This document shows positions 1-64,000 of a stretch of DNA of 64,000 nt, in pieces. The DNA lies in assembly GCA_005772955.1 (NCBI GenBank), contig SXID01000029.1, forward strand, positions 1-64,000, given 5' to 3'. The DNA is from Planctomycetia bacterium (GTDB taxonomy: Bacteria > Planctomycetota > Planctomycetia > Gemmatales > Gemmataceae). The notes beneath the pieces are model-generated. The model was not told where the DNA came from, did not search any database, and worked only from the letters and a program-made list of their open reading frames with translations. The translations under genes and the position numbers were made by a program. The stretch's first letter is position 1. The number at the start of each line of letters is the position of its first letter.

Positions 1-187
1 ACCCGCAGTGATTCCCTCTCGCGTTCTCTCCCACCGGCGGATAGAATCACTCTCAGGCTTGCCAAGACGACGCTACGCACCCCGTCACGCAATCGACGAC
101 CGCCGTTTCCTCTGGTCTTCTGTTTCCATTGTGCCCAGAGCTTCCGAAGCCGGGCGCCCGGTTCCTGTATGAGAGTAGAGTTCCCGC

Positions 188-1345
188 ATGTCTGACCCTC
201 GCAACAGCGCGCATGGCGTGCTGGAGATGCACCCACGGGGCCACGGGTTCTTACGTAACCCGGCCAAGCACTACGCCGCGACGCCCAATGACGCCTACGT
301 TCCCGGGCCGCTCATCCACAAACTGAACCTCGCCGAAGGCGTGATGCTCGGTGGCACGCTCGAACCGCCGCGCCGCGGACAGGGACCGCGACTCGTCACC
401 GTGACCAGCATCGAAGGCGCCGACCCGAAACTGTTCAAGCGCCGCGTCTGGGAAGAACTCACACCCGTTGACCCCACCAAGTGGCTCAGGCTCGAAACGG
501 GCGCGGAACCGCTCACCACGCGCGTGATGGACATGTTCACGCCTATCGGCATGGGCCAACGCGGGTTGATCGTCGCGCCGCCACGAACCGGCAAAACGGT
601 GCTGCTCACGCACATCGCGCAGGCGGTCATCACCAACCACCCGAACGTTCACCTCATGATGTTGCTCGTGGATGAGCGGCCCGAAGAGGTGACCGACATC
701 AAGCGGAACGTGATCCGCAAACCGGCCGAGGGTGACACCGCCGCGCCGCCACCGGTGGAGGTGATCGCGTCCAGCTCCGATCAGAACACCGCGAACCACA
801 CCCGACTCGCGGAACTGGTCGTTGAGCGCGCGAAGCGCCTGACCGAGCAGGGAAAGGACGCGCTGGTGCTGCTCGACAGCCTCACGCGGTTGGCGCGCGC
901 GTACAACAAAACATCTGGCAGCGGGCGCACGATGAGCGGCGGTGTGGATTCCAAGGCGCTGGAGGTGCCCAAGCGCCTGTTCGGCGCGGCCCGCGCGTTC
1001 GAGGAAGGCGGTACGCTCACGATCCTCGGCACCGCGCTGATCGAAACTGGCTCGCGTATGGACGAGGTCATCTTCCAGGAGTTCAAGGGCACCGGGAACA
1101 TGGAACTGGTACTCAACCGCGCCCTCGCGGATCGCCGCGTTTACCCCGCGATCGACCTGGGCGCGTCCGGCACGCGCAAAGAGGAACGTTTGCTGCCGGC
1201 GGAATCGTTGGCGCAGATCACGCTCATCCGCCGTACCCTGATGCAACAGAAACCGGTCGAGGCGATGGAGTCGCTGGTGAAGCAGTTGGCGAAAACCAAG
1301 TCCAACGCCGAGTTCCTGATGAACATGAGCAAGTTGGGCCGGTAG
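188..1345 (+). CDS. rho: Transcription termination factor Rho
   Basis: Hexameric RNA-dependent ATPase/helicase that ends transcription at Rho-dependent sites. The 385-residue protein has a short N-terminal part followed by the cold-shock-like RNA-binding segment (GHGFLRNP, residues 18-25), the Walker A loop PPRTGKT at 131-137, the Walker B strand MMLLVDE at 157-163, and the Q-loop region SGGVDSKAL in the C-terminal half. It is a little shorter than the 419-residue E. coli protein because the N-terminal helical part is reduced. The ATG is preceded by a GAGAGTAGAG stretch that can serve as ribosome-binding site. The family call is based on motif recognition and is secure; the exact start could be slightly further upstream only if a non-ATG codon were used. 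Confidence 0.96.
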   Translation: MSDPRNSAHGVLEMHPRGHGFLRNPAKHYAATPNDAYVPGPLIHKLNLAEGVMLGGTLEPPRRGQGPRLVTVTSIEGADPKLFKRRVWEELTPVDPTKWLRLETGAEPLTTRVMDMFTPIGMGQRGLIVAPPRTGKTVLLTHIAQAVITNHPNVHLMMLLVDERPEEVTDIKRNVIRKPAEGDTAAPPPVEVIASSSDQNTANHTRLAELVVERAKRLTEQGKDALVLLDSLTRLARAYNKTSGSGRTMSGGVDSKALEVPKRLFGAARAFEEGGTLTILGTALIETGSRMDEVIFQEFKGTGNMELVLNRALADRRVYPAIDLGASGTRKEERLLPAESLAQITLIRRTLMQQKPVEAMESLVKQLAKTKSNAEFLMNMSKLGR

Positions 1346-1550
1346 CGAGAGGGGACAGGTCGTTGGTTTTTCGCTGTGTCGAGGGGCGTGATTCCACAGT
1401 CCAGGGCAACGCCCGAATGGCACTTCCTGGGCGCTCTCGTGGCTCCTCCTTTCGCTGTTATTCAACAACACCGTCCCCGCGAGCGCGGTTCGATCGCAAG
1501 CGTCCGTCTTGATCTTCCCTTTTCCCGTCCGCGACGGTATTCCGCGCGGC

Positions 1551-2480
1551 ATGAGGCCGCATTCCGACGCGACCCGCGTTGCCTTCCGCCGGGCGGTGTG
1601 GGCGTCCGTCGCAATTCACGTCGTCGCGGTGGGCGCGTTCTTCGTTCTGCTGCGCTCGAGCGAACACAAGCCGCGCGAAGCGGCGATCGACACCCGCGCG
1701 CCGGAAGTTCGCCTGTCCTTCGCCGAAGACACACTGGGCGCCGAGGTTTCGTCGCAACCCGCACCGCCAACGCCCGCCGCGCCACCAAACACAGGTGCGG
1801 CGACAGGCGCCACGAACACAAACACATCGCCTCAGTCGCCTGAAGCGGTTCCGCCGCTTCAGGCGGGGCCGTTCGCGCCAACCCCGCTGCGCACGCTTCC
1901 GGCCGAACTCGTCGCGATTCTGCGAAAGCCTGGCGCGAACCCCACCCCGACAATGCTCCTTGACCCGAACGTGAAGCCTGCGGGCGCAACCGGTGCCGGT
2001 GCCAACGCGAAATCCGCGCCTGCGCTACACGGCGCACGGAAACCCGGTCAGACGGTGGTGTACGTACTCGATGCGTCCGGCAGCATGGGTGCCGGGGGCA
2101 AGTTCGATGCGGCCCGCGCGGCGCTTGTCGCCACGTTGATGCAGCAACCCGCGACCGTGCGGTTCCAGGTAATTGTGTACGACAGCACCGCGCGACCGGT
2201 CCTCGCGTCCGACGGTACGGCGCTGGCCGCGACCGACGCGAACGTCCGCGCCGTGACCACGAAACTCGCGATGTTGGAACCGCGCGGAAAGAGCAATCAC
2301 CTTGTCGCGGTGCGCGCCGCGCTGGGGTTCCGCCCCGACGTGATCGTGTTGCTGACGGACGCAGACGACCTGACCGCCGCAGCGATCAAACCGGTGCTCG
2401 CGACGGAATCGAAGCCGGTCGCGGTGTGCGTTGGGTTGGTGACTGCCGGGGGCGTGCGCTCGCCTCGCGAGTTGAAATGA
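1551..2480 (+). CDS. Membrane-anchored von Willebrand factor A domain protein
   Basis: About 309 residues. A single membrane segment lies near residues 15-35, followed by a long Ala/Pro/Thr-rich linker and a C-terminal von Willebrand A domain. The metal-binding MIDAS motif is visible as DASGS (Asp174, Ser176, Ser178 when counted from the ATG). The topology suggests a periplasmic or surface-facing metal-dependent adhesion module. An in-frame TTG at 1509 would add 14 residues; the ATG at 1551 was preferred although no strong ribosome-binding site precedes either. It lies 205 bp after rho on the same strand and could be a separate transcript. The ligand is unknown. Confidence 0.75.
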   Translation: MRPHSDATRVAFRRAVWASVAIHVVAVGAFFVLLRSSEHKPREAAIDTRAPEVRLSFAEDTLGAEVSSQPAPPTPAAPPNTGAATGATNTNTSPQSPEAVPPLQAGPFAPTPLRTLPAELVAILRKPGANPTPTMLLDPNVKPAGATGAGANAKSAPALHGARKPGQTVVYVLDASGSMGAGGKFDAARAALVATLMQQPATVRFQVIVYDSTARPVLASDGTALAATDANVRAVTTKLAMLEPRGKSNHLVAVRAALGFRPDVIVLLTDADDLTAAAIKPVLATESKPVAVCVGLVTAGGVRSPRELK

Positions 2481-2486
2481 TGAAAA

Positions 2487-2563
2487 CGAGCCGGGAGCGT
2501 GAGCGACCGGAGGCAACGCGCGTTGAGTTCGCGAAACCTCCGGTCGCTCACGCTCCCGGCTCG
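2487..2563. repeat. Inverted repeat, 27-bp perfect arms
   Basis: Arms 2487-2513 and 2537-2563 are exact reverse complements around a 23-base spacer. The core reads GGGAGCGTGAGCGACCGG. It lies between the convergent ends of the VWA gene and the GDSL gene, so it may act as a bidirectional terminator, but there is no T-tract. A close relative (AAGCGTGAGCGACGGA) forms the palindrome at 28783-29181. Confidence 0.85.
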
Positions 2564-2573
2564 TTCAAGCGAA

Positions 2574-3890
2574 CTACTTAGCCGGCTTGAGCGCGAACTT
2601 GCGTGCAACAGGAGTCGCGAGTTTGTAGATGTCCGCCTGCGCCGCGTCGATCTTCTCCATCCGCGTCTTCAGTTCCATCACCTTCCGCTCCGCAACGGTT
2701 GCGGCCACGTCCTTCAGCCAGTCCTTGTTCGGGAACTGAAACATCACCACATCGAAGAACCGCTGCGAGACGATCGCGTTCTTCGCGTTGATCGCTTGCA
2801 ACACCTTGTTACCCTGGTCCCACACCGGGCCATTGATGACGTTGCCGAGGTTCACGCCGGCGGCCAGTTCCTTCGCGGAGAAGTTGGCGACGCCAACCCC
2901 GTCGATACTCACCGTGTAGCCGCCGTCCTTCAGCCCCTTCACGGTCAGGCCGTAGTAGTTCAGATCGCGCAGTTCATTCGTGTACGGCAGCATCGGGAGC
3001 CAGTCTTTTTGAATCGGCATAGGCAGCGCATCGTCGGTGCGGGTGAAGGTCAGGACCGCGTCGTTCGGGGCGGTCGAGATGTCGGTGACCTTGCAGCTTT
3101 TGGTGTCGGCCTTCGCGGTCGACATGTCGATGGTCACGTCGCTGACGCGCGCCGGCGCTTTCAGCCCGGTGAGGATCGCGTGGGCCATGAGCATCCCACC
3201 GGGGGGCGAGGTGTGGAACCCGTCGTAGTACGGCTTTGCTTTCTTGGCTTCGGGGTCGTCCAACTCCATCTTGTCGGTCGCGGCGCGGGTGATCGCGTAC
3301 TGATCGACGTAACTCACCTTGTGCTTCTCCGCGAGTTCTTTGAGCGGCGCGTAGAACTGTTTCTGTGTTTCGACGTACAACTTACCGTTGCTCTTGTTGC
3401 GGCGGTCCACGGCGTTGGGCGAGAGCAGCGCGACCCGCGCGCCGGCCTTGTTCGCCATTTCGAGCATCGCGACCGTCTTCTCAACGAACACCTTGTTTCC
3501 CTGCGGGTTGAACGCCCCGTACCCGCCGTCATTCATGCCGAAGTTGATCGTGATCGCGGTCGGCTTTTCCGCGAGGACGTGGTTCTGGAAGCGGCCCGCG
3601 CCGCCGTTGGCGGTGTCGCCGCCGATGCCCGCGTTGATGAACGTGAAGTTGCCCTTTGGCATCCGCGTCGTGAGGTACAACTCGACGTAGGTCGAATACT
3701 GGTACTGCGCTGTGATGCTGTCACCGAGGAACACGATGCGGTCGTTCGGCTTGAAGAAGAAGTCCTTGCCGTCTTCGGCCGCGTGCGCCGCGACCGGCTT
3801 CGGATCGGCCGCGCGGAGCGCGGGGGCTGAGGGCATCAGCCCGATGGCGAAAGAGGCCGCGAACGCGACCAAAGCGAGAAGGCGTGTCAT
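2574..3890 (-). CDS. Secreted SGNH/GDSL-family hydrolase
   Basis: 438 residues with an N-terminal signal peptide (about residues 1-27). The SGNH blocks are visible: FLGDSIT with catalytic Ser58, the glycine block NAGIGGDTANG near residue 86, NFGMND with Asn120, and the C-terminal DGFH pair carrying the Asp-His of the triad. Members are esterases or lipases, often carbohydrate esterases in planctomycetes; the substrate cannot be told from sequence. The long C-terminal part after the DGFH block is rich in Lys and Ala and probably forms helices. The gene is convergent with the VWA gene and co-directional with thyX. Confidence 0.82.
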   Translation of the reverse strand: MTRLLALVAFAASFAIGLMPSAPALRAADPKPVAAHAAEDGKDFFFKPNDRIVFLGDSITAQYQYSTYVELYLTTRMPKGNFTFINAGIGGDTANGGAGRFQNHVLAEKPTAITINFGMNDGGYGAFNPQGNKVFVEKTVAMLEMANKAGARVALLSPNAVDRRNKSNGKLYVETQKQFYAPLKELAEKHKVSYVDQYAITRAATDKMELDDPEAKKAKPYYDGFHTSPPGGMLMAHAILTGLKAPARVSDVTIDMSTAKADTKSCKVTDISTAPNDAVLTFTRTDDALPMPIQKDWLPMLPYTNELRDLNYYGLTVKGLKDGGYTVSIDGVGVANFSAKELAAGVNLGNVINGPVWDQGNKVLQAINAKNAIVSQRFFDVVMFQFPNKDWLKDVAATVAERKVMELKTRMEKIDAAQADIYKLATPVARKFALKPAK

Positions 3891-4003
3891 TGTGTGGAAC
3901 CTCGTGCAAGGAAGTGAGCACGAGGCGGATTCTAACTCAGCGCGCTAGCCTGACGCCAACTGTTTACTCGCGTAGCCGCAACGCGCAGCGGAGCGCGACG
4001 ACT

Positions 4004-4855
4004 TCACACCTTCTTGTACTGGGTCGTCACTTCAAACGTCCCATCGGGCAGCGGCACCTTCTGGTAGTCGCTGAAGAGGTTGGGCGCGTCCTTCACAAGC
4101 ACATCGAGAACCGCGGTCGCGAGTTTGCGGATCTCCGGTTCGGCGTGACTCGAACCGCGCATTTCGATGAAGTGCCGCAGTGCGCGCGCGTTACCCGTAA
4201 CGAAGATCTTCGTCTCGGTCGCGTTCGGCAGGACGCTCCGCGCGGCCTGGCGCGCGGTCTTGCGCCGCGTCGTGCGATCCGAGTTCGGAGGCAGCATCGC
4301 GGCCGTGGCCGCCGCAGGATCGGCCAACTTCGCGTTCAGCGCTTCGGCTAACTTGACGTAGGCCACGTGCGATTGTTTCACGGTTTCGAGCCATATCGCG
4401 TGCAACTCAGGGTCGTTCGCGATGATGTCCGGCTCGACGTACTCGGCCACTGACTCATCGACGTAGCGTTGACTTAATTGTGAAAATCCGAAGCCGGCTC
4501 TGTGTCGCACCAACTCGTGCGTCAGACTGCGAGACACGCCCGTGAAGAGCAGGTTCCAGACGGCGTGTTCGAGGACGCTGCCGTGACCGACTTCCTTGAT
4601 GTGCGTGAGGTACGCCGCGTTCCCGCCGGGGCGCGGCTTCGCGAACGACATATAACAGAGACGGCCCGCCGTCTCCGTCAGCACTTCGCCGGCGACCTCG
4701 CTGTCGCTCTCCCAACTCACCCCGTGGTCCGCGAGGAAACGGTCGAGTTCGGCGTCGTCCACGGTCTGACGACCGAGGACGTAGACCGACGGTTCGGTGA
4801 TAACGCGGATGCTGGTGTCCACTGAGTTCGCCGCGTGAGGAGTTGGCACGACCAT
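4004..4855 (-). CDS. thyX: FAD-dependent thymidylate synthase ThyX
   Basis: Makes dTMP from dUMP using FAD, NADPH and methylenetetrahydrofolate. The 283-residue reading from the ATG at 4855 contains the ThyX signature region RHRAGFGFSQLSQRY (residues 117-131) and the C-terminal TGNARALRHFIEMR helix. The spacing between RHR and the conserved Ser is eight residues rather than the seven of the textbook RHRX7S motif. The open frame runs up to 5005, but that would overlap the divergent acetyltransferase gene, so the internal ATG at 4855 was chosen; its upstream ribosome-binding site is weak. Confidence 0.92.
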   Translation of the reverse strand: MVVPTPHAANSVDTSIRVITEPSVYVLGRQTVDDAELDRFLADHGVSWESDSEVAGEVLTETAGRLCYMSFAKPRPGGNAAYLTHIKEVGHGSVLEHAVWNLLFTGVSRSLTHELVRHRAGFGFSQLSQRYVDESVAEYVEPDIIANDPELHAIWLETVKQSHVAYVKLAEALNAKLADPAAATAAMLPPNSDRTTRRKTARQAARSVLPNATETKIFVTGNARALRHFIEMRGSSHAEPEIRKLATAVLDVLVKDAPNLFSDYQKVPLPDGTFEVTTQYKKV

Positions 4856-4934
4856 GCGAGAATCCCATCCGTGGGTTACGATGTAGTCATTAGTTCGACC
4901 ATCCCGGTTGTGCAAGTTGAGCTTGAGTTTCCTC

Positions 4935-5840
4935 ATGCCGCGTTTCGATGTGTCCCCGGCCGCGCCGCACGAACTGTTGCCCGCGTGCCGGTTGCTGTTC
5001 AACACACCGGATTCGGAACAGTCGCGAGAGTGTCTCCTGTCCGCTGGGGCCGCATCAAGGCTGTTCGTCGCGCGCGCCGCGGGCCGGTTGTGCGGTGCAA
5101 CGCTGGTGCAAGTGATGCCTGGCGCGATGGGCGTGACGTGCCCGCCGCACGGCGAGTCCGCTGAAGCCCAGGACGCGGTAACTGCCGCCGCGTGCGCGTG
5201 GCTCCGCGAACGCAGTGTGAAGGTGTGTCAGGCGTTTGCCGCCGCGGACGAAATCGGCGCGATGGCTCCGCTGGAGCGATATGGCTTCCGGCACGTTACA
5301 CAACTTGTGTTCTTGAGACGAGAGGTTGATCGGGCACGCGACACAATCGCATGGCAACCGCGCGAATCGCCTGTGTTTCTGTCCTCGTACAAGCCGGGGA
5401 ACGCGAAGTTGTTCGCGGAAACCCTGGTCGCGACACACGAGGCGAGTCTCGACTGTCCTGAGTTGAACGAGGCGCGCACGCACGCGGACATTCTCGACGG
5501 CTTCAGCCAACCGCACCCGACGCCGGAGAAATGGTATCGCGTTCTGGTTCACGAGGCGTGCAACCCGTTCGCGAAACCGGCCGCCGGCGTCCTCGTGTTC
5601 GATGACGGCCCGGAACCGGACACACGCGGCATTTCGTACCTCGGTGTTGTGCCCGCGTGCCGCGGGCGCGGGTACGGCGACTGGCTCATCCGCTTCGCAG
5701 TCCAGACCGCTTCGGCGGCCGGCGACGCGCTGACTCTCTCCGTCGATGTGCGAAACACACCGGCGATGAAACTCTACGCGCGGCACGGGTTCGTCGCGTA
5801 CGACCGGCGCGAAGCGTGGCTCGCGACGTGGCCCGGGTGA
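4935..5840 (+). CDS. GNAT-family N-acetyltransferase, probably two tandem domains
   Basis: About 301 residues from the ATG at 4935; a TTG at 4908 would add nine. The C-terminal half has the acetyl-CoA binding motif A (VVPACRGRGYGDWLI) and motif B (LYARHGFVAYDRREAW). The N-terminal half resembles a second, degenerate GNAT fold with a LFVARAAGRLCGATLV beta hairpin. The double-domain layout is known for mycothiol synthase-like and other GNAT proteins, but the substrate cannot be assigned. It is transcribed divergently from thyX across an 80-bp gap, which must hold both promoters. Confidence 0.78.
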   Translation: MPRFDVSPAAPHELLPACRLLFNTPDSEQSRECLLSAGAASRLFVARAAGRLCGATLVQVMPGAMGVTCPPHGESAEAQDAVTAAACAWLRERSVKVCQAFAAADEIGAMAPLERYGFRHVTQLVFLRREVDRARDTIAWQPRESPVFLSSYKPGNAKLFAETLVATHEASLDCPELNEARTHADILDGFSQPHPTPEKWYRVLVHEACNPFAKPAAGVLVFDDGPEPDTRGISYLGVVPACRGRGYGDWLIRFAVQTASAAGDALTLSVDVRNTPAMKLYARHGFVAYDRREAWLATWPG

Positions 5841-6078
5841 CTTCACTTCGATTTCGCTCAAGTGCGATTCTCTTCGCGCGAGTTTGGCGCAGACGCCAGG
5901 CCGCGCCATGTTGCGCCGTCTGGCGCGACTAATGCGCGCACGCCCGGCGCGCATGACTCTGCCGACCGCGCCAAGCTCCGGACCGGATTGGTTCACTTAC
6001 TGACATTCCGGCGCGTAGGCGCCGTGCTCTCAGCGCAGATATTGAAAGGAACTCAGAATCACACCGGGGAATTCGTCC

Positions 6079-7680
6079 GTGCCACCCCGACTTACAACAC
6101 GTGCCGCCCCGCCTCAAGAAGCGTCTCACCCGGCGCCGGCCCCCGCGCGAACGCTGCCGTCCTCGACCGCACTGACCGACGCGGTTGCTTCGCGGATAGG
6201 TGCGGCGCGATTCAACCTGTGGTTTGTGGGCCACGCGACATTCGTTCCGCTCGGCGGGCGGGTCGTCGTCGCGGCGCGCAACCAGCATACGCAGGAGTGG
6301 CTCGAACACACGTTCGGCGCGGCCGTGAGGGCCGCGGTCGTGGAGGTGTGCGGAACGGGCACCGCGGTGCAGTGGGTCGTCGATGCGGAATCGCTCGACG
6401 CGAACGCGACTGTCGCAGAAGCTCCGCCCCTCGTGGCGAAGGCGGAACCGGCCGCTCCACGGCGAGCCCCGCGTCTCGCGTTGTCGCCCACAACGCGAAC
6501 CGAAAACCTCCTCGCCGCTCCTGCGCAGAAACCGAAGCAACAAGTCGATATCTTCGGCGAGCCGGTCGCGGCACCGAAGCCGAAGGTGAAGCGCGCCGAT
6601 CCGGACGAAGTCGCCCTTGCCCGGCCGCTCGCGACCCACCGCACCGGGCGCCGGTGGAAATCTCTTGGCGACTTCGTCAGCGGTCCGTGCAATCGTGTCG
6701 CACACGCATCTGCGCTGAGCGTGGTCGAAGAACCGGGGCAGGGCGCAAACCCGCTTGTGATTCATGGACCGGTTGGGACCGGCAAGACGCACCTGCTCGA
6801 AGGCATCTTCCTCGGCATGAAGAAGCAGAGCGACCAGCGACCCTGTTACGTAACTGCGGAAGAGTTCACGACGCGGTTCGTGCAGGCGTCCAGATTAGGG
6901 AAGATGTCCGCGTTCCGGCGGCAGTTCCGCGAGTGCTCCACGCTGCTCCTCGACGATCTGCACTTCCTCGCAACCAAGAAAGCGACGCAGGAAGAGTTCC
7001 TGCACACGTTCGACGCGCTCATTGCCGACGGCCGGCAAGTCGTGGTGACAACGGACTGTCACCCACGCCTGGCCGACGAACTGATGCCGGAGTTGCTCGA
7101 CCGGTTGCTCGGCGGTTCTGTGTGGGGCTTGATGCCGCCGGACCCGGAGACGCGGCTCGAAATCCTTCGCAAGAAGTCGTGCGGTGCCGGCCCGACGATC
7201 CCCGACAGCGTGCTGAAAACGCTCGCGAACACGCTTCGCGGCAACGTGCGAGAACTTGAAGGCGCGGTCAACAGCGTTCGCCACTACGCAAAGGTAACCG
7301 GGCGTCCCGCAGACATGGCGACCACGCGCGAAGCCCTCGGCGATCTTCTTCGGCACGCAGTGCGCGTTGTCTCCGTGCCAGACGTGGACGCAGCGGTGTG
7401 TGCGACGCTCCGGCTCGCGGCCGGTACGCTGCAATCGAAAGCGCGGACGTGGGCCGTGAGCCACCCGCGAATGATCGCGATCTACCTGTGCCGCAAGCAC
7501 ACGGCCGCGACCTACGGCGAGGTGAGCAAGCACTTCGGCGCGAAGACGCACAGCACTGCAGTCGCGGCGGAGAAGAAGGTGCGTGTGTGGCTGGACAAGA
7601 ACGCGAGTGTCGCGATCGGCGACCGCGACTGGCCGGTGAAGGAATTGCTCGACCGCGTCGAGCGCGAACTCCAGCGGTGA
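6079..7680 (+). CDS. dnaA: DnaA-like chromosomal replication initiator with altered box VII
   Basis: 533 residues from a GTG start. An N-terminal DnaA domain I ([14 protein letters not shown] near residues 40-53) is followed by a Pro/Ala-rich linker, the AAA+ domain with Walker A GPVGTGKT (230-237, Lys236) and Walker B LLLDDLHF (Asp292, Asp293), and the domain IV DNA-binding helix-turn-helix with [18 protein letters not shown] and the signature [13 protein letters not shown]. The overall architecture is complete. In box VII the usual SRF arginine finger is missing: the stretch reads [11 protein letters not shown] (341-351), and the linker to PPDPETR is shorter than in E. coli. No dnaN, recF or gyrB is next to it and no cluster of DnaA boxes was seen, so this copy does not mark an obvious origin. 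Confidence 0.88.
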
Positions 7681-7700
7681 CGCCAGCGTCGATGGTAACC

Positions 7701-7890
7701 ATGGACATTCGCGACTACAACCGCGCCGCGTGGGATCATCAAGTCGCGACCGGCAACCGGTGGACGGTTCCCGTTAGCCCGGAAGTGATCGCCGCCGCAC
7801 GCCGGGGCGAATGGTCCGCCGGTTTTGGCCGCGGCCGGCGCGAACGTCATGGTGTTTGACAACTCCCCCACACAACTCGCGCGATTCGGA
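7701..7890 (+). pseudogene. Relic of a class I SAM-dependent methyltransferase
   Basis: The reading [20 protein letters not shown] from the ATG at 7701 matches the start of a widespread methyltransferase family up to RRGEWS (about 7815). The text then jumps by one base to another frame at 7819, which reads [17 protein letters not shown], the segment that follows the SAM-binding glycine motif in intact members. The intervening 40 or so codons, including that glycine motif, are gone, and similarity ends near 7890. The relic therefore shows an internal deletion plus frameshift plus loss of the 3' part. It follows the dnaA stop by 20 bases. Confidence 0.75.
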
Positions 7891-7910
7891 TGTGATGGAT
7901 TTCGCGATTC

Positions 7911-7989
7911 TTTGGCCGCTTGCGGCTTCGCGGGCACAAGACAGACGACACCTCAAATGCATTCCCCGCGAAGCCGCAAGCGGCCGAAA
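7911..7989. repeat. Inverted repeat of the CCGCTTGCGGCTTCGCGG family
   Basis: Arms 7911-7934 and 7965-7989 are complementary except for one extra base. A single arm with the same 20-base text is present at 14415-14434 behind the epimerase gene. It lies at the decayed end of the methyltransferase relic, upstream of the convergent desaturase gene. It may end transcription, but its recurrence marks it as a dispersed repeat. Confidence 0.8.
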
Positions 7990-8035
7990 ACGTAGCACCT
8001 GTCGTGAGGCGATTAGGCGATTTTAGGCAGTCCCC

Positions 8036-8950
8036 TCAAGTAGCTGCTGACTGTTTCGGTCGTGTATCTGCTCGCACACGATAATCAACCGGTTCATCGA
8101 CGCCACCAGTGAGAGTTGCACTTCGCTCGGATTGTAACTCGGCTTCCGGTTGCTCTCCTGACCGATCAGCGGCGTGGTGACGCAATCGCGGCAACAGCGG
8201 CTGCACCATGTACCCGAGCCAGGTGGTCGGGGTCGGAGTGTTCAGCCCGAAGCTCTCCGGCTCGTGATCGGGACAACGGTACGTCCCGAAGAGCAGGTCC
8301 ATGAGCGGGCACACGTTCCCGTAGTTGCCAGCGTCGCGGTCTTTCGCGTGGTGCCAGTGGTGAAGTTCTGGTGCGCCGAGGATCGCGTGCAGCGGGCCGA
8401 GCGGCAGACGCACGTTCGAGTGGATGTAGATCGCCCACACGCCGCGGAACGCGATGAACCCCGCGAGCGTCTCCAGCGGAAACCCCAGCACGAACGCGGG
8501 CAGGTTGATGAGCGTCACCGTGTACACCGTGTCGAGCGGATGCTCGCGGTGCGCCGCCAACCAGTCGAGGTGTTCGGCGCTGTGATGCACCGAATGGAAC
8601 CGCCAGAGGAACCCGACGCGGTGCTGAAGCCGGTGGCCCCAGTACACGCAGAAGTCACTCAGCAGGATCACTTCCAGTATCTGGAGCCACAACGGTTGCG
8701 CCGCCACCGCGGACGTGAACTCACGCGGCACAACGCCGGTCAGCGAGCGGCTGAAGTACCCGAGGCACAAGAATAGGAGTCCGTTCCAGAGCAGGTACTG
8801 CCCGAGGAGGAAGGACAGATCGAGTAACCAACGTGGACGAAACAGACGTTGGTTCGGCTTCGCGGGGAACGCGAGTTCGAGCGGCCTGAACACCACGACC
8901 AGGAACAACAGGCTGAGACCTGTCGCGAGTAGAAGCGAGGTGATGTCCAT
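8036..8950 (-). CDS. Fatty acid hydroxylase / sterol desaturase family membrane protein
   Basis: 304 residues with several hydrophobic helices and the eight-histidine di-iron signature of the family: HRLQHR, HSVHH and a C-terminal HHWHH, as expected for an integral membrane hydroxylase or desaturase acting on lipids. Gemmata relatives are known to make sterols and long-chain lipids, so a lipid role fits, but the substrate is not determined. A GTG at 8971 overlaps the stop of the upstream gene as GTGA; the ATG at 8950 gives a better N-terminus directly at the first membrane helix. It is probably translated with the upstream small membrane protein gene. Confidence 0.85.
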   Translation of the reverse strand: MDITSLLLATGLSLLFLVVVFRPLELAFPAKPNQRLFRPRWLLDLSFLLGQYLLWNGLLFLCLGYFSRSLTGVVPREFTSAVAAQPLWLQILEVILLSDFCVYWGHRLQHRVGFLWRFHSVHHSAEHLDWLAAHREHPLDTVYTVTLINLPAFVLGFPLETLAGFIAFRGVWAIYIHSNVRLPLGPLHAILGAPELHHWHHAKDRDAGNYGNVCPLMDLLFGTYRCPDHEPESFGLNTPTPTTWLGYMVQPLLPRLRHHAADRSGEQPEAELQSERSATLTGGVDEPVDYRVRADTRPKQSAAT

Positions 8951-8967
8951 GAGTGTTCCCGCAAAGG

Positions 8968-9306
8968 TCACGGCTTGGGCGTGTTCGGTTTGGATTCCCG
9001 CGTGGGCACGTCCAGATCCGGGGTGAAGGTTCCGGCCGGGGTTAGGCCAACCGTGATGCTGGGAAGGTTGGGCGACTTGGCACCGCTGAAGAACACCGGC
9101 TTGGCGTTGGGCGTGGGCTGAGGAGTTGGCGGCTGTGGTGTCGTGAGCGAAGGCGGCATATTCAGACCGAGCGGGTGCGGTTCCGGTGGTGGTTCGGGTT
9201 TCGTTAACCGCTCGAACGCGCCAGAGCGACAGCCGATGAACGCCCCCACGAGGATAATCGCGGGGATAAACGCCGCGAGTTTGAGATACCGTTTACGCTG
9301 CGCCAT
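8968..9306 (-). CDS. Small membrane-anchored Pro-rich protein, paralogue 1
   Basis: 112 residues. The start ATG at 9306 has a clear GGAGG ribosome-binding site seven bases upstream. An N-terminal hydrophobic helix (AAFIPAIILVGAFIGC) is followed by the conserved stretch GAFERLTKPE and then a Pro/Thr-rich tail containing FFSGAKS. The closest relative in the window is the next gene upstream, with which it shares the helix, the FERxTKPE stretch and the GxKS-type motif. Function unknown; the topology suggests a short membrane anchor with an exposed flexible tail. Confidence 0.7.
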   Translation of the reverse strand: MAQRKRYLKLAAFIPAIILVGAFIGCRSGAFERLTKPEPPPEPHPLGLNMPPSLTTPQPPTPQPTPNAKPVFFSGAKSPNLPSITVGLTPAGTFTPDLDVPTRESKPNTPKP

Positions 9307-9393
9307 CGTGCGTTCCTCCGGGGTCCACTTCCCGCGGCGACAGTAGCACACGTTTGCCAGTTGCCGCAACGTCAACGACCGAGCGCGAGGCGA

Positions 9394-9822
9394 TCACGGA
9401 CGCGGCTGATTCGGCAGCGGCGGCGGTACTGGCTTCGGTTGATCGGGGGAGAAGATGGTCTTCGATTTGGAGCCACCCAGGAACGGCGGCGGATTGGGCT
9501 TCGGCGGGTCGGCCGGAGTGGGGGCAACGACGATGTACTTGGAACCGCCCAGGTACGTCGGCGGGCTGCCGGCCGGGTGCGCGGGCGCCTCGGGCGTGAA
9601 CGCGGGTGCCGATTTGGAACTGTACATGAACGTCTGCGGCGATTGCTCCACACTCAGCACCGGTGGCGCTTCGGGGTCGGGTGTGGGCGCAGCGACCGCC
9701 GGTTGCGATTCGGGTTTCGTGAACCGCTCGAAAGCGCCGGCGCGGTAGGAGACGAACGCCCCGACCAGAAGCACGGCGCTGACAACGGACGCGACTTTCA
9801 GATACGGTTTACTCTGTTCCAT
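9394..9822 (-). CDS. Small membrane-anchored Pro-rich protein, paralogue 2
   Basis: 142 residues from an ATG with a GGAGG ribosome-binding site. The layout equals that of paralogue 1: a hydrophobic helix (VVSAVLLVGAFVSY), GAFERFTKPE, then a low-complexity Pro/Ala tail with four spaced copies of a short motif (MYSSKS, YLGGSKY, FLGGSKS and a weaker one). The two genes look like a tandem duplication with a diverged tail. No known domain was recognised. It is a real gene on the evidence of paired ribosome-binding sites and conservation between the two copies. Confidence 0.7.
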   Translation of the reverse strand: MEQSKPYLKVASVVSAVLLVGAFVSYRAGAFERFTKPESQPAVAAPTPDPEAPPVLSVEQSPQTFMYSSKSAPAFTPEAPAHPAGSPPTYLGGSKYIVVAPTPADPPKPNPPPFLGGSKSKTIFSPDQPKPVPPPLPNQPRP

Positions 9823-9915
9823 GAGCCGGCCTCCGCAGGTTCGCTTCTCACGCCGATTGTACCCGGTCTACGCCACGCGGGAACGTGTCGTGCGGCGACC
9901 GGGCCGACTCGTTAC

Positions 9916-11895
9916 CTACTTGTGACGCTCCCGAGCGCGCTTCGCCTCTTGCGTGCGGAACGCGGTCGCGTGGCCGCCGGCCAACTCCTTGAGCAGCGCA
10001 ATCGATTCGTCGGTGCTGAGCGCTTCGAGTAGCTCGATCGCGCGGCAGTCGGTGAGCTTCGCGGCCTCCTTCTCGGCATCGCCCTTCTCGGCCGGCTTCA
10101 GCTTCATCTTGATGAGTTTGAGTGCCGCGTCCGGTTCGCGGCTGACGCGGGCCATCGCGAGGTACGCGGCTTCCGCCTTGCCGGTGGCGAGCGTATCCCA
10201 CAACTTCGCGGCGTTCGTCTCCTTCTTGACCGCGTCCGGCAGCGGCACCGATTGGAGCCGCATGTCCCACACGAGAACGGTGTGATCGCCGCCCGCGGTG
10301 AGCAACTTCGTGCCGTCCGGCGTGAACCCGAGGACGCGAACCGACCCGCGATGCCCGCGCAGTGTGCGGCGTAATTCAGTCGAAGCGGTTTCGTACAAGT
10401 GGATTTCGGCGGACTTGTCCGAAACCCCCGCGGACAGGCGTTCCGTCGAGAGGATGGTGGCACGCGGTTTCAATGCCTTCGCGTCGTTGGGTAGTGGAAC
10501 CTCCAAACCGGTTTGTAGGTCGCGTGCGATCAGCGATTTCTTGTTGCTGTAGACGACCGCCGTTCCGTCGGACGCAAACACCGGCCGGGAATCGCCGGTC
10601 GCGCGGGCGAACGCGCGCAACTCCTTCCCGGTCGCCACGTCCCACAGTCGCACGGTTTCGTCCCCCGCCCACGTCAAGAGTCGCTTGCCGTCGGGCGACA
10701 ACTCCGCGTGTTCCACCGGCACGCGGTGCCCCCTCGCGTCGTTCACCGGGCGAAACGTCTTCGCGTCCCACAACCGTACCAGCCCGGACTCATCGGCAGT
10801 CGCGATACGCGTGCCGTCGGCCGACACCGCGACTGCCGTTAGTGCGTCGGCGTGCCCTTCGAGCCGGCCGAGTTCTTTGCCGGTGACGATGTCGAGGACG
10901 AACGTTTGGCGGCCGACGGCAACGACGAATTCGCGGGCAGACGGGGTGAACGCGAACCCGCCCAAACTGAGATCGGGGGCGTCGCGCGCATCGTGGTACT
11001 CCGCGATGCGCCACCGCACCAGTTCGCGGCGCTTGCCGGTCACGAGGTCGAACCGATCAAAACCCCACTCGTCGTCCCCGACCACGCGGACGATCAGGGC
11101 GCGGGCGTCCGGCGTGAGGATCGGCAACTGAGCGAATGGGGTCAACACAGGGCGGGCGGGCTTGCCCGTCGCCACGTCCCACGCGGTCGCGATCATCTCG
11201 TCGCCGTTCGCCGGCCATTGAAAGGTGACGACGGTGCGGCCGTCCGCGGACAGGCGGACGCGATCCGCAACGCGGGCACCGAGGTCGATGGTGCCGACCT
11301 GGGTGAGCTTCGCGACGGTATCGACGGGTTTGAGGTCGAACACATGAACCGCGTGCCGCCTGTTGGCCGACTCCCACTCCGCCGCCACCCGCCAGCCGTC
11401 GGCACTGAAGCAGAAGTCGGCGTACCTCGGTCGATCCTTCGGCTGTTCACGGAACAGGGCGTTGCCGTTCCAGTTGGGTGACAGCGCCGGCGGCGCCGCG
11501 GCCGTTGGGTCGGCGAAGGCCCACACGTGAAAGTCGTCGGGAAACGACCGGCCCGGATCGCTGGGCTTCCGCCCCCGTTCGGCGCGGGTGACGATCGCCG
11601 ACGCCCCGCCGGACGCCCATACCAAGCCCTGAAACAGCTCCGCGTTCACCTCCCACGCGTACAGCGGTCGCCCGGTGAGCGCGTCCCAAACCGTGACAAC
11701 GACGTTCAGGGACGACCCCTTCCGCACCGTGGCGAATTGCTTCCCGTCCGGCGAAAGCGCGAGGTGTTCGATCTCACCGCCAGCGCGGAAGCGGTCGTCG
11801 CCCAGGCGCGCGAGCGCGCCCGGCGGCAGGTCGGCCGCGCGCGCCGGCTCCGAACACACCACGAGCAGCACCAGCGAGCAAGCGACACGCGACAT
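9916..11895 (-). CDS. Secreted WD40 repeat protein
   Basis: 659 residues. The ATG at 11895 is preceded by GGAGGG and opens a signal peptide (MSRVACSLVLLVVCSEPARA). WD40 blades follow, with recognisable ends such as VRLWDVATGKEL, VRLWDAKTFRPV and VLVWDMRLQSV. The C-terminal 100 residues form a helical segment, Lys/Glu-rich with LWDTLATGKAEAAYLAMARV, that is typically attached to WD40 proteins of Gemmata-type planctomycetes. Probably a beta-propeller scaffold in the periplasm; partner unknown. The open frame extends to 12114 but the upstream part covers repeat-like non-coding sequence. Confidence 0.82.
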   Translation of the reverse strand: MSRVACSLVLLVVCSEPARAADLPPGALARLGDDRFRAGGEIEHLALSPDGKQFATVRKGSSLNVVVTVWDALTGRPLYAWEVNAELFQGLVWASGGASAIVTRAERGRKPSDPGRSFPDDFHVWAFADPTAAAPPALSPNWNGNALFREQPKDRPRYADFCFSADGWRVAAEWESANRRHAVHVFDLKPVDTVAKLTQVGTIDLGARVADRVRLSADGRTVVTFQWPANGDEMIATAWDVATGKPARPVLTPFAQLPILTPDARALIVRVVGDDEWGFDRFDLVTGKRRELVRWRIAEYHDARDAPDLSLGGFAFTPSAREFVVAVGRQTFVLDIVTGKELGRLEGHADALTAVAVSADGTRIATADESGLVRLWDAKTFRPVNDARGHRVPVEHAELSPDGKRLLTWAGDETVRLWDVATGKELRAFARATGDSRPVFASDGTAVVYSNKKSLIARDLQTGLEVPLPNDAKALKPRATILSTERLSAGVSDKSAEIHLYETASTELRRTLRGHRGSVRVLGFTPDGTKLLTAGGDHTVLVWDMRLQSVPLPDAVKKETNAAKLWDTLATGKAEAAYLAMARVSREPDAALKLIKMKLKPAEKGDAEKEAAKLTDCRAIELLEALSTDESIALLKELAGGHATAFRTQEAKRARERHK

Positions 11896-11954
11896 CGGTA
11901 AACCCTCCGAACCGCATCGTAGCCGAACTCGCCCGTTCACCGCGAGACGAACCT

Positions 11955-12095
11955 GTTGCCCCGAAGCGGGGAAGCACGAAAGGAATGCAAATCCGAAATT
12001 CGAAAGAAGACCCGCGTGCGATCCTCTTCCTTTCGAATTTCGTGCTTCGGATCTCTTTCGAATTTGCCCGCTTCGGGCCACGCCTTCCGCGTCAC
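11955..12095. repeat. Imperfect inverted-repeat region
   Basis: Several copies of CCGAAATTCGAAAG-like text occur in both orientations (for example near 11990-12005 and 12031-12065), interspersed with GCTTCGG. No gene is recognised. It sits between the start of the WD40 gene and the end of the TIGR02996 gene. Confidence 0.5.
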
Positions 12096-12129
12096 AGGAT
12101 GAGAAGTAAACCACGCGACCCGTCCGGCT

Positions 12130-13380
12130 TCACTCTTTCTTTTCCGTTCTGGGAACGATGGGCGGTGCGAACCTCCTCGTTGGCGCGGTCGTTCCCCACT
12201 TGTTCTGCCTCTCAAGATCGTACCCTTCCGACGGAATCGTGTGCGGTGCCGCGTCGGAGTTGAATTGGGGCGTCGGAACCGATCTCGAACTCGAACGGCC
12301 CAACAAGATCACACCCACGAACACAATCACGCAAAGCCCAACGATCAGTGCCGTGGCTCCAACGACCCGTTGCTCGACCGGATGCGTCAGGAACGGCGCG
12401 GGCACAGCGTACGTCTCGGGCACGACGGGCGCCGGAAGGTGCGCCCATTCGGGCATCCGGAGTGGCAGCGGAACCGCCGGCGGGCGCGGCGGAAGCCCAC
12501 CCAGAATGTCGCGGAGCGCGGTCCGCATCTCGCCGTGTGGCAGGTGCCGCGCGTTCGCGTCGGTGATCTTCGAGAGCAGCGCGATGTCGCGGTCGGACAT
12601 CGGCCCAGTGCCGGACCACGCCCACCAGTCGCCGCCGAACAGGATGTACCGCAAACTGCGAAACGACTCGTTCTCCGCGACCGCTTCCAGCACGTGCGGG
12701 AACGGCCGGCTGTTCAGCACCAGCGTTTCGACGTTCGCGAAGTTCCCCGTGCGCAGAAACTCGAACACCGGCGTGACGAAGAACGACACCTTCAGCCACC
12801 CGACGCGTTCCAGCGACGGACTGCGCCCCACTTCCGCGAGCAGGTCGCCGTATTGCCCGTGGTCGTTCCGCTCGTCGTTGTTGTCGTAGTCCGTTGCGTA
12901 CAGGTGAACGTCCCACAGCGGGCACACGTCGAACGGGTCGCCGTCGGGGATGTACCGGAGGGCCGGGCTGTCGCTCGGCAGCGGCCACAGCACCGGGATA
13001 CCACGGTACGGTGCCAGCGGACGGCCCAGGAACTCTTGCGGGCACAGTGCGCGAAACGGGCGCAGGAACCCGCGATCGAACGGGGCCGTCCGCACCGGAA
13101 TGGGAAGCGCGCGGCGCCACTTTCCCCCACACCGAAAGTGAAGTCGCTTCTGGCGCGCGACCAGTTCCGGGTCGGACGGGCCACCGGTGTTCCACCCGCC
13201 TGGACCGAGGCGGGCGAGAGCGCACTGCATGCGAATGAACTCGGCCCGTGCGCGTTCTGACCGCGCGAGCATGTCCGGGAACCGCTCGGCGTTCTCGTCG
13301 AGCCAGTCCGCGTACACGAGCCGCGCCGTATCGTCGTGCGGCGTGCTCAGGATCGCCCGGTATAGTGCCTGCTCTTCCAC
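12130..13380 (-). CDS. TIGR02996 (repeat-companion) domain protein with C-terminal membrane helix
   Basis: About 416 residues. The N-terminus carries the planctomycete-specific TIGR02996 signature: ALYRAIL, then [17 protein letters not shown], then ARAEFIRMQ. The middle is Leu/Arg-rich without an obvious fold, and a hydrophobic helix ([17 protein letters not shown]) lies near the C-terminus. The frame opens at a GTG at 13404, but the GTG at 13380 has a GGTGGAGAG ribosome-binding site and places the domain exactly at the N-terminus, so 13380 was chosen. TIGR02996 proteins are strongly expanded in Gemmata; their function is unknown. Confidence 0.8.
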
Positions 13381-13469
13381 GCCCTCTCCACCCACTTGCA
13401 GCACACGCGGCGCGTCGGTATCCCAAACTCAACCGGTCCGCCCTTCACGCTATCACAACGGAGTCGCGC

Positions 13470-14405
13470 GTGCGCACACTCATCACCGGCGGCGCTGGGT
13501 TCATCGGTTCCCACCTCTGCGAACGGTTCCTCGCCGAAGGGCACGAAGTGATCGCGGTGGACAACATGATCACGGGCGACCTCACGAACCTCGATCACCT
13601 TCGCACGAACCCGCGATTCCGATTCGTCGGGCACGACATCTCCACCCCGCTGAAGTTGAAGCAGAAGCTCGACAACGTGCTGCACTTCGCAAGCCCGGCC
13701 AGCCCGGTCGATTACCTCGAACACCCCATTCCAACGCTGAAGGTCGGCGCGCTGGGCACACACAACACACTCGGACTCGCGAAGGCGCACGGCGCGCGAT
13801 ACCTGCTCGCGAGCACGAGCGAAGTCTACGGCGACCCGCTCGAACACCCGCAAAAAGAAAGTTATTGGGGCAACGTGAACCCGATCGGGGTGCGCGGCTG
13901 TTACGACGAAGCGAAGCGGTTCGCGGAGTCGATCACGATGGCCTACCACCGCGCCCACGGCGTCAACACGCACATCATTCGCATCTTCAACAGTTACGGA
14001 GAGAGGATGAGGCTCAATGACGGGCGCGTGCTGCCGAACTTCATGTATCAGGCGCTGATGGGCGAACCGCTCACGGTGTATGGCACGGGCGACCAGACCC
14101 GCAGTTTCCAGTACGTCTCCGATCTGGTCGAAGGCATCTGGCGGTTGCTGCCCCTCGACTACCCTGAGCCGGTCAATCTGGGCAACCCGGCCGAAATCAC
14201 CATCCTGGAGTTCGCGGAGGAGATCCGGAAACTCGCCGGGAGTAAAAGCGAGATCGTGTTCCGCCCGCTCCCGCAGGACGACCCGAAGGTGCGCCAGCCG
14301 GACATCACCCGCGCGCGGCAGTTGTTAGGCTGGGAACCAAAGGTCGGGCGCGATGAGGGGCTTGCGCGGACGATGGCCTTCTTCCGCCGCAAGTTGGGGA
14401 AGTGA
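13470..14405 (+). CDS. NAD-dependent epimerase, UDP-glucuronate decarboxylase type
   Basis: 311 residues, a short-chain dehydrogenase fold enzyme of the extended type. The Rossmann motif GGAGFIGS is at residues 7-14, the catalytic Tyr145/Lys149 pair is in YDEAK, and STSEVYGDP supplies the active-site Ser/Thr. The features [11 protein letters not shown] and [10 protein letters not shown] are typical of UDP-glucuronic acid decarboxylase, which makes UDP-xylose. The start is the GTG at 13470 with ACGGAG upstream; the open frame further 5' overlaps the divergent TIGR02996 gene. The product is likely used for polysaccharide or lipopolysaccharide assembly. Confidence 0.88.
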
Positions 14406-14414
14406 AGACGCGGC

Positions 14415-14434
14415 GCCGCTTGCGGCTTCGCGGG
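14415..14434. repeat. Single arm of the CCGCTTGCGGCTTCGCGG repeat
   Basis: Same 20-base text as the left arm of the inverted repeat at 7911-7989. It lies in the 35-bp gap between the convergent epimerase and thioesterase genes, without a partner arm. Confidence 0.6.
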
Positions 14435-14440
14435 CAGCCG

Positions 14441-14881
14441 TCAAGACCGGAGCTTCAACAACTTGTTCATCCGGCGGTCGAGGCGCTCCCACACATCGCC
14501 CACGGGAACGCTCACGGCGGGAAGGCGATCCGGGAAGTGCGTGAGCCTGCCGTCGGGTTTCACCTGCGCGAAGCCGAAGAGAGCTTCCGCCCACACCCCG
14601 CCGTCGTCCCACGGTGCACCCACCAGCCCACACACAAGGTACGCCGCGGTGCGGTGAAGCACCGCCCCCTGAATCTCCACCACCACGCCCACCGGTACCG
14701 GGCGTAGGCACTCCATGTTCAGCACGCGGCGCAGCACCAGGTTCGCCTCCGGGCCAACGTGCTTCCACGCGGTCGCGTACCCCGCTTCCAGCATGAGCCG
14801 GAGCATCGCGCCCGCGTACAGCGTGCCGTAATGGTTCGCGTCGGCGGGGAGAACGAGTTTGTGACTGTGCGTGATCGACAT
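14441..14881 (-). CDS. Hotdog-fold acyl-CoA thioesterase
   Basis: 146 residues, the usual length for a single-hotdog thioesterase. The N-terminal strand and the DANHYGTLYAGAMLRLMLEAGYATA helix region match the acyl-CoA hydrolase (YciA/BACH-like) pattern, with the Asn/Asp-rich active-site entry to the long helix. It would hydrolyse short to medium acyl-CoA esters in the cytoplasm. The upstream neighbour on the same strand is the disrupted membrane protein, 15 bp away. The substrate range cannot be told from sequence. Confidence 0.72.
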   Translation of the reverse strand: MSITHSHKLVLPADANHYGTLYAGAMLRLMLEAGYATAWKHVGPEANLVLRRVLNMECLRPVPVGVVVEIQGAVLHRTAAYLVCGLVGAPWDDGGVWAEALFGFAQVKPDGRLTHFPDRLPAVSVPVGDVWERLDRRMNKLLKLRS

Positions 14882-14896
14882 AACAGACAGCTCGGG

Positions 14897-16512
14897 TTAC
14901 CCGCATCTCCAAAGCGGCGGTGGGGGCGGTGGAATCACCTGTTCGATGAACATCCGGGCGATGTCGGCGAGGCTCTGCGTGTTCGTGAACCGTGACGGCG
15001 GCAGCCGTCGCTCGATGTGACAATCGTACCGCTTCCGGCCGAACTGGTACACGGCAGCAAACGACCGCTCCGGTTCCCACTGCCGGTTCTCCGTCCCCAC
15101 CGACGCGACCCGGAACATCGGTTCGTGCTCAAGAGCCAGAAGCTCCGCGCGCGGAATTGCGTTCCCAGCGGCGTCGAAAAGACCAACACGCACGTCCGCA
15201 CGCCCCCGGTGCGCGAGGTGCCACTGCATGTGAACGCCTTCCTCCGCGCCGAGACCGCCGGTTGCGGGATCGCCGCTCACCCACGCGACCGCGACCCCTT
15301 GCGGCGCGGTCGCTTCGAGGTGGCGCGCCACGTCCCACAGCATCCGCGCGCGGTTCGCACTTCGCTCCTGGCGATGTACGTTCAGAAGCAGCACACACGC
15401 GACCCCGGCGCACACCGCGACCCACGCGGTTGTTCGTGGCGCGCTCGCGGGCAGTTTCAGCAGCGCGGCGAGCAGCAGCGCGAACAGGACATCGAGACCC
15501 CACACGGCGGGCATCGCGTACCGCCCGGAGATCATCCCGACCGGTAAGTACACGACGACACCGGCGGCGAGAAGCAACAGCGCGCAGAGGATCGCGGGGG
15601 AAAGCAGACCCACCCACCCACCCCTCTCCCTGAAGGGAGGGGGGGGGTAGGTCTCTTCGCCCACCACACCGCACCGGTCGCGAGCGCGATCCCGGCGCCG
15701 AGGAGATCCAACCCCGCGGCGCCTTTCAGACACACCAGGAATCGCACGAACTGCGCCGCACGCGGCCCGGTCACCTCATACTGTCCGGGGTGCCAGTTCA
15801 ACTGGAAGTACGCGAAGTGCCCGACCGGGAGCGCGAGCGGAATCAAGAACAGCGCCACGCGCCACTTCGCACGCCGCCCTGCTTCGCGGAATGGAAGTTC
15901 GTCATGCCACAGCCGCAGCGCGATTTGCGCCGGTACGATCGCAGCGAATGTGTTCTTGCACCCAAGCGCGAACAGCACGCACACAAAACCGACCACATCC
16001 CACCGCCACGGGCGTGCCGAAGTCGCGGCCTTGCGCGCGGCCACGAGCGCGAACAGCGCGTAGGGCATCGCCACGCCTTCCGATAACGTCAGACTCGTCC
16101 AGATTTCGTTGCGGTATGGGTTCCACATCGCCGCCGCGCCCGCGATGAGCGCCGCGGTTTGTGGAATGCGCAGTTCGCGGAACAGCCACAGCAGCATCCC
16201 GGCCGCGAGGCCACACCACACAAGCCTGCATAGACGCCACGCCAAAGGATCGGCGCCGAACACGTTGGCCTGGACGTGCCAGTGCAGCCACAGCACCGGG
16301 CGAAACGGACCGAGGTGTTCGACGTTCGCCGTCACGCGATGCCACCACAACTCCGCGTGCCCGCGAAGCGTTGTTCCCGCCGGTGCGGGGTACACGAGGT
16401 CACCATCATCGACGAAATCGAACGGCGCGTTGAGTGTGGGGAGGTACGCGAGCGCCAGCAGGGCAGCACCGCCAAGAATCCACCACGGGAACCGCGAACC
16501 CGAATCGCCCAT
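14897..16512 (-). pseudogene. GT-C-like polytopic membrane protein, interrupted by a frameshift in a repeat
   Basis: Two overlapping frames together form one membrane protein. The first starts with the ATG at 16512 ([11 protein letters not shown]) and shows about ten hydrophobic helices and the [13 protein letters not shown] loop with an Asp pair, as in GT-C glycosyltransferases of the TMTC/O-mannosyl type. It runs to GAVWWAKR near 15660. The second frame resumes with VGLLSPAILCALLLLAAG near 15610 and continues through two further helices to a soluble C-terminal domain ending at 14897. The shift falls in a palindromic repeat with a run of nine G (15640-15648). Either the gene is dead, or the tract length varies, or one base is a sequencing error. 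Confidence 0.7.
15605..15660. repeat. Palindromic repeat with a run of nine G, inside the membrane protein gene
   Basis: The + strand contains four repeats of ACCC, then CCTCTCCCTGAAGGGAGG, then nine G at 15640-15648. The text is close to the arms of the intergenic repeat at 42188-42315. It is located exactly where the reading frame changes. Confidence 0.7.
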
Positions 16513-16652
16513 ACGGTGTACATCCTCCACTCCGCCGCGCCCTCTTACCGGCACGCCCCGAACGTCGCAAGGTCACCTGCACGGTGGACGAACCCGCGGC
16601 CGTTCCGCACCATGACCGGGACGCGAGTCACTCCCTTCCACAGAGAGCCACC

Positions 16653-17099
16653 ATGCAACGAACCCTCATTCTCTTGAAGCCGGACGCGGTCCAGCGCCGG
16701 CTGGTCGGTGACATCATCGAGCGATTCGAGCGCAAGGGACTGCGGCTCACGGGACTGAAACTGGTGCAGGTGCCACGCGAACTCGCCGAGCAACACTACG
16801 CCATTCACAAGGGCAAGCCGTTCTACGAGAGCCTGCTCACGTTCCTCACAAGCGGCCCAACGGTCGCGCTCGTGTGGGAAGGCCGCGAGGCGGTCGCGGT
16901 GTGCCGCAGTCTGATGGGCATGACCGACGGCGCGAAGTCCGCCCCCGGCACGATTCGCGGCGACTTCGCGATAAGCGTGCAGAACAACCTCGTCCACGGC
17001 AGCGACAGCATCGAGAACGCGGCGCTGGAAATCGCGCTTTGGTTCAAACCGGAAGAACTGGTGACGTTCACCGCGACGGATGCGAACTGGGTCGCGTAA
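16653..17099 (+). CDS. ndk: Nucleoside diphosphate kinase
   Basis: 148 residues, the normal family size. It transfers the gamma phosphate of ATP to nucleoside diphosphates through a phosphohistidine, His115 in NNLVHGSDS. The N-terminal [16 protein letters not shown] and the DFAISVQNN loop are diagnostic. The ATG at 16653 follows CAGAGAGCC. It is transcribed divergently from the membrane protein gene and followed by a strong hairpin. Confidence 0.97.
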
Positions 17100-17119
17100 C
17101 ACCACAATAAAGACGAAGT

Positions 17120-17165
17120 CCACTCGCAGCGTGTCCCGTGATCGCACGGGACACGCTGCGAGTGG
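17120..17165 (+). terminator. Perfect 21-bp hairpin after ndk
   Basis: Arms 17120-17140 and 17145-17165 are exact complements with a four-base loop, 21 bases after the ndk stop codon. There is no T-tract, so it may act as a Rho-independent terminator of reduced strength or stabilise the mRNA 3' end. Confidence 0.75.
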
Positions 17166-17273
17166 AAAGGCACACGTTCAAAGAGCATTGACGCAGATCA
17201 AAAAACCGAAGAGAGTTACCGCTTCAAACGCTTCTATTCGAAGCCGTGGCTACTCTTAATTCTGGATGTTCCC

Positions 17274-17981
17274 ATGACCGCGAAGGAAGTGTTGGCTCAA
17301 CTCAAGGCGTTCGGAAGCGAACAAACCAAGAAGACCTTCTTGCGGCACGGGGCGAAGGAACCGTTCTTCGGCGTGAAGGTCGCGGATCTGAAGGTGCTCC
17401 AAAAGAAGATCAAGACGGACCACGTACTCGCGCTGGAACTCTACGACACCGGCAACTCCGACGCGATGTACCTCGCGGGCATGATCGCTGATCCCATCGC
17501 GTTCACGAAGGCACAACTCCAGAAGTGGGTGAAAGGCGCGTACTGGTACATGCTCAGCGGGTTCACGGTTCCTTGGGTGGCGTCGGAAGGCAAGTTCGGC
17601 CGCGAACTCGCGATCGACTGGATCGACAGCAACAACGAGATGATCGCAAGCGCGGGTTGGTCCACCTACAGTTGCATTCTCTCGATCAAGCCGGACGCGG
17701 ACCTCGACCTCAAGGAGATCGAGAAGTTGCTCGGGCGTGTAAAGGCAGAAATCGGCAGCGCCGCGAACCGTGTCCGGTACGCGATGAACAACTTCGTGAT
17801 CGCCGTCGGCGGTTACGTCTCACCACTGACGGCGAAGGCGAAGGCCACCGCAAAGGCGATTGGCGCGGTCGAGGTGGACATGGGCGACACGTCCTGCAAG
17901 GTGCCGGACGCATGTGCGTACATCGAGAAGATCGAGAAGATGGGTCGTGTCGGGAAGAAACGCAAACACGCGGGCTGTTGA
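17274..17981 (+). CDS. DNA alkylation repair (AlkD-like) HEAT-repeat protein
   Basis: 235 residues made of helical HEAT-like repeats, matching the DNA alkylation repair family. Recognisable parts are the N-terminal LKAFGSEQTKKTFLRHG, GVKVADLKVLQKKI, and WYMLSGFTVPWVA, which corresponds to the family region that contacts DNA. Family members are glycosylases that remove alkylated purines, although several paralogues have lost that activity. The Lys-rich C-terminus (RVGKKRKHAGC) would aid DNA binding. It stands alone with repeats of unknown origin before it. Confidence 0.8.
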   Translation: MTAKEVLAQLKAFGSEQTKKTFLRHGAKEPFFGVKVADLKVLQKKIKTDHVLALELYDTGNSDAMYLAGMIADPIAFTKAQLQKWVKGAYWYMLSGFTVPWVASEGKFGRELAIDWIDSNNEMIASAGWSTYSCILSIKPDADLDLKEIEKLLGRVKAEIGSAANRVRYAMNNFVIAVGGYVSPLTAKAKATAKAIGAVEVDMGDTSCKVPDACAYIEKIEKMGRVGKKRKHAGC

Positions 17982-18108
17982 AGCCGGTTGGTTGGCTTGT
18001 GGCACAAAACCAGAGGCGGTTTGTAACTTCTTCGCGCCAGACTTGCTTCTCCCACCCCGCCGTGTTCAACTACAGGGTGAGCTAGTGCAGTCGTTCAGGA
18101 GTTGCATC

Positions 18109-19782
18109 ATGTTCCGTGCTGGGAAATGGGTCGCGATCGCGCTCGCGCCTGTGTGGGTCGGGTTCGCACTCACCGCGCAAGAGCCGAAGCCGGTAGCCAC
18201 GCCCGACGACGCCAAACCCGTCGATCTGAGCGCGCTGCGCGAGGCCGTCGATACCGCGGGCAAGCGCGGTGAGAACGTGGACGAGATTCGCAAGGCGCTC
18301 GACGCATTCGCCAAGACGAAGCCCACCGCGAAGGCGGCCCGCGTGCCCGCCGAACTGCAAACCCTCCGCGACGCGGTCGATGCCGCCGCCAAGAAGGGCG
18401 AGAACGTCGAAGCCATCGCGAAGGAACTCGCCGTGGTCGAGATGGCGGTCGCGGGTCGGTCGCTCGCCCGGCCGAGGCCCGACCCGGAGGTGCCGCCGAA
18501 CCCGTTCAACCCGCCGAACCCGCTGGTGCCGTTCCCGGTCGTGCCGTTCCCCGGCAACCCCGGTGGCGGGATCGACGTGGAAACGTTCCAGAAAGGCATG
18601 GACCTGCGTATCAAAGCGCTTGAGTTGATGGCGAAGAACCCGCGCGACCCGGAGGCGATGAAGCTGCTCACCGAGGCCAACGACCTGCTGCGCAAGGCGA
18701 TGCGGCCCGGTGGCGCCAACGTCGTACCCGCGATCCCGGACCTCCTCGACGTCGGCCGCGTTCCAGACCGCGCCCGTCTCGGCATTCGCCTGGAGAAGAT
18801 CACACTCATCACCGCCGAGCAACTCGGACTCGACGCGAACGTCGGTGTCGCGGTCACGGCGGTCGTCCCTGGTTCGGCCGCGGAGAAGGCCGGGCTGAAG
18901 GTTCACGACATCATCCTGGAGTTTGGTGGCAAAGCGGTGAGCGACAATACCGAGGACTTCATCCGCTCGGTGATCACGGCGAAGGCCGGTGAGAAGATCG
19001 ACCTCGTGGTGATGCGGAAGGGCAAGAAGGTGGACGTGAAGGGCGTGGTGCTGCCGGACGTCGGCGCGCCGCCACGACCGCTCCCGCGGCCCGCGCTGCC
19101 GCTCCCCGGGGTTCGGCCGAACATCCAACCGCTCCCGCTTCCGGGGTTGTTCCCGGCGCTTCCCGCGCCGGCGATCGACGTCCCGGTTCGCGCCAACTCC
19201 GACGAACCGAAAGTCGCAAACCCGGACCTCGGCGAGTTAAAGTACGCGGTCGCCGCCGCGGACAAACGCGGCGAAAATGTCGGTGCAATCTCGGAGGCAC
19301 TCGCGGCGTTTGAGAAGGTGCTGGCGAAGAACGCCGCAAAGCCAGGCGAGGCGTCGCCGGAACTGACCGCGCTGCGCGAGGCCGTGGAAAGCGCTGCGAA
19401 GAAGGGCGAGAACGTCGAAGCCATCGCGAAGGAACTCGCGCTGATCGAGAAGGCCATCACTGGACGCGAGTACGAGCGGCCCAAGCCCCCCGAACCGCCG
19501 AAGCCGGCACCAGTTCCCCCCTTCCGGCGTCCCGGCGGCATCGCCATCAACGGTGGCGGCTTCAACGGCACGTCTATCACGATCTCGAACGGCAACTTCG
19601 TCATCAAGGCACGCCAGGGCGACGTGACCTACACCGTCACCGGCACCGCCGACGCGACCACGGCTCCGAAGATCATCATCAAGGACGGCGAAAAGACGAT
19701 CGAAACCGACGACCTCAAGAAGGTGCCCGACGCGCACCGCCCCGCGGTCGAGCGCCTGTTGAAGGTGGTCAATCGGGGGTAG
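18109..19782 (+). CDS. Secreted PDZ-domain protein with four flanking helical repeats
   Basis: 557 residues. The ATG at 18109 has an AGGAG ribosome-binding site and opens a signal peptide (about residues 1-23). A PDZ domain spans roughly 223-312, with GVAVTAVVPGSAAEKAGLK and DIILEFGGKAV typical of the peptide groove. Four copies of a helical repeat, consensus LxxLREAVxxAxKKGENV followed by EAIAKELALIEKA, lie at residues 40-70, 83-117, 374-404 and 419-453, two on each side of the PDZ. Pro-rich linkers join the parts. There is no protease domain, so it is likely a periplasmic adaptor or scaffold. The role is unknown. Confidence 0.75.
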   Translation: MFRAGKWVAIALAPVWVGFALTAQEPKPVATPDDAKPVDLSALREAVDTAGKRGENVDEIRKALDAFAKTKPTAKAARVPAELQTLRDAVDAAAKKGENVEAIAKELAVVEMAVAGRSLARPRPDPEVPPNPFNPPNPLVPFPVVPFPGNPGGGIDVETFQKGMDLRIKALELMAKNPRDPEAMKLLTEANDLLRKAMRPGGANVVPAIPDLLDVGRVPDRARLGIRLEKITLITAEQLGLDANVGVAVTAVVPGSAAEKAGLKVHDIILEFGGKAVSDNTEDFIRSVITAKAGEKIDLVVMRKGKKVDVKGVVLPDVGAPPRPLPRPALPLPGVRPNIQPLPLPGLFPALPAPAIDVPVRANSDEPKVANPDLGELKYAVAAADKRGENVGAISEALAAFEKVLAKNAAKPGEASPELTALREAVESAAKKGENVEAIAKELALIEKAITGREYERPKPPEPPKPAPVPPFRRPGGIAINGGGFNGTSITISNGNFVIKARQGDVTYTVTGTADATTAPKIIIKDGEKTIETDDLKKVPDAHRPAVERLLKVVNRG

Positions 19783-19847
19783 GCAGCCCGGTTGGTGTCT
19801 GTTTGTCGTGGTGCAGGTGGCCGCCCACACCACGAGAACGACCCAAC

Positions 19848-21179
19848 TCAGAACCGCAGTTCCAGCCCGACGCTGAACAAGTGCGTGGTGAAGTCGATTG
19901 CCTGCGGGCGTAGCACCGGGGCAAGTACGAACATCTCTTGTGCGCGCCGCACGTTGTTCCAGTAGAGAAAACTGTACCCGGCCGTGACGCGGACGTGTTC
20001 CGTCGCGCGCCCGTTCAAGCGCACGCCGCCCTCGCCCACCACGCCGAAGTACGACAACCGGCTCACCGCATTCGACTGCACCGGCGGGATCTGGCTCGTG
20101 GCGGCTGCGCTCGCGATGTTCGCGGGCGTGGCCGGAAGGCCGAGCGCCGCGAGCAGCGCCGCCGGGTTCCCCGCGGTCCCACCGCTCTCGCCCGAGCGCG
20201 AACGTGCGAAGTCCAGCGTACTGGCGGTCACGCCGAGCGAGCCCGCCGCGTGCCCCTCGACCCAAAACCGGTCGCCACCGCTCGAAGCATACAGACCCAG
20301 TTGCGGCCCGTAAAAGTTGTTGCGCGTGCGCACGCTGTCGCCTCCGGTGAGTTGTGGCGCGAACAGCGGGTAGATGCCGACCGGCGCGACGGTGAAGTTC
20401 GCACCAAGTTCGTCCGCGAGGTGCAACTGGCGGTAGCCCGCGAGCAGTTCCACGCGCACTCTCTCGTCTTTGAGTGCAAGTCGCCCGTTCAGATCGCCAC
20501 CCGCGAACGTGGTCTGTGCGCTGGCGCCGACACGCCCCGTGGTCACACCGGGGAAGCCCACGAACACCGGCACCTGGACCGCCAGCGGACCGGCGCTCAC
20601 AACCTGTGGCACGTTGATGACGGACGCGCCGTTGGGGATCGCGCGGAATTGTTCACTGGTCGAGAACAGCGAGTAAAACCGGGCGCCGACACCGAGAACG
20701 TACTCGTCGTCGAGCCACACGCCGAGTTCCACGCGCACACCGCTGCGCCAGTCGTCGAGGACGCGTTTCCCGCCGAACAGCGGGAGCGTGGTGGGTTGAC
20801 CAATCGCACCCGCGAGCAACCCGTTCTGCGATGGTCCCGTGGTCACGACCGGCGCCAGGCTCGGTCCGCGTGTGCGCCCGATCAGAAGTTCAGCGGTCAC
20901 CCACGTCTTGAATCCGGGGTCGCACACGCACGCAATTGTCGCCTCCGGCGGGAGAGCGATGCTGCGCGGGTCGTTGGTCGCGACCGCGTTCGAGAGTGTC
21001 GCGCCCGACGGTCCGAATGTGGCCTCCGAGCCGCTCAACGGCTGGAAGAACGGCGCGGCGAAAGGGTCTGTGCCCACAGGTTCCTGCGCGCGAACACCGC
21101 CGACCAGAAGTCCAAGCGTCGCCGCAACCGCACACAACCTGTTCCGCACGGCCGCGTCTCCGCCCGAGTACGAACGCAT
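19848..21179 (-). CDS. BBP7-family outer membrane beta-barrel protein
   Basis: 443 residues from the ATG at 21179. After a signal peptide (AATLGLLVGGVRA), the sequence shows alternating aromatic strands: WVTAELLIGRTRG, VLGVGARFYSLF, RVELLAGYRQLHLADE, and the C-terminal strand HLFSVGLELRF ending in Phe, as expected for an outer membrane barrel. The pattern matches the BBP7 family, which is abundant in planctomycetes. It is probably a porin or structural surface protein. The 124-bp hairpin repeat begins 39 bp upstream of the start and is likely to affect its promoter region. Confidence 0.78.
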   Translation of the reverse strand: MRSYSGGDAAVRNRLCAVAATLGLLVGGVRAQEPVGTDPFAAPFFQPLSGSEATFGPSGATLSNAVATNDPRSIALPPEATIACVCDPGFKTWVTAELLIGRTRGPSLAPVVTTGPSQNGLLAGAIGQPTTLPLFGGKRVLDDWRSGVRVELGVWLDDEYVLGVGARFYSLFSTSEQFRAIPNGASVINVPQVVSAGPLAVQVPVFVGFPGVTTGRVGASAQTTFAGGDLNGRLALKDERVRVELLAGYRQLHLADELGANFTVAPVGIYPLFAPQLTGGDSVRTRNNFYGPQLGLYASSGGDRFWVEGHAAGSLGVTASTLDFARSRSGESGGTAGNPAALLAALGLPATPANIASAAATSQIPPVQSNAVSRLSYFGVVGEGGVRLNGRATEHVRVTAGYSFLYWNNVRRAQEMFVLAPVLRPQAIDFTTHLFSVGLELRF

Positions 21180-21217
21180 ACGGCGTTGTAATCGGCACAG
21201 ATGCCCCGACCGGATTA

Positions 21218-21341
21218 GAGCGCGTTTGGGAACGGTGTAGCGTTGTTTAACGAGCCGCGACCGCAAGGGAGTGGTTGAGCTTTGCCGCTCCCTTGCGGTC
21301 GCGGTTCGTTGAGGTGCTACGCATTTCCGGAAAGCGCTCTA
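21218..21341. mobile_element. 124-bp hairpin repeat, copy 1 (MITE-like)
   Basis: The same 124-bp text occurs at 51551-51674 with differences only near the 3' end. The ends are imperfect inverted repeats (GAGCGCGTTTGGGAACGG against GAGCGCTTTCCGGAAATG), and a central 23-bp stem is built from GAGCCGCGACCGCAAGGGAG. This copy is flanked by TA on both sides, as with IS630/Tc1-type elements. It has no coding capacity, so it would be a non-autonomous element. Confidence 0.8.
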
Positions 21342-21465
21342 AGCGGAATTGAGACCACCGCGTGCCACGGGAAGCGCGCGAAGATGGGTATTCTCCTGGG
21401 AGCGCGGGCGTCCCGCTCTTCGCTTCCGCAAAGAATCGTGCGAGACGTTCGCACTCCGCAGAAAC

Positions 21466-23037
21466 TCATTTGCCCGGATGCCGCAGAACGCGACCGCCGA
21501 GCGCCTCGGTGTACTTCCCGTCCGCAATCGCGGCGTGGCCATTAATCACCACCCACTTCACCCCGGCCGCGTACTGGTGCGGCTTCTCGAATGTTGCCGT
21601 ATCGCGGAACGTCTTCGGGTCGAACACCACCATGTCCGCGAAGTAACCCGGCTTCAAGTACCCGCGATCCTTCAGTTTGAGGATGTCGGCCGGTAGCCCG
21701 GTGGAACTGCGTATCGCGGCTTCGACCGGGATGAGTTTCTCTTCGATCGCGTAGAAGCCGATCTTGCGCGGGAAGGTGCCGTAGCTCCGCGGGTGCGGGA
21801 CCGTCGCGCCGGGCGTCTGCACACCGCCGTCGCTGGCAGTCGCGACCCACGGTTGCTTCATGTAGATGCGCACGTCGTCCTCGCTCATGCCGAAGTTCAC
21901 GATTTGCGCGCCGCCGTTCCGCTCGATCTCCATCACGATGTCGATTGGTTCTTTCTTCTCGCTCTCCGCGATCGCGGTGACGTTCTTCCCCTGCCACTTC
22001 GGGTTGGGCGCGTATCGCGCGATCTGAATGCGCTTCGCACCTTCCCTTCCACCCAGTGCCTTCTCCACGTCGGCCTTGATCTGCGGTCCGGTTTTTGGGT
22101 CGTCGAGCCGTGCGACGAACTCCTTGTCGGTGCCCTCGCGGTACTTCGTGGGAACGAGTGTCGCGCGCAGCGAAGTGGAACTCGCGATGTACGGGTACTG
22201 GTCCGCGGTCACATCCACCCCGCGTTTGCGAGCGTCTTCGATTACGCCGACGGCACGTCCGCTCGACCCCCACGCGGACTTGCCGCTGGCCTTGATGTGC
22301 GAGATGTGAACGCGGCAACCCGATTCTTTCCCGATCAGGATCGCCTCTTCAATGGCGTCGAGCAGCGCGCCGGACTCGTTGCGGATGTGGCTAGCGTAGA
22401 ACCCGCCGTGCTTCGCCGCGACCTTCGCCAGCGCGACGATTTCGTCCGTCTTCGCGTAGGTGCCGGGGTTGTAGATCAAGCCCGTTGACAGACCGTAGGT
22501 GCCGTCCTTCATCGCCTGGTCAGTCAATTCTGTCATCTTCTTGAGTTCGGCGGCGGTAGGTGGGCGGTTGGCGTTGCCCATGGCGGCGCGGCGGATGCTG
22601 TTGTGCGGGGCGAGGTGGATCACGTTCGTGCCCACACCGCCGTCTTCCAGCTCTTTGAAGAACGCGCCGGCGTCCACCGGCCCGGAGCCGCAGTTGCCGG
22701 TGACGGCGGTGGTGCAGCCCTGCGTCACGTAGTTCTTGTTGAGGCGCCCGGTCTTGCCGGTCAAGCCGGAGTCGCAGTGCGTGTGCAGGTCGATGAAGCC
22801 GGGGCAGATCACCAGTCCTTCGGCGTTCACCTCGGTCGCGCCCGCGACTTTCCCGACGTTGCCGACGGCCACGATCTTGTCGCCCTTGATGTGAACGTCC
22901 CCCGTGGTGGACTTCCCGCCGGAGCCGTCGTAGATGGTCGCGTTGCGGAACACGACGTTCGTGTCCGGCGGCTTTGGCTCCACGGCCGGTGCAAACGCGG
23001 CGAAGAAGGGAGCCAAGAGAACGACGAGAAGGCGCAT
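21466..23037 (-). CDS. N-acyl-D-amino-acid deacylase (D-aminoacylase), exported
   Basis: 523 residues of the amidohydrolase superfamily, with a signal peptide (MRLLVVLLAPFFAAFAP). The metal ligands are visible in the HTHCDSG motif, and the D-aminoacylase-specific segments GFIDLHTHCDS, SSTSLRATLVPT, HPRSYGTFPR and the conserved ASDGG are present. It would hydrolyse N-acyl-D-amino acids or related dipeptides, for example from peptidoglycan turnover. Planctomycete genomes carry many such secreted amidohydrolases, so the substrate is open. No neighbour clarifies its role. Confidence 0.88.
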   Translation of the reverse strand: MRLLVVLLAPFFAAFAPAVEPKPPDTNVVFRNATIYDGSGGKSTTGDVHIKGDKIVAVGNVGKVAGATEVNAEGLVICPGFIDLHTHCDSGLTGKTGRLNKNYVTQGCTTAVTGNCGSGPVDAGAFFKELEDGGVGTNVIHLAPHNSIRRAAMGNANRPPTAAELKKMTELTDQAMKDGTYGLSTGLIYNPGTYAKTDEIVALAKVAAKHGGFYASHIRNESGALLDAIEEAILIGKESGCRVHISHIKASGKSAWGSSGRAVGVIEDARKRGVDVTADQYPYIASSTSLRATLVPTKYREGTDKEFVARLDDPKTGPQIKADVEKALGGREGAKRIQIARYAPNPKWQGKNVTAIAESEKKEPIDIVMEIERNGGAQIVNFGMSEDDVRIYMKQPWVATASDGGVQTPGATVPHPRSYGTFPRKIGFYAIEEKLIPVEAAIRSSTGLPADILKLKDRGYLKPGYFADMVVFDPKTFRDTATFEKPHQYAAGVKWVVINGHAAIADGKYTEALGGRVLRHPGK

Positions 23038-23155
23038 CGTGAGAACTCCATGGGAGCAACGCGCTCCAGTTTACGGTGTGAGCGGAGCAGGAGTCACCTT
23101 CCTTCGCTCAGTTCCGTTGGTACGATAGGAGTGTCTGACCGCAGGAGGCGATTCC

Positions 23156-24031
23156 GTGTCCGCTGCTGACGAACCCGTTTCACCGTTCCCCAACGACTTC
23201 CGAGCCGCCGTCGCCGCGCGGCTCGCGGACGCGGGGTACACCATTGACGGCTGGGAGCAGAACGGCGTGAACGTGTGCCCGCCGGGCGGGGGCGACGAGC
23301 AGTACATCGGGCTAGCCAACTTGCACCGCCGCGTCCGCGCCGCGGGCCCACTTGAGTGGCCGGAACTGATCGGCGGGTTCCTCGAACGGCTCGCACGAGC
23401 CGTCACCGCGCCGGACATCCCGCACGACTTATCCACGATCACCGACCGCCTCCGCCCGCGATTGGGTCGGCCGTTCGACCGCAGCGCGGCGCACCCGTGG
23501 GGCATTCCGTTACCGGGCACGGGGCTGGAGATCACACTCGTCGTGGACTTCCCGCACACGATGGCGTTCGTCACCGACGAGATGTTGAAGCGAAGCCGCA
23601 AGCGCGGCGAAGACCTGCTCGACACAGCGATTGAGAACCTGCGCGCTTCGACGCCGGACGACTTCTTCGACCGCGCGTCGCCGGACCACAGCATCTACAT
23701 CGGGTACACCGGCGACAGTTACGACGCGACCCGCGCGCTCCTGGTCGAAGAGCTGATGCCGGACTCGCCCGCGGGGTTCTGGGTGGCGATCCCGAGCCGC
23801 GAGGAACTGGCCGTGTGGCCGGTGTCGTTCCCCGCGATCAAGGACGTTCACGGTTTGCACCTGTTCGCGACCGAGAACTTCCGCGAGCACGCGTACCCGA
23901 TCACCGACGACGTGTTCTGGGTGTGGCAAGGGATGTGGCACCCGTTCATCACGCTGAAGAACGGTGATTCCGTGATCGACCCGCCAGACCTGTTCATCGA
24001 GGCGCTTCAGGAGTTGGAAGGGCCGAAGTAG
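23156..24031 (+). CDS. Conserved hypothetical protein, weak resemblance to DUF1444
   Basis: 291 residues from a GTG with a very good AGGAGG ribosome-binding site. The sequence has no membrane segments or signal peptide. The central part, with FVTDEMLKRSRKRGEDLL and IENLRAS, has the look of the DUF1444 (YtpQ) family, which has no known function, but this is a weak impression. The Trp/Phe-rich C-terminus resembles an alpha/beta fold. Confidence 0.6.
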   Translation: MSAADEPVSPFPNDFRAAVAARLADAGYTIDGWEQNGVNVCPPGGGDEQYIGLANLHRRVRAAGPLEWPELIGGFLERLARAVTAPDIPHDLSTITDRLRPRLGRPFDRSAAHPWGIPLPGTGLEITLVVDFPHTMAFVTDEMLKRSRKRGEDLLDTAIENLRASTPDDFFDRASPDHSIYIGYTGDSYDATRALLVEELMPDSPAGFWVAIPSREELAVWPVSFPAIKDVHGLHLFATENFREHAYPITDDVFWVWQGMWHPFITLKNGDSVIDPPDLFIEALQELEGPK

Positions 24032-24053
24032 TCACGCGAAGCCGCGAGCGGCG

Positions 24054-25241
24054 TCACCGCCCCGCGTCACTCAAGAACCGCTGAAGCAACTTCCCGCTGT
24101 TCGTCGCATCAAATGGCGCTTCGAAGTGCGCGAACGCTCCGCTGCCGCCGGACATAGCCCCTTCGACCTCTTTTACTCGCGCCAGGAAGTACACGCGTAC
24201 GCGGTCTGCGGTCGCGCTGTCAGCGGCACGCACCTGCACCTTCAGGCGCGGTTTCTCGCCGAGGCTGACCGCGACCAACCCGCCGCGCCCGTCTTTCACC
24301 GCGGGCAGCCACTTCTTCGCCTCTGCGGACTGACCCACCAGTTTCGTGACCGGCTTCTGCGTCCAGTCGCGATCGTCGTCGGCCGCGAGCCACACCGCCG
24401 CCGAAGCGGGTGCGGCCGAAATCATCGTCCGCACGCCGTCGCGGAATTGTGTTCCACCGGGGCCGTGGTTGTCCAGCGCCGCGAAATCCTTCTCGTCGAG
24501 GCCGAACACCCACACCGTTGGCGAAACGCCCGCGAGCAACATCGGGAACTTGCCCACAACAACATCGTTGTGCGACTTCTTCCCCGCGACCGGTTTCGCC
24601 TTGAGTTTGGCGAGGAACGCGTCTTCGTCCGCGAGCGGTTGTTTCAGCACGAGTACCAGCGTGAGCCGCAGTACGTTCTCACCTTCGCCGAGAGTAAGGC
24701 CACCGGCGACGTGGTCGATCAGCGTGAGTTCGACGCCGAGTTGTTCGATGGTGGTGCGTGCGGCGTCGGGCAGCCCGGTTTGCGCGAGCACGTCGCGTGG
24801 CTCTTGCTTCGTATGTTCGGCGTAGTGAAGCAGCGGCCCTGGTTGCACCGCGAACACGACGTTGCAATCCGCGCGCAGGTAGCCGAGCGCCGCGAGTCCC
24901 GCCGGCGGCTTCACGCCCTTCGCGGTGACGGGCGTGACCGGTGCGGGCTTCGGCTTTTTGCCGCGCCAGTGAACAATGAACGGCGGCAGCCCGGCGAGCA
25001 GAATGCCCATGAGCGCCACGAGGACCACGCCGACCATGCGGCGCCCCTCACCCTGCGTGCGTGTCGCGCTCGCTTCACGGGTGTCGGTCGCGGGCGCCGG
25101 TTGTCCGTCGTCTGCTTCTTCGGTGAACGTGCGAACCAGGAACACGTCGCCGCAGCGCGGGCACGTGGCGCGGCGGTGTTCCGGCAGCGCGGGTAGCGCG
25201 AACGCGGAGTTGCACGACGGGCAGGACAACCGGACACTCAT
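24054..25241 (-). CDS. Hypothetical membrane protein with N-terminal zinc ribbon
   Basis: About 395 residues from the ATG at 25241. A zinc ribbon at the N-terminus (CPSC followed by CPRC about 19 residues later) precedes a short linker, one membrane helix (VVLVALMGILLAGLPPFIV) and a large domain of about 290 residues on the other side of the membrane. The layout, a cytoplasmic zinc ribbon with an exported domain, is frequent in planctomycetes. The large domain was not recognised. An earlier in-frame start at 25271 would overlap the cysteine synthase relic. Confidence 0.65.
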   Translation of the reverse strand: MSVRLSCPSCNSAFALPALPEHRRATCPRCGDVFLVRTFTEEADDGQPAPATDTREASATRTQGEGRRMVGVVLVALMGILLAGLPPFIVHWRGKKPKPAPVTPVTAKGVKPPAGLAALGYLRADCNVVFAVQPGPLLHYAEHTKQEPRDVLAQTGLPDAARTTIEQLGVELTLIDHVAGGLTLGEGENVLRLTLVLVLKQPLADEDAFLAKLKAKPVAGKKSHNDVVVGKFPMLLAGVSPTVWVFGLDEKDFAALDNHGPGGTQFRDGVRTMISAAPASAAVWLAADDDRDWTQKPVTKLVGQSAEAKKWLPAVKDGRGGLVAVSLGEKPRLKVQVRAADSATADRVRVYFLARVKEVEGAMSGGSGAFAHFEAPFDATNSGKLLQRFLSDAGR

Positions 25242-25272
25242 GCGCGGCCTCGCAGCAACAACGGGCGACACT

Positions 25273-25450
25273 TCATCCTACGAACGGCTTGAACAGTTCG
25301 GTGGTGAACTACCGTTCCATTCGGTCCGGGAACACCGTGACGACCTGTGCCATCGGATCATTCAACTGGCGGAGCGTGCCGAGCGCGGCGCAGTAGTTCA
25401 GCCCGGAGCTTGGCCCGACCGGGAACCCGAGTCGGATCCGTTCGCGTGAG
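25273..25450 (-). pseudogene. 3' fragment of a cysteine synthase-like gene
   Basis: On the minus strand the text reads FPVGPSSGLNYCAALGTL, then VVTVFPDRMER, then an in-frame TAG, then FTTELFKPFVG and a stop. This is the C-terminus of a PLP-dependent cysteine synthase, including the glycine-rich phosphate-binding loop (GPSSGLN) and the final tyrosine-containing strand, where the tyrosine codon has become a stop. Upstream sequence is missing: the frame hits a stop just beyond 25450. It therefore looks like a decayed remnant between the zinc-ribbon protein and mnmA. Confidence 0.7.
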
Positions 25451-25524
25451 GATTACTCGCCTGAACATTTCTCTCGCGCCCGCCTCTATACTGGAAATGT
25501 GAATTCGTGAACAGAGGTTGTCGT

Positions 25525-26604
25525 ATGCCGCGGGTCGTGCTGGCGATGAGTGGCGGGGTGGACAGTTCCGCGTCGGCCGTGCTGTTGAAGCGGCAAGGCT
25601 ACGACGTGATCGGGCTGTTCATGCGCACCGGCACGCACGGCCACGACCAGCCCGATGAACGGCGCGACAGCAAGAAGGGCTGCTGCTCCGCGATCGACGC
25701 GGGCGACGCGCGCCGCGTCGCCGATAAGTTCGACATCCCGTTCTACGCGCTCGATTTTGAGAAAGAGTTCAACCTAATCATCGACTACTTCGCAGCCGAG
25801 TACGCGAAGGGCCGCACGCCGAACCCGTGCGTGGTGTGCAACAACTGGCTGAAGTTCGGTCAACTCTGGGCGTTCGGCAAGAAGCTCGGTGCCGACTTCA
25901 TCGCCACTGGCCACTACGCGCAGGTGATTAACGGCGAACTTCACAAGGGTGTGGATAGCGACAAGGATCAGAGCTACGTGTTGCACGGGATCAAGCGCGA
26001 AGTGCTGCCGCACCTGCTATTCCCAGTCGGCGGATACACGAAGCCGCAGATCCGCGAGTTCGCGCGCGAAGCCGGATTAGCAGGCGTTGCGGAGAAGCCC
26101 GATAGCGTGGAAATCTGCTTCGTGCCAAGCGGCGATCACACCGACGTCGTTCGCTCACGCCGGCCGGAAGTCGCACACGCAGGTGTCATTGCGGAACGCG
26201 ACGGCACCGTGCTTGGCCCGCACGACGGCATCGACCGGTTCACGATCGGTCAGCGCAAAGGCTTAAACATCGGCGGTGGAAAAAAGAGGTTCGTGCTGGA
26301 GTTGCTGCCGGACACGAACACCGTTGTTGTGGGCGACGAAGCCGACCTGCTCGCTTCGGGGCTGGTCGCGAGCGAAGTGAACTGGCTCATCGACGCGCCG
26401 ACGGAGCCGTTCGCGTGCACCGCGAAGATCCGCTACCGGCACACGGGCGTCCCCGCCCTCGTGACCGCAACGGCAAATGGCGCGGAAGTACGATTCGATG
26501 CGCCGCAAGCGGCGGTAACGCCGGGCCAGGCGGTCGCGTTCTACGCTGACACCCGCATCCTCGGCGGCGGCTGGATCGAGAAGGCTCAAAGAGAAGAGGA
26601 TTAA
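25525..26604 (+). CDS. mnmA: tRNA-specific 2-thiouridylase MnmA
   Basis: Adds sulfur to U34 of tRNA(Lys,Glu,Gln). The 359-residue protein carries the PP-loop SGGVDSS (residues 9-15), the catalytic Cys102 in PCVVC and the second catalytic Cys198 in VEICFVPSGD, with the tRNA-recognition and beta-barrel parts after it. The ATG at 25525 has AGAGG upstream; a GTG at 25507 would add six residues. The last codons and the stop lie inside an arm of the palindrome that follows, so the C-terminal residues REED are encoded by repeat sequence. Confidence 0.95.
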   Translation: MPRVVLAMSGGVDSSASAVLLKRQGYDVIGLFMRTGTHGHDQPDERRDSKKGCCSAIDAGDARRVADKFDIPFYALDFEKEFNLIIDYFAAEYAKGRTPNPCVVCNNWLKFGQLWAFGKKLGADFIATGHYAQVINGELHKGVDSDKDQSYVLHGIKREVLPHLLFPVGGYTKPQIREFAREAGLAGVAEKPDSVEICFVPSGDHTDVVRSRRPEVAHAGVIAERDGTVLGPHDGIDRFTIGQRKGLNIGGGKKRFVLELLPDTNTVVVGDEADLLASGLVASEVNWLIDAPTEPFACTAKIRYRHTGVPALVTATANGAEVRFDAPQAAVTPGQAVAFYADTRILGGGWIEKAQREED

Positions 26605-26716
26605 CCACAAAGGGCACAAAGAAGGCAGCAAAGAAGGCAGTGTTCTTCGACGCGGTATTTCTCTGGTCTTCGTCTTCTTTGTGTCCTTTGTGCCTTTGTG
26701 GTTAATCCTCTTCTCT
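26587..26716. repeat. Long inverted repeat at the mnmA 3' end
   Basis: The left arm contains AGAAGAGGATTAACCACAAA and the right arm contains the complement TTTGTGGTTAATCCTCTTCT, with further pairing of the CACAAAGAAGG and CCTTTGTG stretches between. The left arm overlaps the mnmA stop codon. The ACCACAAAGG-type repeat family is common between genes of planctomycetes. The remaining gap up to 26860 has no gene. Confidence 0.8.
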
Positions 26717-26859
26717 TCGTTTCCCTCGGGAATAATCTCCGCGTCTCGGCATCGTATCTGTCGAGAAGCAACAACGAGCGCGGTTGAATCTCAACGACCG
26801 GTCACGTCTGATTCGCGCTCATCACAATTCCACATCACTTTCTGTCGAAGGGGTACGTC

Positions 26860-27219
26860 ATGTTACGGACATGTGTGATCTGCTGCGCGCTGGGTGGCGT
26901 CGTCGCGCTAACGATCGGGTGCAACAACTCAAAAGACACGAAGCCTGCGCCGACCAAGAAAGACGAAGCCGTGACCGCGTACAAGACGCAGTTGGGCGTT
27001 CTGGAGAAGCAGGTGGACGACCTGAAGGCGAAAGCCGACAAGGCCCTCGGTGAGGACAAGACCAAGTCCGACGCGAAACTCAAGGATGCCTCCGCGAAGC
27101 GCGACGCGGCCAAGAAGAAACTCGAAGAGTTGGAGAAGGCCGCGGCCGACAAGTGGGAAGCCGTGAACAAGGAAGCCAACACCGCGCTCGAAGACTTCAA
27201 GAAAGCAGTCAAGGAGTAA
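26860..27219 (+). CDS. Small Lys-rich coiled-coil lipoprotein
   Basis: 119 residues. The N-terminal lipobox (LTIGC) follows a short hydrophobic segment, so the mature protein would be lipid-anchored from about Cys21. The rest is a charged helix rich in Lys, Ala, Glu and Asp (VDDLKAKADKALGEDKT, KKKLEELEKAAADKWE), compatible with a coiled coil. It resembles small periplasmic lipoproteins found in many planctomycetes, but no family name is assigned. The following palindrome and PhoD gene are on the same strand. Confidence 0.72.
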   Translation: MLRTCVICCALGGVVALTIGCNNSKDTKPAPTKKDEAVTAYKTQLGVLEKQVDDLKAKADKALGEDKTKSDAKLKDASAKRDAAKKKLEELEKAAADKWEAVNKEANTALEDFKKAVKE

Positions 27220-27225
27220 GCCCGT

Positions 27226-27289
27226 ATGACCAGCCCGCCGCGCGAGCAAGGGCCAGCATCGCCCTTGCTCGCGCGGCGGGCTGGTCGAA
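27226..27289. repeat. Inverted repeat between the lipoprotein and PhoD-like genes
   Basis: Arms CAGCCCGCCGCGCGAGCAAG and its complement around a short spacer lie seven bases after the lipoprotein stop. It may be a terminator; no T-tract is seen. Confidence 0.7.
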
Positions 27290-27373
27290 CCTTTCGACTT
27301 TCGCCTTTACGACCTTCGACTCGCAACGAGAATAGACGCGGTGCCGCGATCCGCGTCTCACGGGAATCCGCTC

Positions 27374-28771
27374 ATGCGATCTCGCCTCTTCACTGGGCTT
27401 CTGCTCGCGGTGGCCCTCGCGTTCTCACCCAACGCCCACGCCGACGATCCGAAGGTAATCACCAAGATCGCGTTCGGCTCGTGCGTCGATCAGGACAAAC
27501 CGGTGCCGATCTTCGACACGATGGCCGCGGCCAAGCCCGAACTGCTGCTCATGATCGGCGACAACATGTACGCGGACCTCGACAAGAAGTTGAAGGTCAC
27601 GCCGGATGTAATCCGCGACAAGTACCAACAGATGGCGAAGGTGCCGGGGTTCATCAAGCTCAAGGCGACGTGCCCGATGCTCGGCACCTGGGACGATCAC
27701 GACTACGGGCGCAACGACGCCGGTGCGGAGTGGGAACACAAGGACGCGGCGCAGAAAGAGTTTCACGACTTCTTCGGCACGCCCAAAGACGATCCGCGGC
27801 GCACGCAGAAGGGCATCTACCACGCGGAGATTTACGGCACGCCCGGTAAGCGCGTGCAAGTGATTCTGCTCGACACGCGATACTTCCGCAGTCCGCTAAA
27901 GAAGCTGCCGTTCGACCCGAAGACGCGCATCGCCGCTTACATTCCGAACACCGACCCGGACGCGACCATGCTCGGCGCGGATCAGTGGAAGTGGCTCGAA
28001 ACGCAGTTGAAGAAGCCCGCCGAAGTGCGGCTCCTCGTGTCGAGCATTCAGGTTGTTTCCGACGAACACCCGTTCGAGAAGTGGACAACCATACCGAAGG
28101 AACGCGAGAAGCTGTACGCGCTCTTGAACAGCACCGGGGCGAACGGCGTGATCGTCCTCAGCGGCGACCGGCACCTCGCGGACATCAGCGTTGATACCAA
28201 GTCGATCGGTTACCCGCTGTACGACATCACGAGCAGCGGCTTCAACCAGGCGTCGAAGAACTGGCGCGCGCCCGAACCGAACGCGAAGCGCGTCGCGGGG
28301 ATGCCATACGGCGACAACTTCGGGTTCATCACCATCGACTGGAGCGGCGATGACCCCCGCGTGGGCGTTCAGATCCGCGACGAGGACGGCGACGCGACCT
28401 GCGGGTTCAAGGTGCGGCTGAGCACACTGAAGGGGAACGGCCCAGTGGTCGCGGTGAAACTGCCGGACGGCATTCTCTCGCCCGCGGACGCGGCGAAGAA
28501 AGTCGGCGAAACGGTGAAGGTGCAGTTTGTGGTTCAGTCGGTCGGCGGCAAAGCCAACCTCTATCTGAACACGAGTAAAGACTTTCGCGCGAAGGACAAC
28601 TTCGCGGTTGTGCTGCCGGTGAAACTGCAAACCGGCGCGTGGGCGAAGGCCGGTGCGGACACGTTCGTGGGCAAGACGGTCCGCGCAACCGGCAAGATCG
28701 AAGTGAACAAGTCCGGCTCCGTGCAATTGGAGATCGCCGAGGAGAAGGCATTAGAGATCGTGAAGGAGTGA
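27374..28771 (+). CDS. PhoD-like metallophosphatase (alkaline phosphatase D family), secreted
   Basis: 465 residues with a signal peptide (LFTGLLLAVALAFSPNAHA). The metallophosphoesterase ligand motifs are visible: the N-terminal IAFGSC strand, IGDNMYAD, GTWDDHDYGRND, and the C-terminal SGDRHLADI. These are typical of the PhoD family, which hydrolyses phosphodiesters and phosphomonoesters and usually depends on iron or calcium. The start is the ATG at 27374; an in-frame GTG at 27341 is less likely. A C-terminal beta-rich domain follows the catalytic part. It may serve extracellular phosphate scavenging. Confidence 0.85.
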   Translation: MRSRLFTGLLLAVALAFSPNAHADDPKVITKIAFGSCVDQDKPVPIFDTMAAAKPELLLMIGDNMYADLDKKLKVTPDVIRDKYQQMAKVPGFIKLKATCPMLGTWDDHDYGRNDAGAEWEHKDAAQKEFHDFFGTPKDDPRRTQKGIYHAEIYGTPGKRVQVILLDTRYFRSPLKKLPFDPKTRIAAYIPNTDPDATMLGADQWKWLETQLKKPAEVRLLVSSIQVVSDEHPFEKWTTIPKEREKLYALLNSTGANGVIVLSGDRHLADISVDTKSIGYPLYDITSSGFNQASKNWRAPEPNAKRVAGMPYGDNFGFITIDWSGDDPRVGVQIRDEDGDATCGFKVRLSTLKGNGPVVAVKLPDGILSPADAAKKVGETVKVQFVVQSVGGKANLYLNTSKDFRAKDNFAVVLPVKLQTGAWAKAGADTFVGKTVRATGKIEVNKSGSVQLEIAEEKALEIVKE

Positions 28772-28782
28772 CGTGGTTCTTG

Positions 28783-29181
28783 ACGAGCCAGAAGCGTGAG
28801 CTTTGAAGTTGCGCGGGATGCCTGTCCAAGAAGAATTGTCTTTTGGTTTTAGCCCCGGAGGGGCGTTGGATGGTAGCCAGGGGTGAAGCGAACCGAAGGT
28901 TCGCGCAACCCCTGGTACACGTCGAGAGAAACCAGAAGCCCCGTCGGGGCGACGGAACCTCCGGGTGACGGTGTCTGTCGCCCCTACGGGGCTTCGATCC
29001 ATTGCCGTGTGCGTGGTTCCAGGGGTTGCGCTCGCAAAGCCTCGCTTCACCCCTGGCTACCATCCAACGCCCCTCCGGGGCTTAAAGCAAAAGACAACTC
29101 CTCGTGAGCATTTGTCGAGCGCAACTTCAAAGAGCGTGAGCGACGGATAGCGATGTCCGTCGCTCACGCTTCCGGCTCGTC
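28783..29181. repeat. Palindrome interrupted by an inserted element
   Basis: The outer arms (28783-28800 plus 29141-29149, and 29155-29181) reconstruct a single palindrome with the motif AAGCGTGAGCGACGGA and one mismatch, of the same family as 2487-2563. It is split by the 332-bp element at 28801-29132. No gene is recognised in the stretch 28772-29196 outside these repeats. Confidence 0.85.
28801..29132. mobile_element. 332-bp MITE-like element with 14-bp terminal inverted repeats
   Basis: The ends CTTTGAAGTTGCGC (28801-28814) and its exact complement (29119-29132) are flanked by the 8-bp direct duplication AGCGTGAG (28793-28800 and 29133-29140). The interior is a second, imperfect inverted repeat with GCCCCGGAGGGGCG and GGTAGCCAGGGGTGAAGCG copies in both orientations. 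There is no coding capacity. Terminal repeats plus a target duplication are the hallmarks of a transposed non-autonomous element. Confidence 0.88.
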
Positions 29182-29196
29182 ATGTCGCTTCTATGT

Positions 29197-29613
29197 TTAC
29201 TTGTCGAACTTGATCGTCTTTGCGCCCGCGCCGGCGCCGTACACTTTCACGCCCTTGATGTCGGCCGGCGGGTTCTCCCATGTGTGGCTCGCTTTCACCT
29301 TCGAGATAACCTGCGTCACGATGCCGCTCGGGCGCACCGCGGTCAGGTCGTACTCGTAGATGCCGTCTTTCGGCGATTCCTTCGTCGCGCGGGGGGTTAG
29401 TTTCGCGCCGCTCCAGCCGCCGGTCGGAACCTGACCGATCACGTTCACGGTCAGCTTCTTCTTATCCTTGTCGAACTCGTGGCTCGCGTCGATGATCGTC
29501 TTCAGCACCTCGCCCTTCTTCTCTTCCTTCTTTTCCTGAGCGGAAACGGTCAGCGTGAGAACAGCGACAGCGAACGCGAACGCGAACGCGGCGGCACGAA
29601 CGAAACGCAGCAT
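29197..29613 (-). CDS. Secreted hypothetical protein
   Basis: 138 residues with a signal peptide (AAAFAFAFAVAVLTLTVSA). The mature part, about 110 residues, is beta-rich with KKLTVNVIGQVPTGGWSGAKL, IYEYDLTAVRPSG and IKGVKVYGAGAG, suggesting a small immunoglobulin-like or jelly-roll fold. No specific family was recognised. The 277-base stretch beyond it, up to the short-chain dehydrogenase, holds no recognised gene. Confidence 0.6.
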   Translation of the reverse strand: MLRFVRAAAFAFAFAVAVLTLTVSAQEKKEEKKGEVLKTIIDASHEFDKDKKKLTVNVIGQVPTGGWSGAKLTPRATKESPKDGIYEYDLTAVRPSGIVTQVISKVKASHTWENPPADIKGVKVYGAGAGAKTIKFDK

Positions 29614-29890
29614 AGGGGTAACTCCGATGGTATAGCGCCGGCAGTCGCGCCGGGCGAAGGCATGATATGACTGCGACCGGAGGCGCGGCGTAACTACTCT
29701 TCAGGTGGAAGACCACCTTGTTCCTGCATGCGCCGCTTGTGCTTGACCGCGTACTTAACTCTTGTTGGCCTTCTTCAGATTCTTGTCGCTCGCCCCGTGA
29801 TGGCTCGATAAGAGTTGAGGCGTGAACTCTCGCACGGACACCACAGAGGGGTCGAGATTCTCTCTGAGCCGAACTTCTTCCGCTTGTGAA

Positions 29891-30682
29891 TCACCAGTGC
29901 ATGACGTAGCCGCCGTCCACGTTGATCGTCTGACCGGTGACGTTCGCGGCGCGATCGCTCGCGAGAAACACCGCCATCGCGGCGATGTCTTCGGGCGTTT
30001 GCCACCGGTTCAGAGGTACGATCTTCGCGATCTTCTCCGCGGCCCACGCCTCGTACTCCGTGCGTGTCTCCGGCGGCTGACGGTCGGCCCACGCCTGCCA
30101 CACGGAGCGGTTCAGCGGTGTCTTGATCATTCCCGGACACAGGCAGTTCACGCGAACCCCGAACGGGGCCAAGTCCTTCGCGGCGCACTGCGCGAAGTTG
30201 ATCAGGCCCGCTTTCGACGCGCTGTAGGGCGGGTCAGTTTGTGAACCGATCTGACCCGCGACCGAGGCGAGGAACAGCATCGTGCCGCGTTTCCGCTCCG
30301 CGAACTTCGGCGCAAACGCGTGGGCCACACTCGCGGCGCCGACGAGGTTCACTTGAAGCACACGCGCCCAGTCGGCGGGGTCGAGTTGCCAGAACGGGAA
30401 CCCGAACTTGCCGGACCCGATGCCCACCGCGAACACGATGTGATCCACCGCGCCGAGCTTCGCCCACGTTTCGGTCGCGGCGCCGCGCACGGCCGCGTTG
30501 TCGGTGACATCGACCTGCCAACCGGTGCTGCCGAGTTCGGTCGCGGTGGTGTGGACGTCCGGCGACACGTCCCACACGCCGACGCGACAGCCTTCCTCCG
30601 CGAACGCCGCTGCAATCGCACGCCCGATCCCCCTCGCCCCGCCAACGACTAACGCGACACTTCCAGCTAATCCCAGATTCAC
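29891..30682 (-). CDS. Short-chain dehydrogenase/reductase
   Basis: 263 residues from a GTG with an AGAGG ribosome-binding site. The nucleotide motif GGARGIGRA lies at residues 14-22 and the catalytic YSASKAG (Tyr and Lys) is in the middle, with GGYVMHW at the C-terminus. It is a classical NAD(P)-dependent short-chain dehydrogenase; the substrate is unknown. Sequence upstream of the GTG also reads open but overlaps the next gene in the operon. Confidence 0.85.
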   Translation of the reverse strand: MNLGLAGSVALVVGGARGIGRAIAAAFAEEGCRVGVWDVSPDVHTTATELGSTGWQVDVTDNAAVRGAATETWAKLGAVDHIVFAVGIGSGKFGFPFWQLDPADWARVLQVNLVGAASVAHAFAPKFAERKRGTMLFLASVAGQIGSQTDPPYSASKAGLINFAQCAAKDLAPFGVRVNCLCPGMIKTPLNRSVWQAWADRQPPETRTEYEAWAAEKIAKIVPLNRWQTPEDIAAMAVFLASDRAANVTGQTINVDGGYVMHW

Positions 30683-30702
30683 GGCGAATCCTCTTAACGG
30701 GG

Positions 30703-31044
30703 TTAATGTTTCGCGGGACCGAGCGCGATGCTTCCGCCGCGCGAGTCGGTGAGCGTACCGTTCACGCGAACCTCGAACGAGGTCGCGTAGCCGAACGGCG
30801 CTTCGCGCGACCACAGGTTCGGTTCGGGAATCACGCATCTGAGTGACAATGCGTTGTCACTTAACTTCGCCACCGTGAAGGGATAGACCACTTCGACAGT
30901 CGAGATAGTGGCGCACCGCGGGCCGACGGCACGGCCGCGGACTTCGCACTCCGCTGCGGGACCGCTCAATTCGATGTGAATGAGGATCTCCGCCGCGGCT
31001 TGCGAGCAGCGCACCGGTTCCATTCGTATCGACAGAATCTTCAT
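30703..31044 (-). CDS. Small beta-sandwich hypothetical protein downstream of queA
   Basis: 113 residues. The start overlaps the queA stop as TAATG, so it is translated with queA. The C-terminal part, VVYPFTV followed later by IPEPNLWSREAPFGY and VRVNG, resembles the immunoglobulin-like domain that ends at the active site of family 2 glycoside hydrolases, but no catalytic part is present. It may be a fragment or a stand-alone beta-sandwich domain. Translational coupling to queA and the adjacent short-chain dehydrogenase suggest a three-gene unit. Confidence 0.6.
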   Translation of the reverse strand: MKILSIRMEPVRCSQAAAEILIHIELSGPAAECEVRGRAVGPRCATISTVEVVYPFTVAKLSDNALSLRCVIPEPNLWSREAPFGYATSFEVRVNGTLTDSRGGSIALGPAKH

Positions 31045-32096
31045 TACAGCACCAGCATCGCGTCACCGTAGCTGAAGAACCGGTACTCGCGCAACACGGC
31101 TTCGGCGTAGGCTTGTTGTAACAGATCGCTGCCCGCGATCGCGCCAACCAGAAGCAAGAGTGTGGTTCGCGGCAGGTGGAAGTTGGTCACGATCGCATCG
31201 ACCGCGCGGAACTCAAACGGCTCGTGAATGAAGAGATTAGTCGCGCCGCAGAACGGGTGTATTTTCCCCTCTCCCGCAAGGGGAGCGGGCAAAACAGAAT
31301 AGTGTGCCGCGCTCTCAAGGGTACGGGTCGTGGTCGTGCCAACCGCGACCACGCGACCGCCCTGGGCCTTCGTCGCGCGGATCGCATCGACGGCGTCCTG
31401 AGTCACTTCGCACCATTCCGCGTGAATGACGTGCTGCGTCGGGTCTTCCACTTTCACCGGGGCGAACGTGCCCAGGCCGACGTGCAGCGTGACACGCGCC
31501 GTGCCGATGCCCTTTGAACGAAGCCGGGCGAACACCGCGGGCGTGACGTGCAGTCCGGCCGTTGGCGCCGCGACCGAACCGGCCGCGTTCGCGTACACGG
31601 TCTGGTAGCGCTCGCGATCAGCGTCTTCTTCGCGGCCTTTGCGAATGTACGGCGGCAGCGGAATGTGCCCGTATCGCGCGAGCAGTTCCGGTGGCGTGCC
31701 TTCTTCAGCGACTTCCATGAGCCAGTGACGATCCGTCGTGCGCCCGCGAAGCACCAGGCGGAGATTCGTGTCGGTGACGAACGCGGTGCCAAGTTCGGGG
31801 TAACTACGCGTTTGGGCGAGCATCTCCCACAGTCCACCTTCACTCACGCGGAGGAACAAGCCTTCCCACTTCCCGCCAGTCGATTCGCGCCGACCCACCA
31901 ACCGCGCCGGAAGCACTCGCGTGTCGTTCAGCACGACGAGGTCGCCAGGCGCGAGGAGGTCGGGGAGGTCGCGGAACGTGCGGTGTTCGATCAAGCGCGC
32001 GGCGCGATGCACGACGAGCAGCCTAGCTGCGTCGCGCTCGGCTGCCGGGTGCTGTGCGATCAGATGTTCGGGCAGGTGGTAATCGAAGAAGGGCAT
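31044..32096 (-). CDS. queA: tRNA preQ1(34) S-adenosylmethionine ribosyltransferase-isomerase QueA, with an inserted peptide
   Basis: QueA transfers the ribosyl part of S-adenosylmethionine to preQ1 in tRNA, making epoxyqueuosine. The 350-residue protein has the family features: N-terminal YHLPEHLIAQHP, NDTRVLPARL, LHVGLGTFAPV, TTTTRTLESAA, VTNFHLPRTTLLLLV and the C-terminal FFSYGDAML. Between LESAA (residues 260-264) and IHPF (279-282) there are about seven more residues than in E. coli QueA. The extra DNA is a palindrome (CCCTCTCCCGCAAGGGGAG, 31267-31285) that is also present between genes at 48515-48533. The ATG at 32096 was chosen. Confidence 0.93.
   Translation of the reverse strand: MPFFDYHLPEHLIAQHPAAERDAARLLVVHRAARLIEHRTFRDLPDLLAPGDLVVLNDTRVLPARLVGRRESTGGKWEGLFLRVSEGGLWEMLAQTRSYPELGTAFVTDTNLRLVLRGRTTDRHWLMEVAEEGTPPELLARYGHIPLPPYIRKGREEDADRERYQTVYANAAGSVAAPTAGLHVTPAVFARLRSKGIGTARVTLHVGLGTFAPVKVEDPTQHVIHAEWCEVTQDAVDAIRATKAQGGRVVAVGTTTTRTLESAAHYSVLPAPLAGEGKIHPFCGATNLFIHEPFEFRAVDAIVTNFHLPRTTLLLLVGAIAGSDLLQQAYAEAVLREYRFFSYGDAMLVL
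31266..31289. repeat. Palindrome inside queA
   Basis: A 19-base stretch (CCCTCTCCCGCAAGGGGAG) identical to part of the intergenic repeat at 48515-48537. It is translated within queA as LPAPLAGEG. Confidence 0.85.
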
Positions 32097-32117
32097 GGGA
32101 GGAGTGATTTGGCGAGC

Positions 32118-32195
32118 GGGGGGCGTAAGCCCCCTGATGCGTTGAGTGGCGAATGGCGCGAGAAGCAATCAGGGGGCTTACGCCCCCCACTCACC
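32118..32195. repeat. Inverted repeat between queA and the following secreted protein gene
   Basis: Arms containing GGGGGGCGTAAGCCCCCTGA and its complement, each also self-complementary, separated by about 37 bases. No gene in the 107-bp gap. Confidence 0.85.
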
Positions 32196-32203
32196 CAAGA
32201 CGA

Positions 32204-32752
32204 TCACTTGAAGTTCTTCAGCCACTCGTCGAAGTCTTTCTTGTGCTTCTCGACGGTCTTCGTGGGACCGAGAAGCGTGAGCGAGAGTACCGCGTCCTTA
32301 CCCTGCGCGTCCTTGCCCTCGAAGATGACGTAAATCTGACGGTAGTTCTCGACCCGCGTGATCTTCGCGTTCGGGTCGAACGGTGGGAACTTCTTCAGCA
32401 GCGTGCCCTTGATGTCCTGGTAGGTGGCTTCTTCCTTGACGATTTTCAACTTCATCACGGCCGGCTTCGCGTCCTTGCCCAACTCGAACTTCTTCACCTG
32501 GCGTTCGAGGTTGGCGTCGATGGAGCCGCCGCCAGGCGAGACGAAGAGCGCGAGTTCCGCGTCTTCCGGGTCGCCCTTTTCTTTCGCGAGTTTGAACTGC
32601 GCCACCCGCATCGTGTTCGATGGCGTCTCTTCTTTCCACCCGGCCGGGGTGGTGGACTTCACGTTGCCCCACTGGACCGCAACACCCTTGTCTTGGGCGC
32701 TCGCGCCGACCGCGACGACCGCAGCCAACACAGAAGCGAACAGCATACGCAT
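32204..32752 (-). CDS. Secreted hypothetical protein
   Basis: 182 residues with a signal peptide (MRMLFASVLAAVVAVGASA). The mature part has a WKEETPSNTMRVAQFKL strand, ALFVSPGGGSIDANL and a YVIFEGKDAQGKDAVLSL hairpin, with a Lys-rich helical C-terminus (VEKHKKDFDEWLKNFK). The pattern is that of a small periplasmic domain of the kind often annotated as hypothetical in planctomycetes. A three-residue longer start at 32761 is possible. No family or function is recognised. Confidence 0.65.
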   Translation of the reverse strand: MRMLFASVLAAVVAVGASAQDKGVAVQWGNVKSTTPAGWKEETPSNTMRVAQFKLAKEKGDPEDAELALFVSPGGGSIDANLERQVKKFELGKDAKPAVMKLKIVKEEATYQDIKGTLLKKFPPFDPNAKITRVENYRQIYVIFEGKDAQGKDAVLSLTLLGPTKTVEKHKKDFDEWLKNFK

Positions 32753-32831
32753 GGCAAACATCCCCTGGGAAGGAACATGCGAGTTCCGATACCGTGGGAC
32801 ATTCTACGCGCGAACGCGAACCGGGCACGGT

Positions 32832-33110
32832 TCAATCCGCCGCGTGTGGGATTGGGGTTGCTGCCGCAGGGACGGTGAACTCAGCCGGCGTGGTTGCGTC
32901 GAACGGCAAGCCGACCGGTTGGCCCAGTAGCGGGTCGAGTAGCGGCTCCGTGTCGGTCACTTCGACGACGTGCGCCAACACGACCGGTTCCGATATCGTC
33001 AGCACGACCGGTTCTTGCGGCATCGGGACCGGCTTCGAGAAGAACGCGAAGTGAACCACCGCGTAGCCCGCCAGCGTTCCCAGCGTGCTAATCAGTATCA
33101 GCTTCCGCAT
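32832..33110 (-). CDS. Small membrane-anchored hypothetical protein
   Basis: 92 residues with an N-terminal hydrophobic helix (LILISTLGTLAGYAVVHFAF) and a Pro/Val/Glu-rich tail, probably exposed outside the membrane. No conserved domain is visible. It is weakly supported: length, codon use and a plausible start speak for it. Confidence 0.5.
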   Translation of the reverse strand: MRKLILISTLGTLAGYAVVHFAFFSKPVPMPQEPVVLTISEPVVLAHVVEVTDTEPLLDPLLGQPVGLPFDATTPAEFTVPAAATPIPHAAD

Positions 33111-33174
33111 GACCGCTCCTTTTGCACGTTAACGGAAGCGCGTGGAATAGCGACACCTGGAAATCGGGGCAAGC

Positions 33175-34200
33175 TCAACCGCGGACCGGTTGCCGCTCGG
33201 CGATGGACAACCGCGTGAGCCACTCGCGAAGGAACGCGGCGCGCTCGCGGGCCGCGGCTTCCGCTTCTTCTGACGTGACTCGCACGAACTGCACGCGATC
33301 ACCAGGCCGCAGTTGCGCGAGTCGGTCGAGATCGGCGCGAATGACGTGTGCAATCTTCGGGTAGCCGCCGATGGTCTGCCCGTCCACGCCGAGCACGATC
33401 GGCAACCCGTCGTTGGCGACCTGCACCGCACCGGGCGCTACCGCTTCCGAGACGAGTTCGCCCGGTCTGCGTGCCAGCGGTGTCCCCTTCAGCCGAAGGC
33501 CCATGCGGTTGCTCGCGGGCGAAACCACGTATTCTTGCGCGAAGAAGCTGTCGTCGGTGAACCAGTCGCGCTGCGGACCGTCGAGAACGCGGAGAGGGAG
33601 TAACCCCTCCCCAACCCCTCCCCTAAGAAGGGAGGGGCTTTCGGCAGCAGACAGAACGCGCGCTGCCCCTTCTTCTCTTGCTCCCCCTCCCTTCTTAGGG
33701 GAGGGGGTTGGGGGGAGAGGTTCTTCCACCCACGCGAACGCTAGCCCTCTGGCCTCCGTCTGGCTCGCCTCGCACGCAAGCGTGTCTCCTGCGCGGAGCG
33801 GTTCAATCGCTGAGCGGCTGCCGTGAACTTCCGGCGCGTCGAAGCCACCCGCGACGCACAGGTACGCTCTCACGCCGGTGAGCGTGCCGCCGACGCGGAG
33901 TACATCGCCGGGGTCAAGCGTGAACGTGGTGCCGACCGCGACCGGGGTACCGTTCACGGTAGCCTGGAACGGCGCGCCAAAGAGCACGCACGCGGTCCGG
34001 TGAAGTGCCTCGACGGTCGGCCCCGCGAACGCGGCTTCGAGCGCGACCGTGTTCGGTGCGTTCCCTACAAGCGCGTTGCCGAGCGCGAGCGCGGCGCGAT
34101 CCGCCGCGCCGCCGACCGGCACGCCAAGCGCCCGTGAGCGCTCGCGACCGAAATCGACGAGAAGTGATTGCAGTCCAGGTTCGCGAACGAGCAGACTCAT
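33175..34200 (-). CDS. pxpC: 5-oxoprolinase subunit C, with an inserted peptide
   Basis: Component of the ATP-dependent 5-oxoproline hydrolase (PxpABC), which turns 5-oxoproline into glutamate. The 341 residues match the biotin-dependent carboxyltransferase-like PxpC fold: GLQSLLVDFGR, GVPVGGAADRAALALGNALVGN, LRVLDGPQRDWF and NRMGLRLKGTPL. Residues of about 162-203 (LPPTPSPKKGGG to GVGEGLLP) are extra compared with the family and are encoded by an inverted repeat (33603-33720). The ATG overlaps the pxpA stop as ATGA. The two-gene unit lacks pxpB. Confidence 0.9.
   Translation of the reverse strand: MSLLVREPGLQSLLVDFGRERSRALGVPVGGAADRAALALGNALVGNAPNTVALEAAFAGPTVEALHRTACVLFGAPFQATVNGTPVAVGTTFTLDPGDVLRVGGTLTGVRAYLCVAGGFDAPEVHGSRSAIEPLRAGDTLACEASQTEARGLAFAWVEEPLPPTPSPKKGGGAREEGAARVLSAAESPSLLRGGVGEGLLPLRVLDGPQRDWFTDDSFFAQEYVVSPASNRMGLRLKGTPLARRPGELVSEAVAPGAVQVANDGLPIVLGVDGQTIGGYPKIAHVIRADLDRLAQLRPGDRVQFVRVTSEEAEAAARERAAFLREWLTRLSIAERQPVRG
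33603..33720. repeat. Inverted repeat inside pxpC
   Basis: Left arm ending CCCCTAAGAAGGGAGGGG (to 33636) and right arm from 33683 complementary to it, each also partly self-complementary. It is similar to the intergenic repeat at 42188-42315 (shared CCCCAACCCCT text). Translated in frame without a stop codon. Confidence 0.85.
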
Positions 34201-34898
34201 GCGAACGCCTTGAGCGTGAACCCTTTCGACAGCATCGCCGCGCGAACGGCCTTCGTGAACGCGACCGCGTCGGGGTTGTCGCCGTGCACGCAGATCGTCC
34301 GCACGCCCTTTTCGCGCACGAGCCATTCCACTTGCTTCACGGCTTCGTTGGGATCGTGTACGAACGCGTCCGACTCCGTGCGCGGCACGAGCGACCCATC
34401 CGGTCGGTAACGCCGGTCCGCGAACCCTTCCGCAACGAATGGGTACTCGTGATCCTTCGCGGCGGCTTCGATTTGTGAGTTCGGCAGACCCAGCACCGGG
34501 AGATCGTCGAAGCCTTCGGCCGCTTCAATGATTCCGCAGGCGAGGTCGAAGTCGCGACACGCCTGGTTGTACAACGCTCCGTGTGCCTTCACGTAACTGA
34601 GTCTGTACCCCATTCCGGTCGCGAGCGCGGACAACCCGCCAAGTTGCTGAAGACACAACACGAACACATCGTGTGAGGTGACCGCTTGCTCGACGCGGCC
34701 GAAGTTGGCGCGGTCCGCGAACCCCGGATGCGCCCCAACGACGACACCGTGTTTTTGCGCGAGTTGGAGCGTCCGCCACAGTTCACTCGGCGACCCCGCG
34801 TGCGCGCCGCAGCAGACGTTCGCGGACGTAACCAGCGGCATCAGTTCGGCGTCGAAGCCGGCGCCTTCTCCGAGGTCCGCGTTCAGGTCGATTTCCAT
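34197..34898 (-). CDS. pxpA: 5-oxoprolinase subunit A (LamB/YcsF family)
   Basis: 233 residues from the ATG at 34898, which has AGGTGAG seven bases before it. The N-terminal IDLNADLGEG is diagnostic, followed by VCCGAHAGSPSELWRT, GAHPGFADRANFGR, the VKAHGALYNQ block and the ICVHGDNPDAV motif at the C-terminus. Together with PxpB and PxpC it forms the 5-oxoprolinase complex. It lies nine bases after uppP and overlaps pxpC, so the three are one operon. Confidence 0.93.
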   Translation of the reverse strand: MEIDLNADLGEGAGFDAELMPLVTSANVCCGAHAGSPSELWRTLQLAQKHGVVVGAHPGFADRANFGRVEQAVTSHDVFVLCLQQLGGLSALATGMGYRLSYVKAHGALYNQACRDFDLACGIIEAAEGFDDLPVLGLPNSQIEAAAKDHEYPFVAEGFADRRYRPDGSLVPRTESDAFVHDPNEAVKQVEWLVREKGVRTICVHGDNPDAVAFTKAVRAAMLSKGFTLKAFA

Positions 34899-34907
34899 GA
34901 CGCTCAC

Positions 34908-35750
34908 CTACTTCAGCACGCCGGCCGCGAGCATCGCGAAGATCGCCGCCGCGAGCACAAGCCGGTACACGACAAACACCGCCATACTGTACCGCTTCAG
35001 GAAGTTCAGCAGGCACGCGATCGCGAGGTAACCCACCACCGCCGACACCAGCAACCCGACCGCGAGTGACACGACTTGATCCGACGCGAACAGCGAAGCG
35101 CGCTCGTCGTACATCTCCTTCGCTCCGGCACCGAGAATCGCCGGCAGCGAGAGCAGGAACGAGAACCGCGCCGCGGCCGGACGCGCCAGCCCCGCGAACA
35201 GCCCAGCCGTGATCGTCGTACCCGACCGCGACCCGCCCGGCATCAGTGCAAGCGCCTGGAACAGGCCGATCCAGAGGGCATCGCGCCAACCGATCTCGGA
35301 TTCCTCACGCGGCAACAGTCCGCGTCGCGTGCGTCGTCGTGCCCACCACTCCGACCAAGCCATCAAGAGCGCGAACACGATCGCCACGACCGCGATCGAC
35401 GTGGGATTGAAGAAAGTCTCCTTCAACCACGTCTTGCAGAAGAAACCGATCAACACAACGGGTACGGTACCGAACACGATGAGCCAGCCAAGACGCGAGT
35501 CGCGCGTACTCGCGAACCGCCGCGCACGGATGTCCGCGACCAGACCTTTCCACATCCGCACGATGTCCGTTCGGAAGTACACGAATACCGCTGCAAGCGT
35601 GCCGAGTTGGATCACCACCGTGAACGCGTCTTCGGGCTTCTTGTGACCGAGCAACTGCCGCGCGACCAGAAGGTGTGCCGTGCTGCTGATCGGGAGAAAC
35701 TCGGTCAGTCCTTGAATTATCCCGAGTAACGCCGCTTCCCAGATGGGCAT
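34908..35750 (-). CDS. uppP: Undecaprenyl-diphosphatase UppP
   Basis: 280 residues with about eight hydrophobic helices. The BacA/UppP signatures are clear: GIIQGLTEFLPISSTAHL near the N-terminus and PGGSRSGTTITAGL in the middle, with the catalytic Glu, Ser and Arg in these segments. The enzyme recycles undecaprenyl pyrophosphate for cell envelope synthesis. The ATG at 35750 was chosen; the open frame beyond overlaps the divergent neighbour. First gene of the uppP-pxpA-pxpC unit, a combination without obvious metabolic logic. Confidence 0.93.
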   Translation of the reverse strand: MPIWEAALLGIIQGLTEFLPISSTAHLLVARQLLGHKKPEDAFTVVIQLGTLAAVFVYFRTDIVRMWKGLVADIRARRFASTRDSRLGWLIVFGTVPVVLIGFFCKTWLKETFFNPTSIAVVAIVFALLMAWSEWWARRRTRRGLLPREESEIGWRDALWIGLFQALALMPGGSRSGTTITAGLFAGLARPAAARFSFLLSLPAILGAGAKEMYDERASLFASDQVVSLAVGLLVSAVVGYLAIACLLNFLKRYSMAVFVVYRLVLAAAIFAMLAAGVLK

Positions 35751-35802
35751 TCCCTCTCTCCGGTCAGTAAGATGATTCGGACGCCCTTTCCCGGAACTTT
35801 CC

Positions 35803-36261
35803 ATGCGCGCCGCCCGTCTCATCGTTCTAGCGACCGCCGCGACCGCGGGCACGCTGCTCGCGTCCGGCAGTGCTCGCGCGCACGACATCAACGCAACCGT
35901 CAAAGTCGGTGCGGATGGAATCCGCGTGGAGGTGTTCTTTGAAGAAGTCGTGCCAGCCGAGTTCGCGACGGTGAGCGTGAGCGACGCGAACGGTTCCGAG
36001 GTCGTCGCGGGAACCACCGACGCGAACGGTGTGTGGACGTTCCCCGCACCCGCGCCGGGCGAGTACCTCCTCACCGCGAAGTGCATCGGACACGTCGCGA
36101 AGGTGAAGTTCTCGATCGCCGGCACTCCGCCCGTGCCAGAGGCGCCGCCCGTCTCCTACACGGGTTACCGGTTGAACAAGGCCGTTGGTCTGACCGTTGG
36201 CGTCGGCGGATTGCTCGGCGCGTCCGCATTGTTGTGGTTGTTCCGCCGCCGGCGCGAGTGA
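35803..36261 (+). CDS. Secreted membrane-anchored beta-sandwich protein
   Basis: 152 residues: signal peptide (LIVLATAATAGTLLASGSARA), a beta-rich domain with VRVEVFFEEVVPAEFATVSVSD and TDANGVWTFPAPAPGEY, typical of transthyretin-like or nickel-transport-like modules, then a C-terminal membrane helix (LTVGVGGLLGASALLWLF) followed by RRRRE. The domain resembles those that feed metals to transporters, but this is only a fold impression. It stands between uppP and the large kinase gene, with the latter starting 32 bp downstream. Confidence 0.65.
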   Translation: MRAARLIVLATAATAGTLLASGSARAHDINATVKVGADGIRVEVFFEEVVPAEFATVSVSDANGSEVVAGTTDANGVWTFPAPAPGEYLLTAKCIGHVAKVKFSIAGTPPVPEAPPVSYTGYRLNKAVGLTVGVGGLLGASALLWLFRRRRE

Positions 36262-36292
36262 AAATAGCGTAACCAGCTCCCGGAGCAGTTCC

Positions 36293-39200
36293 GTGCCGCC
36301 TGCCGACGACAGAACCCGCGCCGACCTGCCGGACAACACCATCTCCGGCCGCGACGACATCCCGCTGACGGACGGCGCCACGTCCGGCGCCGAATCGTTC
36401 CTTCGTCTCCTGAAGCGCGCCGCGCCGTCCGTGGCTCTCCCGTCTACGCCCGCACTATTCCCCACCATCCCCGATTACGAGATTGAGTGCGAACTCGGGC
36501 GCGGCGGTATGGGGGTCGTCTACAAGGCGCGCCACGTCCCGCTGAACCGCATCGTCGCGATCAAGATGATCCTGACCTCCGAACACGCGACAGCGAGCGA
36601 GATCGCGCGGTTTCGCGCTGAGGCCGAAGCGATCGCCGCAATCAAGCACGCGAACGTGGTGCAGGTATACGACCTTGGCCCGGAGGGGTGTACACGCCCG
36701 TACTTCGCGATGGAGTACGTCGCGGGCGGGAGCCTCGCCAAGTTTCTCAAGGCAAACGGTCGCCAGTCCCCAACAGCCGCAGCCGAACTGCTCGCGGCGG
36801 TCGCCGACGGCCTCCAGGCCGCACACGACGCGGGCATCGTTCACCGCGACATCAAGCCGGCCAACATTCTTCTCGCGAAGGACGAAGGACGAAGGACGAA
36901 GGATGAACAAACGAGCCAAGCCGTTTCTGGTTCTGATTCATCCTTCATCCTTTATCCTTCCTCCTTCGCGAGGCCGAAGGTGTCCGACTTCGGCCTCGCG
37001 AAGCGGCTCGCGTCGGACGTTACTCGCACGATGGCGCCGGCGGGAACCCCGGCGTACATGGCCCCGGAACAGGCCGGCGGGAAGTCGAAGTACGTCGGCC
37101 CCGGCGCGGACGTGTACTCGCTCGGCGCAGTGCTCTACGAATGTCTCACCGGCGCGCCGCCGTTCGAGGGAACTGACCAGTGGGAAGTCGTCGAGCAGGT
37201 GCTGACCACGCAGCCCGTGTCGCCACGCTCCGTCGTGCCCGCGGTGCCGCGCGATCTGGAGTTGATCTGCCTCACGTGTCTAGAGAAGGAGCCGCACCAC
37301 CGGTATCACAGCGCCGCGGCCCTGGCCGACGACCTGCGCCGGTTCCTCGCGGGAAAGCCGGTCAGCGTGCGGCCAATCGGCCCCGTCACACGCACCTCGC
37401 GGTGGGCGAAGCGGCGCCCGACCGCGGCCGCGCTGGTCGCGCTCGTCGCGGCCGTGTGCTTCGCGGTGCCGGCGGCGATCGTGTGGACCGTGGGCGAGAG
37501 CGAACAGCACGCGACCGAAACGGCCGCCGCGAAGGACCGAGAAGACGCGGCGCGTGAAGAGGAACGCCTGGCCCGAATCGCGGAGGAGCAACAGAGGCTG
37601 GCCCGAATCGAAGCCGACAAGGCCGCAGCCGCGGCGCTCCGGCTCGCCGACGTGCGAGACCTGTTCGCAATTCAGAACAAGCTTCACAGCCGCATCGCAG
37701 ACCGGCCGCTGTCGTGGACGTATGCAAACCGCGCGGACCTGCTGAAAGCGGTGATGCTCGCGGCCGGCGAACCAACCGCAGTGGGCGAACTTCGCTCGGC
37801 CGCGGCTGTCGCGTTCCTGTCTGCCGACCTGAAGCCGCTTCCCGTGGTCATGAAGGGGTTCACCGCGTCAGCCGCCGCGACCGACCCGAAAACCGGCCGA
37901 ATCGCGGTCGGCGAGTACCTGTTCCGGTTCTCCGGGCGCGTGCGACTGATCGACCCCGCGACCGGGGAATCCGTGCGCGAACTGGTTGCCCCCGCGGGTT
38001 GGGTGAACACGCAACCGGACAGCGTGCGCGCACTCGCGTTCAGCCCCGATGGCAAGTACCTGTTCGTCGGGTTGCGCAGTTCCACCGTACTCCGGTTCGA
38101 TCTTGACACGCCCGAGAACAAGCCCTCGAAGACGTGGAAAGCGTCCACGAGTCCGGTTGAACAACTCACCGTCAGTCCCGACGGAGCAACCGTGTACGGG
38201 TTGTGCCGCCCGGAGAAACCGGTGTTCGCGTGGGCTACCGACACCGGGAAGTTGGTCGCGAAACTCGAACCTTCGACGGAGGCGCCGTTCGGGTCGTTCG
38301 CGGTCCTCGCAACCGGCGACGTGATCGCGTGCGACACCCACCAGATTCGGCGCTGGACCCCGGACCACAATCTCGTGCAAACGGTCCCGAACTGTGGCGC
38401 GCGGCGGCTCGCGCCCACGGGCGCCGGCGCGCTGCTTGTCGGAGACGGCCGCAACCTCGACGTCTACGACCGCGACACGCTCGTTCCCCTCGATCGATTC
38501 GTGACCTCCGAGTTGCGCCGCGGTGTTCACGAGGAATACGTCAGAACCATCGTGGTCCACCCGTCGGGCGCGTTCGTAGCGACCTCGTCTGGCGACGTGG
38601 ATCGCACCGTGCGGGTTTGGGAACTCGCGTCTGGCCGTCTCGTCGGCACGGTCACAGCCACCGGAACCGGGCCGATCGCGCTCGCGTGGGCGGGCGACGG
38701 CCGATCGCTCTACGCCACGGCGAGCGATCACCTGGCGCGGTGGGTGTTCCGCGCGGCCGAGGCGCAGCGGTTCGCGTGCCAGAGCGGGTCGCCGGTCGAA
38801 GCCGCGTCGTTCATTTCGAGCGACCGGGTCGCGGCGCTCACCGACCCAATCGGGCCGCATCGCGAACTGCTCGTGGGCACGCCCGGCAACGCGGCAACCT
38901 CCGCTCACGTCCCCGAACGCGGTGGGAACGGGCGCCCCGGCGTCGCCGCTTCTCCCGGCGGCGCACTCGTGGTCAGTGCGGGTTCGCCGGGCCTCGTCGC
39001 GTGGGAACCAGGTGCGCCGGTGCCGCCTGCGGCGTTCACGACCAATATCACCCGGTGTCCGCGGTTCGGCCCGGACGGATGCACGCTGTGGGCGATCGTG
39101 TCCTCGTCTAATGTCGTCGCGTTCGACCCGGTCACGAAGAAGCCTCGCTCGACCTGGAGCAACGCGGTCGAGGGCGCGACACGCGGCCTCGCGAGCCTGG

Positions 39201-39700
39201 ACACGCTCGCGATCGGCCCGACCCTCGTGGTCGCGGGCGGGCGGAGCGGTTCGGTTCACCTGCTCGACGCGGCGACGGGTCAATTCGCCGCATCGTTCTC
39301 AACATTCGGCGACCCGGTGCTGTCGGTCACGCTCTCGCCGGACGAGTTGCTCGTTGTCGCGGGCACGCAAACCGGCAAGTTGCGGGTGATTCGGACGTGC
39401 GATCGCGAGGAATTGCCCGCGGTGATGGCGCACCCCGGCGGCGTGACGGCGGTCTCGGTGAGCCACGACGGGTCGCTGCTTGCAACCGGTGGCCAGGATC
39501 GCGTGGTGCGGCTGTGGAAACGAACTGGCGACCGGTTCGAGCCGGTACTCGCGGTGTCCGACCTGAGCGGTCCGGTGCGCGGACTCCAGTTCGGTGCCGA
39601 CGACCGGTTACTGGTGCTGATCGCGCACGAGCGTGCGGTTCGCGTGTGGGACGTGGACCGACTGAAGACGCAACTGGGTCGATTCAGGCTCGCATGGTAA
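36293..39700 (+). CDS. Ser/Thr protein kinase with WD40 beta-propeller and a peptide insert
   Basis: 1135 residues from a GTG with CGGAG upstream. The N-terminal Hanks-type kinase has the Gly loop GRGGMG (69-74), Lys91, HRD (184-186) and DFG (232-234). The HRD to DFG spacing is 48 residues, about 28 more than usual; the surplus, KDEGRRTKDEQ to LYPSSFA, is encoded by a palindromic repeat at 36876-36968. A membrane helix (AAALVALVAAVCFAVPAAI) follows near residue 385, then a long linker and WD40 repeats to the C-terminus, presumably outside the cytoplasm. Gemmata-type genomes carry dozens of kinase-WD40 fusions. Signal and targets are unknown. Confidence 0.9.
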   Translation: MPPADDRTRADLPDNTISGRDDIPLTDGATSGAESFLRLLKRAAPSVALPSTPALFPTIPDYEIECELGRGGMGVVYKARHVPLNRIVAIKMILTSEHATASEIARFRAEAEAIAAIKHANVVQVYDLGPEGCTRPYFAMEYVAGGSLAKFLKANGRQSPTAAAELLAAVADGLQAAHDAGIVHRDIKPANILLAKDEGRRTKDEQTSQAVSGSDSSFILYPSSFARPKVSDFGLAKRLASDVTRTMAPAGTPAYMAPEQAGGKSKYVGPGADVYSLGAVLYECLTGAPPFEGTDQWEVVEQVLTTQPVSPRSVVPAVPRDLELICLTCLEKEPHHRYHSAAALADDLRRFLAGKPVSVRPIGPVTRTSRWAKRRPTAAALVALVAAVCFAVPAAIVWTVGESEQHATETAAAKDREDAAREEERLARIAEEQQRLARIEADKAAAAALRLADVRDLFAIQNKLHSRIADRPLSWTYANRADLLKAVMLAAGEPTAVGELRSAAAVAFLSADLKPLPVVMKGFTASAAATDPKTGRIAVGEYLFRFSGRVRLIDPATGESVRELVAPAGWVNTQPDSVRALAFSPDGKYLFVGLRSSTVLRFDLDTPENKPSKTWKASTSPVEQLTVSPDGATVYGLCRPEKPVFAWATDTGKLVAKLEPSTEAPFGSFAVLATGDVIACDTHQIRRWTPDHNLVQTVPNCGARRLAPTGAGALLVGDGRNLDVYDRDTLVPLDRFVTSELRRGVHEEYVRTIVVHPSGAFVATSSGDVDRTVRVWELASGRLVGTVTATGTGPIALAWAGDGRSLYATASDHLARWVFRAAEAQRFACQSGSPVEAASFISSDRVAALTDPIGPHRELLVGTPGNAATSAHVPERGGNGRPGVAASPGGALVVSAGSPGLVAWEPGAPVPPAAFTTNITRCPRFGPDGCTLWAIVSSSNVVAFDPVTKKPRSTWSNAVEGATRGLASLDTLAIGPTLVVAGGRSGSVHLLDAATGQFAASFSTFGDPVLSVTLSPDELLVVAGTQTGKLRVIRTCDREELPAVMAHPGGVTAVSVSHDGSLLATGGQDRVVRLWKRTGDRFEPVLAVSDLSGPVRGLQFGADDRLLVLIAHERAVRVWDVDRLKTQLGRFRLAW
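36876..36968. repeat. Inverted repeat inside the kinase catalytic domain
   Basis: Left arm made of four CGAAGGA units (36876-36906) and right arm TTCATCCTTCATCCTTTATC onward (36938-36968), about complementary. The translation is open and sits between HRD and DFG, on the surface loop after the catalytic strand. Confidence 0.8.
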
Positions 39701-39730
39701 GGTGGATCGGGCCTTGAGGCGACAAGACGG

Positions 39731-39835
39731 TTGCAAAGTAGTAGGCACACTCCGTGTGCCGTCGCTGTGAGCGCGCAAATCGCCACGATTTCAACAGACC
39801 CAAGAACGGCACACGGCGTGTGCCTACTACTTTGC
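39731..39835. repeat. Inverted repeat with TAGTAGGCACAC arms
   Basis: Arms 39731-39762 and about 39804-39835 are complementary with few mismatches (TTGCAAAGTAGTAGGCACAC). It occupies the gap between the two kinase genes, 31 bases after the stop of the first. The family is also seen in other planctomycete intergenic regions. Confidence 0.85.
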
Positions 39836-39891
39836 AATCGTCCAATCGTCCTGGCGTTCGGCCGCAGGTCTTGTGAACAGGCGCCACCTCG

Positions 39892-39921
39892 CTTACACTC
39901 AACATCATACTTATCTATTAT
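39892..39921 (+). promoter_or_regulatory. Possible sigma-70-type promoter of the kinase-FGE gene
   Basis: CTTACA (39892-39897), an 18-base spacer and TATTAT (39916-39921) lie 36 bases before the ATG, which has a GGAGG ribosome-binding site. The stretch is AT-rich in an otherwise GC-rich region. Confidence 0.4.
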
Positions 39922-39957
39922 CGTCGGTAACTCCTCTCCCCGCCCGGAGGCGTCGCC

Positions 39958-42177
39958 ATGCCGCGACTTCAGGCTTTGTTGGAATGCATCGGACAGGCGT
40001 TGTGTGAAAAAGGCCGCAAGGCGCTTCAGGGTCAATGGGGTTTCGCAGACCTGTTGCCAGATATCGCACGGGCCACGTTCGACAACGCGCACAAGAAACT
40101 TCCCGGTGCCGACCTGCGCACGGCCATCGCTGACTGCGCTGCTGTCGATGCGAACGAGTACGAGCGGCGACTGGGCGAACTCATCACCGAACTCGCGACC
40201 TCGCACGCGGTCTCCAAGGTCGAACTCGCGGACTACCTCCGCGCACTGCCGGCCACCGTGCGGCAGAACCTGCGCCGCCCATCGGACCCGGATGGGCGCA
40301 CGCTCCCGGAGAAGTTCGCGATCAGCAAGCCAGAAGAGTTCGTGGCGTACTTGCCCCCGCGGATGCCGCGGTTCCGCCCTGGCGACAAACCCAACGGTCT
40401 CGACAACTGGATCCTCACCGAACTCCGCGGACTGGGCCAGAACTCCGAGGTGTGGCGCGGCGAAGACCCGGAACAACCAGATCGCTCGGCGGCAATCAAG
40501 TTCATTACCGACTCCGAATCACGCGGACGCTTGAAGCCTGGCACGGAGTTGTTCACCCGCGCGTTCGATCTCAATGATGTGGCCGGTGTCCTGCCGCTGC
40601 GTTCGGTGTACCTGGAAACGGACCCGCCGTGTCTCGAAACGCCGTTCGTCTCAGGTTACGATCTTGCCGGACTGATGTTCGACTGGAAATGGCGGTACGA
40701 CGGGGCCAAACCGGAAGCCGCTCTGAAACTGATCCGGCGGCTTGCGTCCATCGTCGCGAAGGCACAAGCAAAGGGCATGATCCACCGCGATCTCAAACCG
40801 AGCAACGTACTGCTCCACCCAACCGAGGGCGGCAAGTTCACCCTGTGGGTGAGCGATTTTGGCTGGGGGCAGATCGAGTGCCTGCGAGCACTCGAAATCG
40901 CGAAAAGCGCGCCGAAAGGCGAACAACGTCTGGCCCAGCGCGGCGCGGCGACGAGCCTCTATGCGTCCCCGCAGGTGGGCAAGAAAGAACCACCGGCGCC
41001 AACCGACGACGTCCATGCAATCGGTGTCATCTGGTACCAACTCCTGAAACGTGATCCCACGGCAGCCGCCCCGTTCGGCGCCGAGTGGATCGAGGAACTG
41101 CGCCCGGCCGGGTTCACCGACTCGCAGGCACGCATTCTGCAAGCGTGCCTTAGTACGCGCGCCGACAAGCGGCCCAAGAACGCTGCGGCTCTGGTCGAAA
41201 GCCTCGCGAGCGCGACCGTCGCGCCACCCGACCCCGCTGGCCCGGACGAGTCCAAACTGCCCTCGTGGAAGAACCCCAGTTCCATGATCCAGGCATCCGC
41301 GACGACAGCACGCGGGAGGGAGATGAATGCCGCTGCCGAGGCCGCTGCCGAGGCCGCTGCTGCCGCGGCCGGCGCCGCGGCAGCGTTGCTCGCCGCAGCG
41401 AGCGGCGGGCCGCTCACTGCCGGCGGTCCGAGTACGTCCAACACCGGCACTATCCGGCTCTTGCGGAACTCCATCGGCATGACATTCGCGCGCGTCCCCG
41501 CAGGCACGTTCCGTATGGGTGACGCCGCCTCCGGCCGACCCCACGAGGCACCAGTTCATGAGGTCAAGATCGCGCGGCCGTTCTACATGGCCGTGACACT
41601 GGTCACGCAGGCGCAGTACGACACGGTGAACGGTAAGAACCCCAGCAAGTTCAGCCGCGCCCGCAGTGGTGCCGATCACCCGGTCACACACGTCAGTTGG
41701 GAGCAGGCGATCCAGTTCTGCGACAAACTCGCGCAAGTGCCCGACGAACAAATTCACCGGCGTAGGTACCGGCTCCCGACCGAAGCGGAGTGGGAGTACG
41801 GGTGCCGGGCCGGAACCACAACCGACTTCTCGTGCGGTGACAAGATTACCGGCAAGGATGCGCTGTTTGCCGGGTCCGGCCACAAACTCGCCGGAAAGAG
41901 CACCTGCCCGGTCTCGCAGTTTCCTGCCAACCTGTTCGGCCTTCATGACATGCACGGGAACGTGCAGGAGTGGGTGAACGACTGGTTCGACGAATATTAC
42001 TACTTAGACAGCCCAACCGAAGACCCGCCCGGCCCGAAGCACGGCCAACTGCGAGCGGTCCGGAGCGGTGCCTGGAGTCAGCCCGTGATCGAGTGCCGCA
42101 GCGCCGCCCGACGCGGCCACGCCCCGGACTCGGCGTTCGAGACCATCGGCTTCCGCATAGTGATGGAAGTGGGGTAG
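39958..42177 (+). CDS. Protein kinase-like domain fused to a formylglycine-generating enzyme (FGE/sulfatase-modifying) domain
   Basis: 739 residues from an ATG with GGAGG upstream. A short N-terminal helical part precedes a Ser/Thr kinase-like domain with HRDLKPSNVLL (His276, Asp278) and DFG near residue 300, then an Ala-rich linker (about 460-490). The C-terminal part from about 500 is an FGE-sulfatase domain: NSIGMTFARVPAGTFRMG, LPTEAEWEYGCRAGTTT, NLFGLHDMHGNVQEWVND and a final GFRIVMEVG. Such FGE domains without the catalytic Cys pair are often lectin-like or ligand-binding rather than enzymes. Function unknown; the kinase Gly loop is weak, so activity is open. Confidence 0.82.
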   Translation: MPRLQALLECIGQALCEKGRKALQGQWGFADLLPDIARATFDNAHKKLPGADLRTAIADCAAVDANEYERRLGELITELATSHAVSKVELADYLRALPATVRQNLRRPSDPDGRTLPEKFAISKPEEFVAYLPPRMPRFRPGDKPNGLDNWILTELRGLGQNSEVWRGEDPEQPDRSAAIKFITDSESRGRLKPGTELFTRAFDLNDVAGVLPLRSVYLETDPPCLETPFVSGYDLAGLMFDWKWRYDGAKPEAALKLIRRLASIVAKAQAKGMIHRDLKPSNVLLHPTEGGKFTLWVSDFGWGQIECLRALEIAKSAPKGEQRLAQRGAATSLYASPQVGKKEPPAPTDDVHAIGVIWYQLLKRDPTAAAPFGAEWIEELRPAGFTDSQARILQACLSTRADKRPKNAAALVESLASATVAPPDPAGPDESKLPSWKNPSSMIQASATTARGREMNAAAEAAAEAAAAAAGAAAALLAAASGGPLTAGGPSTSNTGTIRLLRNSIGMTFARVPAGTFRMGDAASGRPHEAPVHEVKIARPFYMAVTLVTQAQYDTVNGKNPSKFSRARSGADHPVTHVSWEQAIQFCDKLAQVPDEQIHRRRYRLPTEAEWEYGCRAGTTTDFSCGDKITGKDALFAGSGHKLAGKSTCPVSQFPANLFGLHDMHGNVQEWVNDWFDEYYYLDSPTEDPPGPKHGQLRAVRSGAWSQPVIECRSAARRGHAPDSAFETIGFRIVMEVG

Positions 42178-42187
42178 GACGAAGAAC

Positions 42188-42315
42188 CTAACCCCCAACC
42201 CCTTTCCCTTCAGGGAAGGGGGAGCAAAACCACCTCTCGTTAACACTCGCGTGCAACCTGCAACCGACTCGTGCATTGCTCCCCCTTCCCTGAAGGGAAA
42301 GGGGTTGGGGGTTAG
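42188..42315. repeat. Inverted repeat, 39-bp arms, relative of the pxpC insert
   Basis: Arms 42188-42226 and 42277-42315 are almost perfect complements, with text CTAACCCCCAACCCCTTTCC. It shares CCCCAACCCCT and the CCCTTCAGGGAAGGGG core with the repeats inside pxpC and the membrane protein gene at 15605. It lies 11 bases after the stop of the kinase-FGE gene. Confidence 0.9.
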
Positions 42316-42396
42316 ATTGCCTTTCGCCTTGACCGCGCCTCCCCTTCCCCAGTATCACGCGTGATTCTGTCGTCCGTCCCTTCACGGAGACGCCAC

Positions 42397-43710
42397 ATGT
42401 GCCGCGCCGCCGCTACGCTGTTCGCCCTTGTTGCCATCGCGCCGTTCGCACGCGCGCAAGTCACACTCGCCGAAGCACCGACCGCAGGCGACTGCTCGCG
42501 GTATAGCGTCGAACTCGATCTCACCGGCAAGTTGATCGTCACGCAGGAAGGCGCGAAGGAGTCGATCCCGCTCGCAGCGAAGGCGCGGCACGTATTCGCG
42601 GAGCGCACGCTCGTTGCAACCGATGGGTTACCCGCGCGCTCCGCACGGTACTACGACATCGCCGCCGCATCTGCCGTGGTTGGCGGTGACAAGTCCGACC
42701 GCGCACTCCCTAACGACCGCCTCCTGATCGTCGCGCTGCGCAACTCGGACGGCACGTTCTGCTTCAGCCCAGCCGGGCCGCTCACGCGCGACGAACTCGA
42801 CCTCGTCACGGAACACTTCAACCCACAGTGCCTCGCGGGTCTGCTCCCAGGCAAGGCGGTGAACGTCGGCGATACGTGGACCGTGAGCCCCATCGCATCG
42901 CAGACCGCGTGCCAGTTCGATGGCCTCATCAAGAACGGGTTGACCGGGAAACTCACTGCCGCAGCCAACGGGCAAGCGACCTTCACCATCGAAGGAACGG
43001 CGGAGGGCATCGAACACGGCGCGAAGGTCACGCTTGCGATCACCGCAACCGGCACCTTCGACACCGCCGCGAAGCGCGTCACCGCGCTCACGTGGCAGCA
43101 GAAGGACGACCGCGAGCAAGGCCCGGTTGCGCCCGCGTCGCAGTTGGAGGCGACGGTGGTATTGAAGCGCGAGGCACTCGCACAACCGCCGAAGGAACTG
43201 AACGATGTCACGCTCGCGCCGGTGCCCAAGGGCGAGGTTCCCGCCACGATGACGCTCCTCCGCCACGCGGACCCGAAAGGCCGCTACGAATTCGTGTACG
43301 CACGCGACTGGCACGTCACCGGGCAAACCGAACAGCACCTCATTCTGCGCTTGCTCGACAAGGGCGAGTTCATCGCGCAGGCGACTGTGGTCGCGTGGAA
43401 GAAAGCCGACGCCGGCAAACACACGCCGGCCGACGAGTTCAAGAAGGCCGTGAACAACTCGGCGGGCTGGACCGTGTCTCGCGTGCTCGAAGACGCCGAG
43501 ACCGTGTCCCCCGGCGGGCGCTGGCTGTACCGCATCGTCGCGGAAGGAAAGATGGAGGACTTGCCCGCGGTGCAAAGTTTCAACCTCGTCGCCGGCCCCC
43601 TGGGCGATCAGGCGGCGGTCACGTTCGCAATGAAGACCGACAAGGTGAAGGCCGTCGGCACCCGCGACCGCGAGTTGGTGAACGCGGTGACGTTCCCTGC
43701 GAAGAAGTAA
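42397..43710 (+). CDS. Secreted hypothetical protein
   Basis: 437 residues with a signal peptide (AAATLFALVAIAPFARA). The ATG at 42397 follows GGAG. The mature protein is long and beta-rich, with GTFCFSPAGPLTRDELDLV, VTLAITATGTFDTAAKRV and RYEFVYARDWHVTGQTEQ. No catalytic motif or known domain is recognised. A lipid- or sugar-binding role is possible but not supported. Confidence 0.7.
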   Translation: MCRAAATLFALVAIAPFARAQVTLAEAPTAGDCSRYSVELDLTGKLIVTQEGAKESIPLAAKARHVFAERTLVATDGLPARSARYYDIAAASAVVGGDKSDRALPNDRLLIVALRNSDGTFCFSPAGPLTRDELDLVTEHFNPQCLAGLLPGKAVNVGDTWTVSPIASQTACQFDGLIKNGLTGKLTAAANGQATFTIEGTAEGIEHGAKVTLAITATGTFDTAAKRVTALTWQQKDDREQGPVAPASQLEATVVLKREALAQPPKELNDVTLAPVPKGEVPATMTLLRHADPKGRYEFVYARDWHVTGQTEQHLILRLLDKGEFIAQATVVAWKKADAGKHTPADEFKKAVNNSAGWTVSRVLEDAETVSPGGRWLYRIVAEGKMEDLPAVQSFNLVAGPLGDQAAVTFAMKTDKVKAVGTRDRELVNAVTFPAKK

Positions 43711-43712
43711 TT

Positions 43713-43773
43713 GGTGTTTCGTGTAGCCGCTCCCCTCCGCGGACTCCGGGTCGCGGCTACACGAAACACCAAA
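43713..43773. repeat. Inverted repeat after the secreted protein
   Basis: TTGGTGTTTCGTGTAGCCGC and its complement at 43754-43773 with a short spacer, two bases after the stop codon. Possible terminator. Confidence 0.75.
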
Positions 43774-43867
43774 CACGACTCACACACACGAGATACCCGA
43801 ACCGCAATCGGTTTGTTAATGTAATACATAGCGGCGCAAAACCGAACCGGGGCGGAACGGGGGAACC

Positions 43868-44476
43868 ATGCGGATCGGGGTAGTCAGCGACACCCACGAC
43901 CGCCAGGAGGCGGTTGCGGAAGCTGTTCGCCTCCTGTTAGAGCAGGAGGTCGAACTCATCCTGCATTGCGGCGACATCGAATCACCAGAGACGGTCCGCG
44001 TCTTCAAGCCGATCCCCACGCACTTCGTGTTCGGTAACTGGGACAAGGACAAGGTGAGACTCGCGGCCGCGATCAAGGACACGGGCGGCACGCACTACGA
44101 GTCGTTCGGCGCGCTGACCTTGTGCGAGAAGCGCATCGCATGGGTTCACAGTCACGAGCGCCACCAGTTACGGCAGTTGGAGAACGCCGACTTTTTCGAC
44201 TACGTGTTCTACGGTCACACGCACGTCCGCGAACAGCACCGAACCGGGCGCACGCTGGTCGCGAACCCCGGCGCGCTGTTCCGCGCGAACCCAAAGACCT
44301 GCATCGTGCTCGACCTCATCACGGGCGAGATCAAGCCCATCATCGTGCCGACGAAACCGGCGGGTGCCGCGGCTCCGCACGCCGCAACCGCGGCCCTCGA
44401 CGCCGGTACCGGCTCGATCATCATGCCGCCCGGTTCGCTGCCAGACACGTCTGCTCCTCCGCCCGCTTCCAACTGA
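43868..44476 (+). CDS. YfcE/MJ0936-family metallophosphodiesterase
   Basis: 202 residues. It has the complete set of metallophosphoesterase motifs: GVVSDTHD at the N-terminus, HCGDIES, VFGNWDKD, WVHSHE and YGHTHVREQ. The family hydrolyses phosphodiesters with two metal ions; the natural substrate is unknown in most members. A Pro/Ala/Gly-rich tail of about 40 residues is extra. It stands between the secreted hypothetical protein and the TIGR03000 relic. Confidence 0.88.
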   Translation: MRIGVVSDTHDRQEAVAEAVRLLLEQEVELILHCGDIESPETVRVFKPIPTHFVFGNWDKDKVRLAAAIKDTGGTHYESFGALTLCEKRIAWVHSHERHQLRQLENADFFDYVFYGHTHVREQHRTGRTLVANPGALFRANPKTCIVLDLITGEIKPIIVPTKPAGAAAPHAATAALDAGTGSIIMPPGSLPDTSAPPPASN

Positions 44477-44542
44477 TCCTGTCTCCTCTTACCTTTCCCT
44501 CTCGGCACGCGCATCGCGGTACGCCCTTCGTGGAGAAACGCC

Positions 44543-44774
44543 ATGCTTCCCCGTCGCGGCCGACGTGTGTCTGAACGGCCCATCGGTCAACGGCACGGCG
44601 AGCGAGGAGGGCGTGCTCGCATCCCCGGCGTTGATGCCGGGCGAGAAATTCACGTTCGAGGTAAAGGCCCGCTGGACAAGTCACGGAAAGACCTACGAGA
44701 GCGTCCAGGCTGCGACGCTCGGCCCCGGCGACCGCAGTCGTCTGTTCGTCGTATCGGGAACCGAAGTGAAGTAA
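44543..44774 (+). pseudogene. Relic of a TIGR03000-domain gene
   Basis: Behind a good GGAG site and ATG at 44543 the frame is lost by one base. The other frame reads FPVAADVCLNGPSV, then ALMPGEKFTFEVKARWTSHG, then a final stop at 44774. The pattern is that of a TIGR03000 domain (secreted PADAxxxxDG modules of planctomycetes). The signal peptide expected for such proteins is missing, so only part of the gene remains. A sequencing error right after the ATG cannot be excluded. Confidence 0.55.
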
Positions 44775-44841
44775 GTGGAAACTTGGATCACAGCGCTTCC
44801 GCCCTGTGACTTTATCCCGCGGCGCGACGTACACTGTGGGT

Positions 44842-46380
44842 ATGCCAATACTCTTGGTGTTCGTCCTCATCGCCGCGTGCCTGCCAGTTGAGTGGCCGCA
44901 GCCGCCGTTCGCGCCCGCGCGCGAGGCGGCGTTCGGGCTGACGGTCGGGGCCGTGGCAATCGTCCTGGCACTCGCCGGCGCGCTCCGCACCTGGGTGGTT
45001 CGCACGCTCCGCCGCGACCCGTCCCGTCGGTACGAGGTCGCGCGGTCGTACAACAAGTGGCGCCGGTTCCTGTTCTTCGTGAACATCGGCACGGTGACCA
45101 CGTGTGTCCTCGCCTTCGGCTGGGGGTGGCTCGCGCAGCGCGAGTTGCTCGTCTTCTGGAACAAGTCCGCGCAACTCGCACCATTCGCCGAACTCGCCGT
45201 CCCGCTCCCGTACTTCGTCATCCTCATCGGCTGCTGGCTCATTTACTACGACGCGGAACGCGCCCTCCACCGCGTGCTTCACCTCGGCGACCGCCCGTTC
45301 TGGCCGCGGTCCGCGTACCTGCTCCACAACGTCAGGCAGTTCGCCCTCATGGTGATGCTGCCCGTCGCACTGATCGTAACGCAGCAGACGCTCAACCGGT
45401 ACGCGCCAGAAACCACACGGACTGTCGTGTACAAGGTCGCGTCTCTGGCCGTCGTGCCGTGCATGATCTTGTTCATGCCGCTCTTGATGAAGCCGCTTCT
45501 GGGGTTGAAGTCGATGCCACCGGGGCCAACACGCGACCGGTTTGAGGCGCTCGCGAAGCGGCTCGACTTCCGCTGCGCGGACTTCCTCGTGTGGAACACC
45601 CACGGCGCATCGATCAACGCGTTCATCACGGGATTGTTACCCCGCGTGCGGTATGTCGTGTTTACCGACCGCATCCTCGAAGACCTGCCCGCGGACGAAC
45701 TCGACGCGGTATTCGGGCACGAGGTCGGGCACGCGAAGCACGGCCACATCTGGCTGTACGCGGGGTTCCTCACGCTCAGTCTCTCTGTTCTCGCTGCCCT
45801 GGTCTTGTTCCTCACGAAATACATCGACTCGGCCACGTCTGAAGACATGTTGCGTCTGCGGATGTGGCTGGAGGGATTCAAGTCGTGGCTCGCGTTGCCG
45901 CCGGTCGCGCTGGTCACGGCCTACCTGTTCGTCGTGTTCGGGGCGTTGTCGCGCCGCTGCGAGCGGCAAGCCGACCTGTTCGGGTGCAAAACGATGTCAT
46001 GCACAGACCCGGTCTGCACCGGGCACGACGAGAAGACCGTTTACCCGCCCGGCGGGAGTTGCCTGTGCCCAACCGGTATCCGAACCTTCGCCCATGCGCT
46101 CGATCGCGTGCGCGAACTAAACGGCATGGAACACGAGAGCGGGGGACGCGCACTGCGACGCGTGTTGCGAGCGGTGTGGGGATGGTTGCGAGCCTGGCAG
46201 CACGGCCCGATGTCGCAACGCATCGCGTACTTGCTCGGACTGACCGACCGCCTGGCCGACGAACCGCGATTCCAGCGCCGATTGTTCGCCTTCAAGTGCG
46301 TGTTGATGCTGTCCTTGCTGGTGGCGTTGGTGGCGCTGGGCGAAGCCGTTGGGTGGAAAGACTTGTTCGACGCGATGTAG
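44842..46380 (+). CDS. M48-family metalloprotease with several membrane helices
   Basis: 512 residues. The zinc site HEVGH is at residues 293-297, and the downstream CERQADLFG supplies the third ligand (Glu) of the M48 family. About seven hydrophobic helices place it in the membrane, as in the CAAX/Ste24 and HtpX types. An extra Cys-rich stretch (FGCKTMSC, DPVC, GGSCLC) follows the third-ligand motif. The start is the ATG at 44842; the open frame begins slightly earlier. Likely a membrane-protein quality-control protease; the target is unknown. Confidence 0.85.
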   Translation: MPILLVFVLIAACLPVEWPQPPFAPAREAAFGLTVGAVAIVLALAGALRTWVVRTLRRDPSRRYEVARSYNKWRRFLFFVNIGTVTTCVLAFGWGWLAQRELLVFWNKSAQLAPFAELAVPLPYFVILIGCWLIYYDAERALHRVLHLGDRPFWPRSAYLLHNVRQFALMVMLPVALIVTQQTLNRYAPETTRTVVYKVASLAVVPCMILFMPLLMKPLLGLKSMPPGPTRDRFEALAKRLDFRCADFLVWNTHGASINAFITGLLPRVRYVVFTDRILEDLPADELDAVFGHEVGHAKHGHIWLYAGFLTLSLSVLAALVLFLTKYIDSATSEDMLRLRMWLEGFKSWLALPPVALVTAYLFVVFGALSRRCERQADLFGCKTMSCTDPVCTGHDEKTVYPPGGSCLCPTGIRTFAHALDRVRELNGMEHESGGRALRRVLRAVWGWLRAWQHGPMSQRIAYLLGLTDRLADEPRFQRRLFAFKCVLMLSLLVALVALGEAVGWKDLFDAM

Positions 46381-46414
46381 AAGCAGACCCACCCCTGGCC
46401 CCTCCCGCAGGAAA

Positions 46415-46474
46415 GAGCCGCTCGCGGTTTCGCGAGTCGCGCTACCGGAACGCTCGCGAAACCGCGAGCGGCTC
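46415..46474. repeat. Perfect 22-bp inverted repeat
   Basis: Arms 46415-46436 and 46453-46474 (GAGCCGCTCGCGGTTTCGCG) are exact complements. The neighbouring text contains CCTCCCGCAGGAA and TTTCCTTCAGGAAGGGGG, which belong to the same repeat type as the arms at 42188. The stretch 46381-46594 holds no gene. Confidence 0.85.
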
Positions 46475-46594
46475 AGACAAGCAAGTTCTTCCTCCCCTTT
46501 CCTTCAGGAAGGGGGTCTTCTTCTCGCTCTATGCGGGAGGAACCGCATGGGGTACGATAGTTTTCGACCGACGACCGACTCTGGAGTGAGCACG

Positions 46595-48391
46595 ATGAGC
46601 GACACCCCGCCACCGTCCGCAGCAACACCCACCCGTTTTCGCTGGCCGTGGGCCGTCGCGCTCGCACTCGGGTGCGGCATGGCCTACCTCACGTTCGAGG
46701 CGGTCGCCGGAAACACGGAACCGCAACCGCCCGCCGAACCGCAGAACAAGAAACAACTCGGGATGTCGCGCCTTGATGGGCAGGACACCATCGCACTCCG
46801 CCGAGATGACAAGGACAAGAAAGACGAAAAAGAGAAGAAGAAGGTCGCGGCCCCGGAACTCGAAGGCGGCATCGCGTGGCTCAACACCGGCGGCCCGCTT
46901 ACACTCAAGAAAGACCTCAAGGGCAAGATCGTCATCCTCGACTTCTGGACGCTGTGCTGCATCAACTGCATCCACGTCATCCCCGACTTCGCGAAACTCG
47001 AAAAGAAATACCCGAACGAGTTGGTAATCATCGGCGTTCACTCACCGAAGTTCGAGAACGAGAAAGAGACCGCGAGCATCCGCAAGGCAATTCTTCGTTA
47101 CCAGATCGAACACCCGGTCGTGAACGACGCGAACCACAAAATCTGGGATAAGTACGAGGTCGACGCGTGGCCGACGCTCGTGGTCATCGACCCCGAAGGG
47201 AATCTCGTCGGATACGCATCCGGCGAGGGGAACTTTGAACTGCTCGATGTCGTGGTCTCGAAACTGATCGACGAGCACAAGAAGAAGAAAACGCTCGACG
47301 AAAAACCGATCCGCTTCGACCTCGCGAAGTTCCGCGAGACCGGTGACACGCCGCTGTTCTTCCCCGGTAAGGTCGTCGCCGACGAAAAGGGCAAACGCCT
47401 GTTCATCGCGGACAGCACACACCACCGCGTCGTGGTGACGGACCTACAAGGGAACAAGGTCGCGGTGATCGGCACCGGCACGCCAGGCAAAACGGACGGT
47501 GCGTTCGACAAGGCGCAGTTCGACGACCCGCAGGGCATGGTGGTTCGCGGCGACACGGTGTTCGTGGCCGACCGCAAGAACCACCTCATTCGCGAAATCG
47601 ATCTGAAGGCGAAGACGGTCACCACGATCGCGGGCAACGGAGAACAGGACCACGACATCGACAGCCGTCGGCTGGTGCAGTCTGTGGGCGCGAAAGAGAT
47701 CGGTTTGAACAGCCCATGGGATCTGGCGCTCGAAGGCGACAAGCTCTACGTCGCGATGGCCGGGCACCACCAAATCTGGTTGCTCAACCTGAAAGAAAAG
47801 AACCTCGTGCCCTACGCCGGCAACGGCCGCGAAACTATTGGCGACGGTGCGCTACGCAAGTCGATGTTCGCACAGCCGAGTGGCCTGGTGAGCGACGGCA
47901 AACACCTGTACGTCGCAGACAGCGAAATCAGCGCGCTGCGTAAGGTGCCGCTGGACCCTGAGGGCAAGGTTGAAACGCTGGTCGGTCGCGGGTTGTTCGT
48001 GTTCGGCGACGTGGACGGCCCCGGCCAGATCGCGGACGACCCCCTGATGCTCAAGGCGGAAGCCCGGCTCCAGCACGCGCTCGGTGTGACCTACGCGGAC
48101 GGCAAGGTGTACGTTGCGGACACGTACAACAGCAAGATCCGCGTCTTCGACCTGAAGACCGGCGAGTTGAAGTCGCTGGTGGGCGGCAACCCGCTTGGCT
48201 GGTTCGGCCCGACGACGTTCAACGAGCCGGCCGGGATCAGTTACGCGGGTGGCAAACTCTACGTCGCGGACACGAACGCGCACCGCATTCGCGTCGTGGA
48301 CGTGGCGACGAAAGCCGTGACAACGCTGCAACTCAAGGGTGTCGAACCGCCACTGGCGCCGAAGGAAGTGAAGAAGGAACCGAAGAAGTAG
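46595..48391 (+). CDS. Membrane-anchored thioredoxin-like protein with NHL beta-propeller
   Basis: 598 residues. The ATG at 46595 is preceded by GGAG. A membrane helix (PWAVALALGCGMAYL) and a Lys-rich linker precede a thioredoxin-like domain with the redox site CCINC (121-125) and VDAWPTLVVIDPEGN. The C-terminal half is an NHL-repeat propeller, with units such as RLFIADSTHHRVVV, VFVADRKNHLIREID and VYVADTYNSKIRVFD. The domain order is that of animal NHLRC2. The following two genes encode DsbD-type proteins, so a shared function in extracytoplasmic thiol reduction is plausible. Confidence 0.88.
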   Translation: MSDTPPPSAATPTRFRWPWAVALALGCGMAYLTFEAVAGNTEPQPPAEPQNKKQLGMSRLDGQDTIALRRDDKDKKDEKEKKKVAAPELEGGIAWLNTGGPLTLKKDLKGKIVILDFWTLCCINCIHVIPDFAKLEKKYPNELVIIGVHSPKFENEKETASIRKAILRYQIEHPVVNDANHKIWDKYEVDAWPTLVVIDPEGNLVGYASGEGNFELLDVVVSKLIDEHKKKKTLDEKPIRFDLAKFRETGDTPLFFPGKVVADEKGKRLFIADSTHHRVVVTDLQGNKVAVIGTGTPGKTDGAFDKAQFDDPQGMVVRGDTVFVADRKNHLIREIDLKAKTVTTIAGNGEQDHDIDSRRLVQSVGAKEIGLNSPWDLALEGDKLYVAMAGHHQIWLLNLKEKNLVPYAGNGRETIGDGALRKSMFAQPSGLVSDGKHLYVADSEISALRKVPLDPEGKVETLVGRGLFVFGDVDGPGQIADDPLMLKAEARLQHALGVTYADGKVYVADTYNSKIRVFDLKTGELKSLVGGNPLGWFGPTTFNEPAGISYAGGKLYVADTNAHRIRVVDVATKAVTTLQLKGVEPPLAPKEVKKEPKK

Positions 48392-48408
48392 GCACTGACT
48401 CTGCTTGC

Positions 48409-48538
48409 CATCTCCCCTTGCGGGAGATGGTGGTCGGCGCTTCGCCGACCGGGTGAGGGGTGAAGTTTACCGCGAGTGAAGCCTTTCCCCTCACCCCGCC
48501 GCGAAGCGCGGCGACCCTCTCCCGCAAGGGGAGAGGGC
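48409..48538. repeat. Composite palindrome between the thioredoxin/NHL and DsbD-alpha genes
   Basis: Nested palindromes: CATCTCCCCTTGCGGGAGATG, TCGGCGCTTCGCCGA, and the right-hand unit CCCTCTCCCGCAAGGGGAG (48515-48533), identical over 19 bases to the insert in queA. The element ends 15 bases before the ribosome-binding site of the next gene. Confidence 0.9.
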
Positions 48539-48564
48539 GAAGAGAAAATCAAGAGGAGCTTCCC

Positions 48565-49149
48565 ATGACCCGCGTTTACCTAGTGGCGTTCGCGATGACC
48601 GTGGCCGCGCTGCTCGCGGTCGTGCCCGGTTCCGCGATCGCCCAGAAGTGGTACGAAAAGGCCGTGAAGAAGGTCGAAGGTCGCTTCACGCCTGCAGAGG
48701 CGAAGCCCGGTCAAACGGTCACGTTCACGCTCACCGTCGAACTCAACGACGGCTACCACACCTACCCACTGGTTCAGCCCGACAAGAAGGCCGACAGCAT
48801 GGTGAACGTGATCAAGTTCCCGACCGCGGACCGGCTCATCTTCGTGGGCAAGCCGGAAGACCCGAAGGACTTCGCCACGAAGGAAGAGCCGGACCTCGGC
48901 ATCAAGGAACTGCGTTACTGCCCTGGCACCGCGGTCTACACCCGCAAGGCGGTCGTGTCGCCTAAAACACTCGCGGGCGCCACCACGGTGAAGCTCACGA
49001 CGTTCAGTCTGAGCGTGTGCGACAAGAACAACTGCTTCCCCGCGAAGAACGTGCCTATCGAAGCCGCGTTCAAGGTACTCGACGGCCCCGCAGTGCCCGT
49101 GGAAAAAGCCTACGCCGACGAAGTGACGAAAGCGATTGGCGAGAAGTGA
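48565..49149 (+). CDS. Secreted DsbD alpha-domain-like protein
   Basis: 194 residues with a signal peptide (AMTVAALLAVVPGSAIA) and an AGAGGAG ribosome-binding site. The mature part matches the N-terminal (alpha) domain of DsbD: FTPAEAKPGQTVTFTLTV, LGIKELRYCPGTAVYT and LSVCDKNNCFPAK, the last carrying two Cys that could be the exchange pair. It has no membrane part, so it would work in the periplasm with the full DsbD encoded next. A strong terminator follows. Confidence 0.8.
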   Translation: MTRVYLVAFAMTVAALLAVVPGSAIAQKWYEKAVKKVEGRFTPAEAKPGQTVTFTLTVELNDGYHTYPLVQPDKKADSMVNVIKFPTADRLIFVGKPEDPKDFATKEEPDLGIKELRYCPGTAVYTRKAVVSPKTLAGATTVKLTTFSLSVCDKNNCFPAKNVPIEAAFKVLDGPAVPVEKAYADEVTKAIGEK

Positions 49150-49253
49150 GCCTCGAATAACGCGTGCCCGGTTCGCGTCTGCAAGGTCATCTCGAAGCGT
49201 GCGGTATGCCTCCTTCACCGGGCAGACCGGCATGTCAGCCCTTGATCAATAGA

Positions 49254-49287
49254 AAAGCCCACGGGTTCCGTGGGCTTTGTTCTTGTT
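49254..49287 (+). terminator. Intrinsic terminator after the DsbD-alpha gene
   Basis: Stem AAAGCCCACGG (49254-49264) with its complement at 49268-49278, a three-base loop and a following T-rich GTTCTTGTT run. It is the most canonical terminator in the window and separates the gene from dsbD, whose ATG is at 49310. Confidence 0.85.
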
Positions 49288-49309
49288 CCACCCGTCGCGG
49301 TGCCACGCC

Positions 49310-51505
49310 ATGTTCCGATCCACCCTCTCGGCCGCGCTTTTCGTTCTGTGCGTTCTCGCCGCGCCCGCCCGCGCACAGTTCGACGATCCGCCATTCGGAA
49401 AAGACCCCGGCTTCCCCGTCGCGAACAAGCTACCGAAAGGCTTCGACCAACTCGCGAACGTGGAACTCGCGGTGACGCCCGCAAAGGCGAAGTGGGGCGA
49501 AACGGTCACGGTGAAGCTGACGGTGAAGTTGAAGAACGGCGGCACCACGTACCCGTTCCTCGGCGAGAAGAGTGGTCAGGATTCGCGCAACACGCTGGCC
49601 GACCCGCTGCCGGTGGGTGACCTCGTCTTCATCGGCACCGTCGCCAACCCGACCGCCGGGCTAAAGCGCAAGCCGCGCGAGGGCAGCATTGGCGAGGACG
49701 ATTACTACGACGAGGCAGTGACGTGGGAGTTCAAGGCGGTCGTCTCGCCACGCGCGAAACCGGGCCAGAAGACGGTCGACCTCGGCGACACTTCGGTTCA
49801 GGTGTGCAAGGCCACCTGCATCACCGCAAGGGGTAAAGAGCTGCCCACCGCGACACTCGAAGTGTTGGAGGGCGCGTCCACCAACGTGAAATTGGAAGAC
49901 CTCGCGGCGGCGCTGGAGGTACTGAAGGTCGAGAAGGCCGTGATCCCGGACCGCGGGAAGCCGGGTCTGAGCACCCCACCGTCCCCATCGACCGGCACCG
50001 CGAGCAAGACCGATATGCGCAAGGACGCCAAGCCGGCTGACGCTTACGCCGAAGAACTCAAGACGATCGCAGCAGCGATCGTTCCGGCCGAAGAAGGGAC
50101 CGGCGCGAGCGGTGGCAAGCAAACCGGCCTGTGGGCATTCATCGCGACCGCGGCGATGTGGGGGCTGATCTCGCTCGTGACGCCGTGCGTGTTCCCGATG
50201 ATCCCGATTACGGTGAGCATCTTCCTCAAACAGGCGCACGGTTCGTTCCGCGAGCGATTGAAGTTGGCCGGGGTGTATAGCCTCACCATCATCTCGGTGC
50301 TCGGCGTGTCCGCGTTCGCGCTCCTGAAATTCATGGCGTGGCTCAGCGCGCACCCGGTCACCAACGTGCTGCTCGCGCTGCTGTTCTTGGTGCTGGCGCT
50401 AAGTCTTTTCGGGATGTATGAAATCTCGCTGCCGAACTCGCTCCAGAAGCGGTTGCAGTCGAAGCAGTCGAAGGGCGGGGTGGTCGGCACCATCTTCGGC
50501 GCGCTGGCGTTCACGGTCATCAGTTTCACGTGCGTGGCGCCGTTCCTGGGCGGGTTCGCGGGCATCTCGGCCGGCAACGACGGGAACGGAAGTCTGATCT
50601 CGCTCCCGACAGCAAAGGAGATCGCGGGCGGGTTGGCGTTTGCGACCGCGTTCGCGGCCCCGTTCTTCATTCTCGCGCTCGTGCCGGGACTGATGAAGGC
50701 GCTGCCCAAGTCTGGCGGGTGGCTCGACAGCGTGAAGGTGGTGATGGGCTTTCTGGAACTCGCAGCGGCGATGAAATTCCTGCGCACCGCTGAACTGCGA
50801 GTGTTCCCAACGCCGCTCTACTTCACCTACGACGTGGTGCTGGGCGGCTGGGTCGCGATCAGCGTTGCCTGCGGGTTGTACCTCCTGAACGTGTTCCGGC
50901 TCCCACACGACGAGGAGAAGCCGAACATCAGTGTCCCGCGGTTGTTCTTCGCGTTGCTCTTCCTCGGCTTCGCGCTGTACCTTACGCCCGCGCTCTTCAA
51001 GGGCCACGACGGCAAACCGCAGCGCCCCGCGGGTGTCGTGTACGCCTGGGTCGAGTCGTTCCTACTGCCGGAATCGGAACCGTGGCCAACGGACCTGAAG
51101 GGCGCGATCGAACTGTCCAAAACGAGCGGAAAACCGGTGTTCGTGGACTTCACCGGCATGACCTGCACGAACTGCAAGTACAACGAGGAGAACGTCTTCT
51201 CCCGCCCGGAGTTCCGATCGCAGTTTGAACAGTTCGAGAAAGTGCAACTCTACACGGACGAAGTGCCCGCAGCGGCGTACTTGTCCGACCCAGGATCACG
51301 ACCGCGAAAGGCCGAAGCGTACGCCAACCGCGAGTTTCAGGTCACGGTGTTTGGGGACAGCGCGCTGCCGCTGTACGCGGTGTTGCTCCCGCAACCGGAC
51401 GGAAAATTGAAGATGGTCAAGTATGACGAAGGGAAGATCAACGACCCGGCGAAGTTCGACCAGTTCTTGAAGCGCGCGATGGCGCACGTGAAGCCAAAGA
51501 AGTGA
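49310..51505 (+). CDS. dsbD: Thiol:disulfide interchange protein DsbD
   Basis: 731 residues: signal peptide (AALFVLCVLAAPARA), an alpha domain with VQVCKATCITARG, about eight membrane helices forming the central beta domain (including LVTPCVFPMIPITV and VAPFLGGFAGI), and a C-terminal thioredoxin domain with the CTNC site in TGMTCTNCKYNEENVF. It transfers electrons from cytoplasmic thioredoxin to the periplasm. The alpha domain is preceded by a longer region than in E. coli and a Lys/Ala/Pro-rich linker. With the two upstream genes it forms a thiol-reduction cluster. Confidence 0.9.
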   Translation: MFRSTLSAALFVLCVLAAPARAQFDDPPFGKDPGFPVANKLPKGFDQLANVELAVTPAKAKWGETVTVKLTVKLKNGGTTYPFLGEKSGQDSRNTLADPLPVGDLVFIGTVANPTAGLKRKPREGSIGEDDYYDEAVTWEFKAVVSPRAKPGQKTVDLGDTSVQVCKATCITARGKELPTATLEVLEGASTNVKLEDLAAALEVLKVEKAVIPDRGKPGLSTPPSPSTGTASKTDMRKDAKPADAYAEELKTIAAAIVPAEEGTGASGGKQTGLWAFIATAAMWGLISLVTPCVFPMIPITVSIFLKQAHGSFRERLKLAGVYSLTIISVLGVSAFALLKFMAWLSAHPVTNVLLALLFLVLALSLFGMYEISLPNSLQKRLQSKQSKGGVVGTIFGALAFTVISFTCVAPFLGGFAGISAGNDGNGSLISLPTAKEIAGGLAFATAFAAPFFILALVPGLMKALPKSGGWLDSVKVVMGFLELAAAMKFLRTAELRVFPTPLYFTYDVVLGGWVAISVACGLYLLNVFRLPHDEEKPNISVPRLFFALLFLGFALYLTPALFKGHDGKPQRPAGVVYAWVESFLLPESEPWPTDLKGAIELSKTSGKPVFVDFTGMTCTNCKYNEENVFSRPEFRSQFEQFEKVQLYTDEVPAAAYLSDPGSRPRKAEAYANREFQVTVFGDSALPLYAVLLPQPDGKLKMVKYDEGKINDPAKFDQFLKRAMAHVKPKK

Positions 51506-51550
51506 ACCGCTTGCGGCCGGGTCACGATATGGGTAGAACAACTCCTATTC

Positions 51551-51674
51551 GAGCGCGTTTGGGAACGGTGTAGCGTTGTTTAACGAGCCGCGACCGCAAG
51601 GGAGTGGTTGAGCTTTGCCGCTCCCTTGCGGTCGCGGTTCGTTGAGGTGCTACGCATTGCCTGAAAGCGCTCTA
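51551..51674. mobile_element. 124-bp hairpin repeat, copy 2
   Basis: Near-identical to 21218-21341, with the same ends (GAGCGCGTTTGGGAACGG) and central stem. Here it starts 45 bases after the dsbD stop and lacks the flanking TA on the left. Confidence 0.8.
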
Positions 51675-51923
51675 GTTGTGTGGTTGGTTTAGCTCGGTGC
51701 TTTGCACCAGGACGATGTTGCGTCGTCCGAGCATTTACCAGACGATGCGGCGCGAGGAAGGCTGTTCCAGCACCGCTATCCCGGCCGGGGGGTCATGATC
51801 ACCTTCGGTCTGGATCAACCCCGCGGATCGTCGTTCCGAAGGTGATCATGACCCCCCGGCCGGGGCGGTGCCGTGAGCCTTCCACGAATCAGGTCGAGAA
51901 GTAGACACCACACAACCAACGAC
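51675..51923. repeat. Composite repeat region
   Basis: It contains a hairpin of GGGGGGTCATGATCACCTTC and its complement around 51785-51868, and an outer pair of TTGTGTGGTTGG-like ends. No gene is recognised. The outer pair and the neighbouring 124-bp element suggest that several elements have piled up here. Confidence 0.6.
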
Positions 51924-51953
51924 GAAAGCCCCAGGTGAAAACCTGGGGCTTTC
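51924..51953 (-). terminator. Hairpin terminator of the spoVG gene
   Basis: Perfect 13-bp arms GAAAGCCCCAGGT at 51924-51936 and 51941-51953 around a GAAA loop, 34 bases downstream of the spoVG stop on the minus strand. Confidence 0.8.
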
Positions 51954-51986
51954 GGCTTTTCTGCGACGCTGCAAGCGGCTTCAAAT

Positions 51987-52565
51987 TCACCCGATGCCGT
52001 CGGCGAATCCCTCAACCTTCTTCGCCACCGGGGTCGGCGCGTCGGTCGTCTGGAAGTGCGTGCCCTTCGGGGCCGCATGCGGGCCGTGCGGCTTCACCGT
52101 CTTGCCAATCTCGCTAACCATCGCGCCGTAGCTCACCGGCACATCGTCGTCGTAGTCGAACTCGTCGTAGGTGCAGACGTAGCCCGGCAGTTTCGACCGC
52201 TCTTTCTCCTTCAAATACGACTCCACCACGGCCGACTGAATCAGCTCGCGGGAGCCGCTATGAATGGGGTGCGCAATGTCCGCGTGCAACTTCGCGCGGC
52301 CGTCGGTGGCCCGCATGGCGCGCTGGTCGTCGAGGCGTGTGCCGCACTGGTTGCAGAACCGCGCCCGCAGGTGGTTCTTGCCGCTACAGCGGCAACAGCG
52401 GTCGGTTAACTTGCGACTGGGCATCGCGACAAAGATGCCCTTGGTGCCCTCGATCACCTTCAGATCCCGGACCACGAAGGCGTTGTCGAGGGTGACCGAG
52501 CAGAACGCGAGCAGCCGCTCGTTGTTCTCCTCACACAGCTTGATGCGAACTTCCGTGATGACCAC
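51987..52565 (-). CDS. spoVG: SpoVG-family protein with an inserted zinc ribbon
   Basis: 192 residues. The SpoVG fold is visible in [46 protein letters not shown] and, after an insert, [18 protein letters not shown]. Between PSRK and DIAHPI about 42 extra residues contain two CxxC pairs (Cys57-Cys60 and Cys71-Cys74), a zinc ribbon. A disordered tail follows residue 130. SpoVG proteins bind RNA or DNA and affect division and regulation. The gene lies 21 bp behind ispE on the same strand. Confidence 0.9.
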
Positions 52566-52586
52566 CGCACTTCTCCTTCAGCGGGA

Positions 52587-53537
52587 TCAGGGGGTAAAAC
52601 CGCGAACTACGAGGACGCGGGCCTCTGGCTCATCGCCCGGCCGTGAATCCTTGAACGCTGAGGCCACTCGTTGGGCTTCGTACGAGTCGCGACAGGGGGC
52701 GAACACCGTCGAACCGCTGCCGGACATCATCGCCCCGGCCGGGTTCAGTTGACCGAGCCGCTTCCGAATGCGGCCCACGATCGGTTCTAACGCGAACGCA
52801 GGCTCTTCGAGTCTGTTGAACATCGCCAGGCCGAGCGCCGTCGCGTCGCCGGACTGAAACGCGGTTCTTACCGCGAAGCCGGCAAGCGGCTCTTTCGGTA
52901 CCGTGAGTCGCTTGTACACTTCGGCCGTACTCACACCCACGGGCGGGAACACCAACACGAAGTACAGTCCGCTTCCGCCGGGCGTCGGTTCCGGGGTGGT
53001 CACTTCTCCGCGCCCAGTACACCAGGCTACCGGCAGCGTGAGGAAGAACGCCACGTCCGAACCAATGGACGCCGCGATACCGACAAGTTCGTCGCGTGTC
53101 AGCCCCAATTTCCAGATTTGGTTCAAGCCAACCAGCGCGGCCGCCGCGTCGCTCGACCCGCCACCCAACCCGGCCTGCGTCGGAATGCGTTTCACGAGCC
53201 GGATCGAAGCGCCGAGTTCGGGCCGGGCCGCGAACTCGCGGAGCGCAGTTGCGGCCTTGTGGACGAGATTATCCGGCCCGGTCGAGAGCGTGTCCGGTTC
53301 GCAGCGGAGGGTGATTTCGTCCGGCGCGGCCGCGCGGGTTTCGAGCGTGTCGAACAGATCGATCGCGACCATCAGCGATTCGAGGTCGTGATAGTTGTCG
53401 GGCCGCTTGCGGAGGATTTCGAGGAACAGATTGAGTTTGGCGGGTGCCGCGATGACGACGGCGTCGCGCCCCGCGTGGAACGCCGGGTGGGCCCTGAGTG
53501 GGTCCGCGAAGCGGTTTGTGGCACTGGGGCGCGTCAT
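52587..53537 (-). CDS. ispE: 4-diphosphocytidyl-2-C-methyl-D-erythritol kinase IspE
   Basis: Kinase of the non-mevalonate isoprenoid pathway. 316 residues with PAKLNLFL at 32-39, PTQAGLGGGSSDA at 119-131 (the ATP-binding loop of GHMP kinases) and the C-terminal AGAMMSGSGSTVFAP. The ATG at 53537 was chosen. Together with spoVG it makes the same pair that is adjacent in Firmicutes, so the unit may be ancient. The 328-bp region upstream, to the haem-protein gene, shows only a short repeat-like stretch (CCCCTTCCCTTCC and GAGAGGGGGTTGGGG) near 53778-53814. Confidence 0.95.
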   Translation of the reverse strand: MTRPSATNRFADPLRAHPAFHAGRDAVVIAAPAKLNLFLEILRKRPDNYHDLESLMVAIDLFDTLETRAAAPDEITLRCEPDTLSTGPDNLVHKAATALREFAARPELGASIRLVKRIPTQAGLGGGSSDAAAALVGLNQIWKLGLTRDELVGIAASIGSDVAFFLTLPVAWCTGRGEVTTPEPTPGGSGLYFVLVFPPVGVSTAEVYKRLTVPKEPLAGFAVRTAFQSGDATALGLAMFNRLEEPAFALEPIVGRIRKRLGQLNPAGAMMSGSGSTVFAPCRDSYEAQRVASAFKDSRPGDEPEARVLVVRGFTP

Positions 53538-53865
53538 GGTGTCGGGGCGGCTCACCGGCGAGGGAGAGCGGCCCATCCGTGGGTGCGTAGCGAATCCGTC
53601 CGGCCGGAGAGGTTGTGGCTCGCGTTTTGTGTTCTGCGCCGCCACGGTGAACTGAAGGCGAACGTTAAACGAAGATTTCGGGTGCGTCAAGAGGGGGAAT
53701 TGGGCGAATTGTCCGTTCGTGTTTCCTGACCGAGAGTTCGGTACCGGAATTTTATCGCCGCCACGCACAACTCTTACTCCCCTTCCCTTCCAGAGAGGGG
53801 GTTGGGGGGTAGGTCGTCTTCGCATACCATCATCCTTCACACTCCCACGCTTGAAGGACGAACCC

Positions 53866-56800
53866 ATGCCGCGCCTCTCTCTCACGTTCGCGCTCGCGAT
53901 ACTCGCACTCGCGCATGCACAGCCCGCGTCCGCACAAAAAGAGTTCGGCTTCGACAACCGCAAGGGGTCCGGTCAGCCATACCTCAAACCGGCGGACACG
54001 GTCGCGAAGTTCAAGGTCGCCGACGAGTTCGAGGTGAAGCTGTTCGCGGCCGAACCGCAACTCGTGAACCCGGTCGCGTTCACCATCGACGAGAAGGGCC
54101 GCGTGTGGGTCGTCGAGTGCTTCGAGTACCCGAAGCGCACGCCGAAGGGCCAGGCGCCGCGCGACCGCATCGTGATCCTCGAAGACACCGACGGCGATGG
54201 CACCTGCGACAAGCGCACCGTGTTCGCGGAGGGGAAAGACTTCCCCGTTACCGAAGAACGCAAGAAAGCCGGGTTAGGCGCGTTCGACCTCTGCACCGGC
54301 ATCGAAGTCGGGCACGGCGGCGTGTTCGTCGGGGCCGCGCCTTACCTGTTCTTCATCGAGAACAAGAACGATAAGCCGGGCAAGTTTGAAGTGCTGCTCA
54401 AAGGCTTCGGAAGCCAGGACACGCACGAAACGCTGAACACGTTTCAGTGGGGTCCGGACGGCTGGCTGTACGGACTGCACGGCATCTTCACGAACTCCGC
54501 GGTGAAGCCGGGCGAGCAGTTGGATGGCCCGGAAGCGCGCATCAACGGCGGCATCTGGCGATACCACCCGAAGCAGAAGAAGTTCGAGATCTTCGCGGAG
54601 GGCACGTCGAACCCGTGGGGCATGGACTGGCGCAACACCGACGGGCAGTTCATCCTCGCGTGCTGCGTGATCCCGCACCTGTACCACATCGTTCCGGGCG
54701 GCATCTATCGGCGGCAAGCGGGCACGAGCTTCAACCCGCACGTGTACGGTTACCTCAACGAGATTTGCGACCACACGTTCCACAAGGAATCGGGTTGGGC
54801 GCACGCGGGCTTAATCTCGCTAGACGTGCCGCACATGCCGAAGCGATTCCAGAACAGCGTGATCTTCGGCAGCATCCACGGGTGCAGCATCAAGCAGAAC
54901 ATCCTCAAGCCCAACGGCAGCACGTATACCGCGTCGCGTGGCGATGACTTCCTTGTCAGTGGCGACAAGAATTTCCGCCCGATCAACATGAAGTGGGGTC
55001 CGAACGGCGACATCTTCCTGATCGACTGGCACGACCAGAACCCGTGCCACCAGACGCAGCCGGACCTGTGGGACTACGAACGCGGTCGCGTGTACCGCAT
55101 TCAACTGAAGGGCACGAAGACGAAGAAGGCAGAAGACCTGAGTAAGCGCACCGCTGCGCAATTGGCGGAAGCAGCCGTCTACGCAAAAGACCCGTGGGAA
55201 CGACGGACGGCGTTACGTCTCGTCTCCGAGCGCGTCACGGAGTTAAACCTCCAGAACGTCCCGGCCGATCTCTATCTGAACTTGTTGATGGCCGGTCATT
55301 GCACGTCGCCGGGAGTCGATGACAAGAACCTCGGCTTCTGGTCGGATTTTGCTCTGGCTCAGTTGGGCAAGGGCGACCCAGAAGTTCGAGCATTCGTCTA
55401 CCGCACGATTTCGCACTACACCGGCGACAAACCGGAACTCGTACGCCGACTGACGAAAGAAGCCCAGACGGAGCCTTCAGCCGCCGCCCGTCGCGAACTC
55501 GCGTCGGCCGCGCTTCGGCTTTCCGAGAAGCACGACGTGATGCCGCTGCTTCGCGCGTTGATGGCCCGTAAGGAAGACGCGAAAGACCCGGTCATCCCGC
55601 AGTTGGTGTGGCTCGCGTACGAGAAGATCATCGCGAAGAAGGAGGGCGCCAGCACGCCCGCGGAGAAGGAACTCGTGTGGCTCGCGGACGAGGCGCCCAA
55701 GAACGAGTTCGTTCGCGACTCCATCGTGCCCAAAGTGATGCGCCGGCTGGTCGCCACCGGGCAGCCGTCCGACCTGCGGCTGTGCGTCGAGTTCGTCGCG
55801 AAGCTCAAGGACGCCGCGAGTCGCGAGAAGGCGCTCGAAGGATTAGCCCTCGCGCTCGACAAGCAATCCGTGAACGCGCCCGAAGGATGGGCCGCGCTCC
55901 AAGCGGAGATCGCGAAGGGCAACGACCCGAAACTCGTCGCGCTCGCGAACAAGCTCGCGGTGGTGTTCCGCGACCCGGCCGCACTCAAGCGCGCTATCGC
56001 CGCCGCGACCGATACGAAGCTCGCGACCGAAGCCCGCGCCGAAGCCGTGCGGCAACTCGGCTCCATTCGCGCGCCGGAAACCGTCGCGCTACTGCTGAAC
56101 CTCGTTCGCAAGGACACGTCCGACGCGGTGCGCGGCGAAGCCGTTCGCGCGCTCGCGGGGTTCGACGTGCCGAAACTCGGAAGTGACCTGCTCGCCGGGT
56201 GGAATGACTACCTGAAGTCGCTGCGCCCGGAAGTCATCAACACGCTCGCGACCCGCAAGGAGTGGGCGAAGGCGCTGCTCCAGGCCATGGCCGACAAGAC
56301 CGTTGCCCGCGAAGAAGTGACCGACAACACCATCCTCCGCATTCAAGCGTTCAACGATAAGGATCTGAACGCGCTGATCGAGAAGGCGTGGGGCCGGACA
56401 CGCGCGACGCCGGCCGATCTCGCGAAGCTCATCGACAAGACGCGCGAATCGCTGTACGAAGCTCCCGCGTCGTTTTCTCGCGGTCAGAAAGTGTTCGAGA
56501 ACAACTGCGGGAAGTGTCACAAGTTCGACGGCAAGGGCGCGGAAGTCGGCCCGCCGCTCGACGGCGCCGGGCGCGACATCGAGTACATCCTCGGTAACGT
56601 GCTCGACCCGAACCGCGTCATTGGTGCGCCGTACTTCCTGCGCACCGCGAACCTCAAAGACGACACCGTGTTCCAGGGGTTACTCGCGGAAGAGGACGAC
56701 CAGAGCATCACGCTGAAGCTCGAAAACGCGGTGCTGAAGAAGATCAAGAAAGGAGACCTGGCGCAGCCGGTGCGGGTCGCGGAGAAGTCGCTGATGCCGG

Positions 56801-57240
56801 AGGGCCTGGGCTACAACATGACGGCGCAAGACTTCCGCGACCTGGTGCGCTACTTGATGGCGAACCCGTTCATCCCGGACGCGACCGTGAACGGCACGAA
56901 GCTCTCCGTGGGCGCCCCCGGCCGGCTGATACTCCCCGACACGAAAGGCGCGCCCGCCGTGGTCGAAGCCGAAGTGAACGTACCCGCGGAGATGAAGACA
57001 AAGCTGCTAATCGGCTCTACGAGTGACTACGAAGTGCGGTTAGACGGCAAGGTGATCGGCACCGGCAAGGGCGCGGGCAAGGACGTGCGATCCGACCGCG
57101 ACAGCTTCGACATCACGCTGCCGGCGGGCAAGCACACGCTCGCGGTCGTGGTGAAGGGCGGCGGTCCGAACGCGGTCTACGCGCGGTTCCTCGACCCCGA
57201 CCGCAAGTTGAAGTACCCCGATGTGAGCGAGAAGAAGTGA
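53866..57240 (+). CDS. PVC-type haem-binding CxxCH protein with dehydrogenase-like propeller and HEAT repeats
   Basis: 1124 residues from an ATG with GAAGGA upstream. The signal peptide (ALAILALAHAQPASA) is followed by a propeller-like domain with WVVECFEYPKRTPKG and ILEDTDGDGTCDKRTVFAEG, a HEAT-repeat region and a C-terminal cytochrome c domain with CGKCH (881-885). The set is the planctomycete membrane-bound dehydrogenase/haem-binding family (TIGR02604 and TIGR02603). It is thought to oxidise sugars or other substrates in the periplasm; the substrate is not known. Confidence 0.9.
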   Translation: MPRLSLTFALAILALAHAQPASAQKEFGFDNRKGSGQPYLKPADTVAKFKVADEFEVKLFAAEPQLVNPVAFTIDEKGRVWVVECFEYPKRTPKGQAPRDRIVILEDTDGDGTCDKRTVFAEGKDFPVTEERKKAGLGAFDLCTGIEVGHGGVFVGAAPYLFFIENKNDKPGKFEVLLKGFGSQDTHETLNTFQWGPDGWLYGLHGIFTNSAVKPGEQLDGPEARINGGIWRYHPKQKKFEIFAEGTSNPWGMDWRNTDGQFILACCVIPHLYHIVPGGIYRRQAGTSFNPHVYGYLNEICDHTFHKESGWAHAGLISLDVPHMPKRFQNSVIFGSIHGCSIKQNILKPNGSTYTASRGDDFLVSGDKNFRPINMKWGPNGDIFLIDWHDQNPCHQTQPDLWDYERGRVYRIQLKGTKTKKAEDLSKRTAAQLAEAAVYAKDPWERRTALRLVSERVTELNLQNVPADLYLNLLMAGHCTSPGVDDKNLGFWSDFALAQLGKGDPEVRAFVYRTISHYTGDKPELVRRLTKEAQTEPSAAARRELASAALRLSEKHDVMPLLRALMARKEDAKDPVIPQLVWLAYEKIIAKKEGASTPAEKELVWLADEAPKNEFVRDSIVPKVMRRLVATGQPSDLRLCVEFVAKLKDAASREKALEGLALALDKQSVNAPEGWAALQAEIAKGNDPKLVALANKLAVVFRDPAALKRAIAAATDTKLATEARAEAVRQLGSIRAPETVALLLNLVRKDTSDAVRGEAVRALAGFDVPKLGSDLLAGWNDYLKSLRPEVINTLATRKEWAKALLQAMADKTVAREEVTDNTILRIQAFNDKDLNALIEKAWGRTRATPADLAKLIDKTRESLYEAPASFSRGQKVFENNCGKCHKFDGKGAEVGPPLDGAGRDIEYILGNVLDPNRVIGAPYFLRTANLKDDTVFQGLLAEEDDQSITLKLENAVLKKIKKGDLAQPVRVAEKSLMPEGLGYNMTAQDFRDLVRYLMANPFIPDATVNGTKLSVGAPGRLILPDTKGAPAVVEAEVNVPAEMKTKLLIGSTSDYEVRLDGKVIGTGKGAGKDVRSDRDSFDITLPAGKHTLAVVVKGGGPNAVYARFLDPDRKLKYPDVSEKK

Positions 57241-57303
57241 TGTCTGACAGTTCGCTCGTGGTCTTCTCGTCCGGGGTTCGGTAGTGGTGTTCGGCATAGA
57301 ATC

Positions 57304-57349
57304 GAACAAGGGACTTCGCTTGTTATCGGACAGGCGAAGTCCCTTGTTC
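57304..57349. terminator. Bidirectional hairpin between convergent genes
   Basis: GAACAAGGGACTTCGC at 57304-57319 and its exact complement at 57334-57349, with no gene between the haem-protein stop (57240) and the FG-GAP stop (57403). Confidence 0.8.
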
Positions 57350-57402
57350 ACCCAACTCACTCACGGTCACACCACGGGGCGGGTGGCGATTCCACGAACC
57401 AC

Positions 57403-59259
57403 TTACCCAACGAAGATGCCGTTCACATATCCTTGATCGAATACGAAGAAACTCAGAAGCTCTTCCAGGTTCGCGCCGCTGAACCTCTTCACATGCGGGT
57501 TGCTCCCAGGACCCGCGGCAACGAGAATGTCCGACCCGCTGAACCCAACGCGAACCCCGCCTGTGAACTCATCGAAGGCCAGGAAACTCTGCTCCTCAGC
57601 GTTCGTCTGTCCGTCGAACGTCTTGACGTGTGAGGTCGCGGTCGCGGTCCCGACGATGAGATCCGCGAAGCCGTCGCCGTCCAGGTCACCCGCTGCGACG
57701 GTCACTCCAGACGCGGAACCCGAGAACGCGATGAACGACCGGATTTCCGCTTGAGTTTGGCCGCTGAACACCTTCACGTGAGAAGAGAATGGCCCCGTGC
57801 CCGTGACGATGTCAGCGAAACCATCTCCATCCACATCGCCGGCCGCGACGCTCACGGCCCCGTTGAAGTCGCTGTAAGCAAAGAAACTTGTCTGTGTGGT
57901 CAGGTCGTCTCCGCTGAAGACCTTCACGTGGCTGAACCCACCGGCTCCAGCGCCCACGACAATGTCGGCGAAACCGTCCTGGTTCACGTCCCCGACCGCT
58001 ACCGACACGCCGCCCGTGAAACCCGGAAACGCGAAGAAGCTCTGCAGGACCGAACCGTCGGTGCCGCTGAATACCATTACGTGCGACGAGCCGATGCCCG
58101 GAGCGGCGAGCAGGTCGTTGGTCCCATCGTTATTCACGTCGCCAGTCGCCACGTTCACGGGACCGTTGTAGCCGGGGAATGGATTGATCGACGACAGAAA
58201 CTCGCCCGTTGGCGAGAACGTCACCACTTGAGCCGACACGCCACCGCCTGTGCCCACCACGAAATTCGCGGGCGGCGGAGTCAGAATGTCGCTGAAGTTC
58301 CAGTTCAAGATACCACTGAGCACGTCGTCGCTAAAGCCCTCGAGCAACCCCGCGGATTGCACGTCGGCGTTATCGTTGAACAGCGCCTGCCCGTCCGCGT
58401 CGGACGCGGCGCGGGACGCGTACAGCCCGACGTAAGCCAGGATGTATTGCGTCTCGCCAGGGTTGACCGTCAGGGTGTACAAGAATAACGGATTGTTACC
58501 GCCGTTCGTGAACCGGGACCCAGCATCGAGCGGGGCGGTCACGGTGCCCGGCCCCTGCACGACGGTCAGAAGGCGCGGGTCAAAAATCGAGGTGCCGCCA
58601 GGGTTCTGGAAACTCGTGATCCAACGATCCGTACTCGCGGTGAACGTCGTATCGCCACTACTCGTGCTAAAGATGGTCGTTCCGCTGTCCGACCCCAGGT
58701 TGTTGAAGATGCCGACCTGCTGTGTGATCGCCGATCCTGTCGGGTTGCGAACCATGAACAGTGAGCGGATGATCGGCACCGTGCTCGACCGGGCGAACAC
58801 CGCGTTCTGTTGGGCAAACTCCAGTCCGTTAAACGCGGTTCCGTTACTGCCCACCGCGTTGAAATCGCCCGTGAGAATCGTCCCGGAGGTCGTGGTCTTC
58901 TTGCCCGGCCCAGTCGGCGTCGGAGTGATGTCCACGATCCCGTCGCTGTCAACGTAAGTCGTTGCCGATGGGGCGCCACTTGTAGGGATACCAAACGTAA
59001 GGGCCCCGTCGAAAGCGTCGTTGAGTGCCGCCATCTCCGTCCCGCCGTCGCGTGTATCAACGACCTGCGCCGCGGTCATTTCCGCTTCGCTAAACCCGAA
59101 CGCCGAGGAGGTTGTGGCGAAGTTCGCGTTGTTCTGGTGGATGTTGTATCCGGCGACGTTGAATGTGAAAACGTCGGTGCCGAACCCAATGTTGACGGGC
59201 GACGGGTTCGTGCGGTCCTCGAACTGTTCGATCCGTAGCCGAGCGCGGAGGTTGGTCAT
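57403..59259 (-). CDS. Extracellular FG-GAP repeat protein with LEDR-like N-terminal motif
   Basis: 618 residues from the ATG at 59259. The N-terminus LRARLRIEQFEDRTNPSP resembles the LEDR-type leader found on many exported planctomycete proteins. A region of about 300 residues rich in Thr, Ser and Gly follows, then at least five FG-GAP-like repeats at the C-terminus (for example GDVNQDGFADIVVGAGAG and GDLDGDGFADLIVGTAT), each with the Asp-rich calcium-binding loop. No signal peptide of standard type is seen. It may be a surface or matrix adhesin. The open frame extends to 59361, but that part looks non-coding. Confidence 0.78.
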   Translation of the reverse strand: MTNLRARLRIEQFEDRTNPSPVNIGFGTDVFTFNVAGYNIHQNNANFATTSSAFGFSEAEMTAAQVVDTRDGGTEMAALNDAFDGALTFGIPTSGAPSATTYVDSDGIVDITPTPTGPGKKTTTSGTILTGDFNAVGSNGTAFNGLEFAQQNAVFARSSTVPIIRSLFMVRNPTGSAITQQVGIFNNLGSDSGTTIFSTSSGDTTFTASTDRWITSFQNPGGTSIFDPRLLTVVQGPGTVTAPLDAGSRFTNGGNNPLFLYTLTVNPGETQYILAYVGLYASRAASDADGQALFNDNADVQSAGLLEGFSDDVLSGILNWNFSDILTPPPANFVVGTGGGVSAQVVTFSPTGEFLSSINPFPGYNGPVNVATGDVNNDGTNDLLAAPGIGSSHVMVFSGTDGSVLQSFFAFPGFTGGVSVAVGDVNQDGFADIVVGAGAGGFSHVKVFSGDDLTTQTSFFAYSDFNGAVSVAAGDVDGDGFADIVTGTGPFSSHVKVFSGQTQAEIRSFIAFSGSASGVTVAAGDLDGDGFADLIVGTATATSHVKTFDGQTNAEEQSFLAFDEFTGGVRVGFSGSDILVAAGPGSNPHVKRFSGANLEELLSFFVFDQGYVNGIFVG

Positions 59260-59367
59260 CGATGAAACTCTCAACGTAATTGGGACAATTACAACTATAA
59301 CAAGGGATTTCTGCCCGACGCCACCATGTTTTCCCAGTCTTTCCATCATTCCCAGTGTCACATGGCG

Positions 59368-61560
59368 TCAAATCCCACACGGGGTCTCCAACCGGTTGAG
59401 CAGCGGTGCGAGCATAGTTTCGTACCGTTTCCACCGGGCCACCGAACGGGTGTAAATCGGTTGCCGCACCTGCGACACACTGGCCGTACGCACCAATCGC
59501 TCCGTGCGGTGGAAGTTCTGGCACGCCTCGTCCCACTCCAGCCCCACGAAGTCAAGCAGGCGGCGGGTGGTGCCCTCCTGGTCCGCAACCATCTGCTCGT
59601 AGGTCACCTCGAACACTGGCAGCGGTAGCGTGCGGGCGTAGTGAGCCATCACGCGAAGGTACATGTTGATTCGTTCGGCGAGGTGTTCGAGGTCGTTGGC
59701 CCAGCGGATCGAACCGAACTGGGTGATCCAACACGAGAGCGCCACGTCGCGGACGTCGCGGGTGCAGTGAACGATCTTGGCGTTAGGGAAGAGGGTTGCG
59801 ATCCAGCCGAGTTGCTGGAAGTTCTCCGGCATCTTGTCCACGACGCGGTCGCGATCCGCGTTCAATTCGTTCAGTCTTGCGAGGTGCCACTCGGCAACCC
59901 GACGAACCGCCTCCGGGGTGAGGTCCGTAAGGCACTCGAACGGGGTCGCGTTGCGCTGCATCGCGGCGGGGAGCAGACCGAAGCCGAGGTTGACGAACCG
60001 GCGTTCTCCAGCGCCGAATGCGCGTGGGTGGCTGGCGATGATTTGTTCGGTGAGTGTGGTTCCCGACCGTGGCATCCCGACGACGAACACCGGACGCGTA
60101 CTCGCATCACCAAACCCGCGGATGCGCGCGAAATACTCCGGCGTGTACGTCGCGATCAATCGCTCAGTGTGTTCCCGTAAGGTCGCCGGGTCGTGGCCCT
60201 GTCCGCGGGCCTCACGGTGGACCTTCTGGGCAGCGTTTGCGGCAACCATGTGCGCGGCCGCGCGATCGTACTCGCCGCGCCCGTCGTACACCTGGGCCAG
60301 TGCGAACCGCACCGTGGCGCGCCGGTTGTCGGTCATCCAGGGCGCACCGAGCAGCGATTCCAACTGGCTCGCGTCATCATCCGGAGTTTTGCCGCGGAGT
60401 GTGGTTGCGAGGCCCGCGAGCGCGGGGACCGAGCGAGGGTCCAGGTCTAGCGCCGTGCGGAACTCCGCGACAGCCGCGTCCAGTTGCCCGGCCGTCGAGA
60501 GCGTGTAGCCCAGCGCGGCATGGGGGTTCGGCGATTCCGGCCGCAGTCGAATAGTGGCGTGGTGGCTGGCGACGGCCCCGTCCATGTCGCCCTGGTCGAG
60601 CCGCGCGTGGGCCAAGATCGCGTGCGCGTCGGCGCGATCCGCGGCTTGCGTCAGGACACCTTCAAGGATGGTCGCGGCCCCTTCCGGGTCGCCAGCCTCG
60701 ATATGCATGGACGCGAGGTGGCACCGCACCTCGTCGGCGCCTGGGTCTAGCCGGAGAGCGCGATCGAACCACGCCTGCGCCTGCCGGTAGTCGCCCAGTT
60801 CGGTCCATGCCCGGCCCGCGGCGTCCGCGAGTGGCGCCGACCCGCGATCCAGTTCCAGCGCCGCGACGATCGCGGCCATCGCGTCATCGATTTTTCCATA
60901 TTCAAGCAACAACAAACCGAGGTTGGCGCGACATACCGGGTCGTTGGGGCGCAGCGCGACTGCGGTGCGACAGTGTTCAAGTCCCGCCTCGAACTCACCC
61001 AGGTACACGAGTACAAGTCCGAGGTTGGCGTGTGCGCCTGCGGCGGACGGATCGTTCGCGATCGCCTTCCGGTATGCCGTGATCGCGTCGCGCACGCGCC
61101 CCAGTTCACGTAGCGCGTCACCGCGTGCCGCCAGTGTCGCGGCACCATCCGGGGTTCGCGCAAGAGCCGCGTCGAATGCCGCCAGCGCTTCGGCGGGGCG
61201 GCGGACACGCAACAGGATCGTGCCCAGATTGTGTGCCGCTTCGGCGTAGTCGGGGCGAAGTTCAATCGCGCGCCGGGCAGCCCGTTCGGCGTCCTCAAAC
61301 CGGTTCAACACACGCAGCGCGTCGGCGAGATTACAGTGAAACGCGGCGACACCGGGACTGACCGTGATGGCCCGTGAGATGAGGTCCGCCCCCCGCGTGC
61401 TGTCACCCCGCTGGTGATGCAGCACGCCAAGCAGGTGCAGCGCGTCCGGATGGTCCGGAACTTTTGCGAGGACCGTTTCGTAGCCGCGCTGGGCCTCGTC
61501 CATCTGGCCCGCGCGATGTGAAGTGATCGCGTTCAGAAGGAGTTCATTCGGGGTGGTCAT
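59368..61560 (-). CDS. TPR protein with C-terminal sulfotransferase domain
   Basis: 730 residues. The N-terminal half has about ten tetratricopeptide repeats (for example NLADALRVLNRFEDAERAAR and NLGTILLRVRRPAEALAAF). The C-terminal part, from about residue 480, is a sulfotransferase with the PAPS-binding 5' loop VVGMPRSGTTLTEQI and a downstream KIVHCTRDVRDVALS segment for the 3'-phosphate. Such fusions sulfate sugars or proteins and are very common in planctomycetes. The start at 61560 opens directly with MTTPNELLLNAI, the first TPR helix. Confidence 0.88.
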   Translation of the reverse strand: MTTPNELLLNAITSHRAGQMDEAQRGYETVLAKVPDHPDALHLLGVLHHQRGDSTRGADLISRAITVSPGVAAFHCNLADALRVLNRFEDAERAARRAIELRPDYAEAAHNLGTILLRVRRPAEALAAFDAALARTPDGAATLAARGDALRELGRVRDAITAYRKAIANDPSAAGAHANLGLVLVYLGEFEAGLEHCRTAVALRPNDPVCRANLGLLLLEYGKIDDAMAAIVAALELDRGSAPLADAAGRAWTELGDYRQAQAWFDRALRLDPGADEVRCHLASMHIEAGDPEGAATILEGVLTQAADRADAHAILAHARLDQGDMDGAVASHHATIRLRPESPNPHAALGYTLSTAGQLDAAVAEFRTALDLDPRSVPALAGLATTLRGKTPDDDASQLESLLGAPWMTDNRRATVRFALAQVYDGRGEYDRAAAHMVAANAAQKVHREARGQGHDPATLREHTERLIATYTPEYFARIRGFGDASTRPVFVVGMPRSGTTLTEQIIASHPRAFGAGERRFVNLGFGLLPAAMQRNATPFECLTDLTPEAVRRVAEWHLARLNELNADRDRVVDKMPENFQQLGWIATLFPNAKIVHCTRDVRDVALSCWITQFGSIRWANDLEHLAERINMYLRVMAHYARTLPLPVFEVTYEQMVADQEGTTRRLLDFVGLEWDEACQNFHRTERLVRTASVSQVRQPIYTRSVARWKRYETMLAPLLNRLETPCGI

Positions 61561-61882
61561 CTCCGGTAATGGTATACCGGCGCGTCGGGTACGTCACCGC
61601 CCGCCGGCGGGTCGCGTGTTCCACTTGTCGACGTCAGTCGCGGGGACACGGCGAGACGATGATCGCGATGAGCAACGGCGAGGCCACGCTGAAGATATTC
61701 CGCCTGCTCGGAGGTCAGCCGTGGCTGTTTCCCACCAACTCCAAGATGAGCCGGATCAAGCTCCCCCCCGCGAAGAACACGTCCCTCGGGGTGTTGTTCG
61801 GCGGCGTCCAGAAAGCGAAATGAGCCGCGCCCGTGAGCCACAACATCGCGTCTCTGCCTATCCGTGGCGGCCTCCCGAAGAA
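61561..61882. other. Stretch without a supported gene
   Basis: Short open frames exist on both strands, including LPPAKNTSLGVLFGGVQKAK on the plus strand and its antisense partner FFAGGSLIRLILELVGN. Neither has a good start or a known family, and similar text would be expected in either reading, so no gene is called. Confidence 0.5.
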
Positions 61883-61906
61883 GTTTTCGTGAACGCTCAC
61901 GAAAAC
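61883..61906 (-). terminator. Hairpin downstream of the tRNA
   Basis: GTTTTCGTGA (61883-61892) and complement 61897-61906 with a four-base loop, 84 bases beyond the tRNA 3' end on its strand. Confidence 0.5.
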
Positions 61907-61989
61907 CGGGCTTTCGGGCCACTCTCTCTCGTCGGAGATAGGTAAGAATAAATGCTTTGGCTGAGATGACTTGCGACGAACTTCTGCAG

Positions 61990-62062
61990 TAGCGGGGGGC
62001 GGAATTGAACCGCCGACAGCTCGCTTATGAAGCGAGTGCTCTAACCTCTGAGCTACCCCGCC
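61990..62062 (-). tRNA. tRNA with CAT anticodon (Met elongator, or Ile2)
   Basis: 73 nt on the minus strand, without encoded CCA. The acceptor GGCGGGG pairs with CCCCGCT (G-U at the first position), the D-stem is GCTC/GAGC, the anticodon arm is CTCGC-TTCATAA-GCGAG and the T-arm is GGCGG-TTCAATT-CCGCC, followed by discriminator A. The anticodon CAT can mean elongator Met or lysidine-modified Ile; the stem lacks the three G-C pairs of an initiator. Confidence 0.95.
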
Positions 62063-62073
62063 AGGGTTTCTTC

Positions 62074-62101
62074 ACTTTACTCGCCCAACACGCACTGGCA
62101 A
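62074..62101 (-). promoter_or_regulatory. Possible promoter of the tRNA gene
   Basis: On the minus strand TTGCCA (62101-62096) is followed after 16 bases by TAAAGT (62079-62074), 11 bases before the tRNA 5' end. Both hexamers fit a sigma-70-like site. Confidence 0.45.
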
Positions 62102-62288
62102 GACACGCAAACCCGGTTCGGGGTTCGTCCGCCGGCAGTTCCGGTTGCGCGGGTCAGAAAAATGGAATCGGATTCAAGGTGTGTAGGAGTGGCGCCGATA
62201 AACAGGGTACGGCTCACCGGGCAGTTGTCAGCGTCGGGACGCACGACGACGCACGGCGGGCATCGCACACAGCGCACGGAGGCCGGAC

Positions 62289-62525
62289 ATGGTCCGCAAA
62301 CTCGTATTCCGCAAGCTTCTGCTGGCCTTGCTCGCGGTCATCGCGCTGACGGCAAACAGTGGGTGCATCCTCAACCAATACTCCAGCGACCCGAACATTC
62401 GGATGCAACAGCTCCTGTATCAATCGGAAGACCTCCGACAGATCCAGAACGAGTGGCGCCGGTTCTGGTTCAACGACCAACCCGGACACCTCACTCCCGA
62501 GCGCATCCACGGCGGTATCTACTGA
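62289..62525 (+). CDS. Small planctomycete lipoprotein
   Basis: 78 residues. A positively charged N-terminus and hydrophobic helix (LLLALLAVIALTANSGC) lead to the lipobox Cys, followed by a highly charged mature part containing SDPNIRMQQLLYQSEDLRQ and WRRFWFNDQPGHLTPERIHG. The pattern is that of a strongly conserved small lipoprotein of unknown function present in many planctomycetes. The downstream 27-bp hairpin ends the transcript. Confidence 0.8.
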   Translation: MVRKLVFRKLLLALLAVIALTANSGCILNQYSSDPNIRMQQLLYQSEDLRQIQNEWRRFWFNDQPGHLTPERIHGGIY

Positions 62526-62559
62526 CGCTTCGCGTCGATGTGAGTGCGAGTGTGGGTGT

Positions 62560-62617
62560 GAAGAGAGTGATGAGAAAACAGAGCCACTGTTGGCTCTGTT
62601 TTCTCATCACTCTCTTC
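62560..62617. terminator. Perfect 27-bp hairpin between convergent genes
   Basis: Arms 62560-62586 and 62591-62617 (GAAGAGAGTGATGAGAAAAC) with a CTGT loop, between the lipoprotein stop and the end of the haem-protein gene. The pairing extends further outward with a few mismatches. Confidence 0.88.
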
Positions 62618-62640
62618 CACTCGCACCCACACTCCGAGAG

Positions 62641-64000
62641 TCACCGGCCACCGGTTCCGCTTAGCGGCAGCGTGTCGGGCGTGGAGGCGGTCCGCAGCCC
62701 GTCGCCAGTGATGCGCACGCCCAGCGCCGCGGGCTTACCGCTGTTCGCCACCTTCACCAGAACCACGTTCCAGCCCTGCTTCAACTCCACCTCGAACGAC
62801 CCGGTCGGGTCCGCGGTCGAACTGTTCACCCACACACGCCACGGGTTCTCGCTGTCCACGATCACGGTCGCCTTCTGCTTCTTCGGTGCGAAGACGTACG
62901 CCCGCACGTAGACCGCCGGCGTGTTCGGCACCGCGAACGCCGCCTTCAGGTCAAGTTTACCGTTCGGGTCCGCGACCAACGGCTTCCACTTGCCCTCGGC
63001 GATCGTGTCGGCTTTGAGCGACTTCACGTCCGCCGGGAATGAACCTGCGACCATCGAATCCACCACCAGGCCGCGAAGCGATTCCTGCTCGCTCTTGCTC
63101 TTCAGGAACGCGAGCAGATCGATGAACTGCTCGAACGTGATCTGTGACACCACGTTGTCCGGCATCAGCGAAATCTTGCTCGCCGTCAGCGATTCGACGT
63201 CCTCCTTCGCCACGCGGATGTCGCGCCCGCTGGCCTCGCGGATGATCACTTCCTTCGCGTCGTCCTTCACCTTTAGCCCGGTGTAAACCTTGCTATCAGC
63301 GGTCACGAGCCGGTATGTCTGGAACCCTTCCTTGATCTCCTTACTCGGAGCGACGATGGCTTCGAGCAACTTCTCGACGGTGTGCGTGTCCCACATTCGC
63401 GAAAGGTCCGGGCCGACCGCGCCGCCCACACCTTCGAGCCGGTGACACGTCGCGCACGCGAGCATCTTCGTGTTGAGGTACAGTTCTTTACCCTTCTTCG
63501 CGTTGCCCTTGTCGTTCACCATAACGCGGATCTTGTCCACCTGCCCCGGTTCGAGCGAGAGCAACAGCCCGCCGCGGAGTACATCCGTGCGGAGTTTGGC
63601 AAACGCGGGGTCGTCCGCGAACTTGTTGAGCGCGTCGTTCACCTGCGCGAAGAACTCGCGCGGCAGTTTCTTCGCGACGAACCGCTCGCCGATGAGTTTC
63701 GCGCCGGGCTTGGTCGCGGCCAGCACCGCGACTGCCTCCGCGAGCAGCGTCGGGTCCGCCTGATCGAGCAGCGGCTCCGCCGCGGTGCGGGCAGAAGCGA
63801 TGTCGAGCGCCGCGAGCGTGCGGAGCGCCTCGGCTTTTACGACCGCGGGGTGTTTGCCGTTCAGCACGGCTTTGATGGGGTTGATCGCCGCCTTGTCGTT
63901 CAGGAAGCGGAGTGCCTTCACGGCCGCGATGCGCTCCACTTGCGTCCGGGTGGGGTCGCCCACGAACTCGATCAACTTCGGGGCCGCATCCTTGATGCGG
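62641..64000 (-). CDS. PVC-type haem-binding CxxCH protein, C-terminal part
   Basis: The frame is open to the window edge, so the 5' end is missing; at least 450 residues are seen. HEAT-like repeats (AVKALRFLNDKAAINPIK and VVKAEALRTLAAL) are followed by a cytochrome c domain with CATCH in the stretch ACATCHRLEGVGGAVGPDL. The C-terminus has a small beta-rich domain with VYVRAYVFAPKKQKATVIVD. It is a second copy of the family of the gene at 53866, with a different C-terminal addition. Confidence 0.88.
   Translation of the reverse strand, partial: RIKDAAPKLIEFVGDPTRTQVERIAAVKALRFLNDKAAINPIKAVLNGKHPAVVKAEALRTLAALDIASARTAAEPLLDQADPTLLAEAVAVLAATKPGAKLIGERFVAKKLPREFFAQVNDALNKFADDPAFAKLRTDVLRGGLLLSLEPGQVDKIRVMVNDKGNAKKGKELYLNTKMLACATCHRLEGVGGAVGPDLSRMWDTHTVEKLLEAIVAPSKEIKEGFQTYRLVTADSKVYTGLKVKDDAKEVIIREASGRDIRVAKEDVESLTASKISLMPDNVVSQITFEQFIDLLAFLKSKSEQESLRGLVVDSMVAGSFPADVKSLKADTIAEGKWKPLVADPNGKLDLKAAFAVPNTPAVYVRAYVFAPKKQKATVIVDSENPWRVWVNSSTADPTGSFEVELKQGWNVVLVKVANSGKPAALGVRITGDGLRTASTPDTLPLSGTGGR

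Follow-up and report, generated by a model that had tools for sequence, protein, structure and literature searches.

Palindromic repeats carried in frame within protein-coding genes of a free-living planctomycete

Three host genes and their inserts

The window, a 64,000-nucleotide stretch of DNA, comes from the metagenome-assembled genome (278 contigs, 6 Mb) of a free-living planctomycete. It contains queA, pxpC and a Ser/Thr kinase gene, each interrupted by an insert related to palindromic repeats, together with palindromes located between genes (Table 1). The reading frame is open through all three inserts. As the sequence-only reading had proposed, each insert falls in a place that tolerates changes in length. 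Alignment with relatives places them in a length-variable loop of QueA before (F/C)xGxT, in the length-variable loop joining the two half-domains of PxpC, and in the length-variable beta7-beta8 turn of the kinase, from NILL to PKVSDFG.

All three inserts had been described as in-frame peptides encoded by palindromes. This is correct for pxpC and the kinase, which carry complete palindromes with arms that are 91% and 78–88% complementary, respectively. The queA insert is real, but it is one arm of family A and not a full palindrome. Each of the inserts has DNA relatives elsewhere in the genome. A whole-genome search with the pxpC element gave 103 matches, the kinase palindrome matches approximately 20 further places, and the 19-nt core of the queA insert, CCCTCTCCCGCAAGGGGAG, has 101 occurrences when up to 2 mismatches are allowed, compared with 0 for the reversed control pattern.

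Table 1. Host genes, in-gene inserts and intergenic palindromes in the window
Feature	Position	Strand	Details
queA (S-adenosylmethionine:tRNA ribosyltransferase-isomerase), host 1	31044..32096	-	ATG start 32096; Pfam PF02547 E=4e-122; PDB 1vky E=3e-97
Solo arm of family A (TTTTGCCCGCTCCCCTTGCGGGAGAGGGGAAAA) within queA	31262..31294 (approx.)	-	Translation VLPAPLAGEGK; ~10 aa more than the empty G001 site
Family-D palindrome (GGGGGCTTACGCCCCC arms), intergenic, upstream of queA	32114..32192	.	
pxpC (5-oxoprolinase subunit C / KipA-like), host 2	33175..34200	-	Pfam CT_A_B E=2e-75
Complete family-B element within pxpC	33600..33727 (approx.)	-	Arms 33606-33637 / 33684-33715; translation EEPLPPTPSPKKGGGA...ESPSLLRGGVGEGL
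Ser/Thr kinase with C-terminal WD-like repeats, host 3	36293..39700	+	
Complete family-C palindrome (heptad GAAGGAY) within the kinase beta7-beta8 turn	36872..36972	+	Translation KDEGRRTKDE...SDSSFILYPSSFAR
B/B2-related palindrome, intergenic	42188..42315	.	40-nt arms
Complete family-A element, intergenic	48407..48538	.	Two inverted arms ~102 bp apart

Element families and their distribution

In-gene palindromes are far more widespread than the three inserts first noted. We examined 1.99 Mb of the same genome, about one third of the total and mostly element-bearing contigs. This sample contains approximately 450 (449–452) strong inverted repeats with a score of at least 15. Codon-shuffled sequence gave none in 0.86 Mb, and chance is therefore excluded as their source. 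When genes are called with a purpose-built codon model in place of a standard gene finder, 48 inverted repeats of repeated families in the 1.99 Mb lie entirely within called genes, with at least 90 nt on each flank. The estimate per genome is approximately 140 in-gene palindrome copies. Host genes include SMC (in the hinge), MutL, RsmB, QueG, PDH-E2, PxpC and kinases, among others, and the in-gene family copies yield recurring peptides, for example EPLPPTPSPKKGGG...SPSLLRGGVGEG.

The inserts in the window fall into two architectural classes, the hairpin-armed families A and B and the heptad-armed family C. Families A, B and B2 consist of two inverted hairpin-forming arms separated by a variable spacer; A and B are approximately 100–130 bp long and are present in tens to more than 100 copies. 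Family D has two inverted palindromic arms. In family C the two inverted arms are made of 7-nt repeats, and the arm itself forms no hairpin. Spacers in this heptad class range from 5 to 90 nt, several unrelated heptamers are used, and 25 of the 28 periodic arms have a period of 7. One genome holds several sequence families, of which A and B are often genic and E–I mainly intergenic. Nineteen of the 30 family-B copies (~63%) are in genes. For A, B and B2 together the in-gene share is 32/72 (44%), compared with 4/74 (5%) for the mostly intergenic families E–I (p=2e-8).

Beyond this genome, family A is widespread yet patchy in the class, being present in 20 of 99 genomes. When 84,980 species were scanned for the family-B core, all the matches listed were from planctomycetes apart from two odd Bacteroidales contigs. 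The repeat is also present in a named strain, Gemmata sp. IIL30.

Reading frame and site turnover

An in-frame bias is strong in two tests. For family B, the two flank frames were judged separately and the element itself was omitted. Where coding sequence flanks a copy on both sides, the frame is kept and no stop occurs in 16 of 16 cases, and the two core frames that contain stops are used 0 times in genes. With a null of ~0.14 per copy, the probability of this outcome is (0.14)^16 = 3e-14. The other test compares orthologous sites in other Gemmata species. At in-gene sites the length difference is a multiple of three in 31 of 32 comparisons (19/19 elements, p=9e-10), and at intergenic sites in just 8 of 27. 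Two cases are apparent exceptions. In the comparison of the kinase with L251, the L251 copy is a fragment with an upstream break in its frame, and that genome is 68% complete; element 325 probably lies upstream of the real start of the adenine phosphoribosyltransferase gene. Family B has an equal open fraction in intergenic and in-gene copies (44–45%), so there is no sign of adaptation to coding in the element itself.

The inserts are not fixed features of their host families. Neither outcome named beforehand as counting against the sequence-only reading, the same insert at one site in every orthologue or a lack of related DNA in the rest of the genome, is borne out. Most relatives, G001 among them, have an empty QueA site; empty too are the PxpC site in six species (G015, G010, G014, G008, G004 and G013), and the SMC site in G010, G011, G004 and G005. 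For the element at C169:16318-16443, an empty site is seen in L332 (EMLP adjoining YWLHN; judged by eye). On the tree, the state has changed at least four times at the QueA site and at least three times at the PxpC site. The kinase turn contains different heptad palindromes in different species, and relatives show recurrent insertion at the same loop, with one nested and one inverted copy, both with an open frame. Two genomes that are 91% identical, G007 and G009, differ by only six indels of ≥30 bp in 105 kb, one of them informative, suggesting that present-day movement is slow or absent. Because in-gene lengths change in steps of three, all 16 family-B copies are open and sites turn over among relatives, we infer that the in-gene copies are translated and held in frame by selection.

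Origin of the inserts and relation to known elements

The explanation that we consider highly probable is that these repeats belong to several families of dispersed, non-autonomous palindromic elements, which would insert both within and between genes. On translation, an in-gene copy would add 10–50 residues to its host protein. Insertion itself may be roughly frame-blind, with purifying selection purging copies that shift the frame, are read in a stop-containing frame or fall in a structured region; the survivors would thus be those in loops at the protein surface and in linkers between domains. The insert peptides probably have no common function and may be tolerated passengers, perhaps recruited now and then.

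It is possible, although we do not favor it, that the repeats are ordinary REPINs or MITEs that sometimes land in genes, with families like the usual intergenic repeats. Families A, B and B2 share with REPINs and REP-BIMEs associated with RAYT (PMC3116915, PMC2817692, PMC3733652) the general architecture of two inverted hairpin arms, which are imperfect palindromes, around a variable spacer. The patchy spread of family A is like that of mobile REPs, and RAYT (Y1_Tnp) genes are present in the genome. Five RAYT loci were inspected, three others being left out, and four of the five adjoin palindromes. These, however, belong to the H, E, GTTTAGCGTT and GTAG types, and no RAYT gene beside family A, B or C was found among the five. 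On these five loci Y1_Tnp is a doubtful candidate for the mover of A, B and C, four of them adjoining other, mostly intergenic families. No GTAG/CGTC tag was seen in the arms of families A and B, the heptad-class arm has no hairpin, and the high in-gene share of A, B and B2 is contrary to the extragenic location expected of REPIN/RAYT. Intragenic MITEs (Correia 107-bp, ERIC/RU-1, YPAL/RU-2) are also small inverted-repeat elements with frames fused to host genes (PMC2229807, PMC2759123). They are chiefly intergenic, and most have terminal inverted repeats and target duplications (PMC2229807, PMC2759123), whereas most of the planctomycete insertions occupy loops internal to conserved enzymes, and no clear target-site duplication was found at the aligned empty sites.

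That each copy is instead a non-mobile, local product of slippage or template switching in a length-tolerant loop appears unlikely. The insert sites do tolerate length change, the heptad class with its predominant period of 7 could expand by slippage and template switching, and the occurrence of different heptamers in the same kinase turn across species is consistent with such an origin for family C. Families A and B argue against it, with near-identical arms at dozens of unrelated sites, clean empty sites and intact two-armed structure. The heptads share their 7-nt period with bacterial heptameric simple sequence repeats (PMC4692102), from which they differ in forming two inverted arms around a spacer and in using several unrelated heptamers. 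Long GC-rich hairpins in coding mRNA also recall bypass elements, but loss of the palindromes before or during translation, by intron-like excision or ribosomal bypassing, is very improbable: proteins made without the insert would need neither the steps of three nor the stop-free frames that are seen. An artefact of metagenome assembly or binning is hardly credible. Although the genome is in 278 contigs and the matches in two Bacteroidales bins (L352, L357) resemble mis-binned contigs, like in-frame inserts occur at orthologous positions in the single- or few-contig genomes G007 and G012.

Coding palindromes have been presented as peculiar to Rickettsia and Wolbachia, and discussion of them often turns on reduced intracellular genomes. 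In Rickettsia guanylate kinase, the insert is reportedly present in the expressed protein, and the enzyme has reportedly been assayed with and without it. The Rickettsia-like character suggested earlier for the window inserts is a likeness of behavior alone, namely in-frame insertion of several families in unrelated genes. Common to the planctomycete elements and the palindromic elements of Rickettsia and Wolbachia are dispersed palindromes of ~60–150 bp in coexisting, sequence-distinct families, a large share in frame in unrelated conserved genes, recurring peptides and some reuse of sites. Like the Rickettsia palindromic elements (RPE; Ogata et al. 2000/2002; PMC10969869, PMC2229807, PMC3767692), families A and B are dispersed palindromes of ~100–150 bp with terminal inverted repeats; the queA solo arm is not. 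Unlike RPE, the planctomycete elements are GC-rich, reside in a free-living host, come in two architectures, one with inverted hairpin arms and one with inverted 7-nt repeats, and include nested and inverted in-frame copies. They are also more numerous within genes, at the estimated ~140 copies per genome compared with the 19 reported in R. conorii (PMC10969869, PMC2229807, PMC3767692). No description of in-gene palindromes in planctomycetes was found in the open-access literature, where absence is no proof.

A more far-reaching proposal, which we regard as rather doubtful, is that the palindromic mobile DNA of Gemmata and its neighbours forms a class of its own, with the interior of coding genes as its chief niche. 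As the genus evolved, several unrelated families, one built of inverted heptamers, would have invaded the same linkers and surface loops again and again, with nesting, inversion and in-frame changes of length, steadily supplying new loops for core proteins of a free-living bacterium through a novel mobilisation mechanism.

For annotation, planctomycete protein stretches such as PPTPSPKKGGG, SPSLLRGGVGEG and SSFILHPSSF would be translated repeats rather than domains. The approximately 18 sequenced congeners allow insertion, decay, inversion and loop recruitment to be traced site by site. The planctomycete is free-living and has a 6 Mb genome, and the same behavior is estimated there for more than a hundred sites, among them SMC, MutL, RsmB and pyruvate dehydrogenase E2; a reduced intracellular lifestyle therefore does not appear to be required for palindromes to settle in coding genes.

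Palindromic inserts in three genes of the window

Dispersed palindrome families in this genome have copies inside genes, where the reading frame is kept; their sites occur empty as well as filled, sites are reused, and one copy is nested and one inverted. The window, contig 218, belongs to a 278-contig, 5.93-Mb genome, which we place in or near Gemmata from its congeners and named relatives (Gemmataceae, Gemmata sp. IIL30). The sequence-only reading had described palindromic extra in-frame sequence in queA, pxpC and a large kinase gene. All three genes carry such sequence, and the palindrome is complete in pxpC and the kinase, with one arm in queA. The expected DNA relatives elsewhere in the genome were also found: an identical 19 nt of the queA arm has 44 exact matches and 101 at no more than two mismatches (its reversed control has none in the same search), the pxpC element has 103 matches genome-wide, and the kinase element recurs at about 20 further places.

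Coordinates of host genes, inserts and related elements
Feature	Location	Strand	Remark
queA	31044-32096	-	extra in-frame sequence
queA insert	about 31262-31294		single arm only
pxpC	33175-34200	-	extra in-frame sequence
pxpC insert	arms 33606-33637 / 33684-33715		complete, two-armed; arms 91% complementary
Large Ser/Thr kinase	36293-39700	+	extra in-frame sequence
Kinase insert	36872-36972		complete, two-armed
mutL	L111:1530-3587		family B at aa 415-446; GTTTAGCGTT type at about aa 464-486
Gene for 2282-residue protein	L178:11954-18799 (C169)		in-frame palindromes of families D, A and B
Family A element of that gene	C169:16318-16443		
Family H repeats at RAYT locus	L386: 885-977, 987-1061, 1785-1886, 1906-1997		GTAGTCATCACGCTCCGCGTGA
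Heptamer-arm examples	C234:99435, C30:36863, C203:27979, C178:7172, C5:13713		

Families, architecture and host proteins

A 1.99-Mb sample of the same genome contains 449-452 inverted repeats of score at least 15; a codon-shuffled control of 0.86 Mb contains none of that score. The repeats sort into several families: A (CCCTCTCCCCTTGCGGGAGAGGG arms), B (CCCCTCCCCTAAGAAGGGAGGGG), B2 (CCCTGAAGGG / CCCCAACCCC variants), C (7-nt repeats such as GAAGGAT), D (GGGGGCTTACGCCCCC) and the further families E-I. In A, B and B2 the arms are themselves hairpins, two per element in inverted orientation. In family C, arms opposed across 5-90 nt consist of several unrelated heptamers; 25 of 28 periodic arms have a period of 7, which exceeds every other period among such arms. 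Inverted repeats with tandem-heptamer arms in this genome include GAAGGAT, GTTGCGA, GTTTGGT, GTTCCAA, GTGGGCA and others, and a literature search found no published description of this arrangement.

Gene calling used a codon model that had been trained on long open frames and gave 1376 genes, covering 86% of the sample. Entirely within genes, flanked by no fewer than 90 nt on either side, lie 48 repeated-family elements. Extrapolated to the whole genome this is about 140, a rough figure as the sample comes mainly from element-bearing contigs. Of the 72 copies of families A, B and B2, 32 are found in genes, compared with 4 of 74 for E-I (p = 2e-8).

The same peptides appear repeatedly across in-gene copies: EPLPPTPSPKKGGG...SPSLLRGGVGEGL or ...TPPPFLGEGVGGRGS for family B, PSPLAGEGGES...PSPARGEGK for A and GGRMKDE...SSFILHPSSF for C. 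The hosts are mutually unrelated and many are core genes. They include SMC (insert in the hinge domain), MutL (in the linker), PDH E2 (between the lipoyl and E3-binding domains), RsmB, QueG, PxpC, QueA, a polyprenyl synthetase, a Mur-ligase-type enzyme, an aldehyde dehydrogenase, an acyltransferase/AMP-ligase fusion and glycosyltransferases. Two different palindromes adjoin in the MutL linker, and one 2282-residue protein contains three.

Maintenance of the reading frame

The two flanks of each element were scored separately with the element omitted. Between coding flanks, family B is in frame and stop-free in 16 of 16 cases and family A in 7 of 9; in the mostly intergenic families most such cases are frame-shifted or interrupted by a stop, which fits their position between two genes. 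Outside genes, only 44% of readings of B copies lack a stop, which puts the probability that a B copy is both open and in frame at about 0.14. Openness of family B is equal inside and outside genes and so does not account for the family's preference for genes. The two frames of the B core that meet TAA or TAG are used by no copy.

A second test, which does not rely on genes being called within the element, set the length of each site against that of its orthologues in relatives. Of 32 in-gene comparisons, 31 show a length difference divisible by three (19 of 19 elements), versus 8 of 27 intergenic ones, so the in-frame bias proposed for in-gene copies is borne out. Neither removal of the insert from RNA nor ribosomal bypassing accounts for in-gene lengths that change by multiples of three; translation of the inserts would be the sole account that explains them.

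Turnover of sites, distribution and relation to known systems

Alignment with relatives shows that the queA and pxpC inserts are absent from many orthologues. The QueA site is empty in the sister species G001 and most other species, contains full A elements in G015 and G004, and has another remnant in G003. The junctions lie a few codons apart, suggesting that this loop was probably struck more than once; on a QueA+PxpC tree built without insert columns, the site changed state at least four times. PxpC is filled in our genome (G000), G001, G012, G007, G009 and G016, and empty in G015, G010, G014, G008, G004 and G013. The pxpC element lies in opposite orientations in the sister species G007 and G009 (91% identical): its two copies match well only when one is reversed (score 155 versus 47 direct; 23 is the highest among 100 shuffles). 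The G009 copy is nested within a second element; pxpC is open in both (G007, C1 about 80.9 kb, L277; G009, C1 about 434 kb, L288). At the SMC hinge, the alignment is continuous through the insert in G001, G015, G007 and G012, and the halves are only 6-15 residues apart in G010, G011, G004 and G005. The A element of the 2282-residue gene is absent at locus L332, where the proteins flanking the position read EMLP...YWLHN (alignment by eye). Different heptamer palindromes (GACGAAG, GGAACGC, GTGGGCA) share one kinase turn across species.

The B core is abundant in our genome and three sampled congeners (G001, G012, G007), is single-copy in a fourth congener, is also present in one other genus of the family, and occurs at most once per genome elsewhere among 149 genomes of the class. 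The family A arm is patchily present in 20 of 99 genomes and 13 of 60 genera, with tens of copies in several families of the class; the GAAGGAT heptad is in 5 of 99 genomes. Family B thus looks young and local, and A is widespread, its patchy pattern suggesting horizontal spread. Among the matches listed, the B core also occurs in Bacteroidaceae/Prevotellaceae MAG bins (L352, L357), probably mis-binned planctomycete DNA.

Rickettsia palindromic elements (RPEs) measure 105-146 bp and form ten families; roughly half of the R. conorii copies lie in frame within genes, and RPE-like elements also occur in Wolbachia (PMC10969869, PMC2229807, PMC3767692). The RPE-like behaviour claimed earlier is upheld: here too palindromes lie in frame within unrelated genes. 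The likeness in mode of action is one of behaviour alone, and hence we do not file the planctomycete elements as RPEs. REPINs share the architecture of inverted arms, but the present elements are not restricted to extragenic positions. RAYT (Y1_Tnp) transposase genes are present. Four of five inspected loci adjoin H, E and other intergenic types (H at L386, E at L385, GTTTAGCGTT at L387, GTAGCCGCGAC at L388), making L385-L388 candidate REPIN/RAYT pairs in a planctomycete; the fifth adjoins none, and families A, B and C adjoin none of the five. A search of open-access literature found no account of palindromes inside planctomycete genes.

We propose that insertion is roughly blind to frame and that selection would retain about one in seven insertions, those in frame, open and in a loop or linker, after which their lengths may drift by steps of three.
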